Under the pieces are notes generated by a model, which was not told where the DNA came from, did not search any database, and was given only the letters and a program-made list of their open reading frames with translations. Made by a program: the position numbers and the translations under genes. Shown piece after piece: positions 1 through 64,000 of a DNA stretch of 64,000 bases. This DNA is from a virus. The DNA is taken from the IMG/VR virus record IMGVR_UViG_3300032291_002550, positions 126,436-190,435 of that record. The stretch is one strand, 5' to 3'. How positions within the stretch are numbered: position 1 is the first letter of the stretch; every line of letters starts with the position of its first letter.

Positions 1-2
1 AA

Positions 3-188
3 GCTTTAGATACTACTAAAGCAAAACTTAAAAGAGTTAATGTTGATGAAGATGCTGATTTAGTATCATTATACAATGTACATGCAGTGCCTACATTTAT
101 ATTTGTTAAAGATTCTAATAAAGTAGAATCATTTACAGGCGTTATAGCTATTAATAAACTTCAAGATACCGTAGAAAAATGGAGCTAA
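3..188 (+). CDS. Thioredoxin-like protein, C-terminal part (5' end outside window)
   Basis: Open from the window edge in frame 3 and ending TGG-AGC-TAA, giving 61 residues. The visible part has the features of the thioredoxin C-terminal half: an RVNVDED strand, then YNVHAVPTFIFVKD containing the conserved cis-proline segment (VPTF), then a gly-containing strand and a final helix. Thioredoxins reduce disulfides and donate electrons to ribonucleotide reductase; in a phage this would support dNTP supply. The CxxC active site would lie upstream and cannot be seen, so redox activity is not proven. It overlaps the next gene by 10 bases, so the two are probably co-translated. Confidence 0.8.
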   Translation, partial: ALDTTKAKLKRVNVDEDADLVSLYNVHAVPTFIFVKDSNKVESFTGVIAINKLQDTVEKWS

Positions 189-691
189 CACTTATACCTA
201 AAGAAGATATTCAATCAAGAATCGAGACTTTAGCAAATGAAATTAACAAAGACTATTCAAGTAATAATTCTGTTGTGTGTGTGTGCGTACTACGTGGCGC
301 TTTTTTGTTCTTTTCTGATTTAGTCAGAAAACTTAACCTAGATGTTGATATTGAATTTATTCAAGCTTCGAGTTATGAAAATGGAACTGAGAATCAAGGA
401 TTAACAATTAAATCTAAATTAAGTTATAACGTAAAAGATAAGACAGTATTTTTAATAGATGATATTGTAGACTCTGGTAATACTTTAAATCAATTATCTA
501 TTATCTTTAAAGATTTAGGCGCTAGAGATGTTAAAACAGTAGCATTAGTTTGCAGGCCTCAAAGTCAAACATTAGTAGATTATTATGGATTTGTAATTGG
601 AGATGAATGGATTTATGGGTATGGATTAGATTTACAAGGCAAAAAAAGAACTTTATTAGATATTAAATATATAGAACAAAACATTGACTAA
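179..691 (+). CDS. hpt: Hypoxanthine phosphoribosyltransferase
   Basis: 170 residues, normal length for bacterial HPRT. The type I phosphoribosyltransferase PRPP loop is at residues 90-102 (VFLIDDIVDSGNT). The PPi-binding LRGAF is at 38-42, the flexible-loop SSY at 64-66, and the purine-binding C-terminal WIYGYGLD at about 143-150. The enzyme joins hypoxanthine or guanine to PRPP to give IMP or GMP, a purine-salvage step in the cytoplasm. It follows a thioredoxin gene, so this part of the genome looks aimed at nucleotide supply. The start overlaps the upstream stop. Family identity is strong; base preference cannot be read from sequence. Confidence 0.9.
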   Translation: MELTLIPKEDIQSRIETLANEINKDYSSNNSVVCVCVLRGAFLFFSDLVRKLNLDVDIEFIQASSYENGTENQGLTIKSKLSYNVKDKTVFLIDDIVDSGNTLNQLSIIFKDLGARDVKTVALVCRPQSQTLVDYYGFVIGDEWIYGYGLDLQGKKRTLLDIKYIEQNID

Positions 692-692
692 T

Positions 693-965
693 ATGGATAA
701 CGAAAGAATAAAAAAGATTATTTTAGAGATATATTCTGGACAAATAAATATGCAAGATGCAATTGATTTAGTTACAGAATATATGTCTGAAACAAAAGGA
801 ACTGTAAATCAAACATTATTACATTTTTTGTGTAATCAAACAAACCCAGTTTCGATACAAATGTTACAGCGCGCTGTGGAAGTTTCTAAAGAGTATTTTG
901 AAAATACAAGAGTTATAATAACAAGAGTACTAAAAGCAGATGGTACTTTTATCTATGCTTTTTAA
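693..965 (+). CDS. Hypothetical protein, 90 residues
   Basis: Small mostly helical protein, not recognised. I chose ATG at 693, one base after the hpt stop; an in-frame TTG at 684 would add three residues (MTN) and overlap hpt. Helices MDNERIKKIILEIYSG and a stretch near MLQRAVEVSKEYFEN are visible, with no cysteine motif and no membrane segment. Its stop overlaps the next ATG by one base (TAATG), so it is translationally coupled in the run from hpt to the metallophosphoesterase. No function proposed. Confidence 0.65.
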   Translation: MDNERIKKIILEIYSGQINMQDAIDLVTEYMSETKGTVNQTLLHFLCNQTNPVSIQMLQRAVEVSKEYFENTRVIITRVLKADGTFIYAF

Positions 966-1870
966 TGATTGGATATCATATATACTATCAAAAAAATAAT
1001 GAAATAAGTTTTGTAGAAATATCTTCGCAATTTGCATCTGCATTGTTTTGGAAAAAGCATTTTGGTCCAATTCGTCTATATTGTAATTCTAAATTTTTAG
1101 AAACAATATCATTATATAAATTAGATTTATTATATGACGAAATAAATGTAGATATATTAGATAATATTACATACGACTCAAAAATACTTTCGAAGTATTG
1201 GAGTATACCTAAACTTTATGCTGCAAATGAAATTTCTAAATTAGAACCTACATATTGTATATTAGACACTGATTTATGGATTACAAATTATTTTGAGTGG
1301 GATATTTCAAAAGATTTTTTGGCATTTCATTACGAAAAATTTGACTTAAAAAATAAAAATAATCCTTATCTTATACCTTCTGCATTTATAGATGATTATG
1401 AAGAAAAAGATTGGGACTTTATGGCAATGAATTGCGCGTTTATGTATATTAATAACCAACAAATGATATTTGATTGGTTTGAATATGCAGATGCTGTTAT
1501 AAAGTTAAATAAAACAGTAAAAACAAAAAATAAAAAAGATGTATATACGTTGTTTATAGAACAGCGCGCTATTACATATATTTGTGAAAAGTTAAAATTA
1601 GATTATGGGACATTTATATCTAATATATTCATATCCGGGTTAGATTCTGATAAAGAATTATGGAATCCTAAATTAAATCTTTTAGATAAGCCGCAAAAAT
1701 ATATTAAGCATATATGGGGACTTAAAAAGTTTTATGATTCATTAACTCTTCATTTATTAGAAGTAATATATAATGATATACATTCGGAATTTGGATTTCT
1801 AGAAATAGATTTTCCAGAACTTTATATAAAACGATTAACAATTATTCAAAATGAAACTAGTATTAATTAG
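965..1870 (+). CDS. Glycosyltransferase-like protein (GT-A type, DxD motif)
   Basis: 301 residues. A hydrophobic strand followed by DTDLWI (residues 101-106) looks like the DxD metal/nucleotide-sugar site of GT-A glycosyltransferases. The pattern 'I/L-L-D-T-D-L/W' is typical of small Bacteroidota proteins related to capsular polysaccharide transferases (DUF6734-like). Aromatic residues are abundant throughout. It could modify host surface sugars or glycosylate virion or DNA; the sequence does not decide. It ends 20 bases inside the next gene. Assignment rests on one motif and overall character, so confidence is moderate. Confidence 0.45.
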   Translation: MIGYHIYYQKNNEISFVEISSQFASALFWKKHFGPIRLYCNSKFLETISLYKLDLLYDEINVDILDNITYDSKILSKYWSIPKLYAANEISKLEPTYCILDTDLWITNYFEWDISKDFLAFHYEKFDLKNKNNPYLIPSAFIDDYEEKDWDFMAMNCAFMYINNQQMIFDWFEYADAVIKLNKTVKTKNKKDVYTLFIEQRAITYICEKLKLDYGTFISNIFISGLDSDKELWNPKLNLLDKPQKYIKHIWGLKKFYDSLTLHLLEVIYNDIHSEFGFLEIDFPELYIKRLTIIQNETSIN

Positions 1871-2519
1871 CGATACGCATACAATGCATGAAGATTTAGT
1901 ATTACCTCAAGGTGATATTTTAATTCATTCAGGAGATTTTACTGGAAGGGGTAAGCCTCATGAGGTAGAGGAGTTCTTTGGTTGGTTAGAACGTCAATCT
2001 AAAAACTTTAAACATATTGTTTTTATTTCTGGTAATCATGAACTATCTTTTGATTATAAAAGTACTTGGGTTGTAGATGCAATAAAATCTTTACCAACAA
2101 ATGTACATTACTTAGAAGATTCTGAAATTATTATTGATGATATTAAATTTTATGGGTCTCCTTGGCAACCAGAATTTTTTGATTGGGCATTTAATTTACC
2201 TCGCGGCAAAAAATTAGAAGAAAAATGGGAAATGATTCCTAATGATACCGACGTACTTATTACTCATGGACCTCCAATGTATATATTAGATTATACTTTA
2301 AGAGATATGATCAATGTAGGATGTTTAGCTTTATATAATAAAGTAATACAAATTAAACCAAAACTACATGTATTTGGGCATATTCATGAAGGTTATGGAA
2401 TAAAGGAACAAGATGGCACTATGTTTGTAAATGCGAGTAGTGCGACAGCTCGATACGAGTTAATAAATAAACCTATTGAAATTAAATATGATAAAGAAAA
2501 AGGTATAGAATTTTTATAA
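1851..2519 (+). CDS. Calcineurin-like metallophosphoesterase
   Basis: 222 residues with the full metallophosphoesterase set in order: DTH (8-10), GD (28-29), GNHE (61-64), THGPP (about 138-142) and GHIHEGYG near residue 176, giving the two-metal site. The short form with GPP after the fourth motif resembles the MPPED1/2-type and YfcE-like phosphodiesterases. It probably hydrolyses a phosphodiester or phosphomonoester; the substrate is unknown. The last gene of the hpt run: a terminator hairpin overlaps its 3' end. ATG at 1851 lies inside the preceding gene. Confidence 0.85.
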   Translation: MKLVLISDTHTMHEDLVLPQGDILIHSGDFTGRGKPHEVEEFFGWLERQSKNFKHIVFISGNHELSFDYKSTWVVDAIKSLPTNVHYLEDSEIIIDDIKFYGSPWQPEFFDWAFNLPRGKKLEEKWEMIPNDTDVLITHGPPMYILDYTLRDMINVGCLALYNKVIQIKPKLHVFGHIHEGYGIKEQDGTMFVNASSATARYELINKPIEIKYDKEKGIEFL

Positions 2520-2536
2520 TTTTATACCTTTTTTCT
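2497..2536 (+). terminator. Rho-independent terminator after metallophosphoesterase gene
   Basis: AAAAGGTATA (2497-2506) pairs perfectly with TATACCTTTT (2523-2532), loop 16 bases, running into a T stretch. The left arm lies inside the last codons of the upstream gene. Confidence 0.7.
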
Positions 2537-2580
2537 TGTTTAATTGAAAAGTGCATAATATATTTAAATAAAAAATAAAA

Positions 2581-2853
2581 ATGATGAGAACATATAAAAC
2601 AGTTGAGACTGATGTCGATGTAGAAATAGAATTAGAAGATGTAATTGATTTTATTTCAGATAGTGCAGGAAAAAGAGATTTACAAGAAATTTATGAAGCA
2701 GTTTGTGATGAATTGGGCATAACACAATCATCGGTTAATTCGAATATTGAATCAACGCAACGTTATGAAGATTTAATGGAAGCAGTTACTAATGCAGTTA
2801 ATCGTTGTGTAGATTTAAGAGTAATGACTGATATTATTAATTCATTAAAATAG
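2581..2853 (+). CDS. Hypothetical protein, 90 residues
   Basis: Acidic small protein, not recognised. Starts MMRTYKTVETDVDVEIELED, then two predicted helices. The second methionine (2584) is an equally possible start. It is the first gene after the terminator at 2497-2536, with an A-rich leader (AAATAAAAAATAAAA before ATG) and no Shine-Dalgarno. It is separated by one base from the next gene. It heads a run of four small unknown genes ending at the terminator near 3950, which look like early or middle accessory genes; that is inference from position only. Confidence 0.65.
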   Translation: MMRTYKTVETDVDVEIELEDVIDFISDSAGKRDLQEIYEAVCDELGITQSSVNSNIESTQRYEDLMEAVTNAVNRCVDLRVMTDIINSLK

Positions 2854-2854
2854 T

Positions 2855-3196
2855 ATGAAGTTAGAAACAGTTAAAAAGCGCGTAAAAAAATATTATCCAG
2901 AATCAAAAGCTTTTAAAGAATTAGGATTATATTACATAGGAATTCCTGATTCAATGGATGATACTATTATAAATTTATTTGATGAATATTTTATTCAATC
3001 TACACAAACAGAAGAAGAAGCATGGAATAAAGCTTTACTTTGTTGTAAAACTACTCAAAATTTTAATAGAACGCATCCGGACCGTATTGATGAATTGACC
3101 GAGGCTAAGATGTCGCGTTTAAAATCGCGCGCAAATAAAATACATTCGACAAGGGCTCAAAATAAACTAAAGTCAAAGATATTTATTAATGACTAA
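2855..3196 (+). CDS. Hypothetical protein, 113 residues
   Basis: Basic small protein, not recognised. Begins MKLETVKKRVKKYYPE and ends with a Lys/Arg-rich helical tail (SRLKSRANKIHSTRAQNKLK), which suggests nucleic-acid or acidic-partner binding, although no defined domain is seen. A central acidic helix (SMDDTIINLFDEYF) gives it a two-part charge layout. It lies in the four-gene run between two terminators. Confidence 0.65.
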   Translation: MKLETVKKRVKKYYPESKAFKELGLYYIGIPDSMDDTIINLFDEYFIQSTQTEEEAWNKALLCCKTTQNFNRTHPDRIDELTEAKMSRLKSRANKIHSTRAQNKLKSKIFIND

Positions 3197-3207
3197 TTGA
3201 ATTAATA

Positions 3208-3483
3208 ATGGCAATAGATTTATCGGTAGTATTTAATGATTTAAACATTAAAACTAAAATGGGCGAATCTTATACTAAATTAGCACCTAATGGTCATAAT
3301 TTAAAAAGTGCTGTACTAGATAAACTATATAATTTGCAAGCACATTTAGAAAATTTAAATGATACTATAAATGTAGCCACGGTAGATACTATAATCGAGT
3401 ATATAGAAGTACATGATAAGTCATTATCAGAAGATACAAAGCAATTACTTAACCATATATCACAAAAAACTAATTTTAAATGA
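3208..3483 (+). CDS. Hypothetical protein, 91 residues
   Basis: Not recognised. MAIDLSVVFNDLNIKTKMG start, then mostly helical, with a possible coiled coil around LYNLQAHLENLNDTIN. No cysteines or membrane segment. The stop codon overlaps the next start as ATGA (3480-3483), so the pair is probably translationally coupled and may act together. Confidence 0.65.
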   Translation: MAIDLSVVFNDLNIKTKMGESYTKLAPNGHNLKSAVLDKLYNLQAHLENLNDTINVATVDTIIEYIEVHDKSLSEDTKQLLNHISQKTNFK

Positions 3484-3938
3484 CAGCGCCATCGTACGTA
3501 TATGACAATATTGTTTTGAATGAATTAGATTATAAATTCTTTCAAAGCTTACCGGTAAGAGAAAAGCTTGTTTTTTTATATGATCTTTGTTTAGAAGTAG
3601 AAAATCATAATGAGGAGCTAGAAGATGAGTATGAAGATACCGAAGAAGAAGATGGTAAGATATTACCTAATAAACTTTTAAAATTTTTTGAACAAGCTTC
3701 ATGTGATCAAAACTACGTTCATATATTAATATTACCTGATATATTAGTTATTTCCGGAAATTTAACAACGACATTAAGTTCTACTAAAAACTATTTGTTT
3801 AATGAAGGTTATATTTTTACATCAGATACAGATTCATATCAACTTTTAAATAATGAAGTAAAACAACTTCAAACATATTTTAAATATGTAGAAGTATATA
3901 AATTACTTTCTATCATATATCCTACCAGTTTAAATTAA
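3480..3938 (+). CDS. Hypothetical acidic protein, 152 residues
   Basis: Not recognised. Starts MTAPSYVYDNIVLNELDYKF and carries a strongly acidic stretch at residues 43-58 (EELEDEYEDTEEEDGK), followed by hydrophobic strands (HILILPDILVISG) that suggest a small alpha/beta fold. Such acidic tracts are common in phage inhibitor or DNA-mimic proteins, but nothing here proves that. Last gene of its run; the terminator hairpin begins at its stop codon. Confidence 0.65.
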   Translation: MTAPSYVYDNIVLNELDYKFFQSLPVREKLVFLYDLCLEVENHNEELEDEYEDTEEEDGKILPNKLLKFFEQASCDQNYVHILILPDILVISGNLTTTLSSTKNYLFNEGYIFTSDTDSYQLLNNEVKQLQTYFKYVEVYKLLSIIYPTSLN

Positions 3939-3959
3939 GCCCATAATTGGGCTTTTTTT
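3937..3959 (+). terminator. Rho-independent terminator
   Basis: AAGCCC (3937-3942), loop ATAATT, GGGCTT (3949-3954), then a run of seven T. The stem overlaps the upstream stop codon. Confidence 0.85.
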
Positions 3960-4006
3960 ATGTAAAAAAATTAGGTTTTTTGAATTGTTTTCCTTATCTT
4001 TATGAT

Positions 4007-4927
4007 ATGATAAGAAACTTAGGATATGCATGTATTAATACTACTTTACAACAAAGTAAAATTACTACTAATCGAGGTATGAAACAAGCTACGTTTAAGG
4101 CAAAAGGCCTACCGTACGTGTCTGAATTAGCTTTAAAAAATGTAATAGATTTAGAAAAAGTTATTCATTGGAATGAAGCTAATAAAATTAAATTTTTTCG
4201 TATTAGTAGCGACATTTTTCCATGGTGTAGTGAGTATGAGTTTAGCCAATTACCGGACTTTGCACAAATTAAAGCAATTATGGAGCGTATAGGTAAATAT
4301 ATAGATGCTCATAACCACCGAATATCTGCTCATCCTGGCCCGTTTAACTTATTAGCATCTCCTAATGAAGCTGTAGTTAAAAAGACTCTTATAGAGCTTG
4401 AAAACCACTCCAAAGTTTTTGATTTATTAGGTCTATCACATACACCATATAACAAAATTAATATACATATAGGTGCTACGTACAATAATAAAGAAGTTGC
4501 TGTGCAGACATGGGTGAAGAATGTACAAAGATTAAGTACAAGTGCTCGAGCTCGTTTAACGGTAGAAAATGATGATAAGGCATCGATGTTCTCTGTAAAA
4601 GATTTATACGATATGGTATACACCAAATGTGGCGTTCCTATTGTTTTTGATTATCATCATCATACATTTTGTACAGGTGGATTGACTACAGAAGAAGCTC
4701 TTAAATTAGCATGTAGTACATGGCCGGCGGATATTTATCCAGCAACGCATTATTCTGAAAGTAAGTCATTACATTTAAACGATTCGAAAATTAAGCTTCA
4801 AGCTCATAGCGACTTAATCAATGGTCCTATAGATTGTTATGGTATGAATATCGATGTTATGATTGAAGCAAAGTCAAAAGAGTTAGCTTTATTAGGATTT
4901 AGAAAAAAATATTTTAATGAAGATTAG
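4007..4927 (+). CDS. uvsE: UV DNA damage endonuclease (UvdE/UvsE family)
   Basis: Homologous to UVDE, a TIM-barrel metal enzyme that nicks DNA 5' of pyrimidine dimers and other lesions to start repair. Visible family segments are MIRNLGYACIN at the N-terminus, FRISSDIFPW, the metal-site regions SAHPGPFN and INIHIGA, LTVENDD, VFDYHHH and the HLND near the end. Start chosen at ATG 4007 (306 residues) because it places the family's RLGY-like opening first. The longer frame begins at a TTG inside the terminator hairpin and is unlikely. T4 repairs dimers with the unrelated DenV, so this is a different solution to the same problem. Confidence 0.88.
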   Translation: MIRNLGYACINTTLQQSKITTNRGMKQATFKAKGLPYVSELALKNVIDLEKVIHWNEANKIKFFRISSDIFPWCSEYEFSQLPDFAQIKAIMERIGKYIDAHNHRISAHPGPFNLLASPNEAVVKKTLIELENHSKVFDLLGLSHTPYNKINIHIGATYNNKEVAVQTWVKNVQRLSTSARARLTVENDDKASMFSVKDLYDMVYTKCGVPIVFDYHHHTFCTGGLTTEEALKLACSTWPADIYPATHYSESKSLHLNDSKIKLQAHSDLINGPIDCYGMNIDVMIEAKSKELALLGFRKKYFNED

Positions 4928-5019
4928 GAAATATGATAAAATTTAATTATAATAATAGTGGGATAAAATAAGAAATGGAACCACACCATATATATATTAT
5001 TAATAAATAAATTAATTAT

Positions 5020-5034
5020 ATAATTATAATATAT
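5020..5034 (+). promoter_or_regulatory. Putative late-type promoter, variant
   Basis: ATAATTATAATATAA, 17 bases before the ATG at 5052. It lies in a 124-base, nearly pure A/T spacer (4928-5051) that holds no gene. It matches the repeated motif described in the findings except in its last bases. Confidence 0.35.
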
Positions 5035-5051
5035 AATAATATAAATCAGTC

Positions 5052-5240
5052 ATGAGATACAAAGTACAAACACAAACAAAACTGGAAGCAGTTAACAATC
5101 AACTATTATCAATCATAAAAGGATTAGATACTCACACATTATCTGCTGAACAAGTTGCAACTGAAATTCAACATGTTAGAAGTAAGATAGAAAATATTAA
5201 TTCTTTAATTGAACTTGAACCGTTAGATTATGGGTATTAG
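5052..5240 (+). CDS. Hypothetical protein, 62 residues
   Basis: Small helical protein, likely one coiled-coil hairpin (LEAVNNQLLSIIKGL and IQHVRSKIENINSLIEL with a short turn between). Not recognised. It stands alone, with A/T-rich spacers on both sides, a promoter-like motif before it, and a hairpin 91 bases after it. Confidence 0.55.
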   Translation: MRYKVQTQTKLEAVNNQLLSIIKGLDTHTLSAEQVATEIQHVRSKIENINSLIELEPLDYGY

Positions 5241-5330
5241 ACGTTTTTAAGGGGCGTAGTTAAAAGATCTTTTAAAAGTAATAAAAGAATACCACAATTA
5301 ATTTTAGTTTATTTAAATCAATTAAAAACG

Positions 5331-5365
5331 ATAAATCTTCATTGTTATATACAGTGGAGATTTAT
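5331..5365 (+). terminator. Hairpin, possible terminator or leader structure
   Basis: ATAAATCTTCA (5331-5341) pairs with TGGAGATTTAT (5355-5365) through one T-G pair, loop 13 bases, followed by TTGTTTATATAAG. The T-run is poor, so it could instead be a structured leader of the ClpP-like gene that starts at 5400. The rest of the spacer 5241-5399 shows nothing else. Confidence 0.4.
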
Positions 5366-5399
5366 TTGTTTATATAAGAACTTTTCTTTATATTTAGTT

Positions 5400-6062
5400 A
5401 TGAGACCTAAAAAAACAAACAAAAATATTTATGGCGAGGCCACAAATACTTCAAATTCAGAAAATTTTCTGGATGAGTCAATATCAGTTTATGAATATGA
5501 TATAAATTCTGCAGAATATTTGTTTAAACAAATAGAATATGGATTTAATATTAATCAAGAAATTATTTATTTACATGGACCGATAAAAGATGGAGAAACA
5601 TTATACAATATAATGACTGCCATTAACATGTTTTTATATTATCGTTCAGAAGAAGATAAAGATAAACCTATAACTATTTCATTAAATTCTCCGGGCGGAG
5701 ACATATATGAAATGAATGGAATTATAGATTATATCAATTCATTACCTTTCAAAGTAAATATAGTTTGTCGAGGGCAAGCAATTTCAGCTGGGGCATGGAT
5801 TTTAGCATGTAGTACTGGTATCAGAGCAATGAGTAAAAATTCTACAATGATGTTACATGAAGGAAGTTATGAAATGCAAGATAAATTCCATAACATGAAA
5901 TCATCGATAAGCTATTTTGATCATTTAGAAGTTATAGGCTATAACATGTTAGCTGAAAAAACAGGAATCGAATCTAGTTTCTGGAAAGAAAAGTGTAAAT
6001 TAGATTGGTATTTAACCGCAGAAGAAGCATTAAAATTAAAATTAATAGATAAAATAATATAA
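5400..6062 (+). CDS. clpP: ClpP-like serine protease
   Basis: 220 residues in the ClpP/crotonase fold. Oxyanion SPGG is at 97-100, nucleophile Ser129 in QAISAGAW, His153 in MMLHEGS, and Asp202 in LDWYLTAEEA, which aligns with the ClpP Asp in the segment before SAEEA. So the Ser-His-Asp triad appears complete. ClpP forms barrel-shaped oligomers that degrade unfolded proteins with a Clp ATPase. No ATPase is visible nearby, so it may work with host ClpX/A or act alone as a processing peptidase. Head maturation in this phage should rely on the separate gp21-type protease at 38561. The N-terminal 30 residues are polar and not conserved-looking. Confidence 0.85.
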   Translation: MRPKKTNKNIYGEATNTSNSENFLDESISVYEYDINSAEYLFKQIEYGFNINQEIIYLHGPIKDGETLYNIMTAINMFLYYRSEEDKDKPITISLNSPGGDIYEMNGIIDYINSLPFKVNIVCRGQAISAGAWILACSTGIRAMSKNSTMMLHEGSYEMQDKFHNMKSSISYFDHLEVIGYNMLAEKTGIESSFWKEKCKLDWYLTAEEALKLKLIDKII

Positions 6063-6064
6063 GT

Positions 6065-6820
6065 ATGAAATTTACAGAAGAAGAATTATTAAAAAATTGG
6101 GATACGTTCATTAACCTTATTAAAGAACATATTTCAGAACCAAGAAGAACTTCATTAATTAAAATGTATGAAGAATTCCAAGAAGATTTAATGTTAGCTC
6201 CAGCATCGGGAAATGATAACTATCATAACTGTTTTATCGGAGGTTATATCGACCACGTAATACGCGTTGTTAATTGCTCGATAAAATTATATGAAGTATG
6301 GGGAGAATTAGGTGCAGAGGTTAATGGATTTACGAAAGAAGAATTAATTTTTGCTGCAATAAATCATGATTTAGGAAAAGCAGGTGATATAAAACAACCT
6401 TATTATATTCCGAATCCTTCGGATTGGCATAGAAAAAATCAAGGAGCTTTATATGAATTAAATGATAAACTTCATTTTATGAAAGTTCCAGATAGAAGTT
6501 TATTTACATTACAAAAGTTCAATATTCCTGTATCGGAAAATGAGTATTTAGGAATTAAATTACATGATGGAATGTATTCAGACGCTAATAAAGGTTATTA
6601 TATGGCATTTAAACCAGAATTTGGATTAAAGTCTAATCTTACATTAATTTTGCATCATGCAGATCATTTAGCTTCTAGAATTGAACATGGTCATAAAGAA
6701 CCTAAAAATACTGCTATACCAATTACAGTTGTTAAATCAACAAAGCCATCTATTGCAGACACATTAAATTCTAGTGCGACATCTGTAGATGATCTATTTA
6801 GTGACTTTTTTAAGAAATAA
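6065..6820 (+). CDS. HD-domain phosphohydrolase
   Basis: 251 residues. Metal ligands of the HD superfamily are visible: GGYIDHVIRVV with His64, NHDLGKAGD with His101-Asp102, and LILHHADHLAS near residue 200. HD proteins hydrolyse nucleotides, cyclic nucleotides or dNTPs. A phage copy may adjust nucleotide pools or clear nucleotide signals used in host defence; that is inference. The C-terminal 45 residues look disordered (Ser/Thr-rich, ending DDLFSDFFKK). It is two bases after the ClpP-like gene and four before the next. Confidence 0.75.
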   Translation: MKFTEEELLKNWDTFINLIKEHISEPRRTSLIKMYEEFQEDLMLAPASGNDNYHNCFIGGYIDHVIRVVNCSIKLYEVWGELGAEVNGFTKEELIFAAINHDLGKAGDIKQPYYIPNPSDWHRKNQGALYELNDKLHFMKVPDRSLFTLQKFNIPVSENEYLGIKLHDGMYSDANKGYYMAFKPEFGLKSNLTLILHHADHLASRIEHGHKEPKNTAIPITVVKSTKPSIADTLNSSATSVDDLFSDFFKK

Positions 6821-6823
6821 AAT

Positions 6824-7126
6824 ATGATATATACATTGTTAATTATAGTAATTATAGCATTATGCTATGTAATATATAATTTACTTAATAAAGTTGAAGC
6901 ATATGAAGAACGTGTTTTAAGAAAAACAGAAGATATTGAATTATTATTATCAAGATTTCAGGAAATTTCTAATAAAATGAAAGAAATTGATAATAAACAA
7001 ATATTCGAATCTGATGATGAAGTTGGAGTTACTTTTGAGATGTTAAAAAATCTTATACAAGATAACTCAGTTTTACTAGACTATTATATAAAAGAAGATG
7101 ACAGAAGCAGCAACGGTAGTAGATAA
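6824..7126 (+). CDS. Small membrane-anchored coiled-coil protein
   Basis: 100 residues. An N-terminal membrane helix (residues 2-21, IYTLLIIVIIALCYVIYNLL) is followed by a charged coiled coil to about residue 65 and an acidic tail. A single N-terminal anchor without a cleavage site suggests that the body faces one side of the inner membrane. Function unknown. It overlaps the following sigma-like gene by 29 bases, an unusually long overlap here, so the two may be coupled. Confidence 0.6.
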   Translation: MIYTLLIIVIIALCYVIYNLLNKVEAYEERVLRKTEDIELLLSRFQEISNKMKEIDNKQIFESDDEVGVTFEMLKNLIQDNSVLLDYYIKEDDRSSNGSR

Positions 7127-7850
7127 AAAGCAATACTTTACTCAAGAAACAGAAGATGCAATTTGCAGATATATTCAATCTACAGATTATGCAGAAAAAA
7201 GCAGAATTTATAATGCTAGTATTAAAAAGCCATTTGAAAAAATAGTAGAGAATTGGATTTTTAAATTGCAAGCTTGGAAATATACAGAATCATATGTAGA
7301 ATTATCTAATGATACTATTACATTTCTTTGTGAACGATTAAGTAAATACGTACATGCTAATGGTAAAGCATTTTCATATTTTTCTGTTATTGCGAGAAAT
7401 TATCTTATTTTATTTATTAAAAAGAAGCATCAAAAAATAAAAAATAACGTAGATACCGAAAATATTGATATCGAACGTAATTTAATAAATGAAGAAGCTT
7501 ATAAGGAATTTGTAGAAGAAACATATGATTTTGTTGAAGAATTTATAAAATATATAGATTCAAATTTACCTATTTTATTTGAGTCTCAAAAAGAAATGTC
7601 AGTTGCTGATTCGGTATTAGAATTATTTAGGACCCGCGATAATATAGAAAACTTTAATAAAAAAGCATTGTATATTTTAATACGAGAACGTACGGGATTA
7701 AAAACTCAAATTATAACTAAAACAGTAAATGATATTAAGGTATTATATGAACTTTTATATAAGAATTTTAGACTACATGATGGCATAAGATTAGACCCTT
7801 ATAAGGTTCAAGAATTAATTCGAATGCAAAAGATTAAGTCTAAGAGATAA
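7098..7850 (+). CDS. 55: Late transcription sigma factor, T4 gp55-like
   Basis: 250 residues, compared with 185 in T4 gp55. The central part has the sigma region-2-like layout of gp55: a helix LSNDTITFLCERLSKYV, then KAFSYFSVIARNYLILFIKKKHQK, where an aromatic 'A-F-x-Y-F' segment precedes a basic recognition helix. gp55 replaces the host sigma factor and directs RNA polymerase to late promoters together with gp33 and the sliding clamp. The repeated AT motif found upstream of virion genes in this window is the natural target. Neighbours immediately downstream are virion genes. Identification is by pattern rather than clear identity, so moderate confidence. Confidence 0.6.
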   Translation: MTEAATVVDKKQYFTQETEDAICRYIQSTDYAEKSRIYNASIKKPFEKIVENWIFKLQAWKYTESYVELSNDTITFLCERLSKYVHANGKAFSYFSVIARNYLILFIKKKHQKIKNNVDTENIDIERNLINEEAYKEFVEETYDFVEEFIKYIDSNLPILFESQKEMSVADSVLELFRTRDNIENFNKKALYILIRERTGLKTQIITKTVNDIKVLYELLYKNFRLHDGIRLDPYKVQELIRMQKIKSKR

Positions 7851-7867
7851 TTATTTAAAAGATAATT

Positions 7868-8257
7868 ATGCCAACTATAAATGATTCCATATACGGGAAG
7901 ACGTCTTTAGCAGATGTATTTAAAGAAATACATGTAAACCAAAAAGAAAAAAATAAACAAATAGATAATTTAATACAGCAGTTATCTCCATTAGTAAAAA
8001 GTATTAATGATGCTGCTGTAGTAGTACCACTAATAAAAGAATATTTAGACGTGGGTGTTAAGAACGACGAGCAGTTAATTAAAATGACTTCCGTCGTTCA
8101 ACGACTGTTAGCGTCTGAAGCAAAACAAAAAGCCGACTCTGGTATTAGTGATTGGCAATTATCCCCAGATGAATTAAAACAAATACAAAGTGATTTAAAA
8201 GATATTAACCAAATTAATAAAGATATTGAAGAATCATTAGTTAAACCTATTAAATAA
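7868..8257 (+). CDS. Hypothetical protein ahead of the baseplate spike
   Basis: 129 residues, largely helical with coiled-coil tendency (KEKNKQIDNLIQQLSPLVKSI; QSDLKDINQINKDIEESL). It starts MPTINDSIYGKTSLADVFKEI. The gene stop overlaps the start of the spike gene by one base, so it is likely a virion or baseplate assembly factor; that is a position-based inference. Confidence 0.6.
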   Translation: MPTINDSIYGKTSLADVFKEIHVNQKEKNKQIDNLIQQLSPLVKSINDAAVVVPLIKEYLDVGVKNDEQLIKMTSVVQRLLASEAKQKADSGISDWQLSPDELKQIQSDLKDINQINKDIEESLVKPIK

Positions 8258-9306
8258 TGTTACAATCCGCGGAAGTAATAGAAGTTTTTTTAAAAGATAA
8301 TATTGAAAATTATTATACTATACGATTTAAGTTCTTAAATCGTCCGGGTAACAACGATGAAAATACAAATACTGCAGTACCTTTAAATGCTCATATTAAA
8401 TCAATACCAGTACCGGGAGAAATAGTATTAATAGTAACAGCAGCTTCTGCATTTGCAGGTAATTTTAGATTAAATGAAGGCACATTTTATTATATGAATG
8501 ATGTTAACATACAATCGAGTATTAATTATAATGGTGTACCTACATCAGGTAAAGTACCAATATCAAATACTACAAGTTACCAAAATGCTTCATATGGGGT
8601 TGTAAGTTCGCCTAATCAATCTCAACCGGAAAGAGTAAAGAAAACATTTAAACCATTGGATGGTCAAAATTCTTTACAATTATTTGAAGGTGATGTTGTC
8701 ATGGAAGGAAGAAGTGGCAATTCAGTAAGATTAAGTTCTACAGTTAATGGATTAACAGGCATTACTAAACAACCTACATGGACATCAGGAAACCCTGGGG
8801 ATCCAATAATGATTCTATCTAATACAAAAAAGAATAGCTCAACAAAAGGATTTAGAATTGAAGATATTAATAAAGATGATTCATCTATTTATTTAACATC
8901 AACTCAAAGAATACCATTAAAATTAGCAGGGCCTACAACAGTAACTAATATTAATATAGGAACATTTTCACAAGATTTATCTGGGAAGCAAATAATAATG
9001 AGCTCGGATAGAATTGTATTAAATGCAAAAGAAAAAGAATTAGCCCTTTCATCTAAAAATGGAATATCAATCACTAGTAAGGGCGATATTGTATTAGAAT
9101 CTTCAAATGCAATTACATTAAATGCGCCGACAATTAATCTAGGTTATCCTACAATATACTCTGGTGTTAATGCTGAACCATTAGATAATATTTTAAATGC
9201 AATTATAACCGCTGTTAACGCCAATCCGGTTGCGCCGGGAGCAGCAGCACCTGCGCAAATCTTACTTAATTTAGGTCTTCATAGATCTACAACAGTAAAA
9301 CTTTAA
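8257..9306 (+). CDS. 5: Baseplate central spike / hub protein, gp5-like without lysozyme
   Basis: 349 residues. The N-terminal part looks like the OB-fold of gp5/gpV spikes (IPVPGEIVLIVTA), the middle has LQLFEGDVVMEGRSGNSVRL, and the C-terminal half is a run of short beta strands (SKGDIVLESSNAITLNAPTI) as in a trimeric beta-prism spike. No glycosidase catalytic segment sits between the OB and spike parts, unlike T4 gp5, so wall digestion must come from another protein. It would form the membrane-piercing needle under the tail tube. Its place just before gp25 and gp6 supports this. Confidence 0.72.
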   Translation: MLQSAEVIEVFLKDNIENYYTIRFKFLNRPGNNDENTNTAVPLNAHIKSIPVPGEIVLIVTAASAFAGNFRLNEGTFYYMNDVNIQSSINYNGVPTSGKVPISNTTSYQNASYGVVSSPNQSQPERVKKTFKPLDGQNSLQLFEGDVVMEGRSGNSVRLSSTVNGLTGITKQPTWTSGNPGDPIMILSNTKKNSSTKGFRIEDINKDDSSIYLTSTQRIPLKLAGPTTVTNINIGTFSQDLSGKQIIMSSDRIVLNAKEKELALSSKNGISITSKGDIVLESSNAITLNAPTINLGYPTIYSGVNAEPLDNILNAIITAVNANPVAPGAAAPAQILLNLGLHRSTTVKL

Positions 9307-9332
9307 AAAATATTGTATCTTTTATTGACTTA

Positions 9333-9348
9333 GATAATTATATTAAAG
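9333..9348 (+). promoter_or_regulatory. Putative late promoter
   Basis: GATAATTATATTAAAG, eight bases before the ATG at 9356, in a 49-base spacer within the baseplate cluster. Matches the repeated window-wide motif. Confidence 0.5.
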
Positions 9349-9355
9349 AGTCAAT

Positions 9356-9877
9356 ATGGACAGTAATAAATTTTTTAAACAACTAAGACAAATCATTAGA
9401 GAAGAAGTAGAAATGGCAGTTCATAAAGAAATGAACATTCTCTACGAAAGTCTAGATAAAGTATCTAAAAGAACATCTACAAATCAAAGAATTGTAAGCG
9501 AAGCGCCTATAACTTCAGCGCCTGTATTTAAAAAAGCAAATATAAGAAAACCGACAACTACATTTTCTAACAATCCTCTTATTAATGATATTTTAAATGA
9601 AACTGCTAACAGTGGATTTTCGAACAAAGACTTTCATGGTATTTTAGAAGAAGATTATAACCCAACTCAGTTAGGACATAATGATTTTGAAGAGTGGCCT
9701 ACCATGAGAAATATGTCTAATATAGGGATGAGTTCTACACCAAGTGCTGCAACAGTAGCTCCGAGAACAGATATTGACGGCAGACCAGTAACGGAATTAG
9801 CACCGGAAGTTGAACAAGCATTAACAAGAGATTATTCTGCGTTAATGAAAGCAATTAATAAGAAAAAAGGAGCTTAA
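9356..9877 (+). CDS. Conserved virion-associated protein with processing-type N-terminus
   Basis: 173 residues. The N-terminal helix ends IIREEVEMA, with an (I)xE site at residues 14-16 like the gp21 cleavage consensus. The rest is polar and probably disordered, with a Pro/Thr-rich middle and a final helix ending INKKKGA. Lies between the spike and gp25 genes, so a baseplate-assembly or virion role is likely. No enzyme motif is seen. Confidence 0.55.
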   Translation: MDSNKFFKQLRQIIREEVEMAVHKEMNILYESLDKVSKRTSTNQRIVSEAPITSAPVFKKANIRKPTTTFSNNPLINDILNETANSGFSNKDFHGILEEDYNPTQLGHNDFEEWPTMRNMSNIGMSSTPSAATVAPRTDIDGRPVTELAPEVEQALTRDYSALMKAINKKKGA

Positions 9878-9880
9878 TAA

Positions 9881-10336
9881 ATGGCTAGAATATTAAGTAA
9901 AATACCTGTAATTGATACTCAACCAGATGTAGCAGTAGGAATTCTACTTCCATTGAATAATGCTTCGAAAGGAGTATTTCAATCATCATACAGTACTCAA
10001 GAACAAGCAGTATCTAATCTAAAAAATCTTTTATTAACAAGTAAAGGAGAGCGCAGATATTTGCCAAATTTCGGAACAGGTATTATGAACTTATTATTTG
10101 ATCCAAATACAACAGAAATAGGAGAAAATTTAAAAGATGAAATTTCTTCTGCTATTTCTTTTTGGATGCCATATATTATAATAAACAATATTGATATAAA
10201 ACAAAAAATAGATTCATTAGGCCCAGAAGCTGAACATGGATTATTAATTAGTCTTAATTTTCAAGTTACGAATAACGGGGCAAATCAAACTATAATTATC
10301 GATATTAATCAATCAGGAACAATAGCTATACTATAA
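9881..10336 (+). CDS. 25: Baseplate wedge subunit gp25
   Basis: 151 residues, the usual gp25/GPW family size. Diagnostic segment: LLTSKGERRYLPNFGTGI (about residues 49-66), matching the 'T-x-G-E-R-...P-x-F-G' core shared by gp25, GpW/IraD and T6SS TssE. The protein sits at the inner baseplate, touching gp6/gp7 and starting the sheath. Immediately followed, with a one-base overlap, by gp6, the standard T4-like order. Confidence 0.92.
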   Translation: MARILSKIPVIDTQPDVAVGILLPLNNASKGVFQSSYSTQEQAVSNLKNLLLTSKGERRYLPNFGTGIMNLLFDPNTTEIGENLKDEISSAISFWMPYIIINNIDIKQKIDSLGPEAEHGLLISLNFQVTNNGANQTIIIDINQSGTIAIL

Positions 10337-12207
10337 TGTCAAATAATACAAAAAAAGATATAAAGTATATTAATAAGGACTTTAGTAATTTTAGACAATC
10401 TCTAATAGAGTTTGCAAAAAGTTACTTCCCAAATACATATAATGATTTTAATGAAACATCGCCAGGTATGATGTTTATTGAAATGGCTGCATATGTAGGA
10501 GATGTTCTTTCTTATTATACAGATAATCAATTAAAAGAAAGTTTATTATCATATTCTCAAGAAAGATCAAACTTATTACAGTTAGCTCAAGAGCGTGGAT
10601 ATAAACCAAAAAATTCTGTACCAGCAACTGCAAATCTAGATGTATTTCAGTTATTACCGGCAATACAATCTGGGTCTACATACTATCCTGATTGGAATTA
10701 TGCTTTATCGATAAATCAAGAAATGATTATTAAAGCTACAAATTCAAATGTACAATTTAGAACAATTGAACCTGTAGTTTTTACTTCTGCATCTATTACT
10801 AATACCGGTGGAGATTCTTTATCAGTATATCAAGTAGATTCTAGCAATAATCCGATTTATTACTTACTAAAAAAACAAGTAAAGGCTGTTGCCGGAACAA
10901 TTGTAACTCAAACATTTACTTTTGGCGCGCCAAAAAGATATGATAAAATTATTTTAAATGATACTAATATAATCGAAGTTTTAGATATTATAGATTCTGA
11001 TGGAAATACGTGGTATGAAGTTCCTTATTTAGCTCAAGATACTATTTTTGATGAAGTTAAGAATGATCAATATGCAAATGTAAATTATACATCATCTAAT
11101 GGTGTAGCGCCATACTTATTAAAACTTAAAAAAGTATCTAGAAGATTTGAAACAAGAGTTAATGGAGATAATACAATTACAATTCAATTTGGAGCTGGAG
11201 TATCTACATCAGCTGATGAAGAATTAATACCTAATCCAGATTTAGTTGGAAGTTCGTTATATTCTCCGAATATTGACTATTCAATTGACCCTAGTAATTT
11301 CTTGTACTCTAAAACATATGGTTTAGCACCTGCAAATACTACATTAACAGTAAGATATACAACAGGTGGTGGAATTGAATCAAATGTTCAAGCAGATACA
11401 TTAACTACTATTGCTGGTGTTACATTTGATTCTGATGGCTCTGGTTTAAATCAAGCATTATTTACAAGAATAAAAAATTCGGTAGCTGTAAATAATCCAA
11501 TACCAGCAGTAGGCGGAAAGAGCTTAGAAAGTATTGATGAAATTAGATTTAATGCAATTGCAAATTTTGCTTCTCAAAATAGAGCAGTAACAGTTGAAGA
11601 TTATATTGTAAGAGTATATGCAATGCCGCAAAGATTTGGAGCAGCAGCAAAAGCATACATTTTACAATCTAAAGATAAGGTAACTGATAAAGGTGTTGTA
11701 ACATCTAATCAATTAGCAATGGATTTATATGTATTAGGGTATGATTTAAATAAAAATTTAACGCCATTAAATTTAATCGTTAAATCTAATTTATCTACGT
11801 ATTTAGAACAGTATAGAATGATTACAGATGCTATTAATATTAAAGACGCATATATTGTAAATATTGGTCTTGATTTTAGTATCGTAGTATTACCTGGATA
11901 TAACAGTAATGAAGTATTATTAAAATGTATTTCTAAATTAAAGGATATTTTTGATATTAATAAATGGCAAATTAATCAGCCTATCGTATTATCAAAATTA
12001 TATGCAGAATTAGATAGAGTTGATGGGGTTCAAACAGTGTCAAATATTACGATTAGTAATTTAACTGGCAATGATATAGGATATTCAAATAATAAGTATG
12101 ATATTTTAGCTGCTACGAAAAATGGCGTAATTTATCCTTCATTCGATCCATGTATTTTTGAAATTAAATATCCAAATAAAGATATTAAAGGTAGAGTAAC
12201 TAGTTAA
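10336..12207 (+). CDS. 6: Baseplate wedge protein gp6 (baseplate J family)
   Basis: 623 residues, close to T4 gp6 (660). N-terminal FNETSPGMMFIEMAAYVGDVLSYYTDNQLKE-type segment near residues 38-68 is the hallmark of the gp6/J family. Further family segments are LAQERGYKP, and the C-terminal region with TVEDYIVRVYAMPQRFG and VLPGYNSNEVL. gp6 forms the ring of wedge dimers that controls baseplate opening. It follows gp25 directly. Confidence 0.92.
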   Translation: MSNNTKKDIKYINKDFSNFRQSLIEFAKSYFPNTYNDFNETSPGMMFIEMAAYVGDVLSYYTDNQLKESLLSYSQERSNLLQLAQERGYKPKNSVPATANLDVFQLLPAIQSGSTYYPDWNYALSINQEMIIKATNSNVQFRTIEPVVFTSASITNTGGDSLSVYQVDSSNNPIYYLLKKQVKAVAGTIVTQTFTFGAPKRYDKIILNDTNIIEVLDIIDSDGNTWYEVPYLAQDTIFDEVKNDQYANVNYTSSNGVAPYLLKLKKVSRRFETRVNGDNTITIQFGAGVSTSADEELIPNPDLVGSSLYSPNIDYSIDPSNFLYSKTYGLAPANTTLTVRYTTGGGIESNVQADTLTTIAGVTFDSDGSGLNQALFTRIKNSVAVNNPIPAVGGKSLESIDEIRFNAIANFASQNRAVTVEDYIVRVYAMPQRFGAAAKAYILQSKDKVTDKGVVTSNQLAMDLYVLGYDLNKNLTPLNLIVKSNLSTYLEQYRMITDAINIKDAYIVNIGLDFSIVVLPGYNSNEVLLKCISKLKDIFDINKWQINQPIVLSKLYAELDRVDGVQTVSNITISNLTGNDIGYSNNKYDILAATKNGVIYPSFDPCIFEIKYPNKDIKGRVTS

Positions 12208-12218
12208 ATAATTAAATA

Positions 12219-13298
12219 ATGATTTATCATTTATATTCAGATCAAGACGCAACAATATACGAAAAAGAACCAACATTAAATGCTGGTTTAGATGAAGTAT
12301 TGGAGTTAGAAAAAGTTGTTACTAGTACTAATATTATTGAAGTATCTAGAATCTTAATAAACTTTAATGCTAGCCAATCGATTGCTAGTTTAAGAAACCA
12401 AGGATTAATTTCTACCGGTAGTTTAGTTTCTACATTAAAATTATATAGTTTAGAAGCAATCGATGCACCAGTAGATTATACTGTTGCTTGTTACCCAATA
12501 TCTCAATCATGGACTAGAGGAACAGGAAAAGTAAGTTATATACCATTTTTAACTGATGGTGTTTCTTGGGAATATGCAACAGAATCAACAAAATGGGTAA
12601 CAGGTTCATTTGCTGCTGGAGTAACAGGTTCATATTTAGTAAATAAAATGGGAGGAAATTGGTATACAGTATCAGAATCTAAACAAACATTTACATATTC
12701 TCCTTTAAGACAAGATCTTAATTTAAACGTATCCAATATTGTAAATTCTTGGTTAAGTGGTTCTATTAAAGAACAAGGATTTATAATTAAAGTATCTGGT
12801 TCATTAGAATATGATACTCAAACTTACGGACCTATTCAGTTTTTTAGTAATGAAACAAATACAGTATATCCTCCTAGATTAGAATTAGCATGGGATGATT
12901 CTTTATTTGTAACAGGTTCATTACCTGCATTATCAACTGATAGATATACTATTATAACTAAAAATCTTAATAAGCAATATGACCAAAATTCAATTGATAT
13001 ATTAAGATTGATATCTAGACCATTATTTCCTGTAAGAACATTTGCAACGGGAAGTGCATATAATATCGTACAATATCTTCCGCAAACTACATATTATGGT
13101 GTAGAAGATTATTACACGGGAGAATCTTTAGTTTCTTTTAGTGATTATACTAAAGTAAGCTGTGATAGTATAGGCAATTATTTTAAATTTAATTTTAATA
13201 TACTTCAAAAAAATAGATTTTATAGATTTATTTATAAAGTAAATAATAGTGGCTTAATAAAATATTTTAAAGCCGATGAAGTTTTTAGTGTAATATAA
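12219..13298 (+). CDS. Virion/baseplate protein with DNRLRE-like domain
   Basis: 359 residues. The N-terminal 200 residues follow the DNRLRE/CBM-like beta-sandwich pattern: HLYSDQDATIYEKEPTLNAG, a strand RILINFN, ISQSWTRGTG, and NIVNSWLSGSIKEQGFIIKV. In bacterial surface proteins this domain is structural or sugar-binding. Here, between gp6 and the gp7-like gene, it is probably a peripheral baseplate or short-fibre component. Frequent TGS motifs resemble the other fibre proteins of this genome. Confidence 0.6.
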   Translation: MIYHLYSDQDATIYEKEPTLNAGLDEVLELEKVVTSTNIIEVSRILINFNASQSIASLRNQGLISTGSLVSTLKLYSLEAIDAPVDYTVACYPISQSWTRGTGKVSYIPFLTDGVSWEYATESTKWVTGSFAAGVTGSYLVNKMGGNWYTVSESKQTFTYSPLRQDLNLNVSNIVNSWLSGSIKEQGFIIKVSGSLEYDTQTYGPIQFFSNETNTVYPPRLELAWDDSLFVTGSLPALSTDRYTIITKNLNKQYDQNSIDILRLISRPLFPVRTFATGSAYNIVQYLPQTTYYGVEDYYTGESLVSFSDYTKVSCDSIGNYFKFNFNILQKNRFYRFIYKVNNSGLIKYFKADEVFSVI

Positions 13299-13299
13299 T

Positions 13300-14130
13300 A
13301 TGGCAAGAAATAGTTTAGGACAGTTTATAGTCCAGGAAAGTGGTAGCAGTATTGTTAGTATTAAATGTGATGAATTATATATCACAAAAACTCAGTATGA
13401 TCTTTTTTTATTAGATAATAAAGAGTTTACAGAATTAACTCCTACAATTGATAAAGATGCATTAATTAATTCATTAACAAATCAAATTAATGGATTAAAT
13501 AATACGATTAGTGTATTATCTACAGATGTAAAGGGCGGGTTATTAGTTTCTGTAACCGAGCCTCAATATGCTTACCCAGTAATTCAACTAAATTCTATTA
13601 CATACAATAATCAAAAAATATACGAAAGTATAGGATTTAATGATGATAGTACGTCTCCTAATTTTAATAGTAAACAATCAAACGGATTAAAATTCTGGAG
13701 TATACCTAATAAAGCAGCTACAGTATATCAAAATGCAAATTCTAAAGGTGTTTATGATTTAAAATCATATATTAAATTTAGATTTAGATATATCGGAACA
13801 ACTCCTATTGCTAATGTAACATCAATGGAAACTAAAATACAATTTTGGAAGTTAACTAACGGCAATTCTAATTCTATAGGAGGAGGTGTAACTCTTAATC
13901 GACAATTGACAGGTCTAGATGGTAATATTAAAACGACATACTCACAAGGCGATGTTACGAGCACATATGAAATTTCATTAAATGACCCTGATATTGATCT
14001 AGGAGGAAACACGGATATAATATATCTCCCAGTTAGATATAGTTTATTTCAAGGAACATCAGATATCGGGGCTAATAATTTTATAATGGAAATCTTGCCA
14101 AATTCTACATTCTCTATGTTACCTCAATAA
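13300..14130 (+). CDS. Putative baseplate/virion structural protein
   Basis: 276 residues, unrecognised. It begins MARNSLGQFIVQESG; a 30-residue helical segment near residues 55-75 (LINSLTNQINGLNNTISVL) looks like a short trimeric coiled coil, followed by a beta-rich C-terminal domain ending MEILPNSTFSMLPQ. A coiled coil plus beta domain is the usual plan of a small fibre or baseplate attachment protein. It lies between wedge genes, one base after the DNRLRE-type gene. Confidence 0.55.
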   Translation: MARNSLGQFIVQESGSSIVSIKCDELYITKTQYDLFLLDNKEFTELTPTIDKDALINSLTNQINGLNNTISVLSTDVKGGLLVSVTEPQYAYPVIQLNSITYNNQKIYESIGFNDDSTSPNFNSKQSNGLKFWSIPNKAATVYQNANSKGVYDLKSYIKFRFRYIGTTPIANVTSMETKIQFWKLTNGNSNSIGGGVTLNRQLTGLDGNIKTTYSQGDVTSTYEISLNDPDIDLGGNTDIIYLPVRYSLFQGTSDIGANNFIMEILPNSTFSMLPQ

Positions 14131-14139
14131 TTATATTAA

Positions 14140-17100
14140 ATGCTTATAGATACTTTACTTCAAACAGAACAACTAATTTACGATCCTGGGTTTAATAATA
14201 CTGATTTATTAATAACGGGCCAAGTAAAAACTAAAACACCTACTGCGCAATCTAGCAAATATGAAGTAAATATATATTCTTTTAATGGTATATTACTTGA
14301 TAGCTATATAAATGATGTACGTACGCCATTTAGATTAACTTCGACAGGTTCATTTTTAGATATTAATTTATCTAAGTATTTTGATCAATCTAATTTAAAT
14401 TCTGGAAAATACTACTATATAGTTAATTCTTATAATCAATTCGGATTAAATGAATTAGTAGTAGAAGAAATTTCTGCAACAAGAACAGAAATCAGACTTT
14501 TAAGAGTAAAACAAAAGAATCAATTTCTAGAAAGCAGGGAATTACAGGCAGGTTTAGCACCACAAGAAGACCCTACTAGTATATTAATACTCGATGATCA
14601 GTTAAATTCATCACAAACTGCACCGGAAGTTATACTTACTGACTTCGATAAAAATTTAGTTTATCAAAATATAAAGCCATATCAATTTAGAAATTTATTT
14701 TTAAATTTTGGTCAGAATAGATTATTTAGAATTATTAATATCGAAATTGGAAAATCACCGTCTTTCGAAATATTAGTAAAATTATACGAACCTTTACCGA
14801 TTGATATTGATGTTACGCAAATTTGTGAAATTGATGAAGTTTATTTTAGTTACGGGGATGTAGCAGAATATATTCAAAATGTAGAAATTATAGACCCTAC
14901 AATACAAATTCAAGGTCCTAATTTTAACATTGATGTCGACTTTTATAAAAACTCAACTACTGGGTTCCAAACATGGAATGATTTATTAGATGTAAATTTA
15001 TCTACATCACAACAAATTATTGATTCATATTTTGGAGAATCGTTGCAAGGTATTAAGTTAAATATTGATTATAGTAAACCAGAACAATTTGTATTTTATA
15101 GTTCTGCAGAAGAAAGATTTAATAACTTTTATTATAAGATACAGTTAATAGAAGATTATAATAAACAATTAACTACTCTTAACAATATTAGTCAGTCTAT
15201 AAAGACCGCAAATATTATTGACGTTACTAAAAAACGTAGTAAAATAATCACTGGGTTTGATGACTTTGAAAAGTATTTATATTTCGGTACCGAATCTGGT
15301 AGTTTATATACATTTTATACCGGAAGTATTGCTACTTGGCCAAAAACGACAACAGGTTCTTTAAATTGGTTAGAATCATATAATTATTGGGTTGATAATT
15401 ATTCTAATGGCGCATTAAATACTAATATTGGATATAACTTACAAAGCACTACATCTACAATTGTTAAGACGTATGCGGAAGATACAATAGCAATATTACG
15501 TGAATATGATAAGAATAATATCAGTTCTTTATTAAAAACAATACCTGCTAGTATTTTATTAGACGATAATAATTCAGAATATTTTATATTTGTGAATATG
15601 ATAGGTCATCATTTTGACATTATCTATACATATATTAATCATTTAAGCTCGATACATTCTCGAGAAGAACATCCGTTGGACGGTATTAGTAAAGAATTAT
15701 TAACTGATGTAGCTCAATCATTTGGGTGGAATTTAGTTAATTCTAAAAAGAAAGATAGTCTTTGGCAATATGTAACTGGCTTAGATTCTAACGGAAATTA
15801 TCTTCAAACGGGAAGTTTAACACCTACAATATCCACAGAACAATATACTTTAGAAATTTGGAATCGTATTGTAAATAACTTACCTTATTTATTAAAAACA
15901 AAAGGAACAAAACGTTCTATTCAAGCATTGATGTCTTGTTATGGAATTCCTTCTACTGTTATTAATATTAAAGAATTTGGAGGTCCTACAAAAAATAATA
16001 TACAACCGGATTGGCAAATAGATAAGTTTATTTATTCTTTAGAATTTGGAAATAATACAGGGTCTATAACAATTCCTTGGGATACATTAACAACGACAAA
16101 TAGAACACCAGATACAATTCAGTTTAGATTTAAACCGGATTCTAGTGTTGTATTATATCCTCGTACATTATTAAGAACAGATAACTCAGGTGATCCGTAT
16201 TTTTATATAACATATGATCAACCTAGTAATTATAATTCTAAAGAAGGTCAATTAACATATTATTTACTTCAACCGGATTTAACATATGTAAGTGCATCTC
16301 TTAATAACATACCAATGTTTAACGGAGATTGGACGTCTGTAAATATTCAACGAACTTATTTACCGACATCATCAACTTCAATTGTAGCTGCTTTTAAAAC
16401 TAGCGTAGCTAGTAGCGGTGGCACGTTAGAAGCAGAAAGCTGTTTAACATCTACAATAAGTAATTTAATAACTTCAGATTCGGCATCATCATTTACAATC
16501 GGCGCTGTTGTTAAGAATTATGATAATATAATTTATAATAAATCTAGCTCCGTAAATGGGTCTAATTTGTACTATAATTTAACCTCGAATATCATAATAG
16601 GGTCTGCTAGTTATAGCACTTCTAATAAAGCATTTGATGGTAATTTAAATGAATTTAGATATTGGTCTTATCTATTAAATAATGATTCGATGGCTCAGTA
16701 TTCTAAGAATCCATTATTTTATGGTGGTAATGCAGATCAAGATGCGTACGATTATTTAAGTTTTAGATTACCATTATCTTATTTAATAACTACAACAGGA
16801 AGTTATCCGTCAGTACATCCTAATCAAAGTATTTCGAGCTTTACAAGCGCAGCGTCAGCAGCAACTTTTAACGGCTTTCAAGATGGAGATTTAGGTGGAG
16901 AAGATTATACAACATATGTAGTTACTCCTAGTTTAGGAGCTGATAATTTATATTCTACAAAAATAAGAGTAGTATCAAATTCTTTAACTAGTTCATTAAG
17001 TCTAGATAATACCTCAGAGATTCCTACATCTGAACAAACTCCGAAAGATACTAACGTAGTAGGTATTTATTTATCTCCGCAAGATATGATAGATTCTGAT

Positions 17101-17979
17101 ATTTACAATCAGTTAGGATATTTTGATATTGATGATTATATCGGAGATCCGGCAGATCAAAATTTATCTTATTATATTGATTTAAGAACGATACAGTATC
17201 AATATTGGAAAAAGTATAAAGATAAAAATAATATGCCGGTATTATTAAAATTATTATCGGTATATGATTATTCATTCTTTGATCAATTAAAACAATTATT
17301 ACCGGCTAGAGTTTCTTTAGATAATAGTATTAAGATTAGACCAAATGTATTAGAACGTAGCAAAATTACTATTTTAGATGATGTAGTTGCCGTAACTCCG
17401 ATGTATGAGGATACAATTAACGTTAATAATAATATTAATCTTACGGGAGAATATCCTGTTTATAGTGCAAGTATTGATTATACGGAGCAATTAGAAAAAG
17501 CAGGATTATATAACTATAGTTCTAGTAAATATATATCAGGCTCTGGAGTAGTAAATATGATGGTAAGATTTGAATCGACAGGTTCAACGATAATTCAAAA
17601 TACATTATCATTAACTAGACAAGTATTTTATCCAATATATAGTACAGAAATAAGTGCTAGTATTGGAAGATATAACTCTAGCAGTTATTATAAAGCTGCA
17701 GAGGTTCAAGATTATAATTATGCATTAGCAGCATTTAGAAAAAGATCGTTTGAAGGAACAAAAATATCTGCACCGGGATATAATATTAACAGTATAGATT
17801 TGCCTGATAATTCTCCGGTAATATCTATAAAAATAGTTAATCCTGGCACGGTAAGAAATAATCCATCTAAACCAGTATTAGTATTACCGAATCAGCCGGG
17901 CAATATTTCAGTAACAAATCCAAATTCTAATGTTAGAAATAGTATAGGATATTCTTCACAAGGATTTAATATTGGATAA
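14140..17979 (+). CDS. 7: Large baseplate wedge protein, gp7-like, with lectin-like domain
   Basis: 1279 residues; T4 gp7 is about 1030. Near residues 583-610, LLKTKGTKRSIQALMSCYGI matches the 'K-G-T-x-x-x-I-x-x-L' signature of P2 gpI-type tail proteins, the simple counterparts of gp7. Residues about 640-850 resemble a LamG/concanavalin sandwich (IQFRFKPDSS, DWTSVNIQRTYLP, GNLNEFRYWSYLL), which is not part of T4 gp7. It follows gp25 and gp6 in the same operon, as gp7 partners gp6 in the wedge. The gp7 role is inferred from order and the KGT segment; direct similarity to T4 gp7 is not visible. Confidence 0.6.
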   Translation: MLIDTLLQTEQLIYDPGFNNTDLLITGQVKTKTPTAQSSKYEVNIYSFNGILLDSYINDVRTPFRLTSTGSFLDINLSKYFDQSNLNSGKYYYIVNSYNQFGLNELVVEEISATRTEIRLLRVKQKNQFLESRELQAGLAPQEDPTSILILDDQLNSSQTAPEVILTDFDKNLVYQNIKPYQFRNLFLNFGQNRLFRIINIEIGKSPSFEILVKLYEPLPIDIDVTQICEIDEVYFSYGDVAEYIQNVEIIDPTIQIQGPNFNIDVDFYKNSTTGFQTWNDLLDVNLSTSQQIIDSYFGESLQGIKLNIDYSKPEQFVFYSSAEERFNNFYYKIQLIEDYNKQLTTLNNISQSIKTANIIDVTKKRSKIITGFDDFEKYLYFGTESGSLYTFYTGSIATWPKTTTGSLNWLESYNYWVDNYSNGALNTNIGYNLQSTTSTIVKTYAEDTIAILREYDKNNISSLLKTIPASILLDDNNSEYFIFVNMIGHHFDIIYTYINHLSSIHSREEHPLDGISKELLTDVAQSFGWNLVNSKKKDSLWQYVTGLDSNGNYLQTGSLTPTISTEQYTLEIWNRIVNNLPYLLKTKGTKRSIQALMSCYGIPSTVINIKEFGGPTKNNIQPDWQIDKFIYSLEFGNNTGSITIPWDTLTTTNRTPDTIQFRFKPDSSVVLYPRTLLRTDNSGDPYFYITYDQPSNYNSKEGQLTYYLLQPDLTYVSASLNNIPMFNGDWTSVNIQRTYLPTSSTSIVAAFKTSVASSGGTLEAESCLTSTISNLITSDSASSFTIGAVVKNYDNIIYNKSSSVNGSNLYYNLTSNIIIGSASYSTSNKAFDGNLNEFRYWSYLLNNDSMAQYSKNPLFYGGNADQDAYDYLSFRLPLSYLITTTGSYPSVHPNQSISSFTSAASAATFNGFQDGDLGGEDYTTYVVTPSLGADNLYSTKIRVVSNSLTSSLSLDNTSEIPTSEQTPKDTNVVGIYLSPQDMIDSDIYNQLGYFDIDDYIGDPADQNLSYYIDLRTIQYQYWKKYKDKNNMPVLLKLLSVYDYSFFDQLKQLLPARVSLDNSIKIRPNVLERSKITILDDVVAVTPMYEDTINVNNNINLTGEYPVYSASIDYTEQLEKAGLYNYSSSKYISGSGVVNMMVRFESTGSTIIQNTLSLTRQVFYPIYSTEISASIGRYNSSSYYKAAEVQDYNYALAAFRKRSFEGTKISAPGYNINSIDLPDNSPVISIKIVNPGTVRNNPSKPVLVLPNQPGNISVTNPNSNVRNSIGYSSQGFNIG

Positions 17980-17994
17980 AAAATAGTCTTAACA

Positions 17995-18008
17995 TATAAT
18001 TATTTTAA
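17995..18008 (+). promoter_or_regulatory. Putative late promoter, variant
   Basis: ATAATTATTTTAAA, 20 bases before the ATG at 18029. Differs from the repeated motif at two positions. Confidence 0.35.
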
Positions 18009-18028
18009 AATAAGAAGATATACATATT

Positions 18029-18754
18029 ATGGGATATTTAAATAATGCAAGCGTAACTGTAGACGCTATATTAACTACAAAAGGCCGTGAATTACTTTCA
18101 AAGGGAAGTACGAATGGGTTAAATATTAAATACTTTGCTCTAGGGGATGATGAAGTAGATTATGATTTATGGAATCCATCACATCCATTAGGAAGTGATT
18201 ATTACGGTATTATTATAGAAAATATGCCTGTATTAGAAGCATCACCTATTCCAGAACAAAATTTAAAAAGTAAATTAATTACTTTACCAAAAAGCACGAC
18301 AAGATTAACTACTATAAATCCAATAACGATACCGACAGGTACATTTACGATTAATTTAAGCACTGGAGGTTCGGGAGCATTTCCATTTTATCAAAATCAA
18401 GGAGCTAATGGAATTGAAGCGCAAATTAGCTTATCCGATGGCAGTACTGGTAATAGTAATCTAGGATATACTATATATTATGATTCGAGATATATTAATA
18501 TTACTCCGCAAATATCGGCTAATTTTAGCAATTTAGGTCAAATACTTGGCGGAACTAATTCGCAGACAACATCTATAGGAGATTCTGGTGTAGCTCTTAG
18601 CAGTATAATTTCTACAAATAAATTTAGAATAAATGTAATACCATCAGCAGTATACACAGATTTTAATGGTAATGCAACGACATTAAATATATTTGTTCAA
18701 GGAAATGAATTAGGAGGTAAAATAACAGTACCAGTACCTATCGGAGTAAGATAA
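18029..18754 (+). CDS. Conserved virion structural protein
   Basis: 241 residues. N-terminal YLNNASVTVDAILTTKGREL and KYFALGDDEVDYDLWNP form a conserved opening that recurs in virion proteins of related marine T4-like phages. The 'TKKGRELL...FALGDDEVDY' type of module probably docks the protein to the baseplate. The rest is beta-rich and Gly/Ser/Thr-rich. The exact role is unknown. First of three consecutive tail-associated genes after the large wedge gene. Confidence 0.6.
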   Translation: MGYLNNASVTVDAILTTKGRELLSKGSTNGLNIKYFALGDDEVDYDLWNPSHPLGSDYYGIIIENMPVLEASPIPEQNLKSKLITLPKSTTRLTTINPITIPTGTFTINLSTGGSGAFPFYQNQGANGIEAQISLSDGSTGNSNLGYTIYYDSRYINITPQISANFSNLGQILGGTNSQTTSIGDSGVALSSIISTNKFRINVIPSAVYTDFNGNATTLNIFVQGNELGGKITVPVPIGVR

Positions 18755-18776
18755 TATAATACCTTAAAAAATAAAA

Positions 18777-19871
18777 ATGACAACATTTACAGAATTACAA
18801 ACGCCAAGAGATATAGTAACTAATTTAAATCAAATAGTTACATCACCATTATGGGCAAATAATGTAGGTACATTAACTACATACTATACTAGTTCATTAA
18901 TGACTTCTACACAAAAACAATATTATTATAATGTTGTTAGTGATACAAGTACTAGTGCAAGTGGGCAGTTTGCAGTTACATACGGAAATAGATTAGGAAG
19001 CGGCAGTTATTCCGGCGGAGGTTCATTAAATGACTCTCCTACAAGAGCTATTTATTCGCAATATAAAAATATTTTATTAGATTCTACAGATACTCAATTT
19101 ACATTTTACGGCGGAGTAAATTCTGATAGTATTTATGTAATTGCAGTCGACAGAGTAAGATTAAAAGAAAGATTAAATGCTGGTACGTGGCAATTAAATT
19201 TAGCAGAGTTAAACGGTAGAGGCTTTGCTAATGCAGCATATACTGGAAGTAATGTAGCCGTTTCTAGTTCAAATAAAATAATTAGTTTAATTGATGATAG
19301 TTTATCATCTACAACGAATAGTGCGACTAACGGAGGTAGAATATATAATATAGTATCAGGGTCAGTGAATAATGGTATTTTTGGAGGTACAGTAAATTCA
19401 GCATCTGCATATGGTTTAGTTTATCCTGATTTAGGATTATTAGTATTAAATGGCAATATGTTAAATTCGCAACTTTCATTTAATACTGTTACGGCATCAT
19501 ATACAGTGACAGGTTCGTCAGCAGTGCCAGGTGGAGATAATGCATGGAAATTATATACATCAATTTCAGGTGCAGCTGCGATTAGTGCTGCAAATGGATT
19601 TACAGCAAGAAATCAAGAATCAATTAAATCTCAAATTGTATTTGTAAGAGCATATAATGGAGAATACAATTTTTCAAATAATCCAACTTTTGTAACAGGG
19701 TCAGATAATACATTGTCACAAACTACGATGTATAATAACCCGCAAGTATATATTACATCTATTGGATTATATGATACTCAATATAATTTAGTAGCAGTTG
19801 CAAAATTAAGCAAACCATTACTTAAATCTTTTGATAGAGAAATTTTAGTGAAGGTAAAAATTGACTTTTAA
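18777..19871 (+). CDS. Tail/baseplate structural protein sharing a C-terminal module with the next gene
   Basis: 364 residues. The middle holds TRAIYSQYKNILL...FYGGVNSDSIYVIAVDR..LKERLNAGTWQLNL, a conserved structural domain of T4-like marine phages. The last about 45 residues (ITSIGLYDTQYNLVAVAKLS... VKVKIDF) are almost the same as the end of the following protein, and the DNA there differs at only 3 of 48 positions. The shared end is probably the docking or oligomerisation module. A terminator follows. Confidence 0.6.
   Translation: MTTFTELQTPRDIVTNLNQIVTSPLWANNVGTLTTYYTSSLMTSTQKQYYYNVVSDTSTSASGQFAVTYGNRLGSGSYSGGGSLNDSPTRAIYSQYKNILLDSTDTQFTFYGGVNSDSIYVIAVDRVRLKERLNAGTWQLNLAELNGRGFANAAYTGSNVAVSSSNKIISLIDDSLSSTTNSATNGGRIYNIVSGSVNNGIFGGTVNSASAYGLVYPDLGLLVLNGNMLNSQLSFNTVTASYTVTGSSAVPGGDNAWKLYTSISGAAAISAANGFTARNQESIKSQIVFVRAYNGEYNFSNNPTFVTGSDNTLSQTTMYNNPQVYITSIGLYDTQYNLVAVAKLSKPLLKSFDREILVKVKIDF
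19761..19808 (+). repeat. Copy 1 of a 48-base near-identical repeat
   Basis: Encodes IGLYDTQYNLVAVAKL. Compared with 21380-21427 there are 3 mismatches in 48 bases, while the flanking genes are otherwise unrelated. It suggests recent exchange or strong constraint on a shared docking module. Confidence 0.8.
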
Positions 19872-19893
19872 AATATTAAGAAAGAAATTAAGA

Positions 19894-19917
19894 AAGCTCC
19901 TTTGTTGGGGCTTTTTT
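19894..19917 (+). terminator. Rho-independent terminator
   Basis: AAGCTCC (19894-19900), loop TTTGTT, GGGGCTT (19907-19913), T-run. Followed by ACTGAATATAT, a tail shared with other terminators here, and then by a promoter-like motif. Confidence 0.85.
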
Positions 19918-19937
19918 ACTGAATATATTATCTTATC

Positions 19938-19953
19938 GATATTTATAATAAAG
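19938..19953 (+). promoter_or_regulatory. Putative late promoter
   Basis: GATATTTATAATAAAG, 10 bases before the ATG at 19964 and just after a terminator, so it must restart transcription for the LamG fibre gene. Confidence 0.6.
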
Positions 19954-19963
19954 GTAAAAGTTA

Positions 19964-21493
19964 ATGACAGATTATAAAACATTCAGTACTATACAAGATT
20001 CAAATGTAGCTACATATACTGCACATAAAAACTGGAGCTTTACATCTCAATCTTTTACTGATTCAAAATTTAAATATTTAAGAGGTATTTACTCAGATAA
20101 ATATGTAACAATAAGTGCATCATCTGCTGCAGGAGAGCTTCAAAATTCCGACGGCAGTTATATGAAAAATACGTATATAGGTATTAATCATTTATATTAT
20201 TCTTCATATCTAAACTTTGGATATATTAGTTATCCTATAGGAACTTTTACGAGAAATTTAAATAAAGAATTAATAACATATTCTGTTCCGAGAATTAAAG
20301 TTGGCGATGAAATAAAACCTGGTAGTGTATCTTTAACAGTAACTGGGAAAGCTAATGAAACAATTACTTTACAAGATAATGGAAATTATGAATTAATAGA
20401 TGCTAGAATTAATACATCTAGCTTCACGTCTGACTCTTTAATTTACTTAGGATTTAATAACGGATTTAAATCTGATTATACTCCGGAAAGTTATTCTTCT
20501 AAAGATATAAATTATACTACAGGTATTTCTAGCAATACTTATACTCATGGATATCAAGCTAATTTTAATGGGACTTCTTCATACATTCAAGTAAATGATG
20601 ATTTAGATAATTGGTTTAATACTTTTGATAATGATTTTGCAATATCATTTTGGATCTTTCCTCAAGATACTATATCAACAAATCAATCCGTAATATCTAA
20701 AAAGTGGCTTAATGGAACATTACTTAAATCATATCCATTCGATATAACATATAATGGTGTAACATCTACTCTTATATTTACAAGAACAGATATTAATAGT
20801 ACATCAACTATAACAATGCCTTTAGATCCTATTATCAATTCAAACAAACCCGGGTTTATTATATTTCAAAAAGTAGGAACCCATCTAGACGTAACACTTC
20901 AAGTCACTGAAGGTGGGTTATCTTCATTTGACACTGTAACTGATATAACTACCGAAAAAGTATCAAACAAAAGTAGTATATATTTAGGAGCAGCAAATAA
21001 TTTAGGTTTAACACCATTTAGTGGAAGTTTAGATGAAGTAAGATTTTTTAATCGTGCATTAACTCAAAATGAAATAACATCATTATCTTCATTATATGAT
21101 ATAGATTATTCAGCATTACAAACTAATAAAGTTGGTAATATATTTTATGACCAAGGGATGATAATTTATTCTCCTTATCAAAATGAATTAGTCTCAGCAT
21201 CATTTACAAAAGATTTTACTTTATCATATAAAAGTAGCTTAGATATAGAACAATTAAAATATTATATCAATGTTCCTATGAACGATTTTAATACAAGTAC
21301 TAATCCTTCATTATATGATATAACAGGTTCTTTAGCTTCATTCGCAACAGGATCTGATTTTAATCCATATATAACAACAATTGGATTATATGATACAAAT
21401 TATAATTTAGTAGCAGTTGCAAAATTAGGAGCACCAATACCAAAAAGAAATGATATCGATCTAAACTTTGAAGTTAGATTTGATAGATCATAA
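19964..21493 (+). CDS. LamG-domain virion protein (putative receptor-binding)
   Basis: 509 residues. Residues about 170-365 form a LamG/concanavalin A-like lectin domain: YQANFNGTSSYIQV, FAISFWIFPQ, SGSLDEVRFFNRALTQNEI near its end, the typical closing 'D-E-V-R-x-F-x-R-A-L' signature. The C-terminal about 45 residues repeat the IGLYDTNYNLVAVAKL module of the preceding gene. A lectin sandwich on a tail protein suggests host-glycan binding. It has its own promoter-like motif and follows a terminator. Confidence 0.7.
   Translation: MTDYKTFSTIQDSNVATYTAHKNWSFTSQSFTDSKFKYLRGIYSDKYVTISASSAAGELQNSDGSYMKNTYIGINHLYYSSYLNFGYISYPIGTFTRNLNKELITYSVPRIKVGDEIKPGSVSLTVTGKANETITLQDNGNYELIDARINTSSFTSDSLIYLGFNNGFKSDYTPESYSSKDINYTTGISSNTYTHGYQANFNGTSSYIQVNDDLDNWFNTFDNDFAISFWIFPQDTISTNQSVISKKWLNGTLLKSYPFDITYNGVTSTLIFTRTDINSTSTITMPLDPIINSNKPGFIIFQKVGTHLDVTLQVTEGGLSSFDTVTDITTEKVSNKSSIYLGAANNLGLTPFSGSLDEVRFFNRALTQNEITSLSSLYDIDYSALQTNKVGNIFYDQGMIIYSPYQNELVSASFTKDFTLSYKSSLDIEQLKYYINVPMNDFNTSTNPSLYDITGSLASFATGSDFNPYITTIGLYDTNYNLVAVAKLGAPIPKRNDIDLNFEVRFDRS
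21380..21427 (+). repeat. Copy 2 of the 48-base repeat
   Basis: Pairs with 19761-19808 (3 mismatches). Encodes IGLYDTNYNLVAVAKL near the C-terminus of the LamG protein. Confidence 0.8.
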
Positions 21494-21509
21494 AAATAAA
21501 ATATAAGTT

Positions 21510-21926
21510 ATGGCAAAAAAGAAATTTTCAATTAGAGCATTAGCTCGCAAACATGGATATCGTTCTGGACTAGAAGATAAGATATCAGAACAACTTAAGT
21601 TCACAGGAAAAACTTGGAGTTACGAATCTGAAAAATTAAAGTATACTATCCCGGAGAGAGTTGCAACATATACACCTGATTTTATCTTAATTAAGAAAGA
21701 TGGAAGTAAAATGTATATAGAAACTAAAGGCAGATTTACTGCTATTGATAGAAAGAAGCATCTATTAGTAAAGAGTAGTAACCCAGAATTAGATATACGT
21801 CTTTTATTTCAAACACCAAATAATAAGATAACTAAAAACTCTAAAACTACATACGCAGATTGGGCGAATAAAAATGGATATCTTTGGGCAGCAAAAGAAA
21901 TTCCTGTTGAATGGCTAGAAGAATAA
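21510..21926 (+). CDS. T7 endonuclease I-like Holliday junction resolvase
   Basis: 138 residues, T7 gp3 size. Catalytic residues in order: Glu22 in YRSGLEDKI, Asp57 in YTPDFIL, Glu71 and Lys73 in IETKG, the E-D-E-K set of the PD-(D/E)XK enzyme T7 endonuclease I. It would resolve recombination junctions before packaging, the role T4 gives to the unrelated endonuclease VII (gp49). The N-terminus is basic. It is followed by primase and Mre11-Rad50 genes, so this is a replication and recombination cluster placed between tail genes. Confidence 0.88.
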   Translation: MAKKKFSIRALARKHGYRSGLEDKISEQLKFTGKTWSYESEKLKYTIPERVATYTPDFILIKKDGSKMYIETKGRFTAIDRKKHLLVKSSNPELDIRLLFQTPNNKITKNSKTTYADWANKNGYLWAAKEIPVEWLEE

Positions 21927-21950
21927 GAAATTTTTATTATATTATCTTAA

Positions 21951-22898
21951 ATGGATAATACTAAATTAATTTCTTCTTTAGAATCGGTTCTTGGTCGTGG
22001 TAAGAAAACGTCCGGTGGAAATGTAGCATTTTACTGCCCGTTTTGTAATCATCATAAAAGAAAATTAGAAGTTCAATTAATAACTACTAATAAAGGCGAG
22101 AATCATTGGCATTGTTGGACATGTAACAAAGCCGGAAAAAAGCTAAAAAATTTATATAAACAACTTAATACTAGTTATGATAAAATTGTAGAGTTAAATA
22201 AAGCTCTAGGTGTTATTACTAAAGACATTAACAGTTTATTTATAGAACATTCGAATTATACATCGACACATTTATCACTCCCGGCAGAATATAAATCTTT
22301 TTTGGAAGCAGAAAATACCCCTGATTATAGGAATGCTTTAAAATATTTAAGAGAAGATCGTGGGTTTACAAATTTTGATATTATAAAATATCATCTAGGA
22401 TTTTGCGAAACGGGTCAGTATAGACATAAAATTATTATTCCTAGTTATAATTTATCAGGCAGTTTAAATTTCTTTGTTGGCAGGGATTTCTATGGTTCTA
22501 ATTTTAAACATAAAAATCCAAATGTAAGTAAAGAAATAATTGGGTTTGAATTATATGTAAATTGGAATTTACCTGTAGTATTAGTTGAAGGCGCAATTGA
22601 TGCAATGACAATTAAAAGAAATACCATTCCATTATTCGGGAAAACAATTCCAGATGAACTTAGAAAACGATTAATAGAAAAAAAAGTAAAAGAAATTTAT
22701 ATTTGTTTAGATAAAGATGCTCAAAAACAAGCATTAAATGTAGCAAGTGAATTTATGGATGAAGGTATGACAGTTTATTTTGTAGACCTTCATGAAAAAG
22801 ATCCAAATGAAATTGGATTTGAACGAATGATTAAAATTATTAAAGAAACAAAGCCGTTAACATTTGCGGAGTTAATAAAATATAAATTAAATATATGA
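21951..22898 (+). CDS. 61: DNA primase, gp61-like (zinc finger plus TOPRIM)
   Basis: 315 residues, like T4 gp61 (342). Zinc-binding cysteines Cys29/Cys32 (YCPFC) and Cys55/Cys58 (CWTC) are at the N-terminus. The TOPRIM glutamate motif VLVEGAIDAM is at about 210-219 and the acidic CLDKDA at 252-257. It makes RNA primers for lagging-strand synthesis and would need a partner helicase (gp41), not in this window. It overlaps the next start as ATGA, so it is coupled to the Mre11-Rad50 fusion. Confidence 0.88.
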   Translation: MDNTKLISSLESVLGRGKKTSGGNVAFYCPFCNHHKRKLEVQLITTNKGENHWHCWTCNKAGKKLKNLYKQLNTSYDKIVELNKALGVITKDINSLFIEHSNYTSTHLSLPAEYKSFLEAENTPDYRNALKYLREDRGFTNFDIIKYHLGFCETGQYRHKIIIPSYNLSGSLNFFVGRDFYGSNFKHKNPNVSKEIIGFELYVNWNLPVVLVEGAIDAMTIKRNTIPLFGKTIPDELRKRLIEKKVKEIYICLDKDAQKQALNVASEFMDEGMTVYFVDLHEKDPNEIGFERMIKIIKETKPLTFAELIKYKLNI

Positions 22899-25800
22899 TT
22901 AAAATTCATAAAATAAATAATAAAATAAGTAATATTCAATATATTATTCATATTGCAGATATTCATATTCGTTTACAAAAACGACATGAAGAATATCGTA
23001 CAGTATTTTCTAGATTATATGAATATTGTAAAAATTTTAAATCTAATAATCCAAATACAATTATATATGTAGCCGGAGATATTGCTCATTCTAAGACAGA
23101 TATGTCACCTGAGCAAATAAACATGATTCAAGATTTTTTTAGATCATTAGCAGATATCACAGATACAATCGTAATTACTGGTAATCATGATATGAATCTA
23201 AATAATAAAACTAGATTAGATGCCCTAGAGCCTATTATTAATGCTCTTAATCATCCTAACTTATTTTATTTAAAAAATACCGGTGTTTATGAATTAGGTA
23301 ATGTTTATTTTAATGTAATGGGTGTATCTGATAAGCCAATATCATTTATTAAAGGCATAGATATACCAAATGATAAAATTAAAATTGCTCTTCATCATGG
23401 CGCAGTGAATCAAGCTTCGACAGCAGTTGGATTTCAATTAACAAATGATCATGTAAATACAGAAACATTTGCAAATCATACAATTACATTATTAGGAGAT
23501 ATACATAAATTTCAATATCTAAACTCAGATAAAACTATTGCTTATGCTTCTAGTCTTATTCAACAAAATTTTGGGGAAACTTTAGACTTTCATGGATTGA
23601 TGATATGGGATGTTAATACCGCACAGTCTAAATTTATAGAAGTAGAAAATGATTATGGATATGTTACTTTAGAAGTTAGTAATGGTATAATAACGACATA
23701 CCCAGCAAAATTTCCAAAAAAGCCTAGAATCAAATTAAAGATTCAAAATACGACATCTTCTCAAATAAAAACAATTGTAGCAGATTTAAAATCTAAATAT
23801 AATGTTCAAGATATAGTAACGCAGAAAGTAAAAGATTTTCATAAAGATAATTCTAATACAACAAAAATATCTTTAGGTAATGTTAGGGATGTTGAATATC
23901 AAAATACAATATTAACAGATTATTTAACAAATCGTTTAGATATTGATGAAGATGAAATTTTAGATGGTGTGCGACATATTAACAGAATAATTAATTCTAA
24001 ATTACAAAGTGCAGACATTCCTAAGAATATAACATATAATCTTATGAAGTTTGAATTTTCAAACATGTTTAGTTATGGAGAAAATAATATTATAGATTTT
24101 AGTCAAATGAATGGAATTTATGGATTATTTGCTTCTAACAGAAGTGGTAAAAGTTCATTATTAGATTCATTATTATATTGTATTTTTGATAAATCTACGA
24201 AAACAGATAAAGCAGCATATGTTTTAAATAATAAAAAAGATTCATTTTCTTGTAAATTAGAAATTGAAATTAACAATAAAAAATATTTTATTGAGCGGTC
24301 TGGAGCAAAACAAAAATCAGGTCATGTTAGAGTAACTGTTAGCTTTTATACATTAGATGATGCAGGTCAAATTATTTCATTAAATGGTCAAGAACGTGAT
24401 GAAACAAATGCTATTATCAGAACATATTTAGGAACATATAAAGACTTTATTTTAACTTCAGTAATTGCTCAAAATAATAATACTGGATTTATTGAAATGA
24501 CTCAAAAAGAACGTAAAGATTTATTGTCACAGTTTTTAGATATTAATATTTTTGATGATTTACAAAAAATAGCATCTGAAGAAATTAAAGATGTACATGC
24601 TCTTTTAAAGGACTTACAAAAACAAGATTTTAGTAGTAGAATTTCTGATGCAGAAAAAGTTATAAAAGAAAATGAAATATCTCATAAAGAATTAGACATT
24701 AAACGTATAACATTAGAAAATTGTATTACGAAGCATGAATCTGCATTATTAGATATTGCTTCAAAAATTATACCTTTAACAGATGTAAGTTATGACTTAA
24801 ATAAATTACAAAATAATTTAGAATTAGCAACATCAAAATCTGAGAAACTTTTATCTGAAATATTATCAATATCTAATGAAATTAGCAATTTAGACGAACG
24901 TATAAGCACGTTAACGGATAAACTAAATACATTTAATATGGATGAAATTGATAGCTCTTTAAATCAATTAAAATTGTATAACGAGCAACATAAAAAACTG
25001 TTATCTGATTTAAAAGTTAAACAAGTACATCATTCTCATATTCTAGATAAAATGAAAAAATTAGAAGATCTAGAATATGATCAAAATTGTTCATTTTGTA
25101 TGAATAATATATTTGTAAAAGATGCAATTCAAACTAAAGAAACTTTATCTTCTCATGAAAATGAAATTAAGGATTTATTGGAAGGACAAAAATCTCTTGA
25201 AATTTCAATAAATGGGTTAGACCAATATATACTTCAAAATAAAGAAGTTAACAGTATTAAAAGTGAAATTCAAGTTCTTGAAAATAAAAAGTCATCTTTA
25301 GAGTTAAGTTCTAGTCAAAAGAAAGTTGGACATGCAGCCGCAGAAAGTTCAAAGAAAGAATTTGTTGATAGTATTAAAACATATAATGAAAATAAAGATG
25401 CTATAGAGTATAATTTATCATTTACAGAAGAAATTAAACGTACTAAAGAAGAATTAAGTAAAGATAAGACAGAATTAGGATTAATTAATTCTCAAATGTC
25501 CAAATTAATAACTGGTATTGAATTAGAAAAGCAAAATAAAACTAATGCTTTAAATAGTATTGAAAAGCTTAGATCATTAGAACGAGAATATAAGTTTTAT
25601 GAATTATATCTTTCTGCTACAAATCGTAACGGAATTCCATATGATTTAATTTGTAAGGTAATGCCTCAAATTGAAACAGAAATTAATAATGTATTAAACC
25701 AATTAGTAGATTTTAATATCATGCTTCAAACAGATGAAAAAAATATTAATGCATATATTGTTTATGATGATGACAATTATTGGCCATTAGAACTAACATC

Positions 25801-26071
25801 GGGGATGGAAAGATTTGTTAGTTCATTAGCTATAAGAAATGCATTAATCAGTATTACTAATTTACCTAAACCAAATTTTATTGCTATAGATGAAGGTTTT
25901 ACGCAATTAGATTCTGAAAACATGAATCAAGTATATTTATTATTCAATTATCTTAAAACACAATTTGATTTTATGATGATTATTTCTCATATAGATGTTA
26001 TGAGAGATATGGTAGAACATTTTATTGAAATTAAAAAAGAACAAGGATTTTCTAAAGTTTCCATTATGTAA
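22895..26071 (+). CDS. 47-46: Fused Mre11-Rad50 (SbcD-SbcC, T4 gp47-gp46) recombination nuclease
   Basis: 1058 residues in one frame. Residues 1 to about 380 are an Mre11/SbcD phosphoesterase: DIH (22-24), GD (61-62), GNHD (96-99), HHGA and GDIHK. From Met384 it becomes Rad50/SbcC: KFEFSNMFSYGENN, Walker A NRSGKSS (415-421), two long coiled coils around a zinc hook Cys732-SF-Cys735, signature LTSGMERF at about 967-974, and Walker B FIAIDEGF with Asp999-Glu1000. In T4 and hosts these are two genes. The complex resects DNA ends for recombination-dependent replication and host DNA breakdown. No internal stop or frameshift is present. Confidence 0.93.
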   Translation: MIKIHKINNKISNIQYIIHIADIHIRLQKRHEEYRTVFSRLYEYCKNFKSNNPNTIIYVAGDIAHSKTDMSPEQINMIQDFFRSLADITDTIVITGNHDMNLNNKTRLDALEPIINALNHPNLFYLKNTGVYELGNVYFNVMGVSDKPISFIKGIDIPNDKIKIALHHGAVNQASTAVGFQLTNDHVNTETFANHTITLLGDIHKFQYLNSDKTIAYASSLIQQNFGETLDFHGLMIWDVNTAQSKFIEVENDYGYVTLEVSNGIITTYPAKFPKKPRIKLKIQNTTSSQIKTIVADLKSKYNVQDIVTQKVKDFHKDNSNTTKISLGNVRDVEYQNTILTDYLTNRLDIDEDEILDGVRHINRIINSKLQSADIPKNITYNLMKFEFSNMFSYGENNIIDFSQMNGIYGLFASNRSGKSSLLDSLLYCIFDKSTKTDKAAYVLNNKKDSFSCKLEIEINNKKYFIERSGAKQKSGHVRVTVSFYTLDDAGQIISLNGQERDETNAIIRTYLGTYKDFILTSVIAQNNNTGFIEMTQKERKDLLSQFLDINIFDDLQKIASEEIKDVHALLKDLQKQDFSSRISDAEKVIKENEISHKELDIKRITLENCITKHESALLDIASKIIPLTDVSYDLNKLQNNLELATSKSEKLLSEILSISNEISNLDERISTLTDKLNTFNMDEIDSSLNQLKLYNEQHKKLLSDLKVKQVHHSHILDKMKKLEDLEYDQNCSFCMNNIFVKDAIQTKETLSSHENEIKDLLEGQKSLEISINGLDQYILQNKEVNSIKSEIQVLENKKSSLELSSSQKKVGHAAAESSKKEFVDSIKTYNENKDAIEYNLSFTEEIKRTKEELSKDKTELGLINSQMSKLITGIELEKQNKTNALNSIEKLRSLEREYKFYELYLSATNRNGIPYDLICKVMPQIETEINNVLNQLVDFNIMLQTDEKNINAYIVYDDDNYWPLELTSGMERFVSSLAIRNALISITNLPKPNFIAIDEGFTQLDSENMNQVYLLFNYLKTQFDFMMIISHIDVMRDMVEHFIEIKKEQGFSKVSIM

Positions 26072-26100
26072 CATAATTATATGTATAGAAATATCATATA

Positions 26101-28782
26101 ATGTACAGAAAAGAACTGTTTTATAGAGGCTTAACTCAACTTCCAGTATATATTGAAGACACTTTACAAAATTCTCCATATTATTTTAATATTGTAGACA
26201 TACCTAAAGTATTCGGTCCTGGAAAAAACTCAATTAGATTTAATTTAAACGAAAATAATCTTGACATTTATAATGATGTAGATGTTGAGATTATTGATTC
26301 GTATGGAAATACCGTATATCATGAAGCACCTGAATACTTTCAAAGTGATGAAGAAAATATTAGAGTATTAACTGTATATCTTTATGGAAATATATCTAAC
26401 GGCCCTTTACAAATAACCTTTGTAGGGCATGCAAAAACAGGGCTAAATGGAGAAGAAATACCTGATGAATTTAAAACTAAGTATAATGTACGTTATACAA
26501 CTATAGTAGATTTTAACCGATTCCAAAAAAATACAAGCAGAATATTATTTGCAACATCTCCGAATATATCTATAACAGAAGCAAGAACAGCATATGTTAG
26601 TAGAAGTTTAAGTCCGATAGATACGATAACAGTTTCTGGAAGTGGAATATATCGTTATCAACAATCATATCCGTTATTAGAATTATCTCCTAGCAATACA
26701 TTTATAAATGATATGCTTAACGGAGTATTAACATTAACAGGCTCATCAATTTTACCCGATTTCAGTGGATATACAACATCTAGTTTTAATATATTTAATT
26801 CTAGAATAACAAACATTTACAATTCACAAGTAGCTATTTTAAGCTCGCCATGGACGGCATCTATACTTGATCAAGGGGCTTCACCTTCATATGGATTAGT
26901 TAATAATGCAAATGTAAATTATACATTAACATATAATCCAACACCAAATTATACTCCTATAAATAATTTTAAATCATTTATAAATTTAAAGATATCTAAT
27001 TTAGAACCAGCATCTGGATACTTAAAATATATAAAATTATACGGAAAGAGTCAAGGAAGTCTAGACCAATATGAATTATTAGGAGAATCATTAACAGAAA
27101 ACTCAGAGCTATTAATTAATAGTGCTTCATATACACAATTTGATAGAAGCAATGTAGGTTATTTTTTAAATACATCTTCGTTCCAAAGCTTTTGGAACTA
27201 TAATAATACATATCTATCCGCTTCATTTAATACATCTAGTTTATTTAATTCATTATACTTAACGCCTTTAGTAGATACTACATTAAATAATGTTTTATTT
27301 ACTAGTAATGTAGATATTAACTTTCAAAAAGGGTCTTCATACAGATTATACTTTAACTATGTAAAGGATACAAACTTTATATTAGAAGTATATATGTCTG
27401 GGTCTGCATTTATAGATAAGGCAGGGAATGGTCAAAGAGTTTTTTATTTAGATTCAACAAACTTCGGTCCTACAAATTTAAACTTTCCTATAGATTTTTT
27501 AGCTTCGCAAACAGGCACTGGCAGATTACAATTTAAAATAATAACGGGCAGTTTTTATATAAGTGATATTTCATTAAAATCTGGTATTGATCAAGGATTT
27601 AATCCTTCAAACTTTAATTCATATTTTCCAATTAACGTAAAAAATCGTAATGACGTATATGATTTTAAAGTAGACTTTATTGATGATAATAATCAAATCA
27701 ATAGTTATGAATTTGATAATACAGGGGCTGTAAATATTCAAGTATCTGGAAGTAATCAATACATAAGTGGTAATGATAATTTATTACCCGGAAGATTAAA
27801 TCTCGGAGAATCTTCTAATAGTGGTATTTCATTAAATGGAAGTACTAACACGATATCTACGCATGGATATCAAAGTGGCAGTGGATGGATATTTTGGTCT
27901 GGAAGTCAATCTATAAGTGGAAGTAATCAACCAGGCTCAGGATTTTATTTTGAAACAGGCGCGCCGTATAATCATTACATAAAAGCAGCAGTCGGTGGTC
28001 AAGTACAAATAAGCGGAAGTATAGCCGGCGCAACGGGAGGTACTACTATCGACACTGGCTCATTTGTAAAGACGGGTTCATTTAATTCATTTACTAGCTC
28101 TATTAACAATATAACTGGCTCATTCGTTACTACTAGTTCATTTAATTCCTATACGTCAAGTGTAAAACCGGCTATCGATAGTATAGCAGATAAAGCTAGT
28201 TTAACAGGAGACAATACTTTTTCTGGAATTAATACATTTACCGGAGGTAGTGATACTAGATCTAGCGTTGTATTTTCTGGTTATAATGAGCGCGGTGGAA
28301 CAGGATATCATGGGTATTATGAAGTAGAAAATACGTACGGCAGCGCAACTAACCCAAAAAAGTTTTTTAGAATAAATGATACCGGTCGATGGGAAGTTAT
28401 AAATAGCGCATATAGCGAAGTTATATTAGGTCTTACGGATGCAGGAGTATTTGATACGCCGGGAGGAGGAACTTCAGACCGCAGAACTAAAAATAATATC
28501 GAATATATTAATAATGATGCATCCTCGATTATTAATCAACTAAGACCGGTTAAGTTTGAATTTAAAAGAAACCCGGGCAAAACAAGACATGGATTTATAG
28601 CTCAAGATATATTAGAAATAAAGCCTGATTTGGTATTAGGAGACGGTGATAAAGAAAATGGGACATATGGCTTAGATTATGATGGAATTTTAGCATTAAC
28701 AGTAAAAGCTTTACAAGAATCTAATAAAAAAATATTTGAATTAGAGACTATGATAAAAGAATTACAAAATAAAATTAAATAA
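26101..28782 (+). CDS. Tail fibre with C-terminal S74 intramolecular chaperone
   Basis: 893 residues. The N-terminal part is a beta-rich virion-binding region rich in GS motifs; the middle shows fibre repeats (TGSFVKTGSFNSFTSSI). The C-terminal 102 residues are an S74 peptidase/chaperone: Ser792-Asp793 in TSDRRTKNNI is the self-cleavage dyad, followed by LRPVKFEFKR, HGFIAQD, YGLDYDGILALTVKALQE and a terminal coiled coil. The chaperone helps trimer folding and then cuts itself off, leaving about 791 residues. Likely a main receptor-binding fibre. Confidence 0.87.
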   Translation: MYRKELFYRGLTQLPVYIEDTLQNSPYYFNIVDIPKVFGPGKNSIRFNLNENNLDIYNDVDVEIIDSYGNTVYHEAPEYFQSDEENIRVLTVYLYGNISNGPLQITFVGHAKTGLNGEEIPDEFKTKYNVRYTTIVDFNRFQKNTSRILFATSPNISITEARTAYVSRSLSPIDTITVSGSGIYRYQQSYPLLELSPSNTFINDMLNGVLTLTGSSILPDFSGYTTSSFNIFNSRITNIYNSQVAILSSPWTASILDQGASPSYGLVNNANVNYTLTYNPTPNYTPINNFKSFINLKISNLEPASGYLKYIKLYGKSQGSLDQYELLGESLTENSELLINSASYTQFDRSNVGYFLNTSSFQSFWNYNNTYLSASFNTSSLFNSLYLTPLVDTTLNNVLFTSNVDINFQKGSSYRLYFNYVKDTNFILEVYMSGSAFIDKAGNGQRVFYLDSTNFGPTNLNFPIDFLASQTGTGRLQFKIITGSFYISDISLKSGIDQGFNPSNFNSYFPINVKNRNDVYDFKVDFIDDNNQINSYEFDNTGAVNIQVSGSNQYISGNDNLLPGRLNLGESSNSGISLNGSTNTISTHGYQSGSGWIFWSGSQSISGSNQPGSGFYFETGAPYNHYIKAAVGGQVQISGSIAGATGGTTIDTGSFVKTGSFNSFTSSINNITGSFVTTSSFNSYTSSVKPAIDSIADKASLTGDNTFSGINTFTGGSDTRSSVVFSGYNERGGTGYHGYYEVENTYGSATNPKKFFRINDTGRWEVINSAYSEVILGLTDAGVFDTPGGGTSDRRTKNNIEYINNDASSIINQLRPVKFEFKRNPGKTRHGFIAQDILEIKPDLVLGDGDKENGTYGLDYDGILALTVKALQESNKKIFELETMIKELQNKIK

Positions 28783-28796
28783 AATATTTATAATAT

Positions 28797-31250
28797 ATGA
28801 AAAATAAAACTATAGCAATTTATCCTGGAAGATTTCAGCCTTTCGGAAAACATCATGCAGCTGCATTTATGTGGCTTCAAAATAAATTTGGAAAAGAAAA
28901 TACGTATATCGTAACATCAAATAAAGTAGACCCGGAAAAATCTCCTTTTAATTTTACCGAAAAGAAAGCCATTATGGAGCTTTATGGCATTAACCCTTCT
29001 CATATTATTGAAGTAAAGAATCCGTACAGTCCCGCAGAACTATATAGCCAAATTGACCCGGAAACTACATCGGTAGTATTCATGGTTGGAGAAAAAGATA
29101 TGGGAGAAGACCCTAGATTTAAAATAGGTCCTAAAAAAGACAGAAGTCCTAGTTTTTTTCAAAGTTATAAAGGAAATGAAAATAATCTGCAACCATTATC
29201 TAAACATGGATATTTAATTACTGCACCACATATTTCATTAAAAGTGCCTGGGTATGGAGAAATGTCTGGAACAGAAATAAGAAAGGCATTAGGAGATACA
29301 ACAAAATCACGAGAAGAAAAGAAAGAAATATTTCAAGAAATATTTGGTTGGTATTCAGAAAAAATGGCTAACTATATATTTGATAAATTAGAAAATAAAA
29401 TGACTGAAAAATTTAGTAAAGATTGGTGGTTAGATAAACTACTTCAAGAAGATTGCTGGGATGGATATAAACAAATTGGTATGAAGAAAAAAGGAAAGAA
29501 ACAAGTTCCTAATTGTGTACCTATTAATGAGTATGATTTAGTTACATGCGAAATTTGTGGTGAACAAATGAAACAGATAACTCCAAACCATTTAAAATAC
29601 AAACATCAAAGTACTTTAAAGGAATATATAATTTCATACCCAACATCGAAATTATTATCAGATTCTTTAAGAAAAGAATTAAGAGATAAAAACCCCATGA
29701 AGTCATCAAACTCTATAAAAAAAATAGCAGAGACTAAATTACAAAAACATGGCAATCCTAACTATAATAATATTGAGAAACAAAAATCTACAATTAAAGA
29801 ACGATATAATATTAGTAATATTATGCAATTACCGCATAATATTGAAAGAGCTAAAAAGCAACTAGATTTAATTAGAGAAAGAAAATATTTATCTGGAGAA
29901 TGGATACCGGCAGAATTAAAAGAAGGATATATCGGGTATAGAGATGTGGTACGATTATTGACCGAACAGACATTTAAAAAATATTATTATGAAATTAATA
30001 ACTCAGATAAAAGGTCTAAAGAATGGCATTTAGATCATAAATATTCTATTAAAGATGGTTATATGAATGGAATTCCGGCATGGATGTTAGCTATAAAAGA
30101 AAATTTAGAAATTGTGCATCATACAATTAATGAATCTAAAAATTCAAAATCTACAATTGGAATTAATGAATTAATTATACATGCTTTAGAAAGTGCCGGT
30201 GGCAGTTCTATACAATTATTATTGTGCGGAGGTGCAGCCGGTCATATGAAACATCCTTTTGATTTACCCCAAGTAACATCTGGTAAAGATTTAATTAATG
30301 TTTTTGAAGATTCTGCTACGTACTTAACTACAAACCCAGCAGCAATAAAAATTGATGGAGTAAATGCATCAGTTAGATTAGTTATATTAGATGGTCAAAG
30401 ACAGTTTGTTTTAGATAGAGGCTCGATGAAACCTTTAGATGTTAAAGGAATTACAAAAGCAGATTTATTAGATAGATTTGGAGAAGGACATGGATTTATT
30501 CAAACAGGTGGTAAAGTATTAGATATTTTTAATGATTCATTACCTAGCATTCAACAAGAATTAAAAGCATTAGGAATGTGGGATAACCCAAATATAATGT
30601 TTAATGTTGAATATGTTGCTGGAAGTACTAACGTATTATCCTATGCTAAAAACTTTTTAGCTATTCATGGTTTATTAGAATTATTTCAAGCTACGCCAAA
30701 AAGAAGAGAATCAAAGGAAATTCCATATAATAAAAAAGCATTAGAATCTTTAGTAGCAAAAATGAATCCAATTGCAGAGAAATCTGGATTTGAAGTAGTA
30801 CATGAATTCACTACTAGACCATCTAAACCAGCAAATTTAAGTTCAGTATTAAATCAAAAGCATACTATTATCATTAATGGTAAAAAAGAATCTAAATCAT
30901 TAAAACAATGGTTAGATGAAATTCAAACAATACCTAGTGGGCAAAAAGTAACTTTAATAGATGATAAAGCAGTTGGCGCAGTATCTAAAGAAATATTAAT
31001 GAGATTATCAGGAAATAATAATATTAATGAAGTAGTAAAAGATCCTGCAGATTATAAAGCAGCAATTGATGGATATTTTATTTATCTAGCAACAATGTTA
31101 TTAGGAGATGAAGTATTAGAATCAATTACCTCAGATTTAGGAGATAGTAAAGACCAAGAAGGTATCGTAGTAAGAGGATTATATCCAGATGTATTTAAGA
31201 TAACTGGGTCATTTATTATAAAAGGCATGGAAAGTCAATTTAGAAAATAA
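28797..31250 (+). CDS. Nucleotidyltransferase / HNH endonuclease-like insert / nucleic-acid-ligase-like fusion
   Basis: 817 residues in three parts. Residues 1 to about 195: NMNAT/cytidylyltransferase fold, with YPGRFQPFGKHH (9-20) and SGTEIRKAL as nucleotide motifs. Residues 246-457: a homing-endonuclease-like insert with a CEICG zinc knuckle (251-255), an HGNPNYNN segment and an HNH-type core EWHLDHKYSI with following N...N..K. Residues 459-817: covalent nucleotidyltransferase (RNA/DNA ligase) fold with motif I Lys518-IDG, EGIVVRG at about 788-794, and KITGSFIIKG near the end. Without the insert, the outer parts join as VPINE-LIIHALES. NAD or RNA repair is a possible role; not proven. Confidence 0.7.
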   Translation: MKNKTIAIYPGRFQPFGKHHAAAFMWLQNKFGKENTYIVTSNKVDPEKSPFNFTEKKAIMELYGINPSHIIEVKNPYSPAELYSQIDPETTSVVFMVGEKDMGEDPRFKIGPKKDRSPSFFQSYKGNENNLQPLSKHGYLITAPHISLKVPGYGEMSGTEIRKALGDTTKSREEKKEIFQEIFGWYSEKMANYIFDKLENKMTEKFSKDWWLDKLLQEDCWDGYKQIGMKKKGKKQVPNCVPINEYDLVTCEICGEQMKQITPNHLKYKHQSTLKEYIISYPTSKLLSDSLRKELRDKNPMKSSNSIKKIAETKLQKHGNPNYNNIEKQKSTIKERYNISNIMQLPHNIERAKKQLDLIRERKYLSGEWIPAELKEGYIGYRDVVRLLTEQTFKKYYYEINNSDKRSKEWHLDHKYSIKDGYMNGIPAWMLAIKENLEIVHHTINESKNSKSTIGINELIIHALESAGGSSIQLLLCGGAAGHMKHPFDLPQVTSGKDLINVFEDSATYLTTNPAAIKIDGVNASVRLVILDGQRQFVLDRGSMKPLDVKGITKADLLDRFGEGHGFIQTGGKVLDIFNDSLPSIQQELKALGMWDNPNIMFNVEYVAGSTNVLSYAKNFLAIHGLLELFQATPKRRESKEIPYNKKALESLVAKMNPIAEKSGFEVVHEFTTRPSKPANLSSVLNQKHTIIINGKKESKSLKQWLDEIQTIPSGQKVTLIDDKAVGAVSKEILMRLSGNNNINEVVKDPADYKAAIDGYFIYLATMLLGDEVLESITSDLGDSKDQEGIVVRGLYPDVFKITGSFIIKGMESQFRK
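29532..30170 (+). mobile_element. In-frame HNH homing-endonuclease-like insertion
   Basis: Codons 246-458 of the fusion gene. Flanked by the short direct repeat ATTAATGA (29523-29530 and 30162-30169), encoding INE on each side, as if the insert had duplicated or recombined through this site. There is a zinc-knuckle CEICG near its start and an HLDH nuclease core near its end. No intein splice motifs were found (no starting Cys-Leu block and no terminal His-Asn). The exact borders are inferred. Confidence 0.6.
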
Positions 31251-31264
31251 TTATATAAAAGGTT

Positions 31265-31873
31265 ATGGCAAAGAAATTACAAAACATTAGAGCGATAAAT
31301 CAAATGCTCTCGGGAACTCATAAGTCTCAAAACAAAACAACAGTTGGTTATCAGTCTAAAGAAGAAGATAGAAATATTGGAGATAAATGGATTGATAATA
31401 ACGGAATTCAATGGGAACAAAAGGACGGTTATAAGGTTAGTTCAGCAAAAGCATTAGAAGCAGTTATGGCAGCAATTAAAGCATTAAAAATGCCTAATAC
31501 ATGCCCTAAATGTAATAATGAAATGAAAGATAATCAGTATAACAAGAAAATGTGGAAAGTTCATAAAATGTGCTTTGATTGTGTTATTGATATGGAACAT
31601 GAACATAGACTTAATGGTACATATGAACAGTATGAAAAGGATTTAATGAGAAAGAATATCGAAGCTTGGTTAATAGATGCAAGAGCGGAAATGAGTGCTA
31701 TTAAAGAGCTTTTAACTAAAGCAGAATTTGTAAACTCAGATGGTACTGTTGAAAAATGGGACACCCCTTGGAAAGGTAAAGAAGAAGAATTAGAAGAATT
31801 ATTAGAAAGAGACTTTCAAAAAGTAAAGGCTCAATTATTAGGAGAACCAATAAATGAAATCATCAATACTTAA
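31265..31873 (+). CDS. Conserved phage protein with zinc ribbon
   Basis: 202 residues. A four-cysteine zinc ribbon, CPKC (near residue 80) and CFDC (about 24 residues later), follows a conserved stretch with IGDKWIDNNGIQWEQKDGYK. The C-terminal half is helical and acidic (EEELEELLERDFQKVKAQL). Similar proteins sit near terminase genes in other T4-like marine phages, where a packaging or DNA-binding role is possible but unproven. It has a promoter-like AT motif directly upstream, and its end overlaps the next gene by 20 bases. Confidence 0.65.
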   Translation: MAKKLQNIRAINQMLSGTHKSQNKTTVGYQSKEEDRNIGDKWIDNNGIQWEQKDGYKVSSAKALEAVMAAIKALKMPNTCPKCNNEMKDNQYNKKMWKVHKMCFDCVIDMEHEHRLNGTYEQYEKDLMRKNIEAWLIDARAEMSAIKELLTKAEFVNSDGTVEKWDTPWKGKEEELEELLERDFQKVKAQLLGEPINEIINT

Positions 31874-32183
31874 TATTATTTACTTATTTATTTTTATTAT
31901 AATTTTCTTTTATCTTAAGTATTATATAACAAACTTAAACACAAATGTAAAGGATTTAAAACATGATATTGAATTGAGGGAAGCTCAAAACGATAGCATC
32001 GCGAAAAAATTAGATAGTATCGCAGTTAAAAAAGTAGAAGTAACTAACAGAATTGATAATAGAACAACTACTATTAATAATTTGCAAGAATCATTAAATA
32101 CATTACCTACGTATGATACTAGTCTAACGAATGCAGTAATGTTTTTACATACATTCGGAAATAAACAATTAAATTCACAATGA
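31854..32183 (+). CDS. Small membrane protein with coiled coil (possible inner spanin or holin-class lysis protein)
   Basis: 109 residues. N-terminal membrane helix (about residues 7-25, NIIYLFIFIIIFFYLKYYI), then a long coiled coil (VKDLKHDIELREAQNDSIAKK) predicted to face the periplasm, as in i-spanins. A GGAGA sits 9-13 bases before the ATG, one of few Shine-Dalgarno-like sites here. It overlaps the next membrane protein gene as ATGA. The i-spanin idea comes from topology and pairing only. Confidence 0.55.
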   Translation: MKSSILNIIYLFIFIIIFFYLKYYITNLNTNVKDLKHDIELREAQNDSIAKKLDSIAVKKVEVTNRIDNRTTTINNLQESLNTLPTYDTSLTNAVMFLHTFGNKQLNSQ

Positions 32184-32554
32184 AAAAAATAATACTTTTT
32201 ATAGTACTATGCCTAGGTTTAGGTATAAATATAAAAGCTCAAGTACCAGATACATGTTTTTCTAGAAGAAAAATTACGAATATATACAATAATATTAGAG
32301 TATTAGAACATAGAGATTCTATTCATACACAATTAATGGAAGAATATAAAAATCAATGCATTGATTTTAAATTAGCATTAAAATTAGATAGTATAACTAT
32401 TGAAGGATATAAAGTTCAAAATGCCAATTTAAATGCAAATGTAAATGATTGGAAACGAGCATACGAAACATCTAAACCAAAATGGTATGAAAAGCCACCG
32501 ATAATGTTATCTTCTGGCGCAATACTAACAATGTTCTTATTTAAATTATTTTAA
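32180..32554 (+). CDS. Exported small protein with signal peptide and C-terminal membrane helix
   Basis: 124 residues. Signal peptide MKKIILFIVLCLGLGINIKA followed by Q, the Bacteroidota-type '...A-Q' cleavage end. Then a charged helical body and a C-terminal hydrophobic segment (PPIMLSSGAILTMFLFKLF). With the preceding gene it forms a coupled pair of envelope proteins, possibly a spanin-like lysis pair. It lacks a clear lipobox, so it is not a classical o-spanin. It lies one base before the terminase gene. Confidence 0.55.
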   Translation: MKKIILFIVLCLGLGINIKAQVPDTCFSRRKITNIYNNIRVLEHRDSIHTQLMEEYKNQCIDFKLALKLDSITIEGYKVQNANLNANVNDWKRAYETSKPKWYEKPPIMLSSGAILTMFLFKLF

Positions 32555-32555
32555 T

Positions 32556-34190
32556 ATGGCTAATGTAAATGAATATCAAAATAAAGTTGTCCAAACTCCA
32601 CAAAATGTAAAGGATATTATAAAGGAGGAATATAAAAAATGTGCAAAGGACCCAGTGTACTTTATGCGTAAATATTGTTATATTCAACATCCTATGAAAG
32701 GCAAAATGCTTTTCGACCTTTATCCATTTCAAGAACAGTGCTTATATGACTTTAGAGATAATGATAGAAATATTATTTTAAAGTCACGTCAGTTAGGTAT
32801 TTCTACTTTATCTGCTGGATATACATTATGGTTAATGGTATTTCATGAAGATAAGAACTGCTTAACTATTGCTACGCGTCAAGAAGTAGCTAGAAACTTA
32901 GTAACTAAGGTAAGAGTTATGTATGATAATTTACCTAGTTGGCTAAAGCAAAATGCTCAATCTACAGAAGATAATAAATTATCATTACGTTTATCAAATG
33001 GTTCTCAAGTAAAAGCATCTTCTACATCAGTTTCTGCAGGTCGTTCTGAAGCAGTATCATTACTTATTATTGATGAGGCTGCATTTATTGATTCTAATAC
33101 AATTGAAGAATTGTGGGGTGGTTTGCAGCAAACAATGGCAACGGGTGGTAAATGTATTATGTTATCTACTCCCAATGGTATGGGTAACTTTTTCCATAGA
33201 ATGTGGCAAAGAGCAGAGGAAGGAGATAATAACTTTCATACTATTAAGTTACATTGGACAGTACATCCAGATAGAAATCAAACATGGAGAGATAAACAAT
33301 CTGCAGAATTAGGAGATAAATTAGCAGCTCAAGAATGTGATTGCGATTTTACTACATCTGGTAATACGGTTATTGACCCGATGATTTTAAAATGGTATTG
33401 GGAAGAATCTGGATTAGTTCATGACCCTATAGAAAAACGAGGATTTGATGGAAATATGTGGGTATGGAAGTATCCTGATATAAATAAGTCATATATGGTT
33501 GTAGCTGACGTTTCTCGTGGGGATGCATCTGATTATTCTTCATTTCATATTATTGACATTGAAACTGTAGAGCAATGTGCTACATATAAAGGAAAGTTAG
33601 ACCCTAGAGATTATGGAAATTTATTAGTAGCTGTAGCGACAGAATATAATGATGCTTTATTAGTAATAGAAAATTCAAATATTGGATGGGCTGCAATTCA
33701 GCCGGCTATTGATAGAGCATATGGAAATTTATTTTATAGTAGTGCAGATTTAGCTGTAGTTGATATTCAACAACAAATGGCGTCTGGATATGATTTAGCT
33801 ACGAAATCTAAAATGACCCCAGGATTTTCTCAAACATCAAAAAATAGACCATTAATTATATCTAAACTAGTAGAATATATGAGAGATAAATCTCCTATTA
33901 TTCATTGTAAACGAACAATTAATGAACTTCAAAATTTTATTTGGAATGGTTCTAGACCAGAAGCTCAATATGGATATAATGATGACTTAGTAATGGCATT
34001 ATCAATCTCACTTTGGGTTAGAGATACTGCTTTAAGATTGCGTCAGCAAGGATTAGATCTTCATAGAAAAACAGTAGGGCTAATAGGAAAATCTGCTCCT
34101 GTATATTCAAGATCATCACATACAACACAACAAAATCCATGGATAATGAAAGTTGGCAAACAAGATGAAAGTATTTCTTGGTTGTTATAA
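32556..34190 (+). CDS. 17: Terminase large subunit (gp17)
   Basis: 544 residues. ATPase domain: Walker A-like SRQLGIST (77-84), Walker B LLIIDEAA (169-176), coupling LSTPNG (about 204-209). Nuclease domain: VADVSRGDASDYS with Asp318 and a final YGYNDDLVMAL acidic pair near residue 475. The enzyme cuts concatemeric DNA and pumps it into the prohead through the portal. The gene precedes the portal gene, as in T4-like genomes. No small terminase (gp16) was recognised. Confidence 0.95.
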   Translation: MANVNEYQNKVVQTPQNVKDIIKEEYKKCAKDPVYFMRKYCYIQHPMKGKMLFDLYPFQEQCLYDFRDNDRNIILKSRQLGISTLSAGYTLWLMVFHEDKNCLTIATRQEVARNLVTKVRVMYDNLPSWLKQNAQSTEDNKLSLRLSNGSQVKASSTSVSAGRSEAVSLLIIDEAAFIDSNTIEELWGGLQQTMATGGKCIMLSTPNGMGNFFHRMWQRAEEGDNNFHTIKLHWTVHPDRNQTWRDKQSAELGDKLAAQECDCDFTTSGNTVIDPMILKWYWEESGLVHDPIEKRGFDGNMWVWKYPDINKSYMVVADVSRGDASDYSSFHIIDIETVEQCATYKGKLDPRDYGNLLVAVATEYNDALLVIENSNIGWAAIQPAIDRAYGNLFYSSADLAVVDIQQQMASGYDLATKSKMTPGFSQTSKNRPLIISKLVEYMRDKSPIIHCKRTINELQNFIWNGSRPEAQYGYNDDLVMALSISLWVRDTALRLRQQGLDLHRKTVGLIGKSAPVYSRSSHTTQQNPWIMKVGKQDESISWLL

Positions 34191-34216
34191 AATATCATTA
34201 CTATTACATAAAACAT

Positions 34217-34231
34217 ATAATTATAATAAAG
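34217..34231 (+). promoter_or_regulatory. Putative late promoter
   Basis: ATAATTATAATAAAG, six bases before the GTG start at 34238 of the portal gene. An exact match to the commonest form of the motif. Confidence 0.6.
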
Positions 34232-34237
34232 ATATAA

Positions 34238-36061
34238 GTGTCATTAATAGATAAATCATTAGGAGCAAGATTAAATCGATTATTTTCTAATAACGTTATC
34301 GTACGTAGAGTCGGCGGTAAAAAGTTAAGAGTAATTGATACTGATAGATTACAATCATCAGGTAACCTAGAACAGTCAAAGTATGTAGATAGGTTTACTA
34401 GATTACATGGTATTAAACCAAGTATATCTACTTATAATAATAACTACAATTATCAAAGTTCAAGAACAGAATTATATACAGATTATGAAATCATGGATAT
34501 GGATTCTATTATCGCAGCAGCATTAGATATTTATTCTGATGAAGCAACACGTAAGAATGAATATGATGAAATATTGACAATCAAAAGTTCAGATGAAACA
34601 ATTAAAAAGGTATTAGAGAATTTATTCTATGATATTTTAAATGTGGAGTTTAATTTATGGCCATGGATCAGAAGTATGTGTAAATATGGAGATTTTTATT
34701 TATATTTAGATATTAGAGAAGATATTGGTATTGTTAATGTTACACCGCTTTCTGCTTATGAAGTAATTAGAGAAGAAGGGATGGACCCAAACAATCCTTA
34801 TCATGTACAATTCTCTATTATGGGTAATAATAAAATCAAGTATAAAAATTACGAGATTGCACATTTCCGTTTATTAACAGATTCAAATTTCTTACCTTAC
34901 GGCAAATCAATGTTAGAACCAGCACGTAAAGTTTGGAAACAATTAACAATGATGGAAGACGCGATGTTAATTCATCGTGTAATGAGAGCCCCAGAGCGTC
35001 GTATTTTTAAAATAGACGTAGGTAATATACCAACTAACGAGGTTGATAACTATATGCAGCAAATCATGAATAAAATGAAAAAGAAGCCATATATTGATCA
35101 GCAAACAGGAGATTATGATTTAAAGTTCAATTTAATGAATATGCTAGAAGATTTCTATCTTCCAGTTCGCGGAGGCTCTTCTGGTACTGAAATTGATACT
35201 TTATCTGGAATGGAATTTACAGGTATAGAAGATATTGAATACTTAAAAAATAGAATGTTAGCAGGTCTTAAAATACCTAAAGCATTTTTAACATTTGATG
35301 AAGGTATTGCAGGTAAAGCATTATTAGCTGCCGAGGATGTTCGTTTTGCTAGAACAATAGAACGTGTACAACGTATTATAGTTTCTGAGCTTACTAAAAT
35401 TGCTGTTATACATTTATTTGCTCAAGGATATAAAGACGAAGATTTAGTTAACTTTGAAATTGGATTAACTACTCCATCAATCGTTTATGAGCAAGAGTTA
35501 ATTGCTCTTTGGAAAGAAAAGATTGAATTAGCAAAAGAAATTAAAGAAGCAAAATTATTATCAGAAGAATGGATTTATAAAAATATATTTAAATTATCTG
35601 ATAATGAATGGCAAAATGAAAGAGATAAAGTATTAGATGATATGAAAAATAATTTCCGTCAAACTCAAATCGAGGAAGAAGGAAATGATCCATTATTAAC
35701 CGGAGAATCTTTTGGTACGCCTCATGATATTGCTTCTTTACATGTAAGTAAAAGAAATGCAGGTAAAGAAACAGAAATAGAAAATAACGGAAGACCTAAA
35801 AAAGGCGGTTCTATGTATGGAACTGATGCTCATTCATTAGGAAGAGATCCAATCGGGTCTAAAGGATTTAAACCTGGTATAGATTTATCTGTTAAAGAAG
35901 GTGTAAATACATCATCAAGTAAAGACGCTTTAAAGAGATTAGGATTAGTTTATGCAGAGAAAAATACATCTAAGAAATTAATTCTAGAAAGCATTCAGCC
36001 AAACAAAAAACAAAATTCTGATGCTGGGACTTATCTTGATGAATCTAACATTTCGGAATAA
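34238..36061 (+). CDS. 20: Portal vertex protein (gp20)
   Basis: 607 residues, T4 gp20 is 524. Conserved portal segments: YEIMDMDSIIAAALDIYSDE (about 82-101), WPWIRSMCKYGDFYLYLDI, RAPERRIFKIDVGN, MEFTGIEDIEYLKNRMLAGLKIPKAFL-type region near residues 325-351. It forms the dodecameric DNA gate that starts prohead assembly. The start codon is GTG; the next in-frame ATGs would remove conserved sequence. The C-terminal 100 residues are Gly/Lys-rich and probably flexible. Confidence 0.94.
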   Translation: MSLIDKSLGARLNRLFSNNVIVRRVGGKKLRVIDTDRLQSSGNLEQSKYVDRFTRLHGIKPSISTYNNNYNYQSSRTELYTDYEIMDMDSIIAAALDIYSDEATRKNEYDEILTIKSSDETIKKVLENLFYDILNVEFNLWPWIRSMCKYGDFYLYLDIREDIGIVNVTPLSAYEVIREEGMDPNNPYHVQFSIMGNNKIKYKNYEIAHFRLLTDSNFLPYGKSMLEPARKVWKQLTMMEDAMLIHRVMRAPERRIFKIDVGNIPTNEVDNYMQQIMNKMKKKPYIDQQTGDYDLKFNLMNMLEDFYLPVRGGSSGTEIDTLSGMEFTGIEDIEYLKNRMLAGLKIPKAFLTFDEGIAGKALLAAEDVRFARTIERVQRIIVSELTKIAVIHLFAQGYKDEDLVNFEIGLTTPSIVYEQELIALWKEKIELAKEIKEAKLLSEEWIYKNIFKLSDNEWQNERDKVLDDMKNNFRQTQIEEEGNDPLLTGESFGTPHDIASLHVSKRNAGKETEIENNGRPKKGGSMYGTDAHSLGRDPIGSKGFKPGIDLSVKEGVNTSSSKDALKRLGLVYAEKNTSKKLILESIQPNKKQNSDAGTYLDESNISE

Positions 36062-36116
36062 TTTATTAACATCGTAAATAATTATTAATGTAATATATAC
36101 ATAGTATCAATACTGT

Positions 36117-36971
36117 ATGAAAAAAATTAAACATAATAAGCTTCGCAACACAGGTATAATATTTGAATTATTAGTAAGACAAATAACTGCTGATATTTTA
36201 AATAATAAAGACTCACAGGCAATTCACATTGTAAAGGAATTTTTCTCTAAGAAAAGTAGCTTAGCTCATGAACTAAAATTATATCAAACTTTAACAAATG
36301 AAAAGCTTTCTAGTGAATGGAAAGCAGGTCAATTATTAGAGGCTGTAGTAAAGTCAAGAAAAAAATTAGACGAACAAACTTTAGAAAAACTTAAATATAG
36401 TTTAATTAAAAGAATTCGTGAAAGCTATAAATTAGAAGACTTCTTTCAACATAAAGTAAATAACTATAAAGTATTGGCTAGCGTGTATAAATTATTCGAA
36501 TATGCTGAAGCTGATAATCCTGTTGATGTAGTAGATTCTAAATCTTGTATTTTTGAGCATTTAATCAGAAAGCCAGAAGATGTGCCTAGTGTAGAAAGTT
36601 TAATAGAAACACAGTTTGGCAAAGAAGATAAAGATATTAGATTATTATCATATAAAATCTTATTAGAGAAATTTAATGATAAGTATAATAAATTAAATCC
36701 TAATCAAAAACAATTATTAAAGCTCTATATCACAAATTCACCAAATAATCAAAATGAATTATTTGAATTTGTAATTAGTTCAGTTAAAGCAATTAAAACA
36801 GACCTAGACAAGAACATTAAAAAATGTGATAGTCAAGTAGTACAAATTAAATTATCAGAAGTAAATAATTTACTAACTACTATTACCGAATCAAGAATAA
36901 TTAAAGATAATCATGTATTGTCTTTATTAAGATACTTTGAACTAGTAAAAGAACTTAAAAAAATTAATTAA
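36117..36971 (+). CDS. Conserved head-cluster protein, unknown
   Basis: 284 residues, almost wholly helical and Lys/Glu-rich, opening MKKIKHNKLRNTGIIFELLVRQIT. It has no enzyme motif. It sits between portal and protease genes where T4 carries 67 and 68 (prohead core genes), so a core or assembly role is likely by position. The gene spacer before it holds an AT motif variant. Confidence 0.6.
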   Translation: MKKIKHNKLRNTGIIFELLVRQITADILNNKDSQAIHIVKEFFSKKSSLAHELKLYQTLTNEKLSSEWKAGQLLEAVVKSRKKLDEQTLEKLKYSLIKRIRESYKLEDFFQHKVNNYKVLASVYKLFEYAEADNPVDVVDSKSCIFEHLIRKPEDVPSVESLIETQFGKEDKDIRLLSYKILLEKFNDKYNKLNPNQKQLLKLYITNSPNNQNELFEFVISSVKAIKTDLDKNIKKCDSQVVQIKLSEVNNLLTTITESRIIKDNHVLSLLRYFELVKELKKIN

Positions 36972-36972
36972 T

Positions 36973-37716
36973 ATGGCATTCAAAAGACTTTTACAAGAAA
37001 TCGAAGATAAGTTTAATGAAGTGAATCAGTTAGAAGAATTTGCTACTAGTAACATGTATTATACATCAATACCAGCTGTAAGTAAAACAAATGCTTTAAA
37101 TGTTATTAAGTCTAATGAACTATTAAGATTGCTTATATTAAATAAACAATTAATATATCGTTTAGATATGAATGAAATAATATTCGAATCTGAGCATGAA
37201 AAAGCTATAGATTTATTAAATTCTAAATTACATAAAGCAGATATACCTATCATTAATTCTACATCGAAAAATGTACCATCAATGACAGAAGCTTCTACCT
37301 CGGGCGGGGCAGGTGCATATTTAACACCTAATGCATTTGGTCATGAAGCTCCGGAAAGTGCTATCACAGCATATGGAATGAAAAAAGTAGGCGCGCCTAA
37401 TAAAAATACTAAATCATTAAAAGAATCAAATTATAAAAAAATGGTGTCTGAAATGTATAGTATATTAGAAGAAGGTAAGTATAATGATATTAAGAATGAT
37501 CCTACCGTTTCTCCTAAAAAAAAAGTAAACTACGCGATTGCTGAAGTATATACTAAGTTATTTGAAATTGAAAAGATCATTTCAAGAAACATGAAACTTA
37601 AAAATGAAATGAATGTTGATAACAGAATGTATTGGAAATCTACAAAAGAAAAATTATCTAAACTTTCTGAAAGATTAAATAGAGTTTCGGGTTACCTAAA
37701 AAACTTAAGCGCGTAA
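36973..37716 (+). CDS. Putative prohead core protein with processing-type N-terminus
   Basis: 247 residues. N-terminus MAFKRLLQEIED contains an LxE site at residues 7-9, fitting the gp21 cleavage consensus. A glycine-rich loop around residues 112-125 (SGGAGAYLTPNAFG) separates two helical halves; the C-terminal half ends in a coiled coil (KLSKLSERLNRVSGYLKNL). It probably is packed in the prohead core. Not recognised by family. Confidence 0.55.
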   Translation: MAFKRLLQEIEDKFNEVNQLEEFATSNMYYTSIPAVSKTNALNVIKSNELLRLLILNKQLIYRLDMNEIIFESEHEKAIDLLNSKLHKADIPIINSTSKNVPSMTEASTSGGAGAYLTPNAFGHEAPESAITAYGMKKVGAPNKNTKSLKESNYKKMVSEMYSILEEGKYNDIKNDPTVSPKKKVNYAIAEVYTKLFEIEKIISRNMKLKNEMNVDNRMYWKSTKEKLSKLSERLNRVSGYLKNLSA

Positions 37717-37732
37717 TAAAATAATAAACAAT

Positions 37733-38551
37733 ATGAGACTTAAAAATAAAATATTAATTGAAGGAGACACTTTATCAATCTTCGAAGGTATGTTTAACTC
37801 CATGAAAGGTGGAGCAGATTTACAGCACATTGCAAAAGTGATATATGATGAACTACAACAAATGGGTTCATATGATTCTTCAGATAGACAATCATTAATA
37901 AAACAAGCCGGATTATCGGGTAAAGATGCAGAGACAGTATCAGATATGTTATTTGATATGGATGCAGATGAAAGATACAACGATATGAGTAGATATGATG
38001 AATCTATTAATGAAGCTAAAGAAAAGAAAGACCCTGCTGAGAAAAAGAAAGCAGATAAAACTAATTACGGCCATAAAGATATGTCTGATGTAGATATGGT
38101 TAATCCTTATGAATTAAGAAAAGGAATACGTATTGAAATGGTAGATATTGATGATTATGAAAAAGCAATGGATAAAGCAGTTAAGAAATTAAAGAAAGAT
38201 CCAATGTTTTACAGTAATCTAATTGCTAATTCTAAGGAAATTAAAGGCAAAAGATCAGACGTACCTACCGAAGTGAAGGATAAAAAACTTAATAAAGTAT
38301 CTGATAAATTAAAGGATAAAGCAAATGAAATGGAAGTATCTAAAAAAGATGCTACTAAAAAGAATGCTAATGATTCTTTAAATAAAAAAGAAAAAGCTTC
38401 TGGAAAACCTAAAGGAGTAAAGGAAATGACAATGAAACCTAAGGCTTCTAAAGGAATGAAATCTATGACAGTTCCAGGCAAAGAAAAGAAAACTAACTTA
38501 AAAGAAAATGTTAATCTTTGGGAAGCATTTAAAAAGAACATCTTAAGATAA
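37733..38551 (+). CDS. Putative prohead core protein, lysine-rich
   Basis: 272 residues. N-terminus MRLKNKILIEGD has an LxE site at residues 8-10. The first half is acidic; the second half is very Lys-rich and repetitive (KDKKLNKVSDKLKDKANE, KPKGVKEMTMKPKASKG), suggesting DNA contact. The protein lies just before the protease gene, so it resembles a T4 internal or core protein that is packaged and cut. That role is inferred. Confidence 0.55.
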   Translation: MRLKNKILIEGDTLSIFEGMFNSMKGGADLQHIAKVIYDELQQMGSYDSSDRQSLIKQAGLSGKDAETVSDMLFDMDADERYNDMSRYDESINEAKEKKDPAEKKKADKTNYGHKDMSDVDMVNPYELRKGIRIEMVDIDDYEKAMDKAVKKLKKDPMFYSNLIANSKEIKGKRSDVPTEVKDKKLNKVSDKLKDKANEMEVSKKDATKKNANDSLNKKEKASGKPKGVKEMTMKPKASKGMKSMTVPGKEKKTNLKENVNLWEAFKKNILR

Positions 38552-38560
38552 TTATATAAA

Positions 38561-39169
38561 ATGAATACTAATAATTTACTTATAGATTATCTTCCGTTTG
38601 AAGTAACGCCTCAAATGATTAACGAGTCGCTAGAACAAAATGGCGGTCGTTTAATTGTTAAAGGTACTTTACAACGAGCTGATGCTTTTAATCATAATGG
38701 AAGAACATACCCTAGACCTATATTAGAGCGCGAAGCTTCTAGATATCTTGGTCAAGAAGTTAAAGAAAGAAGAGCCTTAGGAGAATTAGATCATCCAGAT
38801 TCTTCAGTAATTAACTTAAATAATGTTTCTCATAATATTTTAGAGATGCATTGGGATGGTGATGATTTAGTCGGGACTGTTGAAGTACTACCTACACCTA
38901 GCGGAAATATTTTAAAGGCATTATTTCAAGCCGGTATTAAATTAGGTATTAGTTCAAGAGGCTTAGGTTCAGTTAAGCAAATTGACGAGCAAGGACATGT
39001 ACAAGTTCAAGATGATTTTAATTTATTATGCTTTGACTTTGTTTCTAGTCCATCAACTCAAGGAGCTTATTTAAGACCTATTAATGAAGGTTCTGGTCAA
39101 ATAAATATAACAAATAAATATTATTCTGTAGAAAAGATTATTACAGATATAATATCAGATTTTAAATAA
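38561..39169 (+). CDS. 21: Prohead protease (gp21)
   Basis: 202 residues, T4 gp21 is 212. Catalytic His in GELDHPDSS (about residues 74-82) and Ser in LGISSRGLGSV (about 126-136), with ALFQAGIKLGISSRG being the family hallmark. The motif NGRTYPRPILERE near residue 50 is also typical. It cuts head proteins after (I/L)xE sites during maturation and then itself. The surrounding genes encode several proteins with such sites. Confidence 0.93.
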   Translation: MNTNNLLIDYLPFEVTPQMINESLEQNGGRLIVKGTLQRADAFNHNGRTYPRPILEREASRYLGQEVKERRALGELDHPDSSVINLNNVSHNILEMHWDGDDLVGTVEVLPTPSGNILKALFQAGIKLGISSRGLGSVKQIDEQGHVQVQDDFNLLCFDFVSSPSTQGAYLRPINEGSGQINITNKYYSVEKIITDIISDFK

Positions 39170-39176
39170 TAAGAAA

Positions 39177-39638
39177 ATGTCAAAAGATAATAAAATAAAA
39201 TTAAAGGCGCTTTTAAATGAAGCATTTGGAACTTGGGGTGTTGTTACGCATGCCCATCCAAATCGTAAAAAGCTTCAAGAACAAGAACCTGGTATGCCCG
39301 GAGCAGTTCCTACAAGACCTGCAGCTCAGCCACCTAGAACTCAACCTAAACCGCCAGTACCTACAAAACCACAGCAAAGACCTGTAACCAATGATGTACC
39401 GGAAGAACCAAAACAAACTCCGCCGCCGACAGAAAATCTTAACTTTAAAGTGCAGCCTGGGTTTAAAGTAGAATTTGATGGGAAGCCCGGCCAATATTAT
39501 ATTATTAGAATCATGAATACTTCAATGACTAATTTTTTAGTAGTTAATGATAAAATAGGAAAACCTGTACAATTTATTGGAGTAAATATAGAAAAGATTA
39601 ATTCTGACGAAAAAGGTAAACCATTTAATAAAGAATAA
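39177..39638 (+). CDS. Proline-rich head-cluster protein with processing-type N-terminus
   Basis: 153 residues. [12 protein letters not shown] at the start contains LxE at residues 13-15. Residues 36-82 are Pro/Gln/Thr-rich and probably disordered ([19 protein letters not shown]). The C-terminal 60 residues look like a small beta domain. It lies between the protease and scaffold genes, so it is likely a prohead core component or internal protein. Confidence 0.55.
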
Positions 39639-39642
39639 TACA

Positions 39643-40188
39643 ATGACTAGTTTAAAAAACATTATAAGCGAAAAATGGATGCAAAATGAAGCATCAGAAA
39701 AAATAAAACTAACTCCTCAAGATAAAAAAGAAATCATGGAGATGATTGGCAAGTTCAATGAATATGGCAATCATATATACAGAGCAGACGAATTACGTAA
39801 CATTACTAATGAAATGAAAGATGTAATTCAGAAAGCTAAAGATATGACTTTACAAGAAACAGAAGGAAGCTTTGATGGCATTACAGTAGGACGTCATATG
39901 AAAACATTAGAAAGTTCTATGCAATTATTTGAAAAGACGGCTGGCGAAATTAATACTTTACAGCAAAGACTAGAAAGCGTATATGAAGATATTGGAAGTG
40001 TATTAAATAAATATTACAAGATAAATGAAAATGAATTAGATGCAGTAGGTCATGAAGATAGTGATATTAATAATGATGGTAAAGTAGACAAACAAGATTC
40101 ATATTTAAAGAATAGAAGAAGTGTTATTGCTCATGAAATAAATGAAAGAGAAATTAATAAATTTAAAAGATTAGCAGGTATTAAATAA
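39643..40188 (+). CDS. Prohead core-like protein with EF-hand-like loop and LAG-K tail
   Basis: 181 residues, helical. Starts [12 protein letters not shown] with IxE at residues 8-10. Residues 141-152 ([12 protein letters not shown]) fit a 12-residue EF-hand/dockerin calcium loop. It ends FKRLAGIK, nearly the same as the end of the scaffold protein encoded next (FKKLAGLK). It therefore probably shares a partner with the scaffold, perhaps the capsid shell. Followed by a terminator. Confidence 0.55.
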
Positions 40189-40198
40189 TTAAAACTTA

Positions 40199-40226
40199 AA
40201 AAGCTCTAAGAAATTGGGGCTTTTTT
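40199..40226 (+). terminator. Rho-independent terminator before the scaffold gene
   Basis: AAGCTC, loop TAAGAAATT(G), GGGCTT, T-run, then ACTGAATATAT as after other terminators. Separates early head genes from scaffold-capsid. Confidence 0.8.
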
Positions 40227-40257
40227 ACTGAATATATAAAAAAGTTTCAAAAAGTAT

Positions 40258-40365
40258 CATGTTTTTGTAACATGGGTAATATATATAATAAATTCCAATA
40301 TCGTATTCCTAATATACGATTACAAAAAATATCTAAACCGCTTTTATAGTTCATTAATAACTATA
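40258..40365 (+). promoter_or_regulatory. Leader of the scaffold-capsid transcript with three hairpins
   Basis: The 219-base spacer 40189-40407 has no gene. After the terminator it holds three perfect hairpins: CATGTT/AACATG (40258-40274), ATCGTAT/ATACGAT (40300-40320) and TATAGTT/AACTATA (40345-40365). A promoter-like ATATATAATAAAT lies between the first and second. If transcription starts there, the last two form a structured leader about 100 bases long ahead of the scaffold ATG. Confidence 0.4.
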
Positions 40366-40407
40366 CCGAATATTTCGTGCGGACAAAAAATCACATAAAA
40401 ATAAAAA

Positions 40408-41370
40408 ATGCAAGACTTATTAAAAGAAGCTATTGCGGATGCAAAAGCAGTTAAAGAAACAGCCATTGCTAATGCTAAGTTAGCTTTAGAAGAAGCATTC
40501 ACCCCAAGAATTCAATCTATGATTTCTTCTCGTTTAGCAGAAGAAGGAATGGAAGATGAAGAAGGAATGGAAGATGAAATGTCAATGGAAGATCCAGGAA
40601 TGGATGATGATGGAATGGATGTAGGCGATTTATCAATTGATATCAATCAAGATGGTCAATTCGATGAATTTGATATTATGTCTAAACCAGGTGCAGCTGC
40701 ACCGACAGAAGAAATGCCAGCAGAAGAAATGCCAGCAGAAGAAGAATTAGATGAGTATGATTTATCAGAAATCTTACGTCAGTTAGACGAAGAAGAGTAT
40801 GAATTAAACCCAGGCGAAGATCCAGATGCTATTGAAGAAATGGATAGAGCCGCTGTTGATGCTGAAGAAGAAGAGCACATGACAGATCTAGAAGAAGAAA
40901 TTGATATTGATGCTTTATTAGAAGAATTAATGGGCGATGACGAAATGTCTGAAATGAATGATGAAATGCCAATGGAAAAGCCAGAAGAAATGATGGAAAT
41001 GAAAAAGGCAAATGCTAAAATGAAGAAAGAGTTAGAAGAAGCTTATAGCGCAATTAAAACTATGAAAGATAGTTTAAATGAAGTTAATATGCTTAATGCA
41101 AAACTTTTATTCACAAACAAATTATTTAAAGCTCATACTTTAAATGAATCGCAAAAAGTTAAAGTAATTGATACTTTCGATCGTGCTAGAACAATTAGAG
41201 AAGTTAAATTAGTATATGCTACTTTATCTGAATCATTCTCAAGCAAGAAAACATTAGTAAAAGAATCAGTTGCATCTAAACCAGTTGCATCAACAAAACC
41301 TAAACAAACTATTTTATCTGAAGGCGAACAAATTGCAAACAGATTTAAGAAATTAGCAGGTTTAAAATAA
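40408..41370 (+). CDS. 22: Prohead scaffold core protein (gp22-like)
   Basis: 320 residues, immediately before the capsid gene as in T4. It is very acidic (long Glu/Asp/Met runs at residues 45-200), helical at both ends, with KANAKMKKELEEAYSAIKTMK coiled coil and the C-terminal end RFKKLAGLK. N-terminus MQDLLKEA has LxE at 5-7, a site for removal during maturation. Residues 78-89 form an EF-hand-like loop (DINQDGQFDEFD). The protein would build the internal core and be digested by gp21. Identity with gp22 is by position and composition. Confidence 0.75.
   Translation: MQDLLKEAIADAKAVKETAIANAKLALEEAFTPRIQSMISSRLAEEGMEDEEGMEDEMSMEDPGMDDDGMDVGDLSIDINQDGQFDEFDIMSKPGAAAPTEEMPAEEMPAEEELDEYDLSEILRQLDEEEYELNPGEDPDAIEEMDRAAVDAEEEEHMTDLEEEIDIDALLEELMGDDEMSEMNDEMPMEKPEEMMEMKKANAKMKKELEEAYSAIKTMKDSLNEVNMLNAKLLFTNKLFKAHTLNESQKVKVIDTFDRARTIREVKLVYATLSESFSSKKTLVKESVASKPVASTKPKQTILSEGEQIANRFKKLAGLK
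40543..40578 (+). repeat. Tandem 18-base repeat, two perfect copies
   Basis: GAAGGAATGGAAGATGAA twice, encoding EGMEDE repeated in the scaffold acidic region. A similar 15-base pair of repeats lies at 40711-40740. Confidence 0.85.
40711..40740 (+). repeat. Tandem 15-base repeat, two perfect copies
   Basis: GAAATGCCAGCAGAA twice, encoding EMPAE repeated. It shows recent slippage growth of the disordered scaffold segment. Confidence 0.85.
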
Positions 41371-41415
41371 TTTTAAAAATAACTTAAACAAAAAACAAAA
41401 AACATAAATATTACT

Positions 41416-43164
41416 ATGAGTAATTTAAATGCAATTCAAAAGATCGTTTCATCTACACAAGATAGATCTTTCCAACTTTTAGAAGAATCTAAAGGTTTAG
41501 TTAACAAATGGGCTAAGACCGGTTTGTTAGAAGGAGTTGATAGCGAATATGACAGAGCTAGCATCTCAATTTTATTAGAAAACCAAGCTAAGCAATTAAT
41601 TACAGAATCTAGCAGAACAGGTACAGCAGCAGGATCAGAAGAATGGTCAGGTGTTGCTCTTCCGTTAGTAAGACGTATTTTCAGTGAAATTGCTGCAAAA
41701 GATTTCGTTTCAGTTCAACCAATGTCTTTACCTTCAGGTCTAGTATTTTATTTAGATTTTAAATATGGTACTACAAACAATGCTGGGTTTGCAACTACTA
41801 ATACTTCACAAAATCCTAGTAACCCAGGTTACCAAACTAATTCAGTATTTGGTGTAACTAATACAACTGGTGATCCGACACAAGGTTTATATGGTGCTGG
41901 TAGATTTGGATATTCTATTGCTAATACATCTAGTATTTCTAACTTAGTAGCTGGTGGCGTTGGTTTAACTACATTTGGTACATCATCTTTATCAGCAGCA
42001 GATTACAATTTTGATACAAGATTCTTTAATACTTATTCTGCATCATTAGCAGTACCTGCTACGAGCTCAATGAAATTATTAACAATATCTTCGGCATCAA
42101 TTCCTAACTTTGACCCGGAAGGTGTTAGAGCATTTAATCTTTCAGGTTCAGCACAAGTATTAACTGTATTCCCTCAATTTACTAGAGTAAATTCAGATAA
42201 TTCACAAATTTCATTTGTTGTATCTGCATCAGGACCTTCATTTGCAACTAACGGTGCATTTAGTTTCGGTAACGTACAATGTATCTATGAAGTTCAACCT
42301 ACAGCAGCTAATCGTGGTGATTTTGAAGCTGGTAATTCACCTTATGGTCAAACTCAAGGAATTGATACTAACATTAACATTCCAGAAATAAACGTTGAAA
42401 TGCGTTCTGAGCCGATCGTTGCTAAGACTCGTAAATTAAAAGCTATCTGGACTCCAGAATTCGCGCAAGATTTAAATGCATACCATGCAATTGATGCTGA
42501 AGCAGAATTAACTTCAATGTTATCTGAGTATATTTCTCAAGAAATTGATTTAGAGATTTTAGATATGTTAATGCAAAATGCAGTAACAATTGATGCGTGG
42601 TCAGCAGTAATCGGGCGTTCAGTAGATGTTAACTTACCAGGTGTTGGTACTAACCCACTACCGACTTTCTATTCAACAGATGCTACATCAACAGGTGGTG
42701 CATTCTACAATCAACAAACTTGGTTCCAAACTTTAGGAACTAAAATCCAAAAGGTATCTAACAAAATTCATCAAAAAACAATGCGTGGTGGTGCGAACTT
42801 CTTAGTTTGTTCTCCAGACGTTGCTACTATCTTAGAATCTATCCCAGGATATGCAGCTGACACTAATGGTGATAAGATGCAATTTGCAATGGGTGTTCAA
42901 AAAGCTGGTATGATGAATAATCGTTTCCAAGTTTACAAAAACCCTTATATGTTAGAAAATACCATTTTAATGGGTTACAGAGGAAATCAATTCTTAGAAA
43001 CAGGTGCGGTTTATAGCCCATATGTTCCATTGATTATGACTCCTTTAGTTTATGATCCGAATAACTTCACTCCAAGAAAAGGTGTAATGACACGTTACGC
43101 TAAGAAGATTGTTCGTCCCGAATTTTACGGTGTAATTAGAATAATGGATTTAAATAGAATCTAA
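41416..43164 (+). CDS. 23: Major capsid protein (gp23)
   Basis: 582 residues; T4 gp23 is 521. Conserved opening SILLENQAKQLITESS (51-66), then EEWSGVALPLVRRIF; later EINVEMRSEPIVAKTRKLKA and the C-terminal MTPLVYDPNNFTPRKGVMTR. A gp21 site I62-T63-E64 followed by Ser65 matches the T4 cut after residue 65, so the mature protein should start at Ser65. Residues about 110-300 contain a Ser/Thr/Asn-rich region that may be an insertion domain on the shell surface. A strong terminator follows. Confidence 0.96.
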   Translation: MSNLNAIQKIVSSTQDRSFQLLEESKGLVNKWAKTGLLEGVDSEYDRASISILLENQAKQLITESSRTGTAAGSEEWSGVALPLVRRIFSEIAAKDFVSVQPMSLPSGLVFYLDFKYGTTNNAGFATTNTSQNPSNPGYQTNSVFGVTNTTGDPTQGLYGAGRFGYSIANTSSISNLVAGGVGLTTFGTSSLSAADYNFDTRFFNTYSASLAVPATSSMKLLTISSASIPNFDPEGVRAFNLSGSAQVLTVFPQFTRVNSDNSQISFVVSASGPSFATNGAFSFGNVQCIYEVQPTAANRGDFEAGNSPYGQTQGIDTNINIPEINVEMRSEPIVAKTRKLKAIWTPEFAQDLNAYHAIDAEAELTSMLSEYISQEIDLEILDMLMQNAVTIDAWSAVIGRSVDVNLPGVGTNPLPTFYSTDATSTGGAFYNQQTWFQTLGTKIQKVSNKIHQKTMRGGANFLVCSPDVATILESIPGYAADTNGDKMQFAMGVQKAGMMNNRFQVYKNPYMLENTILMGYRGNQFLETGAVYSPYVPLIMTPLVYDPNNFTPRKGVMTRYAKKIVRPEFYGVIRIMDLNRI

Positions 43165-43189
43165 TTCTAAATAAAATAAAATAGAAGAA

Positions 43190-43217
43190 GGCAGAAGAAA
43201 TTCTGCCTTTTTTTATG
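43190..43217 (+). terminator. Terminator after gp23, copy 1 of a 28-base repeat
   Basis: GGCAGAA (43190-43196), loop GAAA, TTCTGCC (43201-43207), seven T, then ATG. The 28 bases recur exactly at 43810-43837. Confidence 0.92.
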
Positions 43218-43236
43218 TTTTTGACATCCATAGAAC

Positions 43237-43252
43237 ATATTTATAATAAAAG
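43237..43252 (+). promoter_or_regulatory. Putative late promoter of the GIY-YIG gene
   Basis: ATATTTATAATAAAAG, eight bases before ATG 43261. Confidence 0.5.
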
Positions 43253-43260
43253 CAATTCTA

Positions 43261-43802
43261 TGGTTATATACGAAACAATAAATAAAATTAACGGAAAGCG
43301 TTATATAGGTAAAGATAAGTACAATGATCCTTCATATCTAGGCTCTGGTACATTATTAACTAAAGCAATAAAAAAGTATGGCAAAGAACATTTTATAAAA
43401 ACAATATTAGAGTATTGTAATTCAGAAGAACATATGGCTGAAAGAGAACAATATTGGATTAAATTAATGGGTGCACAAAAATCTAAGTTATATTATAATA
43501 TAGGAGAAGGTGGTAATGGCGGAGATAATATTTCACATAATCCTAAAAAAGATTTATTCATTAAAAAGATGACTAAAATTAATAATGATCCACAATATCT
43601 ACGTACTACAGTAGGGCATGGTGAATCTACAAAAGAAAATCAACGTAAAGCAGCAAAAGGACGTTATACATTACCATGGTTTAAAGAAAGATACGGAGAT
43701 GAAAATGGAGAACGTTTATATGAAGAACGAAGATGGAAATTAAAAAATAGAAACTATAATAAGTTTAGAGACCCAATAACAGGGAAGTTTTCTAAAATAT
43801 AA
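43261..43802 (+). CDS. GIY-YIG homing endonuclease (free-standing)
   Basis: 180 residues from ATG 43261. An upstream in-frame ATG at 43215 directly follows the T-run of the gp23 terminator and would precede the promoter-like motif, so it is unlikely. GIY-YIG core: VIYETINKINGKRYIGKDK (residues 2-20, with the VIY and YIG strands), GSGTLLTKAIKKYGKEHF, then EREQYWI with the catalytic Glu and the NIGEGGNGGD end of the domain. The C-terminal part (KGRYTLPWFKERYG) may bind DNA. Such genes spread by cutting neighbouring DNA of phages that lack them. Confidence 0.88.
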
Positions 43803-43809
43803 TAATAAG

Positions 43810-43837
43810 GGCAGAAGAAATTCTGCCTTTTTTTATG
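43810..43837 (+). terminator. Terminator after the GIY-YIG gene, copy 2 of the repeat
   Basis: Same 28 bases as 43190-43217, including stem, loop, T-run and ATG. The two copies bound a 592-base segment holding the endonuclease gene and its promoter motif. The following spacer (43838-43979) has a small GGGC/GCCC hairpin and no gene. Confidence 0.92.
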
Positions 43838-43951
43838 GGCATACGCCCCAAAATCTTATCGTATACGAACTTTTATTATAAACTGATATTCTTATATAGA
43901 GTACATAAAATACTAATGTATACATGTGCTAAATACTTTTTAACAACGAGT

Positions 43952-43966
43952 GATATTTATATTAAA
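43952..43966 (+). promoter_or_regulatory. Putative late promoter of phoH
   Basis: GATATTTATATTAAA, 13 bases before ATG 43980. Confidence 0.5.
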
Positions 43967-43979
43967 TTTAGTTATAAGT

Positions 43980-44648
43980 ATGAAAGATACAAATCGTCAA
44001 CGTAAAACGGAGATTAAGGCAATTAGTGCGGTACAATTAAATGAAGAGCAAAAAGAAGCTAAACGATTAATTGTAGAAAATCAAATAGTAGTTGTTACCG
44101 GAAGAGCTGGTAGTGGTAAAAGTTTAGTATGTGCTCAAGCAGCATTAGACTTCTTAAAGAAAAAGCAAATAGAATGTATTTATAACACCAGAGCTGCTGT
44201 AGAAGTCGGAAAATCATTAGGATATTTACCAGGCGCATTAAATGATAAGTTCGATCCATATATGGAAGCTCTTATAGAAAACTTAAATAAATGCTGTACT
44301 GATAAGACAGAAGTTTCTAAATTAATTGAAGCAGGGAAAGTAAAAGCATTGCCCGTGCAATTTATTCGAGGAAAAACAGTAGATGATATTTTAATTGTTG
44401 AAGAAGCTCAAAATTTAACTAAAGGAGAAATGTTAGCTATTTTAACAAGATTAGGAAAAACAGGTAAGATTGTTATAAATGGTGATAATGAGCAAACAGA
44501 TATCAAGTCTAATGATGGGCAAGTAAATGGACTAACTTATGCAATTGAATTATCTAAAAAGATAGATGAAATTAAATGGATAAAGTTAAAAGAAAATCAT
44601 AGAAGTGATTTAGTTGGCAAAATATTAGATTATGAATATAATGGTTAA
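43980..44648 (+). CDS. phoH: PhoH-like ATPase
   Basis: 222 residues from ATG 43980, which lies after the promoter-like motif; a longer frame from 43950 would begin inside that motif. Walker A VVVTGRAGSGKS (near residues 38-49), Walker B DDILIVEEAQNL, then INGDNEQTD and KLKENHRSDLV, all typical of PhoH. It is an RNA-binding ATPase/helicase-like protein of uncertain function that is common in marine phages. It overlaps the next small gene. Confidence 0.92.
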   Translation: MKDTNRQRKTEIKAISAVQLNEEQKEAKRLIVENQIVVVTGRAGSGKSLVCAQAALDFLKKKQIECIYNTRAAVEVGKSLGYLPGALNDKFDPYMEALIENLNKCCTDKTEVSKLIEAGKVKALPVQFIRGKTVDDILIVEEAQNLTKGEMLAILTRLGKTGKIVINGDNEQTDIKSNDGQVNGLTYAIELSKKIDEIKWIKLKENHRSDLVGKILDYEYNG

Positions 44649-44793
44649 AAAATTTGAGATTAGTTTAACTGTTAACGGTAGAATTATTATAATAAAGATT
44701 CAAAGACCTGGCTTAAATTATATCGATAATTATTTTGAAAATTTAGCCGGAGAAAATAACGAATATATTATTAACTATATAAAAGAAATATAA
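44641..44793 (+). CDS. Small hypothetical protein, 50 residues
   Basis: ATG overlaps the end of phoH in another frame. Translation MVKKFEISLTVNGRIIIIKI, then a short acidic helical end (ENNEYIINYIKEI). A compact beta-beta-alpha fold is possible. Its stop overlaps the next ATG (TAATG), which supports that both are real. No function known. Confidence 0.5.
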   Translation: MVKKFEISLTVNGRIIIIKIQRPGLNYIDNYFENLAGENNEYIINYIKEI

Positions 44794-44972
44794 TGTTTAT
44801 AACAGACGAAAATCTTCAAAAGGCATTAGATGAAATGAAGAGTCAAGGATTTGAATTGGGAAAAGTTTATTCTAATCCATATGCTACTGCATTTAAACCT
44901 CAAACAAATGAAGAATCTCCAGTAACTAAAAAATTGCGAGAATCTGAAGAATTACGTAATAAAAATACTTAA
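44793..44972 (+). CDS. Small hypothetical protein, 59 residues
   Basis: Begins MFITDENLQKALDEMKSQGF and ends LRESEELRNKNT; helical start and end, with a polar middle (NPYATAFKPQTNEES). One-base overlap with the upstream stop, and a terminator 9 bases after. Likely a real cotranscribed small gene. No function known. Confidence 0.5.
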   Translation: MFITDENLQKALDEMKSQGFELGKVYSNPYATAFKPQTNEESPVTKKLRESEELRNKNT

Positions 44973-44980
44973 TGTTAAGA

Positions 44981-45004
44981 TAGCCTCTTAATTGAGGCTA
45001 TTTT
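44981..45004 (+). terminator. Rho-independent terminator
   Basis: TAGCCTC (44981-44987), loop TTAATT, GAGGCTA (44994-45000), TTTT, then ACTGAATGTAT. A promoter-like motif follows immediately. Confidence 0.85.
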
Positions 45005-45015
45005 ACTGAATGTAT

Positions 45016-45030
45016 ATAATTATATTAAAG
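45016..45030 (+). promoter_or_regulatory. Putative late promoter of the neck genes
   Basis: ATAATTATATTAAAG, 11 bases before ATG 45042. Confidence 0.6.
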
Positions 45031-45041
45031 ACTTATAAGTA

Positions 45042-46205
45042 ATGAGTGGATTAACAATAGATATTGCAATTTGGACAGGTAACTGTACATTTTCTCCGGG
45101 AGAAACACCTTTCGGATATTTTGATTATGATTATCAATTTCAAATAGACGCCCCGAAGGTAGCAGATTATTGTGCAAGAAGATTGGGATATCCTATGATG
45201 GATGTAGAACTTCAATCTGGGTCTTTTTTTGCTTGCTTTGAACAAGCTACTTCTGAGTTTGGAAATATTATTAATGAATATAATATCGTAGATAATTTCA
45301 TTAATCTTCAAGGCGGTGCTTATAATTCTAATTCTAACTTATCTCAAAAGAATATTGCTCCGAATTTAGGACGTACTCTTCAATTAGCTAAAGAATATGG
45401 AAGTGAAGCTGGTGTAGGAGGAAGAATAACATGGAGAACTGGCAGTTTGTCTATTTATCGCGGTCAACAAAATTATAATATCAATACATTATTTAGAGAT
45501 GTATACTTTCCTAATGAAGATATTGAAATTAAAAGAATATTTCATGACGGGCCGCCTGCTATCGTAAGATACTTTGACCCGTTTGTGGGAACAGGTATGG
45601 GGTCGCAACAAATGCTTCAGTCTTTTGGATGGGGTAGTTATTCTCCGGGCGTATCATTTTTAATGATGCCAATGTATTCTGATTTATTAAGATTACAAGC
45701 AATTGAGTTTAATGATATGATAAGAAGATCTTCTTATTCATTTGAATTAGTTAATAATCAATTAAGATTATTTCCTATTCCTGAACATAACTTTAATTTA
45801 TACTTTCAATTTATTGTTGAATCAGATAGAAACTCCATGGACAATATTGTTACATCAGGAGTAGTTTCTGATATGAGTAATGCTCCATACAATAAAATAC
45901 AATATGGAGATGTTAATGATGTTGGTAAACAATGGATTTTAAAATATACTTTAGCATTAGCAAAAGAGACGTTGGGTAATGTTCGTAATAAATACGATTC
46001 AATTCCAATTCCTAATTCAGAAATTCGTATGAATGGGGCTGATTTAGTAACTCAAGGTCGTGAAGAAGCAACTACATTAGTTACTGATTTACGTGGAGCA
46101 TTAGATAAAGTGTCACGTCAAGCTCAACTTGAAAAACAGCAAGCAGAAAATGAAGCTATGCAAACGACATTAAACAAGATACCATTAAAAATTTACGTGG
46201 GGTAA
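45042..46205 (+). CDS. 13: Neck protein gp13-like
   Basis: 387 residues (T4 gp13 309). The C-terminal half carries the family stretch WILKYTLALAKETLGNVRNK, IPIPNSEIRMNGADLVTQG and REEATTLVTDL, well conserved in T4-like phages. The first 200 residues include LGYPMMDVELQSGSFFACFEQAT. gp13 with gp14 closes the portal and makes the tail docking site. First gene of the neck-sheath operon. Confidence 0.8.
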   Translation: MSGLTIDIAIWTGNCTFSPGETPFGYFDYDYQFQIDAPKVADYCARRLGYPMMDVELQSGSFFACFEQATSEFGNIINEYNIVDNFINLQGGAYNSNSNLSQKNIAPNLGRTLQLAKEYGSEAGVGGRITWRTGSLSIYRGQQNYNINTLFRDVYFPNEDIEIKRIFHDGPPAIVRYFDPFVGTGMGSQQMLQSFGWGSYSPGVSFLMMPMYSDLLRLQAIEFNDMIRRSSYSFELVNNQLRLFPIPEHNFNLYFQFIVESDRNSMDNIVTSGVVSDMSNAPYNKIQYGDVNDVGKQWILKYTLALAKETLGNVRNKYDSIPIPNSEIRMNGADLVTQGREEATTLVTDLRGALDKVSRQAQLEKQQAENEAMQTTLNKIPLKIYVG

Positions 46206-46206
46206 T

Positions 46207-46569
46207 ATGAAACATAAAATTATACTTAAAGAAGAATCTTTAGATTTTTACGAATGCATGGTAATTGTAAAAGTAAAAAAGGAAAGAATTAAATTATCAG
46301 ATGCATACGATGAAATAAGAGCAATACCATATATTGTTACGGCGCAACCAAAGCATTCTGATTTTATTGAGAAGAGAAGTAATGAGTTATATGATTATGC
46401 TCAATTAAAAATGAAGTTTTTATCATATAAAGAAACACCTATAGATTCTTTAAATGATATTAAAAATACAGCTTTAAAAGGGTTAGGAGATACTGGTAAG
46501 TATAAAGTATATGGCTTAACAGGGTTTATTGTAAGAGAAGACACAATACAATTAATAGAAAGAAAATAA
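46207..46569 (+). CDS. Hypothetical protein, 120 residues (neck cluster)
   Basis: Small alpha/beta protein, not recognised. A segment FYECMVIVKVKKERIKLSDAYDEI followed by YIVTAQPKHSDF could be a ferredoxin-like beta-alpha-beta unit, similar to proteins that measure or bind partners. It lies between neck genes, one base after gp13, so a head-completion or assembly role is plausible by position. Confidence 0.55.
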   Translation: MKHKIILKEESLDFYECMVIVKVKKERIKLSDAYDEIRAIPYIVTAQPKHSDFIEKRSNELYDYAQLKMKFLSYKETPIDSLNDIKNTALKGLGDTGKYKVYGLTGFIVREDTIQLIERK

Positions 46570-46570
46570 A

Positions 46571-47095
46571 ATGTCATTATTTGGTTCAGCTCGTGATTAT
46601 TCTTTAATAACAAAATTTAACAGAGAGCTTGTTTATAAACTAGTAGATACTGAAGTCGGATATTATAAATTCGTCTTAGATCAATCACGTGTTAATTTAT
46701 ATGGGGAAGGAATTTCTAAAGTATATTATCAACCAGTAAGAACACCTATTTATATTAGCAGAGGCCCTAATGATGCTGTTCAAACAGATGCGGGTATCGA
46801 TGCAACGGTAGCAATTGAATTTTATATTTTAAGAGATACAATGCTAACATTAAATATCGTACCAGAAATTGGAGATATTATTAATTGGGATGACAAATAT
46901 TACGAAATTGATAATACTACAGAAAACCAATACTTTGCTGGTAAAAATCCTGATACATGGGTAAAAGGTAATGATTTTGGTGGAAGTTTATCTTTTATGT
47001 GTAATGGGCATCAAGTAAGAGAATCTCAACTTCAATTATTAGATTTAAACTATGGTATTAATAATCAAGATTATGATTTACCTTTAAATATTTAA
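46571..47095 (+). CDS. Neck/head-completion protein, positional gp14
   Basis: 174 residues. LITKFNRELVYKLVDTEVGY and VNLYGEGISKVYY open the protein, and IVPEIGDIINWDDKYYEID in the second half resembles the beta-barrel core of head-tail connector proteins. T4 places gp14 between gp13 and gp15, exactly this position. Direct similarity to gp14 is not visible, so the name is positional. Confidence 0.5.
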   Translation: MSLFGSARDYSLITKFNRELVYKLVDTEVGYYKFVLDQSRVNLYGEGISKVYYQPVRTPIYISRGPNDAVQTDAGIDATVAIEFYILRDTMLTLNIVPEIGDIINWDDKYYEIDNTTENQYFAGKNPDTWVKGNDFGGSLSFMCNGHQVRESQLQLLDLNYGINNQDYDLPLNI

Positions 47096-47099
47096 CTAA

Positions 47100-47924
47100 A
47101 TGTCTAAGCAAATTATAAAAAAACAAAATCAATATAGAGATAATATTAATCCAGATATACGCGTAAACCAAGTATCTAATAACGAAAATTTACGTGCAGT
47201 TAAAATTGGATTATATGATGTTGATGCTGCAATTAAATGGCATTTAGAAAATGTTATTCAAGTTCAAATAAATACTAATCAAGGAACAAAAAAAGTACCT
47301 GTATTATTTGCTACACCAGAGAAATGGAGTGGCGTGCAAACTCAAGGATATTTAAGAGATAATAATGATAAAATCATGGCACCTGTAATTGTTCTTAACA
47401 GAACTGGATTTGAACAGCGCCAAGATTATATGAAGAATGAAGTGTTAAAGAACGAAGGAAATCAATGGATATTTGAAAGAAAATATTCGTCAAAGAATAA
47501 GTATACTCCCTTTGATATCTTAACAAACACTAAACCTATTAAAGAATATTATGCAATGGATATTCCAAGATATATCCATATAACATATGATATAATTTGT
47601 TGGACAGAGTTCTTAGAACAAATGAATGAATTAGTAGAACAAATTATGTTCTTTAATGGCACTGCATTTGGAGATACTCAAAAATTTCCAACAATGATAT
47701 CAGCACCATCATTTGAATTAAGTAATGATATTGGAAGTGATAGATTTGTAAAAGCAAAGTTTCAATTTACTACTAAAGCTTATTTAATTAATGAAGACGA
47801 AAGAAATAGGCCCACAATTCAAAAATTAATACCTGCTAATAAAGTTGTAGTTAATTTTCATGAAATTACTTCTCCTTTACAACCAGTAAAGCTTCAAAAT
47901 ACTAGCGGGTCTTCTAGTTACTAG
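47100..47924 (+). CDS. 15: Proximal tail sheath terminator, gp15-like
   Basis: 274 residues, T4 gp15 is 272. KKVPVLFATPEKWS near residue 65, PVIVLNRTGFEQRQDYM, and RYIHITYDIICWTEFLEQMN...VEQIMFF fit the order of gp15: mixed beta core with a long helix carrying 'Q-M-N-x-L-x-E-Q-I'. gp15 caps the tail end next to the neck and stabilises the sheath. It is followed by promoter-like DNA and fibre genes. Confidence 0.75.
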   Translation: MSKQIIKKQNQYRDNINPDIRVNQVSNNENLRAVKIGLYDVDAAIKWHLENVIQVQINTNQGTKKVPVLFATPEKWSGVQTQGYLRDNNDKIMAPVIVLNRTGFEQRQDYMKNEVLKNEGNQWIFERKYSSKNKYTPFDILTNTKPIKEYYAMDIPRYIHITYDIICWTEFLEQMNELVEQIMFFNGTAFGDTQKFPTMISAPSFELSNDIGSDRFVKAKFQFTTKAYLINEDERNRPTIQKLIPANKVVVNFHEITSPLQPVKLQNTSGSSSY

Positions 47925-47973
47925 TTAAGATTATATTCTTTATAAATAAGTAGGTCTGTTTTATTAAATAAAC

Positions 47974-47988
47974 ATAATTATAATAAAG
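47974..47988 (+). promoter_or_regulatory. Putative late promoter
   Basis: ATAATTATAATAAAG, 11 bases before ATG 48000; identical to the motif before the portal gene. Confidence 0.6.
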
Positions 47989-47999
47989 AAATTATAACT

Positions 48000-48398
48000 A
48001 TGGCTGCAGGAAAATATAACTTTACAATAGAACAAGGCGCTACAATAGATTTTGAAATTCAATATAAAGACTCTAATAATGTCCCTGTAGATTTAACGGG
48101 ATATTCTGGCAGAATGATGATAAGATCTAACTTTGCTGATAATTCACCCTCTACATATTTAACTTTATCAAGTTCAAGAAATTCTGACGGTACGGGATTA
48201 AATTTTAGCGGAAGCAGAAGTGCTAAACCACCTACAAGCGGTTCTATTGGTATTTATATTGCTGCATGTACATCATCCGGGCTTACATTTACAACTGCAA
48301 GATATGATTTAGAAATTTATTCCGGCAGCGCTCCTTGTCCATATACAGTAAGATTATTAGAAGGACAAGTTAACTTAAGTAAACAAGTAACAGTATAA
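48000..48398 (+). CDS. Small beta-sandwich virion protein
   Basis: 132 residues. YNFTIEQGATIDFEIQYKDS and VPVDLTGYSGRMMIRSNF form an Ig-like/baseplate-upper-protein-like N-terminal pattern often found beside phage fibres. Beta-rich to the end (LEGQVNLSKQVTV). One-base overlap with the following fibre gene suggests that it attaches or decorates that fibre. Confidence 0.6.
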   Translation: MAAGKYNFTIEQGATIDFEIQYKDSNNVPVDLTGYSGRMMIRSNFADNSPSTYLTLSSSRNSDGTGLNFSGSRSAKPPTSGSIGIYIAACTSSGLTFTTARYDLEIYSGSAPCPYTVRLLEGQVNLSKQVTV

Positions 48399-49975
48399 TG
48401 TCTACAGTTAATATTAATACATCAAATAATACAATATCAATTCAAGATACAAATCAAACGATATCTGTAACAGACAATAATAAAAATACAACTGTATACA
48501 TTCCTCAAACAAATACTAATATAGTAGAAGTTAATTCTTTAGGCCCGCAAGGTGCTCAGGGAGAACAAGGCATACCTGGCATTATCCCAAACACAGGTAG
48601 TTTTGCGACGACGGGAAGTAATATATTTCGAGGAAATCAAATAGTAACGGGTAGTTTATTTACAACAGGATCTAATACTTTAATAGGTTCTACTACATTA
48701 TCTGGTACATTAAATATATCTGGTTCTACAACACAAAGAGGAAATAATACATTAATTGGTACTACTACATTAACAGGCAGTATATTTATCAACGGAGATA
48801 TTATACCAGAAGTATCTAAGTCATTTGATTTAGGGTCTATAACAAATCCATGGAGATCAATATATCTTCAATCAGGTTCTATTAGTATACAATCAGATAT
48901 TCCTGGAGGTATATCAGCAATAATATCAAACGCAAACGGAAATGTTACAATTGCTGGCGCAGGGCTTCAATTAAAAAGCGGTTCATTTGTTCCGTTTGAA
49001 GTATCTCCCACGGCAAAAACAATAATAAGAGTACCTAACATACCTGCTAATGATGTTGGTGGATTAAGTATAATAGGTAGTTCAGATGGGTCATATCAAA
49101 GTGTTACAAATGCTGGCGGTCTATTACACCTTACTAGTAATGATGGCGTGAGCTCTAGAATTACTAGTGATGCATATGGTACAAATGCTAACGCAGCATA
49201 TGTTGGTAGAAAAGCAAGAGGAACAGCATTAAGTCCCTTACCAGTACAATCCGGAGATATATTAACAAGAATAAGTTCAATAGGATGGACCGGGCCTGAA
49301 TATGGATTTACGATGTCGTCTAGTCTTATAACTGCACCGACATCTATTGACGTAATAGCACTTGAAAATTATACAACCTCGAGCTTTGGTAGTAGATTTA
49401 GTTTCTATAATGTTCCTTTAGGAAGTACAATAAGAACTTTAGCAGCAACAATAGATACAACGGGTATAACAATACCAACTAGTAGTTTATTATTTGGTAC
49501 TGCTAGTTGGGCTGAGAATGCTTTGACAGCATCCTACGTTACTACACTTAATCAAAATGTAATAATAACAGGTTCTCTTTCAATAAGCGGATCAACTACA
49601 TATAGAGGTTCAGTAATATATGCTCAATCCTCATCAATACAATATCTTCCACGCGTAATACCAGATTCTTCACCAACCTCATCAATAACGCTCGATTTTA
49701 GTAGAGATACATTAGTACACGTTCATTGTACTGGTTTCTCAACCTTTACTGTTAATGTTACTAATTTTACAACGGGAAGTGTAGTAGAATTATATCTAAC
49801 AAACAATGCCGGAAGTACACAGGTTAATATGCCTGGTAGTATTAGCAGTAATAATTTAATAGGTAAAAATGGAGCCGGAAGTTTCTGGTCTATGTCAAGA
49901 CCATCAGGATATTTTAAATTTACATGTATAGATGGTACAGCAGCAAACACATTTGTAATAGGATCAGTAAACTAA
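48398..49975 (+). CDS. Tail fibre protein with short collagen-like segment
   Basis: 525 residues. An N-terminal polar beta region leads to a collagen-like G-x-y stretch at about residues 50-63 (GPQGAQGEQGIPG), then fibre repeats rich in TGS (TTGSNTLIGSTTLSGTLNI), and a beta-rich C-terminal head. Collagen triplets and such repeats form trimeric shafts. The end (YFKFTCIDGTAANTFVIGSV) looks like a small beta-barrel tip found in phage fibres. No S74 chaperone here. Confidence 0.7.
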   Translation: MSTVNINTSNNTISIQDTNQTISVTDNNKNTTVYIPQTNTNIVEVNSLGPQGAQGEQGIPGIIPNTGSFATTGSNIFRGNQIVTGSLFTTGSNTLIGSTTLSGTLNISGSTTQRGNNTLIGTTTLTGSIFINGDIIPEVSKSFDLGSITNPWRSIYLQSGSISIQSDIPGGISAIISNANGNVTIAGAGLQLKSGSFVPFEVSPTAKTIIRVPNIPANDVGGLSIIGSSDGSYQSVTNAGGLLHLTSNDGVSSRITSDAYGTNANAAYVGRKARGTALSPLPVQSGDILTRISSIGWTGPEYGFTMSSSLITAPTSIDVIALENYTTSSFGSRFSFYNVPLGSTIRTLAATIDTTGITIPTSSLLFGTASWAENALTASYVTTLNQNVIITGSLSISGSTTYRGSVIYAQSSSIQYLPRVIPDSSPTSSITLDFSRDTLVHVHCTGFSTFTVNVTNFTTGSVVELYLTNNAGSTQVNMPGSISSNNLIGKNGAGSFWSMSRPSGYFKFTCIDGTAANTFVIGSVN

Positions 49976-49995
49976 AATAACACAGATAGCATAAG

Positions 49996-50148
49996 ATGAA
50001 AATATTTCAACCTATAGTAACAGGATCATTTACAGTATCAGGGTCTGTATTTTTACCAAGTCTAGTAACTTCTTCTACAGCAGTATCTAATGTTGTAATG
50101 TTTGGTACAAGTGTACAGTTATTTGTAACAGCAACTCAAGTAGGATAA
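49996..50148 (+). CDS. Small fibre-like protein, 50 residues
   Basis: MKIFQPIVTGSFTVSGSVFLPSL... reads like one repeat of the preceding fibre shaft (TGSF, SGSV) and ends TATQVG. Found in the 245-base gap between fibre and next gene. It could be a small virion protein or a leftover of a duplicated fibre. Confidence 0.4.
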   Translation: MKIFQPIVTGSFTVSGSVFLPSLVTSSTAVSNVVMFGTSVQLFVTATQVG

Positions 50149-50220
50149 AAAATATTAAGTAGTATAATATTATTAGGACTTATAACTTTAATTTATTATA
50201 TTACAAGAAGTTATAACGTT

Positions 50221-50619
50221 ATGGAAACATTAAAAATTCAACTCGCAACCATCTTTATATTAGAAGATGAATTATCAAAGCTACTTAATGAAAAGATTTC
50301 ATTATCAACAAAATATTGGTTATTAGATCTAAATAAACAAGTATTAGAAATCAAAACTACAATTGATTCTTTACGTGATACTCTTATTAAAACGTATGGT
50401 GTTACTAATAATGATGGTAATACTATTCTACCATATTATTTAGATACTGAAAACCAAATCATTAATCCTAAGTTTGATCAATTTCAGCAAGAATATCAAG
50501 CACTTCTTAGAGAAGAAAAAGAACTTCAATATAAGCCTATTCCATTTTCAGTATTAGAAAAAATAGAAACGGAAGAATCTTATACATTTATACTTCAACA
50601 TTTAATAGAAAAACAATAA
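50221..50619 (+). CDS. Hypothetical protein, 132 residues (sheath cluster)
   Basis: Helical, with coiled-coil regions (ILEDELSKLLNEKISLSTKY; FQQEYQALLREEKELQ). The middle YGVTNNDGNTILPYYLD parallels YGLGTVNLESGEFI in the next protein, so the two may be related or partners. Located just before the sheath gene; a chaperone-like assembly role is possible, not shown. The spacer upstream has a motif variant. Confidence 0.55.
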   Translation: METLKIQLATIFILEDELSKLLNEKISLSTKYWLLDLNKQVLEIKTTIDSLRDTLIKTYGVTNNDGNTILPYYLDTENQIINPKFDQFQQEYQALLREEKELQYKPIPFSVLEKIETEESYTFILQHLIEKQ

Positions 50620-50620
50620 A

Positions 50621-50896
50621 ATGACAATAACAAAAAAATTATCTAACGAAGAGTTAGAAGAATTAAAAAGTATTCAAAGTAAATACTTAGAATTAACAGC
50701 TCAACTAGGTCAAATACATTTAGAGAAAATTTCTTTAACATTAGCATTATCTGGTTTAGAAGAAGAGCTTTCTAAATTGCAAGCCGTATTTTTAGAACTA
50801 AAAGAGCAAGAATCTAAAATTCAAGAAGCATTTACTAAAAAATATGGTTTAGGCACTGTAAATTTAGAATCAGGTGAATTTATTTCGGAGGTTTGA
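50621..50896 (+). CDS. Hypothetical coiled-coil protein, 91 residues
   Basis: Almost entirely a coiled-coil hairpin (SNEELEELKSIQSKYLELTA and LEEELSKLQAVFLELKEQE), ending with a short beta-type tail YGLGTVNLESG. The layout resembles prefoldin-type subunits. One base after the previous gene. Function unknown. Confidence 0.55.
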   Translation: MTITKKLSNEELEELKSIQSKYLELTAQLGQIHLEKISLTLALSGLEEELSKLQAVFLELKEQESKIQEAFTKKYGLGTVNLESGEFISEV

Positions 50897-50908
50897 TCTT
50901 AAGATACT

Positions 50909-50921
50909 ATAATTATATTTG
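50909..50921 (+). promoter_or_regulatory. Putative late promoter of the sheath gene, variant
   Basis: ATAATTATATTTG, 52 bases before ATG 50974; shares the first ten bases of the motif. Confidence 0.35.
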
Positions 50922-50973
50922 TAGAAAGATTCTCTCTACACAAACCAACAAAATTTATAAACTTTAACAAATA

Positions 50974-53916
50974 ATGGCAACAGAAAGAATTATTAGCCCA
51001 GGCGTATTTACCAACGAGAACGACCTTTCGTTTCTTCCCGCTGGTATAGCTCAGATAGGAGCAGCCTTCGTAGGACCTACGTTAAAAGGGCCGGCTTTAG
51101 TACCGATGCAGGTAACAAGCTATCAAGACTATCAAGTAATGTTTGGAAATGAAGACTCAGCCCAAACTTACATTCCATACGCAATTAAAAATTATCTTAA
51201 AAATGCTAGCTCTGCTTTAGTAGTTCGTATTTTAGGAGATGGCGGATGGTCATTTACAACAACATCAAATAAATTAGCTGCTGTAGCTGTAGCATCTACC
51301 GGGTCTACAATTACATATCAAATTGTTTCGGGATTACATCCTGCAAGAAATAATAACAGTACTAATTTTGACTTAAGAGCATCGACATCTATTAGCGGTA
51401 CAATTGCTAATAGCTTTACGTTAATAGCGTCAGGTAGTAACTTAACAGCTAAATCTTATAACGTATCTATCAATCGTCAAAACACTGACTTTATTAGTAA
51501 AGTAATTGGAAGCACCCCAGATTCAACTAAAATAAGCAATACAAATTATAATAACGGAATTTATTCATATGTAACATTTGAAGATTTCAGTACTAATATA
51601 GCAAATGAATATGGCGTTACAGTTGCCGGAGGTTCTATTACATTATTAGGTAATGCTACTAATAACTATACTACACAATTTGCAATGACAAGTTCTACTC
51701 CAGGTATTGGAGCTGGTAATAGTTTCTTAACAGCATCAAGCGGGTGGTCATCTACTAGTACTATTTTGCAAGATTATGTTTTACAAAATGAAATAAATAT
51801 AGCTACATTAACTACAGCATCTTTAAAGGCAGCAATGCCAATAGAATCATTTAATTTTATAACAGGTTCACCGCAATATTTAAATATCGGATTAGAAACA
51901 ACATCAAACCCTTATATATTAGATGATACACAATATGCATACTTCCCGACATTAACTACATATAATTCAGGATCAGGTACATTTACTATGTATTTAAATA
52001 TTGATATAGTATTTTTTATGGCTCCTAATACAACATATACCTTATCTCAAGGTCCTGGTGGAATACCATATTTATATACAGTAACACCTACAAAGGTTGT
52101 TTACCCTATAGTTTCTGGAAGTAATACTCCTGCATCATATATACCTAGCGTAACAGTATTAACATCATCATATAACGTAACGTTCCCTGATTATAACAAT
52201 GCTTCGACACCTTGGATTACCTCAGGTCTTAATACCGGTGTTAATGGAGTTAAAACAACTCAAAACTTATTTAAAGTTCATCATTTAAGTGACGGTAATG
52301 ATACTAATACAGATGTTAAGATTAGCATTACTAATTTAAGAGAATATTCATCTGGAAGTTATTCAACATTTGATATATTAGTTAGAAGCTATAGTGATAC
52401 TGATAACAGACCTAGTATTTTAGAACAATATAGAGGTGTTAATTTAAACCCAGATAGTCCTCAATATATTGCTCGTGTAATTGGAGATAAATATAAAGAA
52501 TTTGATACTATAACAAATAAAGTTATTGATTATGGTAATTACAATAATGTTTCTAAATACGTAAGAGTTGAAATGGACCCTACAGTAGATTCAAAAGCTG
52601 TAAGCGAAACTTTATCTCCTAGAGGATTTAGAAAATTAAAACAAACGTTTATTGGATTTACAAATGCTAATATGCCACCTGCATCTTATGTAGTATCTCA
52701 AAATGATTCTGATCAATCATATGTATCTAATAGATTTTTAGGATGGGATTTCGGAGCAGCAGATAATGCTAATTACTTAAAAGCAATTCCTACTTCATCA
52801 TCAATTGAAGTATCAGCAATTAATCCTGATTTTGTTGTTGATAAATTTATAATGCCTCTTAATACAGGATTAACATATACAGGCGATTTAAGTGCAAGAG
52901 TTGATATAACTGGTGTTACTGGCCCAACTGCTAATAACGTTCAGTTTACAGTTCCAATGCAAGGAGGTTCAGATGGTATGAGTCCTGCTAAAATTAAATT
53001 ATCTGGTGCTGATATTACTGCTGCAAATTCATTTGGATATGATTTATCAACCGCAACAAGTAACGGAAGTGTTAAATATACAGATGCATTTGATATGCTT
53101 TCAAATCAAGATGAGTATGATATTAATATGTTATTAGCACCTGGTGTTATTAGAAGATTACATCCATATGTAGCAAATTATATGATATCAACAGCAGAAG
53201 GTCGTCAAGATACATTCGTAATTGTAGATAATACAGCTAAAGACGATAATATTGCAACAGCAGCAAACCAAACAACTAATATGGATAGTAATTATGCTGC
53301 AACATATTATCCTTGGATGCAAGTATTAGATACATCTGTTAACAAACCTATTTGGGTTCCGCCTAGTGTATTAATGCCTGGAGTATTAGCTTATAATGAT
53401 TCAGTTGCTGCAGAATGGTATGCCCCTGCAGGTCTTAACAGAGGTGGTATTACAGATGCTATCAATGTAATGACTAAATTAAATCATTCAGAGCGTGATA
53501 CATTATATGAGAATCAAGTTAATCCAATTGCTTCATTCCCAGGACAAGGTATTTGTGCATGGGGTCAAAAAACCTTACAACAAAAACCTAGTGCATTAGA
53601 TAGAATTAACGTAAGAAGACTATTAATAACTGTTAAGAAATATATTGCATCTACTTCTAGATACTTAGTATTTGAACAAAATACCGCAGCAACAAGAAAT
53701 AGATTCTTAAGCATCGTTAATCCTTACTTAGAATCAATCCAACAAAGACAAGGATTATATGCATTTAAAGTTGTAATGGATGAAACTAATAATACTCCTG
53801 CAGTAATTGACAGAAATTTATTAGTTGGTGATATTTACTTACAACCATCAAAAACCGCGGAGTTTATAGTGATTAATTTCAATCTAACCCCAACCGGTGC
53901 TGAATTTCCTGCATAA
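50974..53916 (+). CDS. 18: Tail sheath protein (gp18)
   Basis: 980 residues, much longer than T4 gp18 (659). N-terminal ISPGVFTNENDLSF and AFVGPTLKGPA, then YIPYAIKNYLKNASSALVVR are sheath-typical. The C-terminal conserved core includes RRLHPYV, GVLAYNDSVAAEWYAPAGLN, INVRRLLITVKKYI and VGDIYLQPSKTAEFIVINF. Residues about 100-480 are Ser/Thr/Asn-rich and probably surface domains enlarging the sheath. It contracts to drive the tube through the envelope. A terminator follows. Confidence 0.95.
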   Translation: MATERIISPGVFTNENDLSFLPAGIAQIGAAFVGPTLKGPALVPMQVTSYQDYQVMFGNEDSAQTYIPYAIKNYLKNASSALVVRILGDGGWSFTTTSNKLAAVAVASTGSTITYQIVSGLHPARNNNSTNFDLRASTSISGTIANSFTLIASGSNLTAKSYNVSINRQNTDFISKVIGSTPDSTKISNTNYNNGIYSYVTFEDFSTNIANEYGVTVAGGSITLLGNATNNYTTQFAMTSSTPGIGAGNSFLTASSGWSSTSTILQDYVLQNEINIATLTTASLKAAMPIESFNFITGSPQYLNIGLETTSNPYILDDTQYAYFPTLTTYNSGSGTFTMYLNIDIVFFMAPNTTYTLSQGPGGIPYLYTVTPTKVVYPIVSGSNTPASYIPSVTVLTSSYNVTFPDYNNASTPWITSGLNTGVNGVKTTQNLFKVHHLSDGNDTNTDVKISITNLREYSSGSYSTFDILVRSYSDTDNRPSILEQYRGVNLNPDSPQYIARVIGDKYKEFDTITNKVIDYGNYNNVSKYVRVEMDPTVDSKAVSETLSPRGFRKLKQTFIGFTNANMPPASYVVSQNDSDQSYVSNRFLGWDFGAADNANYLKAIPTSSSIEVSAINPDFVVDKFIMPLNTGLTYTGDLSARVDITGVTGPTANNVQFTVPMQGGSDGMSPAKIKLSGADITAANSFGYDLSTATSNGSVKYTDAFDMLSNQDEYDINMLLAPGVIRRLHPYVANYMISTAEGRQDTFVIVDNTAKDDNIATAANQTTNMDSNYAATYYPWMQVLDTSVNKPIWVPPSVLMPGVLAYNDSVAAEWYAPAGLNRGGITDAINVMTKLNHSERDTLYENQVNPIASFPGQGICAWGQKTLQQKPSALDRINVRRLLITVKKYIASTSRYLVFEQNTAATRNRFLSIVNPYLESIQQRQGLYAFKVVMDETNNTPAVIDRNLLVGDIYLQPSKTAEFIVINFNLTPTGAEFPA

Positions 53917-53946
53917 TTTATAACATAAATTCTAACTTAAAAATAG

Positions 53947-53982
53947 CAGCTCTATATCTAAAAAATATAGGGCTGTTTTTTT
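53947..53982 (+). terminator. Rho-independent terminator after gp18
   Basis: CAGCTCTATAT (53947-53957), loop of 7, ATATAGGGCTG (53965-53975) with one wobble pair, then seven T. Confidence 0.9.
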
Positions 53983-53990
53983 GTCCCTAT

Positions 53991-54005
53991 GATATTTATT
54001 ATAAA
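53991..54005 (+). promoter_or_regulatory. Putative late promoter, variant
   Basis: GATATTTATTATAAA, five bases before ATG 54011, right after the gp18 terminator. Confidence 0.45.
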
Positions 54006-54010
54006 ATTCA

Positions 54011-54166
54011 ATGGCAAAGAAACCAGATAAAAAATCTTCATCTAGTGTTAAAGCATTTTATAAGAAGGCCAAGAAAAAGCGTACGGGTATTAGCTCTAAA
54101 AAAAGAACGAGCAATAATAAAAAATCAAAACACTACAAAAAAACATATAGAGGGCAAGGAAGATGA
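54011..54166 (+). CDS. Small very basic protein, 51 residues
   Basis: MAKKPDKKSSSSVKAFYKKA... with 19 lysines, ending KHYKKTYRGQGR. Similar lysine-rich proteins with a YRGQGR-type ending occur in other T4-like marine phages. Probably binds DNA or is packaged with it. Stop overlaps the next ATG (ATGA). Confidence 0.6.
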   Translation: MAKKPDKKSSSSVKAFYKKAKKKRTGISSKKRTSNNKKSKHYKKTYRGQGR

Positions 54167-54534
54167 AAAAACTATTACTTGAATCATTAATAAGAGAATG
54201 CTTAGAAGAAATGGAATCAGAACAAACAATGTGTAATTCATGTGCCATTAAATTTCTTCAAGAGCTTAAAGCTAATCCAATAATAGGAGAAGCTGAATAT
54301 CGTGGAAGAAAGGTATCATTAGGAAAGCCTTTCTTAACACCAGGTGGGCCTAAAAAACGCAGTGTATATGTTAAGAATGCTAAAGGAAATGTTGTTAAAG
54401 TAAACTTTGGCGACCCAAATATGAGAATCAAGAAAAACATTCCTGCTAGAAGAAAGTCATTTAGAGCACGTCATAAATGTGATACTCCCGGTCCAAGATG
54501 GAAGGCACGCTACTGGAGCTGCCGCGCCTGGTAA
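54163..54534 (+). CDS. Conserved basic protein (DUF5872-like) with processing-type N-terminus
   Basis: 123 residues. N-terminal helix MKKLLLESLIRECLEEME holds LxE sites at residues 5-7 and 10-12. The rest is a conserved basic domain: VSLGKPFLTPGGPKKRSVYV, VNFGDPNMRIKKN, KSFRARHKCDTPGPRWKARY. Such domains appear in phage head-related or internal proteins. It may be targeted to the prohead with the N-terminal peptide removed. Confidence 0.65.
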   Translation: MKKLLLESLIRECLEEMESEQTMCNSCAIKFLQELKANPIIGEAEYRGRKVSLGKPFLTPGGPKKRSVYVKNAKGNVVKVNFGDPNMRIKKNIPARRKSFRARHKCDTPGPRWKARYWSCRAW

Positions 54535-54559
54535 TAAAAATAAACATAAAATAATTAAT

Positions 54560-55501
54560 ATGCCATATTCATATCATAAAGAAGGCGACAAATATGTCGT
54601 TACTAAAAAAGATACCGGTAAAGTCGTTGGACATACTAAAGGTACCAAAGAAGCATTAAATAAATACTTAGCAGCATTACATATAAATACTAATGAAGGT
54701 AAAACTAATGAAGCATCTACATTAACAAAAGTAGCTCGTAAAATATTGTGGGATAAAATACGAACGCCTAAAGAATTTGCAACCCAAGTTAAAGAATTAC
54801 CAGATCGTACATTAATAATTTGGGCTAAAGATGCAGAAAAAAATAAAGCTATCCCAAATACTCCTTTAGCATTTCAACAAAAACTAGTAAAAATAGAAAT
54901 GGCTAAAAGAGGTCTTAATTTAAATTCTACAGGTATGCCTTTTGAAAGTAAAAATAATACTATGAAAAAATCAGAACTAACTAATATGATTCAGGAAATC
55001 ATAAAAGAAGTAATATCAGAACAAACTAATACTACTCCAAAACATAAAATTATAGCTCAGTTAATGGGGCCTGATTTCTTTTTATCTAAGAAGCCAGAAA
55101 ATACATGGGATGAAAAAGATCATGATGTATTTAATCGTATATCAAAAATGGCGTCTGAAGAAGGTAAAGTGCCAAAAATATCTGAATCAGCAGATTATGA
55201 CACAGCTGTAGCATTTAGATTAGTTGCTAAGGGTAACAGAGATGCAGCATTAGAAGCTCTTCAAACTGAAATAAATAAAGTTACTGGGCCAATGGGAAGA
55301 TTTTCTAAAGTAAAAGTAACTATTATCCCGTCAAAAGGAAATCCTCAAGACATTATTATTAAACTAAATGGACCTAGTGCTTTTTCAATGGGTAAAGACA
55401 TTACTGCTAAAGATAAAACTAAAGCATATACAAACCCAACCATCAGAAATAATTTTGTTAAAGTGTCTCCATACACGCCACAACTAACTAAAATATCTTA
55501 A
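54560..55501 (+). CDS. Conserved protein with internal processing-like site
   Basis: 313 residues from ATG 54560, chosen because it opens a compact domain (MPYSYHKEGDKYVVTKKDTG); the frame also extends upstream to 54479 inside the previous gene. At 54963 an internal ATG begins KKSELTNMIQEIIKEVISEQ, a typical prohead-targeting start like those of nearby genes, so this may be two fused proteins or an internal start. The C-terminal part (RFSKVKVTIIPSKGNPQDII) is alpha/beta. Function unknown. Confidence 0.55.
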   Translation: MPYSYHKEGDKYVVTKKDTGKVVGHTKGTKEALNKYLAALHINTNEGKTNEASTLTKVARKILWDKIRTPKEFATQVKELPDRTLIIWAKDAEKNKAIPNTPLAFQQKLVKIEMAKRGLNLNSTGMPFESKNNTMKKSELTNMIQEIIKEVISEQTNTTPKHKIIAQLMGPDFFLSKKPENTWDEKDHDVFNRISKMASEEGKVPKISESADYDTAVAFRLVAKGNRDAALEALQTEINKVTGPMGRFSKVKVTIIPSKGNPQDIIIKLNGPSAFSMGKDITAKDKTKAYTNPTIRNNFVKVSPYTPQLTKIS

Positions 55502-55526
55502 GTCTAACGATCAATATTATTAATTA

Positions 55527-56153
55527 ATGGAAACTATATTAAGTATCATATCTAGTTCATTACCGACATTCTTAACCGGTATTTTAGGGCCTATATTAAT
55601 ATTAGTAGTAAGGCATTATCTTGCAGAGCATAAAAAGGCCAAAGATCCTATTAAAGACGCTGCTTCCAATGGCGAAATAATTTGTAAAGTATTAGATCAA
55701 ATCTTAGATGAAACAAATTTAGACCGTGTATGGATAACTCAATTCCACAATGGAGGACATTTTTATCCTACAGGAAAGTCTATTCAAAAATTTTCAATGA
55801 TTTATGAAGCAGTAAGTGCTGATGCAGAATCAATAAGACAAAATTTTCAAAACATACCGATAAACTTATTTAGCAAATCTATTAATAGACTTCTAGATTA
55901 TGATAAAATTACTATCACTGATTATAAAGATGATGAAATAGCTACATACGGATTAAGATACTTAGCAGAAGAAACAGGATGTAAATCTTCATATATGTTT
56001 GCTCTTAAGAATATTGATGGTAAAATGATAGGTGTTCTTTCCGCGGAAGCAACGAAGCGTAAAAAAGAATTAAGTGATGAATCTTATGATAATTTAAAGA
56101 CTCATGCAGCTCAAATAGGCGTTTTATTAGATACGTTCCTACGTAAGAAATAA
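55527..56153 (+). CDS. Membrane-anchored GAF-like protein
   Basis: 208 residues. An N-terminal membrane helix (about residues 3-30, ILSIISSSLPTFLTGILGPI...) is followed by a domain with GAF-type features: VWITQFHNGGHFYPTG, a central IDGKMIGVLSAEATKRK strand pair and a final helix. GAF domains bind small ligands; here the ligand-binding residues cannot be judged. A phage-made, membrane-fixed sensor-like domain is unusual; it may act on the host envelope or signalling. Confidence 0.55.
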   Translation: METILSIISSSLPTFLTGILGPILILVVRHYLAEHKKAKDPIKDAASNGEIICKVLDQILDETNLDRVWITQFHNGGHFYPTGKSIQKFSMIYEAVSADAESIRQNFQNIPINLFSKSINRLLDYDKITITDYKDDEIATYGLRYLAEETGCKSSYMFALKNIDGKMIGVLSAEATKRKKELSDESYDNLKTHAAQIGVLLDTFLRKK

Positions 56154-56177
56154 TATATCAATTTTTAATACTTAACA

Positions 56178-56192
56178 ATAATTATAATAAAT
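56178..56192 (+). promoter_or_regulatory. Putative late promoter of the tube gene
   Basis: ATAATTATAATAAAT, 23 bases before ATG 56216. Confidence 0.55.
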
Positions 56193-56215
56193 AACAAATT
56201 TAAACATATAATACT

Positions 56216-56707
56216 ATGCCAGAAATTTTAGACCCAGCCGAAATAATGTTCCAGAGCTGGGAACCAAAACAAACAAATAGATTCTTCATGTATATTGAAG
56301 GAATTCCTTCTTTTATTATTAAAGCAGCAGGAAGACCTCAACTAACATCAAATATTACAGTATTAGATCATATCAACGTAGACAGAAAAGTAAAAGGTAA
56401 GTCTCGTTGGCAAGATATCACTATTACTTTATACGACCCAATTGTTCCTTCAGGAGCTCAAGCAGTAATGGAATGGATTCGTCTAGGCCATGAAAGCGTA
56501 ACAGGTCGTGATGGTTATAGTGATTTCTACAAAAAAGACATTACATTTAATATGTTAGGGCCTGTAGGTGATAAAGTAGAAGAATGGGTATTAAAAGGTG
56601 CTTGGTGTTCAGATGCTAACTTCAATGAAATGGATTGGGCGAATGACGGAGAAGCTGTTACTATTACAGTAACGATTACCTATGATTATGCTATATTGAA
56701 CTATTGA
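56216..56707 (+). CDS. 19: Tail tube protein (gp19)
   Basis: 163 residues, same size as T4 gp19 (163). NRFFMYIEGIPSFIIKAAGRP near residues 22-42 and WQDITITLYDPIVPSGAQAV are the tube family signature; VEEWVLKGAWCSDANF and a terminal beta strand complete the Hcp-like barrel. It forms the inner tube. It is separated here from gp18 by other genes, unlike T4. Confidence 0.94.
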   Translation: MPEILDPAEIMFQSWEPKQTNRFFMYIEGIPSFIIKAAGRPQLTSNITVLDHINVDRKVKGKSRWQDITITLYDPIVPSGAQAVMEWIRLGHESVTGRDGYSDFYKKDITFNMLGPVGDKVEEWVLKGAWCSDANFNEMDWANDGEAVTITVTITYDYAILNY

Positions 56708-56711
56708 TTTT

Positions 56712-57233
56712 ATGATTACACAAGCAACACAAGGAAGCATAAAAACTCCAAAAACCTTAGAAGCTTCTTCAGTATCAAAACTGAACGAAAGATTAAAAGA
56801 CGAATATGGTGCTCATTATTTCTACAGAAATGCTCACAACTGGTGCGCTGGTGAAGGGTATTTAAAAGCTGCTGCATTTTTTGCAGGAGAAGCTGACAAC
56901 GAGTTAGAGCATGCAGAAGGTATTCAAAAGTATTTAGTAGATTGGAATGTCATTCCAACATTGCCAGCAATTAAAGCAAATATTACATTTACAAACTTAA
57001 TTGATATTGTTAATAAAGCTTATCAAATTGAATATGCTCTTTATGAAGCATATTTAAAAGATTCTAAAGAATTATTTGCGAGCGATTTAAATACATTCGA
57101 TTTTTTAACAGCATATAGAATGGGTCAAAATCAATCAGTAATTGAATATTCAGATTTACTAAATGCAGCGATGCTTGTAAATGTAGAAAATAATTTCGAA
57201 GTATTATATTTCGAGCAAACATATTTTAAATAA
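56712..57233 (+). CDS. Ferritin-like diiron protein
   Basis: 173 residues with a ferritin four-helix layout. Helix A LNERLKDEYGAHYFYRNAHNW has Glu31; helix B AGEADNELEHAEGIQKYL has Glu64 and His67 in an ExxH; helix C QIEYALYEAY has Glu107; helix D GQNQSVIEYSDLL has Gln/Glu candidates. These match the ferroxidase-site ligands of bacterial ferritin (Glu17, Glu50, His53, Glu94, Gln127/Glu130), so iron oxidation and binding are plausible. It lies four bases after the tail tube gene, suggesting late expression and possibly a virion role. Confidence 0.82.
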   Translation: MITQATQGSIKTPKTLEASSVSKLNERLKDEYGAHYFYRNAHNWCAGEGYLKAAAFFAGEADNELEHAEGIQKYLVDWNVIPTLPAIKANITFTNLIDIVNKAYQIEYALYEAYLKDSKELFASDLNTFDFLTAYRMGQNQSVIEYSDLLNAAMLVNVENNFEVLYFEQTYFK

Positions 57234-57240
57234 ACTAAAA

Positions 57241-57546
57241 ATGTCAAAACAAATAAAACTAAAATCACTTCTTAAAGAAGGATATGCATGGGAACGTAAA
57301 CCCGGCAAACCATTACCAACTATTCAAGAAGTAATGGATGAGTACGAATCTAAACAAGAAAAAGAAGCGCCTATACAAGAAATGGATGCTGAAGGATATT
57401 CTCGTATGGATGGTTTAGTAAGTCAGGAAGATATAAATTCTATAGTCAATGCAGCATCAAATATTATTCGTGATTTAAAAGCAGATGGGTTTGATTCTGA
57501 AGATATATTTGATTTTATCATGGATCATATTAAAACTTTAGACTAA
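57241..57546 (+). CDS. Small protein with processing-type N-terminus
   Basis: 101 residues. Starts IKLKSLLKEGYAW, with LxE at residues 11-13, nearly the same as the start of the gene at 39177 ([12 protein letters not shown]). The remainder is acidic and helical (EDINSIVNAASNIIRDLKADG, IFDFIMDHIKTL). Likely targeted to the prohead and trimmed there. Followed by a terminator. Confidence 0.55.
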   Translation: MSKQIKLKSLLKEGYAWERKPGKPLPTIQEVMDEYESKQEKEAPIQEMDAEGYSRMDGLVSQEDINSIVNAASNIIRDLKADGFDSEDIFDFIMDHIKTLD

Positions 57547-57581
57547 CAAAATATTACCTTTTCCCGAGGTTACCCGAAATT

Positions 57582-57608
57582 GGCTTGCAATAAAATGCGA
57601 GCCTTTTT
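57582..57608 (+). terminator. Rho-independent terminator
   Basis: GGCTTGCA (57582-57589), loop ATAAAA, TGCGAGCC (57596-57603) with one wobble pair, five T. Confidence 0.88.
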
Positions 57609-57618
57609 CATGATTCTA

Positions 57619-57633
57619 GATAATTATAATAAA
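57619..57633 (+). promoter_or_regulatory. Putative late promoter
   Basis: GATAATTATAATAAA, 11 bases before ATG 57645, directly after a terminator. Confidence 0.6.
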
Positions 57634-57644
57634 ATAAATACGTT

Positions 57645-58499
57645 ATGAGTATAGTAAACGACAATTATCCAATGGATAAAACTTCTATCCAAGATTTAAA
57701 AAACAGTATTATTCAAGAATACAAACAAAAAGAAGTTAGAACGCATAATTTCCCGACAGAAGTAATTTCATTACCATCTAAAGGATTATTATATCCAGAA
57801 GATTCTCCATTAAGAAGTGGTACTATTGAATTAAAATATATGACTGCTGCTGAAGAAGATATTCTTACAACACAATCATTAATTAAACAAGGAGTTGTAC
57901 TAGACAAATTATTTCAAGCATTAATAATAACGCCTATTAAGTATAATGATTTAATTGGCGCTGATAAAGATGCTATTATGATTGCTGCAAGAATTTTAGG
58001 ATACGGAAAAATGTATGATGCTACTTGCACTTGCCCTGAATGTGATAAAGAATCTAAAGTATCGTTTGATTTAAATACATTAAAAGAAAAGGAATTTGAT
58101 ATCCAGAAGGCCGAAATGATTAATGCAAATGAATTCAAATTTACTTTACCAGCTTCAAACAGAGAAGTAATATTTAAATTACTTACTCACGGAGATGAAA
58201 AGAAAATTCAGCTAGAACTTGAAGCAATTAAAAAATCAAATAAATCAGGTATTAGTAAAGATCTTACTACAAGATTAAAATATATTATTATTGCGGTTGA
58301 TGGTAATGAAGATAAGAAATATATTAGTGAGTTTGTTGATAATGAATTATTTGCGCAAGATTCAAGAGGGTTAAGAGAACATATTAAAACTATTTCTCCG
58401 GGTGTAGATTTTAATGTTGATTTTACTTGTCAAGAATGTTTCTATGAAGGGAAATTAAACTTACCCGTGGGAGTGGACTTTTTTTGGCCTGGGGCCTAA
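57645..58499 (+). CDS. 26: Baseplate hub protein gp26-like (T4 baseplate family)
   Basis: 284 residues. EVISLPSKGLLYPEDSPL, KYMTAAEEDILTTQSLIKQG, and DAIMIAARILGYGKMYDATC match the pattern of the T4 gp26 baseplate family. Two cysteine pairs, CTCPEC near residue 127 and CQEC near 265, could hold zinc. It belongs to the hub/tape-measure assembly. The gene ends at FFWPGA-stop; a run of seven T (58479-58485) just before the stop could shift ribosomes +1 into the next ORF. Confidence 0.78.
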   Translation: MSIVNDNYPMDKTSIQDLKNSIIQEYKQKEVRTHNFPTEVISLPSKGLLYPEDSPLRSGTIELKYMTAAEEDILTTQSLIKQGVVLDKLFQALIITPIKYNDLIGADKDAIMIAARILGYGKMYDATCTCPECDKESKVSFDLNTLKEKEFDIQKAEMINANEFKFTLPASNREVIFKLLTHGDEKKIQLELEAIKKSNKSGISKDLTTRLKYIIIAVDGNEDKKYISEFVDNELFAQDSRGLREHIKTISPGVDFNVDFTCQECFYEGKLNLPVGVDFFWPGA

Positions 58500-58533
58500 C
58501 TATAGGCCCATTCTGCATACCGAGATATTTAAC

Positions 58534-58728
58534 TTGGTATATCATGGCAAAGGAGGATTTACGTGGGAGAGCGTGTATTCCTTTCCCGTGTGGCTTCGAA
58601 GATTCTATATTAAGCAAATCAATGACTTTATTAATAAAGAAAATGAAGAAGTTGAAAAGCAAACTTCAGAAGCAAAAAGTAAAATGCCGAAGATTTCTAA
58701 ACCTAATTTCAATAAAAGAAAGCCCTAA
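58534..58728 (+). CDS. Hub-assembly-like ORF without a normal start; probable +1 frameshift extension of the gp26-like gene
   Basis: Open in the +1 frame from the T-run to 58728. The part read after a shift is GLGPNYRPILHTEIF followed by VYHGKGGFTWESVY and PVWLRRFYIKQIND, then a charged tail. No ATG exists in this frame before the conserved part; only TTG at 58534, without a clear Shine-Dalgarno. A shift at TTT-TTT-T would give a 360-residue fusion (280 + 80). I recall similar short FTW..VY..P..LRRFY proteins after hub genes in other phages. Ends in a terminator. Confidence 0.55.
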   Translation: MVYHGKGGFTWESVYSFPVWLRRFYIKQINDFINKENEEVEKQTSEAKSKMPKISKPNFNKRKP

Positions 58729-58744
58729 TAAAAGGGCTTTTTTA
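58719..58744 (+). terminator. Rho-independent terminator
   Basis: AAAGCCC (58719-58725), loop of 8, GGGCTTT (58734-58740), more T, then ACTGTAT. Overlaps the end of the upstream frame. Confidence 0.88.
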
Positions 58745-58783
58745 CTGTATAACGATAATTAATAATATAAAAGACTAGAAAGT

Positions 58784-59002
58784 ATGTTAACATCAATATT
58801 AGCAAATACATTAATTACATTATTTCCAAAATCATTTGCAAAGCGTCAACAAGAATTCTTTAAGAATAAAGAGTTTATTGAAGCTACATACAAAGCAAAG
58901 AATGCCGCGAAAAATGCAAGTAAGAATATGAAAGTATATCAAGAAAAAAATAAAGGATCTAAATATACAACTGCTAAAACTGGTAATAAGAACTTTAAAT
59001 AA
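58784..59002 (+). CDS. Small basic protein, 72 residues
   Basis: Hydrophobic start MLTSILANTLITLFPKSFAK then a Lys/Ala/Asn-rich helix (YKAKNAAKNASKNMKVYQ) and a Lys-rich tail. The opening could be a weak membrane helix or amphipathic segment. Sits between hub and tape-measure genes. Function unknown; a small tail-assembly role is possible from position. Confidence 0.5.
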   Translation: MLTSILANTLITLFPKSFAKRQQEFFKNKEFIEATYKAKNAAKNASKNMKVYQEKNKGSKYTTAKTGNKNFK

Positions 59003-59009
59003 TTAAGTT

Positions 59010-61037
59010 ATGGCAAAAAGAACACCTATAGATATACAAAAAGAAAAACTTGAAAATATTTATGCAGAACAAGCAAAGGCAGAAAATATTGTAGATATAT
59101 CTAAAAAACAAGCCGCTCTTAATAAATTAGCCGCGGAAGAACTTAAAATACTTCAAGCAATTGCTATTCTACAAGAAAAACAAGAACGTTCTTTAGACTC
59201 AATTACTCGTAAGTTACAAGACCAAATTAAGGAATTAAAGAATAAAGAAGATTTAACTGATAGTGAAAATGATTTATTAGATAAGACAGTTAAATTACAA
59301 GAAAAGATTAAAGATGCTATTAAGTCCGGTTCAGGAGAAGTCGAAGCTCTTAAAGGTGAATATGAAGACTTAACAAAAGAATTACAAAAAATATTAAAAA
59401 TACAAACTCAAGCTGAAAGATCTGCAAAGAATTTTCTTGGAGATGTTACAAGTGCTATATCTAAAGTACCATTGATTGGTGGCGCGTTATCAAAAGGATT
59501 TGAAGCATTTTTAAATTCTAGTAAAGGTAAAGCATTAGCTAATATGATTGCTGCAAAATTATTTAACCCAAATGCAGTAAGACAATCTCAAGGTAATATG
59601 GCACTACTAGGTGCTGGTCTAGCAGTAACCGGGGCTGGCATTAAAATGGGGCTAGCAAGAGAGCAAGAAATGAAAGATCAACAACGATTGATAGGGTTAA
59701 CGAACGAACAATCTATAGCAGTTGATAGAATGCAACGTGGGTTATTAAATAGTTCCAAATCAATGGTTATAACCATGGAAGAAGCTAGAAAAGCCTCTGC
59801 AGATTTAGTAGATAATTTTGGAACGTTTGGAGCTGAAAATGCTACATTAGTAGACCAACAAGTTAAATTAACAAAAGCTTTTGGTCTTCAAGCAGAAGAA
59901 GCTTCTGATTTTCAACGAAGTGCAATGATATCTGGACAATCTACAGAAGAAATGAAGATTGCTGTATTATCTACTGCTGCAGGATTTAATAAGACAACTA
60001 AATCGACCCAATCATTATCTGGAGTTTTACGAATGGTTTCTAAATTATCAGATTCAATTCGTATACAATTTAGAGGTAGTGGCCAGGAATTAACAAATGC
60101 TGTTATGAAAGCTAAAATGTTAGGTACTACTTTAGAAGATTTAAATGGAATTGCAGACCAATTATTAAATATAGAATCATCAATTGAAAATCAAGTAACA
60201 GCTCAGTTAGTTACAGGAAGAAATATTAACTTAGATAGAGCTAGATTTTTTGCTTTAACGGATGATATGAATGGATTAATGGATGAGTTAGTTAAACAAG
60301 AAATTGATTATGCATCTTATTCAAAAATGAATCGTGTTGAAAAGCAAGCAACTGCTGCTGCATTAGGAATGTCTACAGACCAAATGGCTAAGTTTGTTTC
60401 TCAACAAGAATTAGCTACGAAATTAGGATTAGATATGGCAGCTGCTGAAAATCAAACTGCTGCTGGATTAGAACAATCTTTAAAGAATAATCAAGAAAGG
60501 ATTGCGCAAATGGCAGCACTAGGAAATGAAGCAGCAAAACAATATGAACGCGATAATCAGGCATTAACTACGCAAGAAAAAATGACTGCAGCTGTCGAAC
60601 AAATGGTGCAATTATTTAGAATAATGGCTCCGATTGTAGTAGGTATTGGAGTGATGATGACAGCAATTGCAGTAGCTGCTATGATGGCAATGGGGTCAAT
60701 AACATTAGGCGTTTCTATTGCTGCCGGTGTAGGAGCTGCTATAGCAGCATACGCTTACTTGCCAGGTATGGCATCAGGTGGTGATGTAGTAGGAGGAAAT
60801 GGGCCTGTAGTTGTAGGAGAAAATGGTCCGGAAATTGTACGATTAAAAAGAGGTAACTCAGTAACACCTAATTCTCAATTAAATACAATCGGCGGTAATA
60901 ATAAAGAAACAAACGATTTATTACGTCAATTAATAGCAAAAGTAGATCAACCGGCAATCATTAAAATGGGCGACACAACAATTAATGAATTAGGTAATAA
61001 AACAACATTAAATAGAAATTATCAAGCAGAAGCATAA
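59010..61037 (+). CDS. 29: Tail length tape measure protein (gp29-like)
   Basis: 675 residues. Long N-terminal coiled coil (to about residue 140), central helical region, a hydrophobic segment with Ala/Gly/Met-rich helices at about 535-590 (IMAPIVVGIGVMMTAIAVAA), and the ASGGDVVGGNGPVVVGENGP motif near 590-610, which is characteristic of tape measure proteins ('G-E-x-G-P-E'). It sets tail length and probably inserts in the membrane at infection. It overlaps the next gene by one base. Confidence 0.85.
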   Translation: MAKRTPIDIQKEKLENIYAEQAKAENIVDISKKQAALNKLAAEELKILQAIAILQEKQERSLDSITRKLQDQIKELKNKEDLTDSENDLLDKTVKLQEKIKDAIKSGSGEVEALKGEYEDLTKELQKILKIQTQAERSAKNFLGDVTSAISKVPLIGGALSKGFEAFLNSSKGKALANMIAAKLFNPNAVRQSQGNMALLGAGLAVTGAGIKMGLAREQEMKDQQRLIGLTNEQSIAVDRMQRGLLNSSKSMVITMEEARKASADLVDNFGTFGAENATLVDQQVKLTKAFGLQAEEASDFQRSAMISGQSTEEMKIAVLSTAAGFNKTTKSTQSLSGVLRMVSKLSDSIRIQFRGSGQELTNAVMKAKMLGTTLEDLNGIADQLLNIESSIENQVTAQLVTGRNINLDRARFFALTDDMNGLMDELVKQEIDYASYSKMNRVEKQATAAALGMSTDQMAKFVSQQELATKLGLDMAAAENQTAAGLEQSLKNNQERIAQMAALGNEAAKQYERDNQALTTQEKMTAAVEQMVQLFRIMAPIVVGIGVMMTAIAVAAMMAMGSITLGVSIAAGVGAAIAAYAYLPGMASGGDVVGGNGPVVVGENGPEIVRLKRGNSVTPNSQLNTIGGNNKETNDLLRQLIAKVDQPAIIKMGDTTINELGNKTTLNRNYQAEA

Positions 61038-63868
61038 TGGCAATACTAGATTTAAAATCAAATTTATCACAATGGCGCAAGCCGACAACAGTAGAATCTG
61101 GAGAAAAAAAGAAACTGTCTGAATCTCCAATAAAAGCAGTTTATAGCACGTCTAATGAGCTTAAAACTCCTACTGATATAAAGATAAATAAAGTAGATAA
61201 TTCTACGTCTATTCAAGTGCCAGGGGCTAAAAAAATAGATTATAAACTGTTTTCTATTAATGCAAAAAGAAATAGAGGAATACCTGCTATATCTACATTA
61301 TTTGGCGATAAATTATTACCAAAAGTTTCAGAATATAAAGAACAAAGAGTAAAAGAATTAGTTAAAGCCTCAGAGTTTATAAAAATTACTCCTAGAGGCA
61401 TTCAGCATATATCTACAATAGAAATACTTAAAACTATTTTAAAGGATAAAATAAGTAAATATAAAGACCAATTACCAATTGATATACTTAAGCTTAGTTT
61501 ATATAAAGATCAATTACCTGCTATTATAGATAAACTAAGTTTATATAAAGATCAAATACCAGCATTACTAGATAAACTAAGCTTGTATAAAGATCAAAGA
61601 CCTAATATGTTGGCAAAGATTAGTCAATATATTCAAAAACTAATTGATAATAAAAACAGTATATATGATACTAGAAAAGAAATCTTAGGATTTAAAAATG
61701 TATCAGATAGATTAAGATTATTATATAGAGCTACATATCCTCCAGTATTTAATTATTTTAATGATTTACGATCAGGAGCTAAAGGATTTACTAGAAGTCA
61801 AACAACCACTCAATATCTAGGATTAGATACTAATGCATTAACTTATACATATCCTAAAACAGTAAGAGAAGGAAGATTAAGTGATAGTACTAAAATAAAA
61901 GGTGCTCAACAATGGCCTTTAAAGGTTACATTTTCTAATCGTTTGGGCAACACTAAATATACAAGAACAGTATATAATAGTAATAAACCATATACATCAG
62001 ATATTGGCATAACAGGTGATACTTTAGAAAAGTATTTCTTCAGAACTAACTCACCTTCGGCTAGAGATATTTTGTATAGCGCATTTAATTTAAGAGATAG
62101 TTCATTTAATACAGGATTAGCTTTATTCAATCAACCATTAATATTAACTGGTATACAACGTAAAGACTTTGTTAAGACAGGATTTTATCCATGGGAGACT
62201 TGGAAATTTGATGATGGATTTATTAGAGGTGGTGTTGTTACATCTACTCAAAGAGCAATTGTAGATGTTCTTCGTATTGGAAAATGGATGGCATCTGCAA
62301 AAGGATTATTATTTATAACGCGTCAAGCAGGACTTCAAGCTTCAGCTCCTAATACAGAAGCTGATCCTTTTGTAGGTAGAAGAGCTAGCAACGGGGCATT
62401 AACATTGGCAAGTTCATTAGCTAATACAGCAACGCAGCATTTAGGTCTTAGATTTAGAAAAGATGCGGTGCCAATTGTGCCTAGAAGTACATATTCATCG
62501 GCATTATTATCTCCCTTATATAAAAATAGATTAGAAAAGGTTTATAATGAAATATTTAACTATCCTTCTTTATTAAGTAATGCCCCGGGGTTGCCTATAC
62601 TTACATTAACTGGTATAGGTGGGCCTCAATCAGTATATGGCATCGGGGCTACGAATATTAAAAGATATATAGTCAGCAATACATGGAAAACTATAGGGCC
62701 AAGCGGTATAGAAGTTACTAATGTAAGAAAGGGGGGTATATTAGGACAAGATGATAAATATTCATATATTATAAATAAGCCTTATATTGATTATGACACT
62801 AAATTACAAATTAAAGCAGATAATTCAGTTTATAAAGGAGATAATTTATCGATTTCAGAAGGCAATGATCAGCAATATTATAGTTTAACTTATGATGCAA
62901 TTCGTACGAAAGCTAAAGAATCAAAACTAAACTCTACTGAAATTATTAATTTTCTTTTAAATGATGATGCTAAAAAAGTAAAATGGATTCCTACACAAGG
63001 GTCATTTGGTAGCGGTGTTGTAATTCAAGATTATACTCAAACTAGTCAACATATAAGAAAAAAACTTAGCGTACCTGAATATGGCAAGCGCGGTAAAAAT
63101 CTTCAAAATCCTTTAAAGGGAGATTTTATGAGTAAATATACTCCGGCTGGAAATGGTATGATTGACCCTATTTGGAAAATAAACCAAACTGATGAAGAAG
63201 CTGTTGATGATTTTATTAAGTTTATGTTTCATGATTTAAATACAAATGAAAGATTTAGATTTAGAGCATACATCGAAAATGTATCTGAAGATTTTAATCC
63301 TAATTGGCAAGAAGTAAAAATTTTAGGAAGAGCAGATAGCCCTTATATTTATCAAGGATTTGAGCGTAGTTTAAGTATATCATTTAAAGCTGCTGCATTA
63401 TCTAGAGGAGATTTAATGCTAATGTGGGACCAATTAGAAAGATTGGCAAAGACTACAGTGCCTAAATATCAAAGCGATGCTAAAATGAAAGGTCCATTAA
63501 TTAAGTTTACTTTAGGTAATTGGTTTATTAATACACCAGCATTTATTAAGTCATTATCTTATACAGTTGATAATGAAACGCCATGGGAAATTAACTTAAG
63601 CGATACCGGTATATATAAAGGGAGTAATAAAGAAAATAATGTCGGAGAATTACCGATGATTGTATCAGTGCAAGTATCAATGCAGATATTTGGTGAAGTA
63701 AGACCAGAAACGGCGCATGTACAAAAACAGCCAGTCGGAATTACAAGCTCAACACATTATAATAAAGGTAATTTATATCCTTTAGGTATATCTGGGCTAA
63801 GAGCTGCTAGACAATCTACATTACTTAAAAGTGTAGATGTTGATGACCCTGAAACAAGTACGTTATAA
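61037..63868 (+). CDS. Baseplate tail-tube cap protein, gp48/gp54-like
   Basis: 943 residues, far longer than T4 gp48 (364) or gp54 (320). The C-terminal about 220 residues (FRFRAYIENVSEDFNPNWQE, YIYQGFERSLSISFKAAAL, IKFTLGNWF, FIKSLSYTVDNETPWEI) are a tube-like beta domain as found in proteins joining baseplate to tube. Residues 139-194 hold four tandem 14-residue repeats of the type LSLYKDQ-P--LDK. The order tape measure, cap, gp53-like agrees. Exact T4 counterpart is not certain. Confidence 0.68.
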   Translation: MAILDLKSNLSQWRKPTTVESGEKKKLSESPIKAVYSTSNELKTPTDIKINKVDNSTSIQVPGAKKIDYKLFSINAKRNRGIPAISTLFGDKLLPKVSEYKEQRVKELVKASEFIKITPRGIQHISTIEILKTILKDKISKYKDQLPIDILKLSLYKDQLPAIIDKLSLYKDQIPALLDKLSLYKDQRPNMLAKISQYIQKLIDNKNSIYDTRKEILGFKNVSDRLRLLYRATYPPVFNYFNDLRSGAKGFTRSQTTTQYLGLDTNALTYTYPKTVREGRLSDSTKIKGAQQWPLKVTFSNRLGNTKYTRTVYNSNKPYTSDIGITGDTLEKYFFRTNSPSARDILYSAFNLRDSSFNTGLALFNQPLILTGIQRKDFVKTGFYPWETWKFDDGFIRGGVVTSTQRAIVDVLRIGKWMASAKGLLFITRQAGLQASAPNTEADPFVGRRASNGALTLASSLANTATQHLGLRFRKDAVPIVPRSTYSSALLSPLYKNRLEKVYNEIFNYPSLLSNAPGLPILTLTGIGGPQSVYGIGATNIKRYIVSNTWKTIGPSGIEVTNVRKGGILGQDDKYSYIINKPYIDYDTKLQIKADNSVYKGDNLSISEGNDQQYYSLTYDAIRTKAKESKLNSTEIINFLLNDDAKKVKWIPTQGSFGSGVVIQDYTQTSQHIRKKLSVPEYGKRGKNLQNPLKGDFMSKYTPAGNGMIDPIWKINQTDEEAVDDFIKFMFHDLNTNERFRFRAYIENVSEDFNPNWQEVKILGRADSPYIYQGFERSLSISFKAAALSRGDLMLMWDQLERLAKTTVPKYQSDAKMKGPLIKFTLGNWFINTPAFIKSLSYTVDNETPWEINLSDTGIYKGSNKENNVGELPMIVSVQVSMQIFGEVRPETAHVQKQPVGITSSTHYNKGNLYPLGISGLRAARQSTLLKSVDVDDPETSTL
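61451..61618 (+). repeat. Four tandem 42-base repeats in the tube-cap gene
   Basis: Each unit encodes 14 residues: ISKYKDQLPIDILK, LSLYKDQLPAIIDK, LSLYKDQIPALLDK, LSLYKDQRPNMLAK. A more distant unit (VSEYKEQRVKELVK) lies upstream and a partial one (ISQYIQK) follows. Confidence 0.9.
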
Positions 63869-63895
63869 TATCATACCTCTGATATTTATTAATAT

Positions 63896-64000
63896 ATGAA
63901 TAGATATCAAGACCTTCCAATTATAAAAGATTCAAATGGGCGACGTAAATATACAACTACGTTCGTCCCATTTTTTGATAAATCAGATAATGATATTTAT
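63896..64000 (+). CDS. 53: Baseplate wedge gp53-like protein, N-terminal part (cut by window end)
   Basis: 35 codons visible: MNRYQDLPIIKDSNGRRKYT and then FVPFFDKSDNDIY. This resembles the opening of gp53/LysM-like baseplate proteins, where a similar 'Y-x-x-...P-x-I-x-x-S-x-x-D-x-Y' stretch precedes the 'D-R-L-D' domain. Preceded by a promoter-like GATATTTATTAATA at 63881-63894. Identity depends on the missing part. Confidence 0.5.
   Translation, partial: MNRYQDLPIIKDSNGRRKYTTTFVPFFDKSDNDIY

Follow-up and report, generated by a model that had tools for sequence, protein, structure and literature searches.

The gene described here lies at positions 22895-26071, on the plus strand, of a 64,000-nucleotide stretch of viral DNA from IMG/VR (hereafter, the window). 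It is a single open frame of 1,058 codons with no internal stop. Inspection of its 1,058-aa product revealed the phosphoesterase motifs DIH (residues 22-24), GDIAH (61-65), GNHD (96-99), HHG (167-169), and GDIH (201-204), followed by a Walker A motif, ASNRSGKS (413-420), a CxxC zinc hook with the sequence CSFC (732-735), an ABC-type signature, TSGME (968-972), and a Walker B motif, IDE (998-1000, with D999/E1000). The protein matches the Pfam Metallophos profile (E value, 3e-9) and both SbcC-like (2e-42) and SbcD-like (2e-19) PHROGs; used as a single query, it retrieved SbcC and Rad50 from the PDB, and a profile of 81 relatives reached Mre11 structures too. The features diagnostic of Rad50/SbcC (Walker A, Q-loop, signature in an SGME variant, Walker B, D-loop, and His switch) are all present, as is the Mre11/SbcD motif set, apart from motif V, where Asp replaces the first His. 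A genuine covalent Mre11-Rad50 (SbcD-SbcC) fusion is thus supported by the frame, these matches, the relatives, and the structure model. An earlier note on this DNA had already read the frame as 1,058 codons of Mre11 followed by Rad50, and this reading is borne out by the lack of internal stops and the matches to both halves. The DIH, GNHD, and GDIHK motifs, Cys732/Cys735, and Walker B at 999-1000 that it listed were all located in the protein, as was its Walker A motif, the position of which has to be corrected from 415-421 to 413-420.

The domain anatomy was derived from a single-chain AlphaFold2 model built on an 81-sequence alignment, which supersedes a poor earlier model from 11 sequences (pLDDT, 70). 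The mean pLDDT is 83, and the pTM is only 0.45, making the placement of the domains relative to each other unsure. The model has the order phosphoesterase, capping region, helix-loop-helix, coil, Rad50 N-lobe, coiled coil, hook, coiled coil, and C-lobe. The calcineurin-like phosphoesterase domain of Mre11/SbcD (residues 1-250; 22895-23644; Metallophos match at residues 17-188) carries motifs I to V, with Asp202 replacing the first His of GHxH. It is followed by a predicted Mre11-type capping region (residues 254-311; 23654-23827), assigned from its predicted secondary structure and length, and a putative Rad50-binding helix-loop-helix (residues 333-368; 23891-23998; model helices 333-347 and 353-368). 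Both elements are in line with the match of profile positions 158-360 of the 81-relative profile to residues 168-374 of Thermotoga maritima Mre11 (3tho_B). The earlier note had expected a linker near residue 380, and the model places a lower-confidence coil of about 11 residues at 369-379 (23999-24031), between helix 353-368 and strand 380-389, with Rad50 beginning at residue 380. The N-terminal ATPase lobe (residues 380-580; 24032-24634) contains Walker A and Q526. Long helices at about residues 579-724 and 739-909 (24629-25621) form coiled-coil arms flanking the C732/C735 hook (25088-25099), and the C-terminal lobe (residues 910-1058; 25622-26068) contains TSGME, Walker B, the D-loop, and H1032. 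Rad50, SbcC, SMC-type, and Mre11 structures are among those listed in a Foldseek search of the model against the PDB.

Upstream on the same strand are genes for a T7-type endonuclease I of the Holliday-junction resolvase family (21510-21926; Pfam Phage_endo_I, 1e-42) and a DnaG-type primase with a zinc ribbon and a Toprim domain (21951-22898; Pfam and PHROGs matches). As the earlier note had pointed out, the start codon of the fusion gene and the stop codon of the primase gene overlap within ATGA (22895-22898). Among the 83 relatives with at least 1.5 kb of upstream sequence, the primase is upstream in 82 and the endonuclease in 67, and the most frequent overlap upstream of the fusion gene is the same 4-base ATGA. 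The cassette of endonuclease I, primase, and Mre11-Rad50 (21510-26071) sits inside a tail-gene cluster: homologs of the upstream tail-region genes of the window occur in 55 of 65 relatives, and a homolog of its downstream tail-fiber gene occurs in 63 of 71. It is far from the genes for UvsX, the helicase, and the polymerase, an arrangement kept in the relatives. Its position amid tail genes rather than beside UvsX and the helicase makes late expression possible.

The window further encodes terminase, portal, major head, and contractile tail sheath proteins. At a length of 196,980 bases, the source record has an exact 123-base terminal overlap (196858-196980 equals 1-123), with a RecA/UvsX gene spanning its ends; it is therefore circular in the assembly and is probably the complete genome of a tailed phage of ~197 kb. 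This genome codes for UvsX, a DnaB helicase, a DNA polymerase, ribonucleotide reductase, thymidylate synthase, and GroEL, and it has one Mre11/SbcD and one primase, with no second copy of either. Elsewhere in the window, we observed a UvdE-type UV endonuclease gene (3947-4927; Pfam, 8e-55) and a GIY-YIG homing endonuclease gene (43215-43802) immediately following the gene for the major head protein. An 817-aa nucleotidyltransferase-like gene (28797-31250) is enlarged by about 230 residues inserted in frame, which include the HNH-like sequence KEWHLDHK and are missing in two close relatives; the ends of this insertion are not intein-like, and no Rfam intron match was found for this gene. Most of nine gene starts inspected between 18029 and 31265 have no apparent upstream Shine-Dalgarno-like sequence; this is a frequent trait of Bacteroidota phages.

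Scans of IMG/VR viral contigs recovered hundreds of relatives of the fusion protein. In 98 of the retrieved loci, a single frame crosses both halves; 92 of these are full length, and 88 are distinct. The loci were chosen by similarity to the fused protein, and they do not measure the overall frequency of fusion. The search for two-domain relatives that the earlier note had called for was thus productive: the frame is single in all 88 distinct full-length relatives, and every one retains D22, D62, N97, H98, H168, D202, H204, N415, G418, and K419, as well as both hook Cys residues, SGME, D999/E1000, and H1032. A search of bacterial and archaeal genomes matched two contigs, both fragments of 4-11 kb from metagenome-assembled genomes (MAGs), and a plasmid search returned a weak partial match only. 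A contig assigned to an archaeal MAG (Candidatus Nitrosopelagicus; CALBOT010000005.1) bears a fusion gene with 47% identity; the contig is probably of phage origin and was binned with the archaeal sequences.

Because T4-like and SPO1-like phages have split genes as a rule, the single frame might be suspected to be an artifact or the recent loss of a stop codon in one genome. We regard this as extremely improbable. The 88 single-frame relatives include a GenBank-annotated coding sequence of Microcystis phage Mel-JY01, and comparison of the window gene with five relatives by region gave dN/dS values of 0.01-0.12 for the junction (residues 340-415), next to 0.05-0.14 for the Mre11 half, 0.03-0.10 for the ATPase lobes, and 0.24-0.65 for the coils. 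The junction is accordingly among the most constrained parts of the gene and is under strong purifying selection; together with the conserved frame, this rules out a lost stop or frameshift near 24040. It might also be proposed that the full-length chain is made while the Rad50 half is separately translated from an internal start, giving a mixture of full-length and Rad50-only chains, as an in-frame ATG lies right at the start of Rad50 (codon 384, position 24044). However, Met is found at residue 384 in only 6 of the 88 relatives, so that separate translation of this half is not conserved. Codon 384 also lacks an apparent Shine-Dalgarno-like sequence, yet the neighboring genes do likewise. We therefore consider internal initiation improbable.

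The active-site variants bear on whether the nuclease half works as in other members of the family. The signature is SGME in all 88 relatives, and the first Walker A residue is Ala in 87, in keeping with the usual P-loop pattern, [AG]x4GK[ST]. In motif V, all 88 have Asp where the first His would be expected, so metal use or activity could differ, and one could argue that the nuclease half is altered or inactive and that the protein mainly tethers DNA or senses its ends in an ATP-dependent manner, or else degrades host DNA rather than serving replication. The invariance of this Asp favors such a reading, as does the retention of His (GHxH) in T4 gp47, in five other split phage SbcD proteins (043JT007, PA5oct, LysYB1, S-B68, and Twort), and in E. 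coli SbcD; the equivalent residue, Pfu His206, has a reported role in nuclease activity. Against it, every other metal ligand is kept, Asp is itself able to bind metal, and purifying selection on the Mre11 half is strong. Moreover, the same change (GDxH) occurs in the split SbcD proteins of phages PSTCR5 and RHph_N2_6 and in Mimivirus R555, a protein classed in print as Mre11-like, where Asp242 is the Pfu His206 equivalent (PMC3175470). Weighing these points, we deem an altered or inactive nuclease, or a host-DNA degrader, unlikely, though less so than internal initiation. The occurrence of GDxH in split proteins and of GHIH in the fused protein of phage PAU further indicates that the motif V change is not tied to fusion and excludes it as a fusion-linked signature.

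Fusions of this kind, and their gene neighborhood, have been known since 2011, when Yoshida, Claverie, and Ogata gave the first description of Mre11/Rad50 fusions, their examples ranging from Mimivirus R555 to Bacillus phage 0305phi8-36; published cases come from phages, plasmids (one of them from C. kluyveri), bacteria, and giant viruses (PMC3175470). The statement of the earlier note that T4 and bacteria keep two genes therefore holds for T4 and E. coli and fails as a generalization. The window protein has the characteristics of the R555 kind: one frame, Mre11 first, and a linker within the 9-12-residue range that those authors judged compatible with the T. maritima complex (PMC3175470). Like R555 and the other giant-virus fusions, it has an N-terminal Mre11 and a C-terminal Rad50 in one chain, and it shares with R555 the motif V Asp and a comparable linker. 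The giant-virus proteins, in contrast, are mostly longer (many about 1,200-1,400 aa; R555, 1351 aa) and belong to viruses of eukaryotes, whereas the window gene is in a tailed phage and adjoins primase and endonuclease I genes. R555-like genes are abundant in aquatic viral-fraction metagenomes (GOS/BIOME) with the same neighbors, phage primases and T7 gp3-type endonucleases, and the 2011 authors proposed phages as the owners of some of them; they were then known from short scaffolds only (PMC3175470), unlike the circular phage genome found here. SbcC and SbcD have also been called universal in jumbo phages of the Myoviridae in a 2021 survey (PMC7824862).

Among named phages, the fused protein of Mel-JY01 (WWT39521) is about 42% identical and likewise has a primase upstream but is annotated merely as an "AAA domain containing protein." The homolog in the huge phage LR756508 is 35-40% identical, also downstream of a primase, but unannotated and broken by an insert. 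In this 484-kb genome (LR756508.1, 2902-7127), the gene is interrupted just after GDIHK by about 1 kb containing a 305-aa open reading frame (3623-4540) with a TnsA-like nuclease domain; the insert is a candidate intron or homing-endonuclease insertion, and a search of Rfam gave no intron match for it. More distant are the proteins of Tenacibaculum phages PTm1/pT24, Chryseobacterium phage MA9V-1, Sphingomonas phage PAU, and huge phage LR756501, which have the same domain order in one coding sequence but are about 1,200-1,330 aa long and only about 24-27% identical where aligned; no adjoining primase or endonuclease is annotated in the segments inspected. T4 gp47/gp46 and E. coli SbcD/SbcC are the same two enzymes in the same order (in T4, with two small genes between) and likely share the job of the window fusion; they differ in being encoded by two genes, in their GHxH motif V, and in their signatures, S-x-G-E in T4 and SGGE in E. 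coli versus SGME.

We examined the descent of the fusion with a tree of the Mre11 half (24 rows) and one of the Rad50 head (23 rows), each with 14 phage fusions, those of PTm1/pT24, MA9V-1, PAU, and LR756501 among them. In both, all 14 fall on one side of a branch, with the window family grouping with these more distant proteins; the support is 91/87 (90% of bootstrap trees) for Mre11 and 94/90 (94%) for Rad50, to be read with the caveats of few rows, long branches, and fusions found via mutual similarity. This fits one old fusion event for the phage proteins, to which, rather than to giant-virus, plasmid, or eukaryotic fusions, the trees pertain. In a Foldseek search of viral models (BFVD), the best nine matches are about 970-1,420 residues long, seven named for giant viruses (including entries from Tupanvirus, Harvfovirus, Catovirus, and Tetraselmis virus) and two nameless; the best is from Tupanvirus (E value, 1e-79; 26% identity), and the phage fusions of pT24 and PTm1 come next in the ranking (16% identity). 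A single ancient fusion as the source of all phage single-chain proteins found here, shared with giant viruses of the R555 kind, is a tentative proposal, to which we lean slightly less than to its contrary; the 2011 study proposed that the fusion arose many times (PMC3175470). If it is true, the gene would have passed between tailed phages and giant viruses.

On the whole, the likely product of the gene is a functional phage nuclease-ATPase, a single-chain Mre11-Rad50 (SbcCD) protein of the broad R555 family that processes DNA ends for recombination-dependent replication. What we infer about its dimer, its activity as a nuclease with the Asp variant, and its part in replication can be pictured as follows. 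Two chains would dimerize via their phosphoesterase domains and ATP-sandwiched Rad50 heads to give an M2R2 complex, with each Mre11 tethered to one Rad50 by the linker and the zinc hooks joining or bridging the coils. Such a complex might bind phage DNA ends and trim or resect them to leave 3' single strands for the phage UvsX/RecA, and hairpins or blocked ends may be opened as well. The primase and the T7-type endonuclease I, co-translated with it, would contribute to recombination-dependent replication, branch resolution, and concatemer processing, with end resection and bridging occurring as for T4 gp46/47 but in one chain. The replication role is plausible because UvsX, the helicase, the polymerase, and a T7-type resolvase share the genome. 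Recombination-dependent end replication was put forward in 2011 as a possible role of R555 (PMC3175470).

The picture of how such nucleases work is unchanged by the window fusion, and its covalent 1:1 arrangement makes it convenient for structural studies and single-molecule experiments. What is added here is a circular phage genome, an operon conserved among relatives, evidence that the phage fusions form one clade, and a predicted fold close to that of the giant-virus fusions. The R555 homologs, more abundant in ocean metagenomes than any other Mimivirus-like gene, are thereby placed, as the 2011 authors had suspected, in a circular tailed-phage genome together with their operon.
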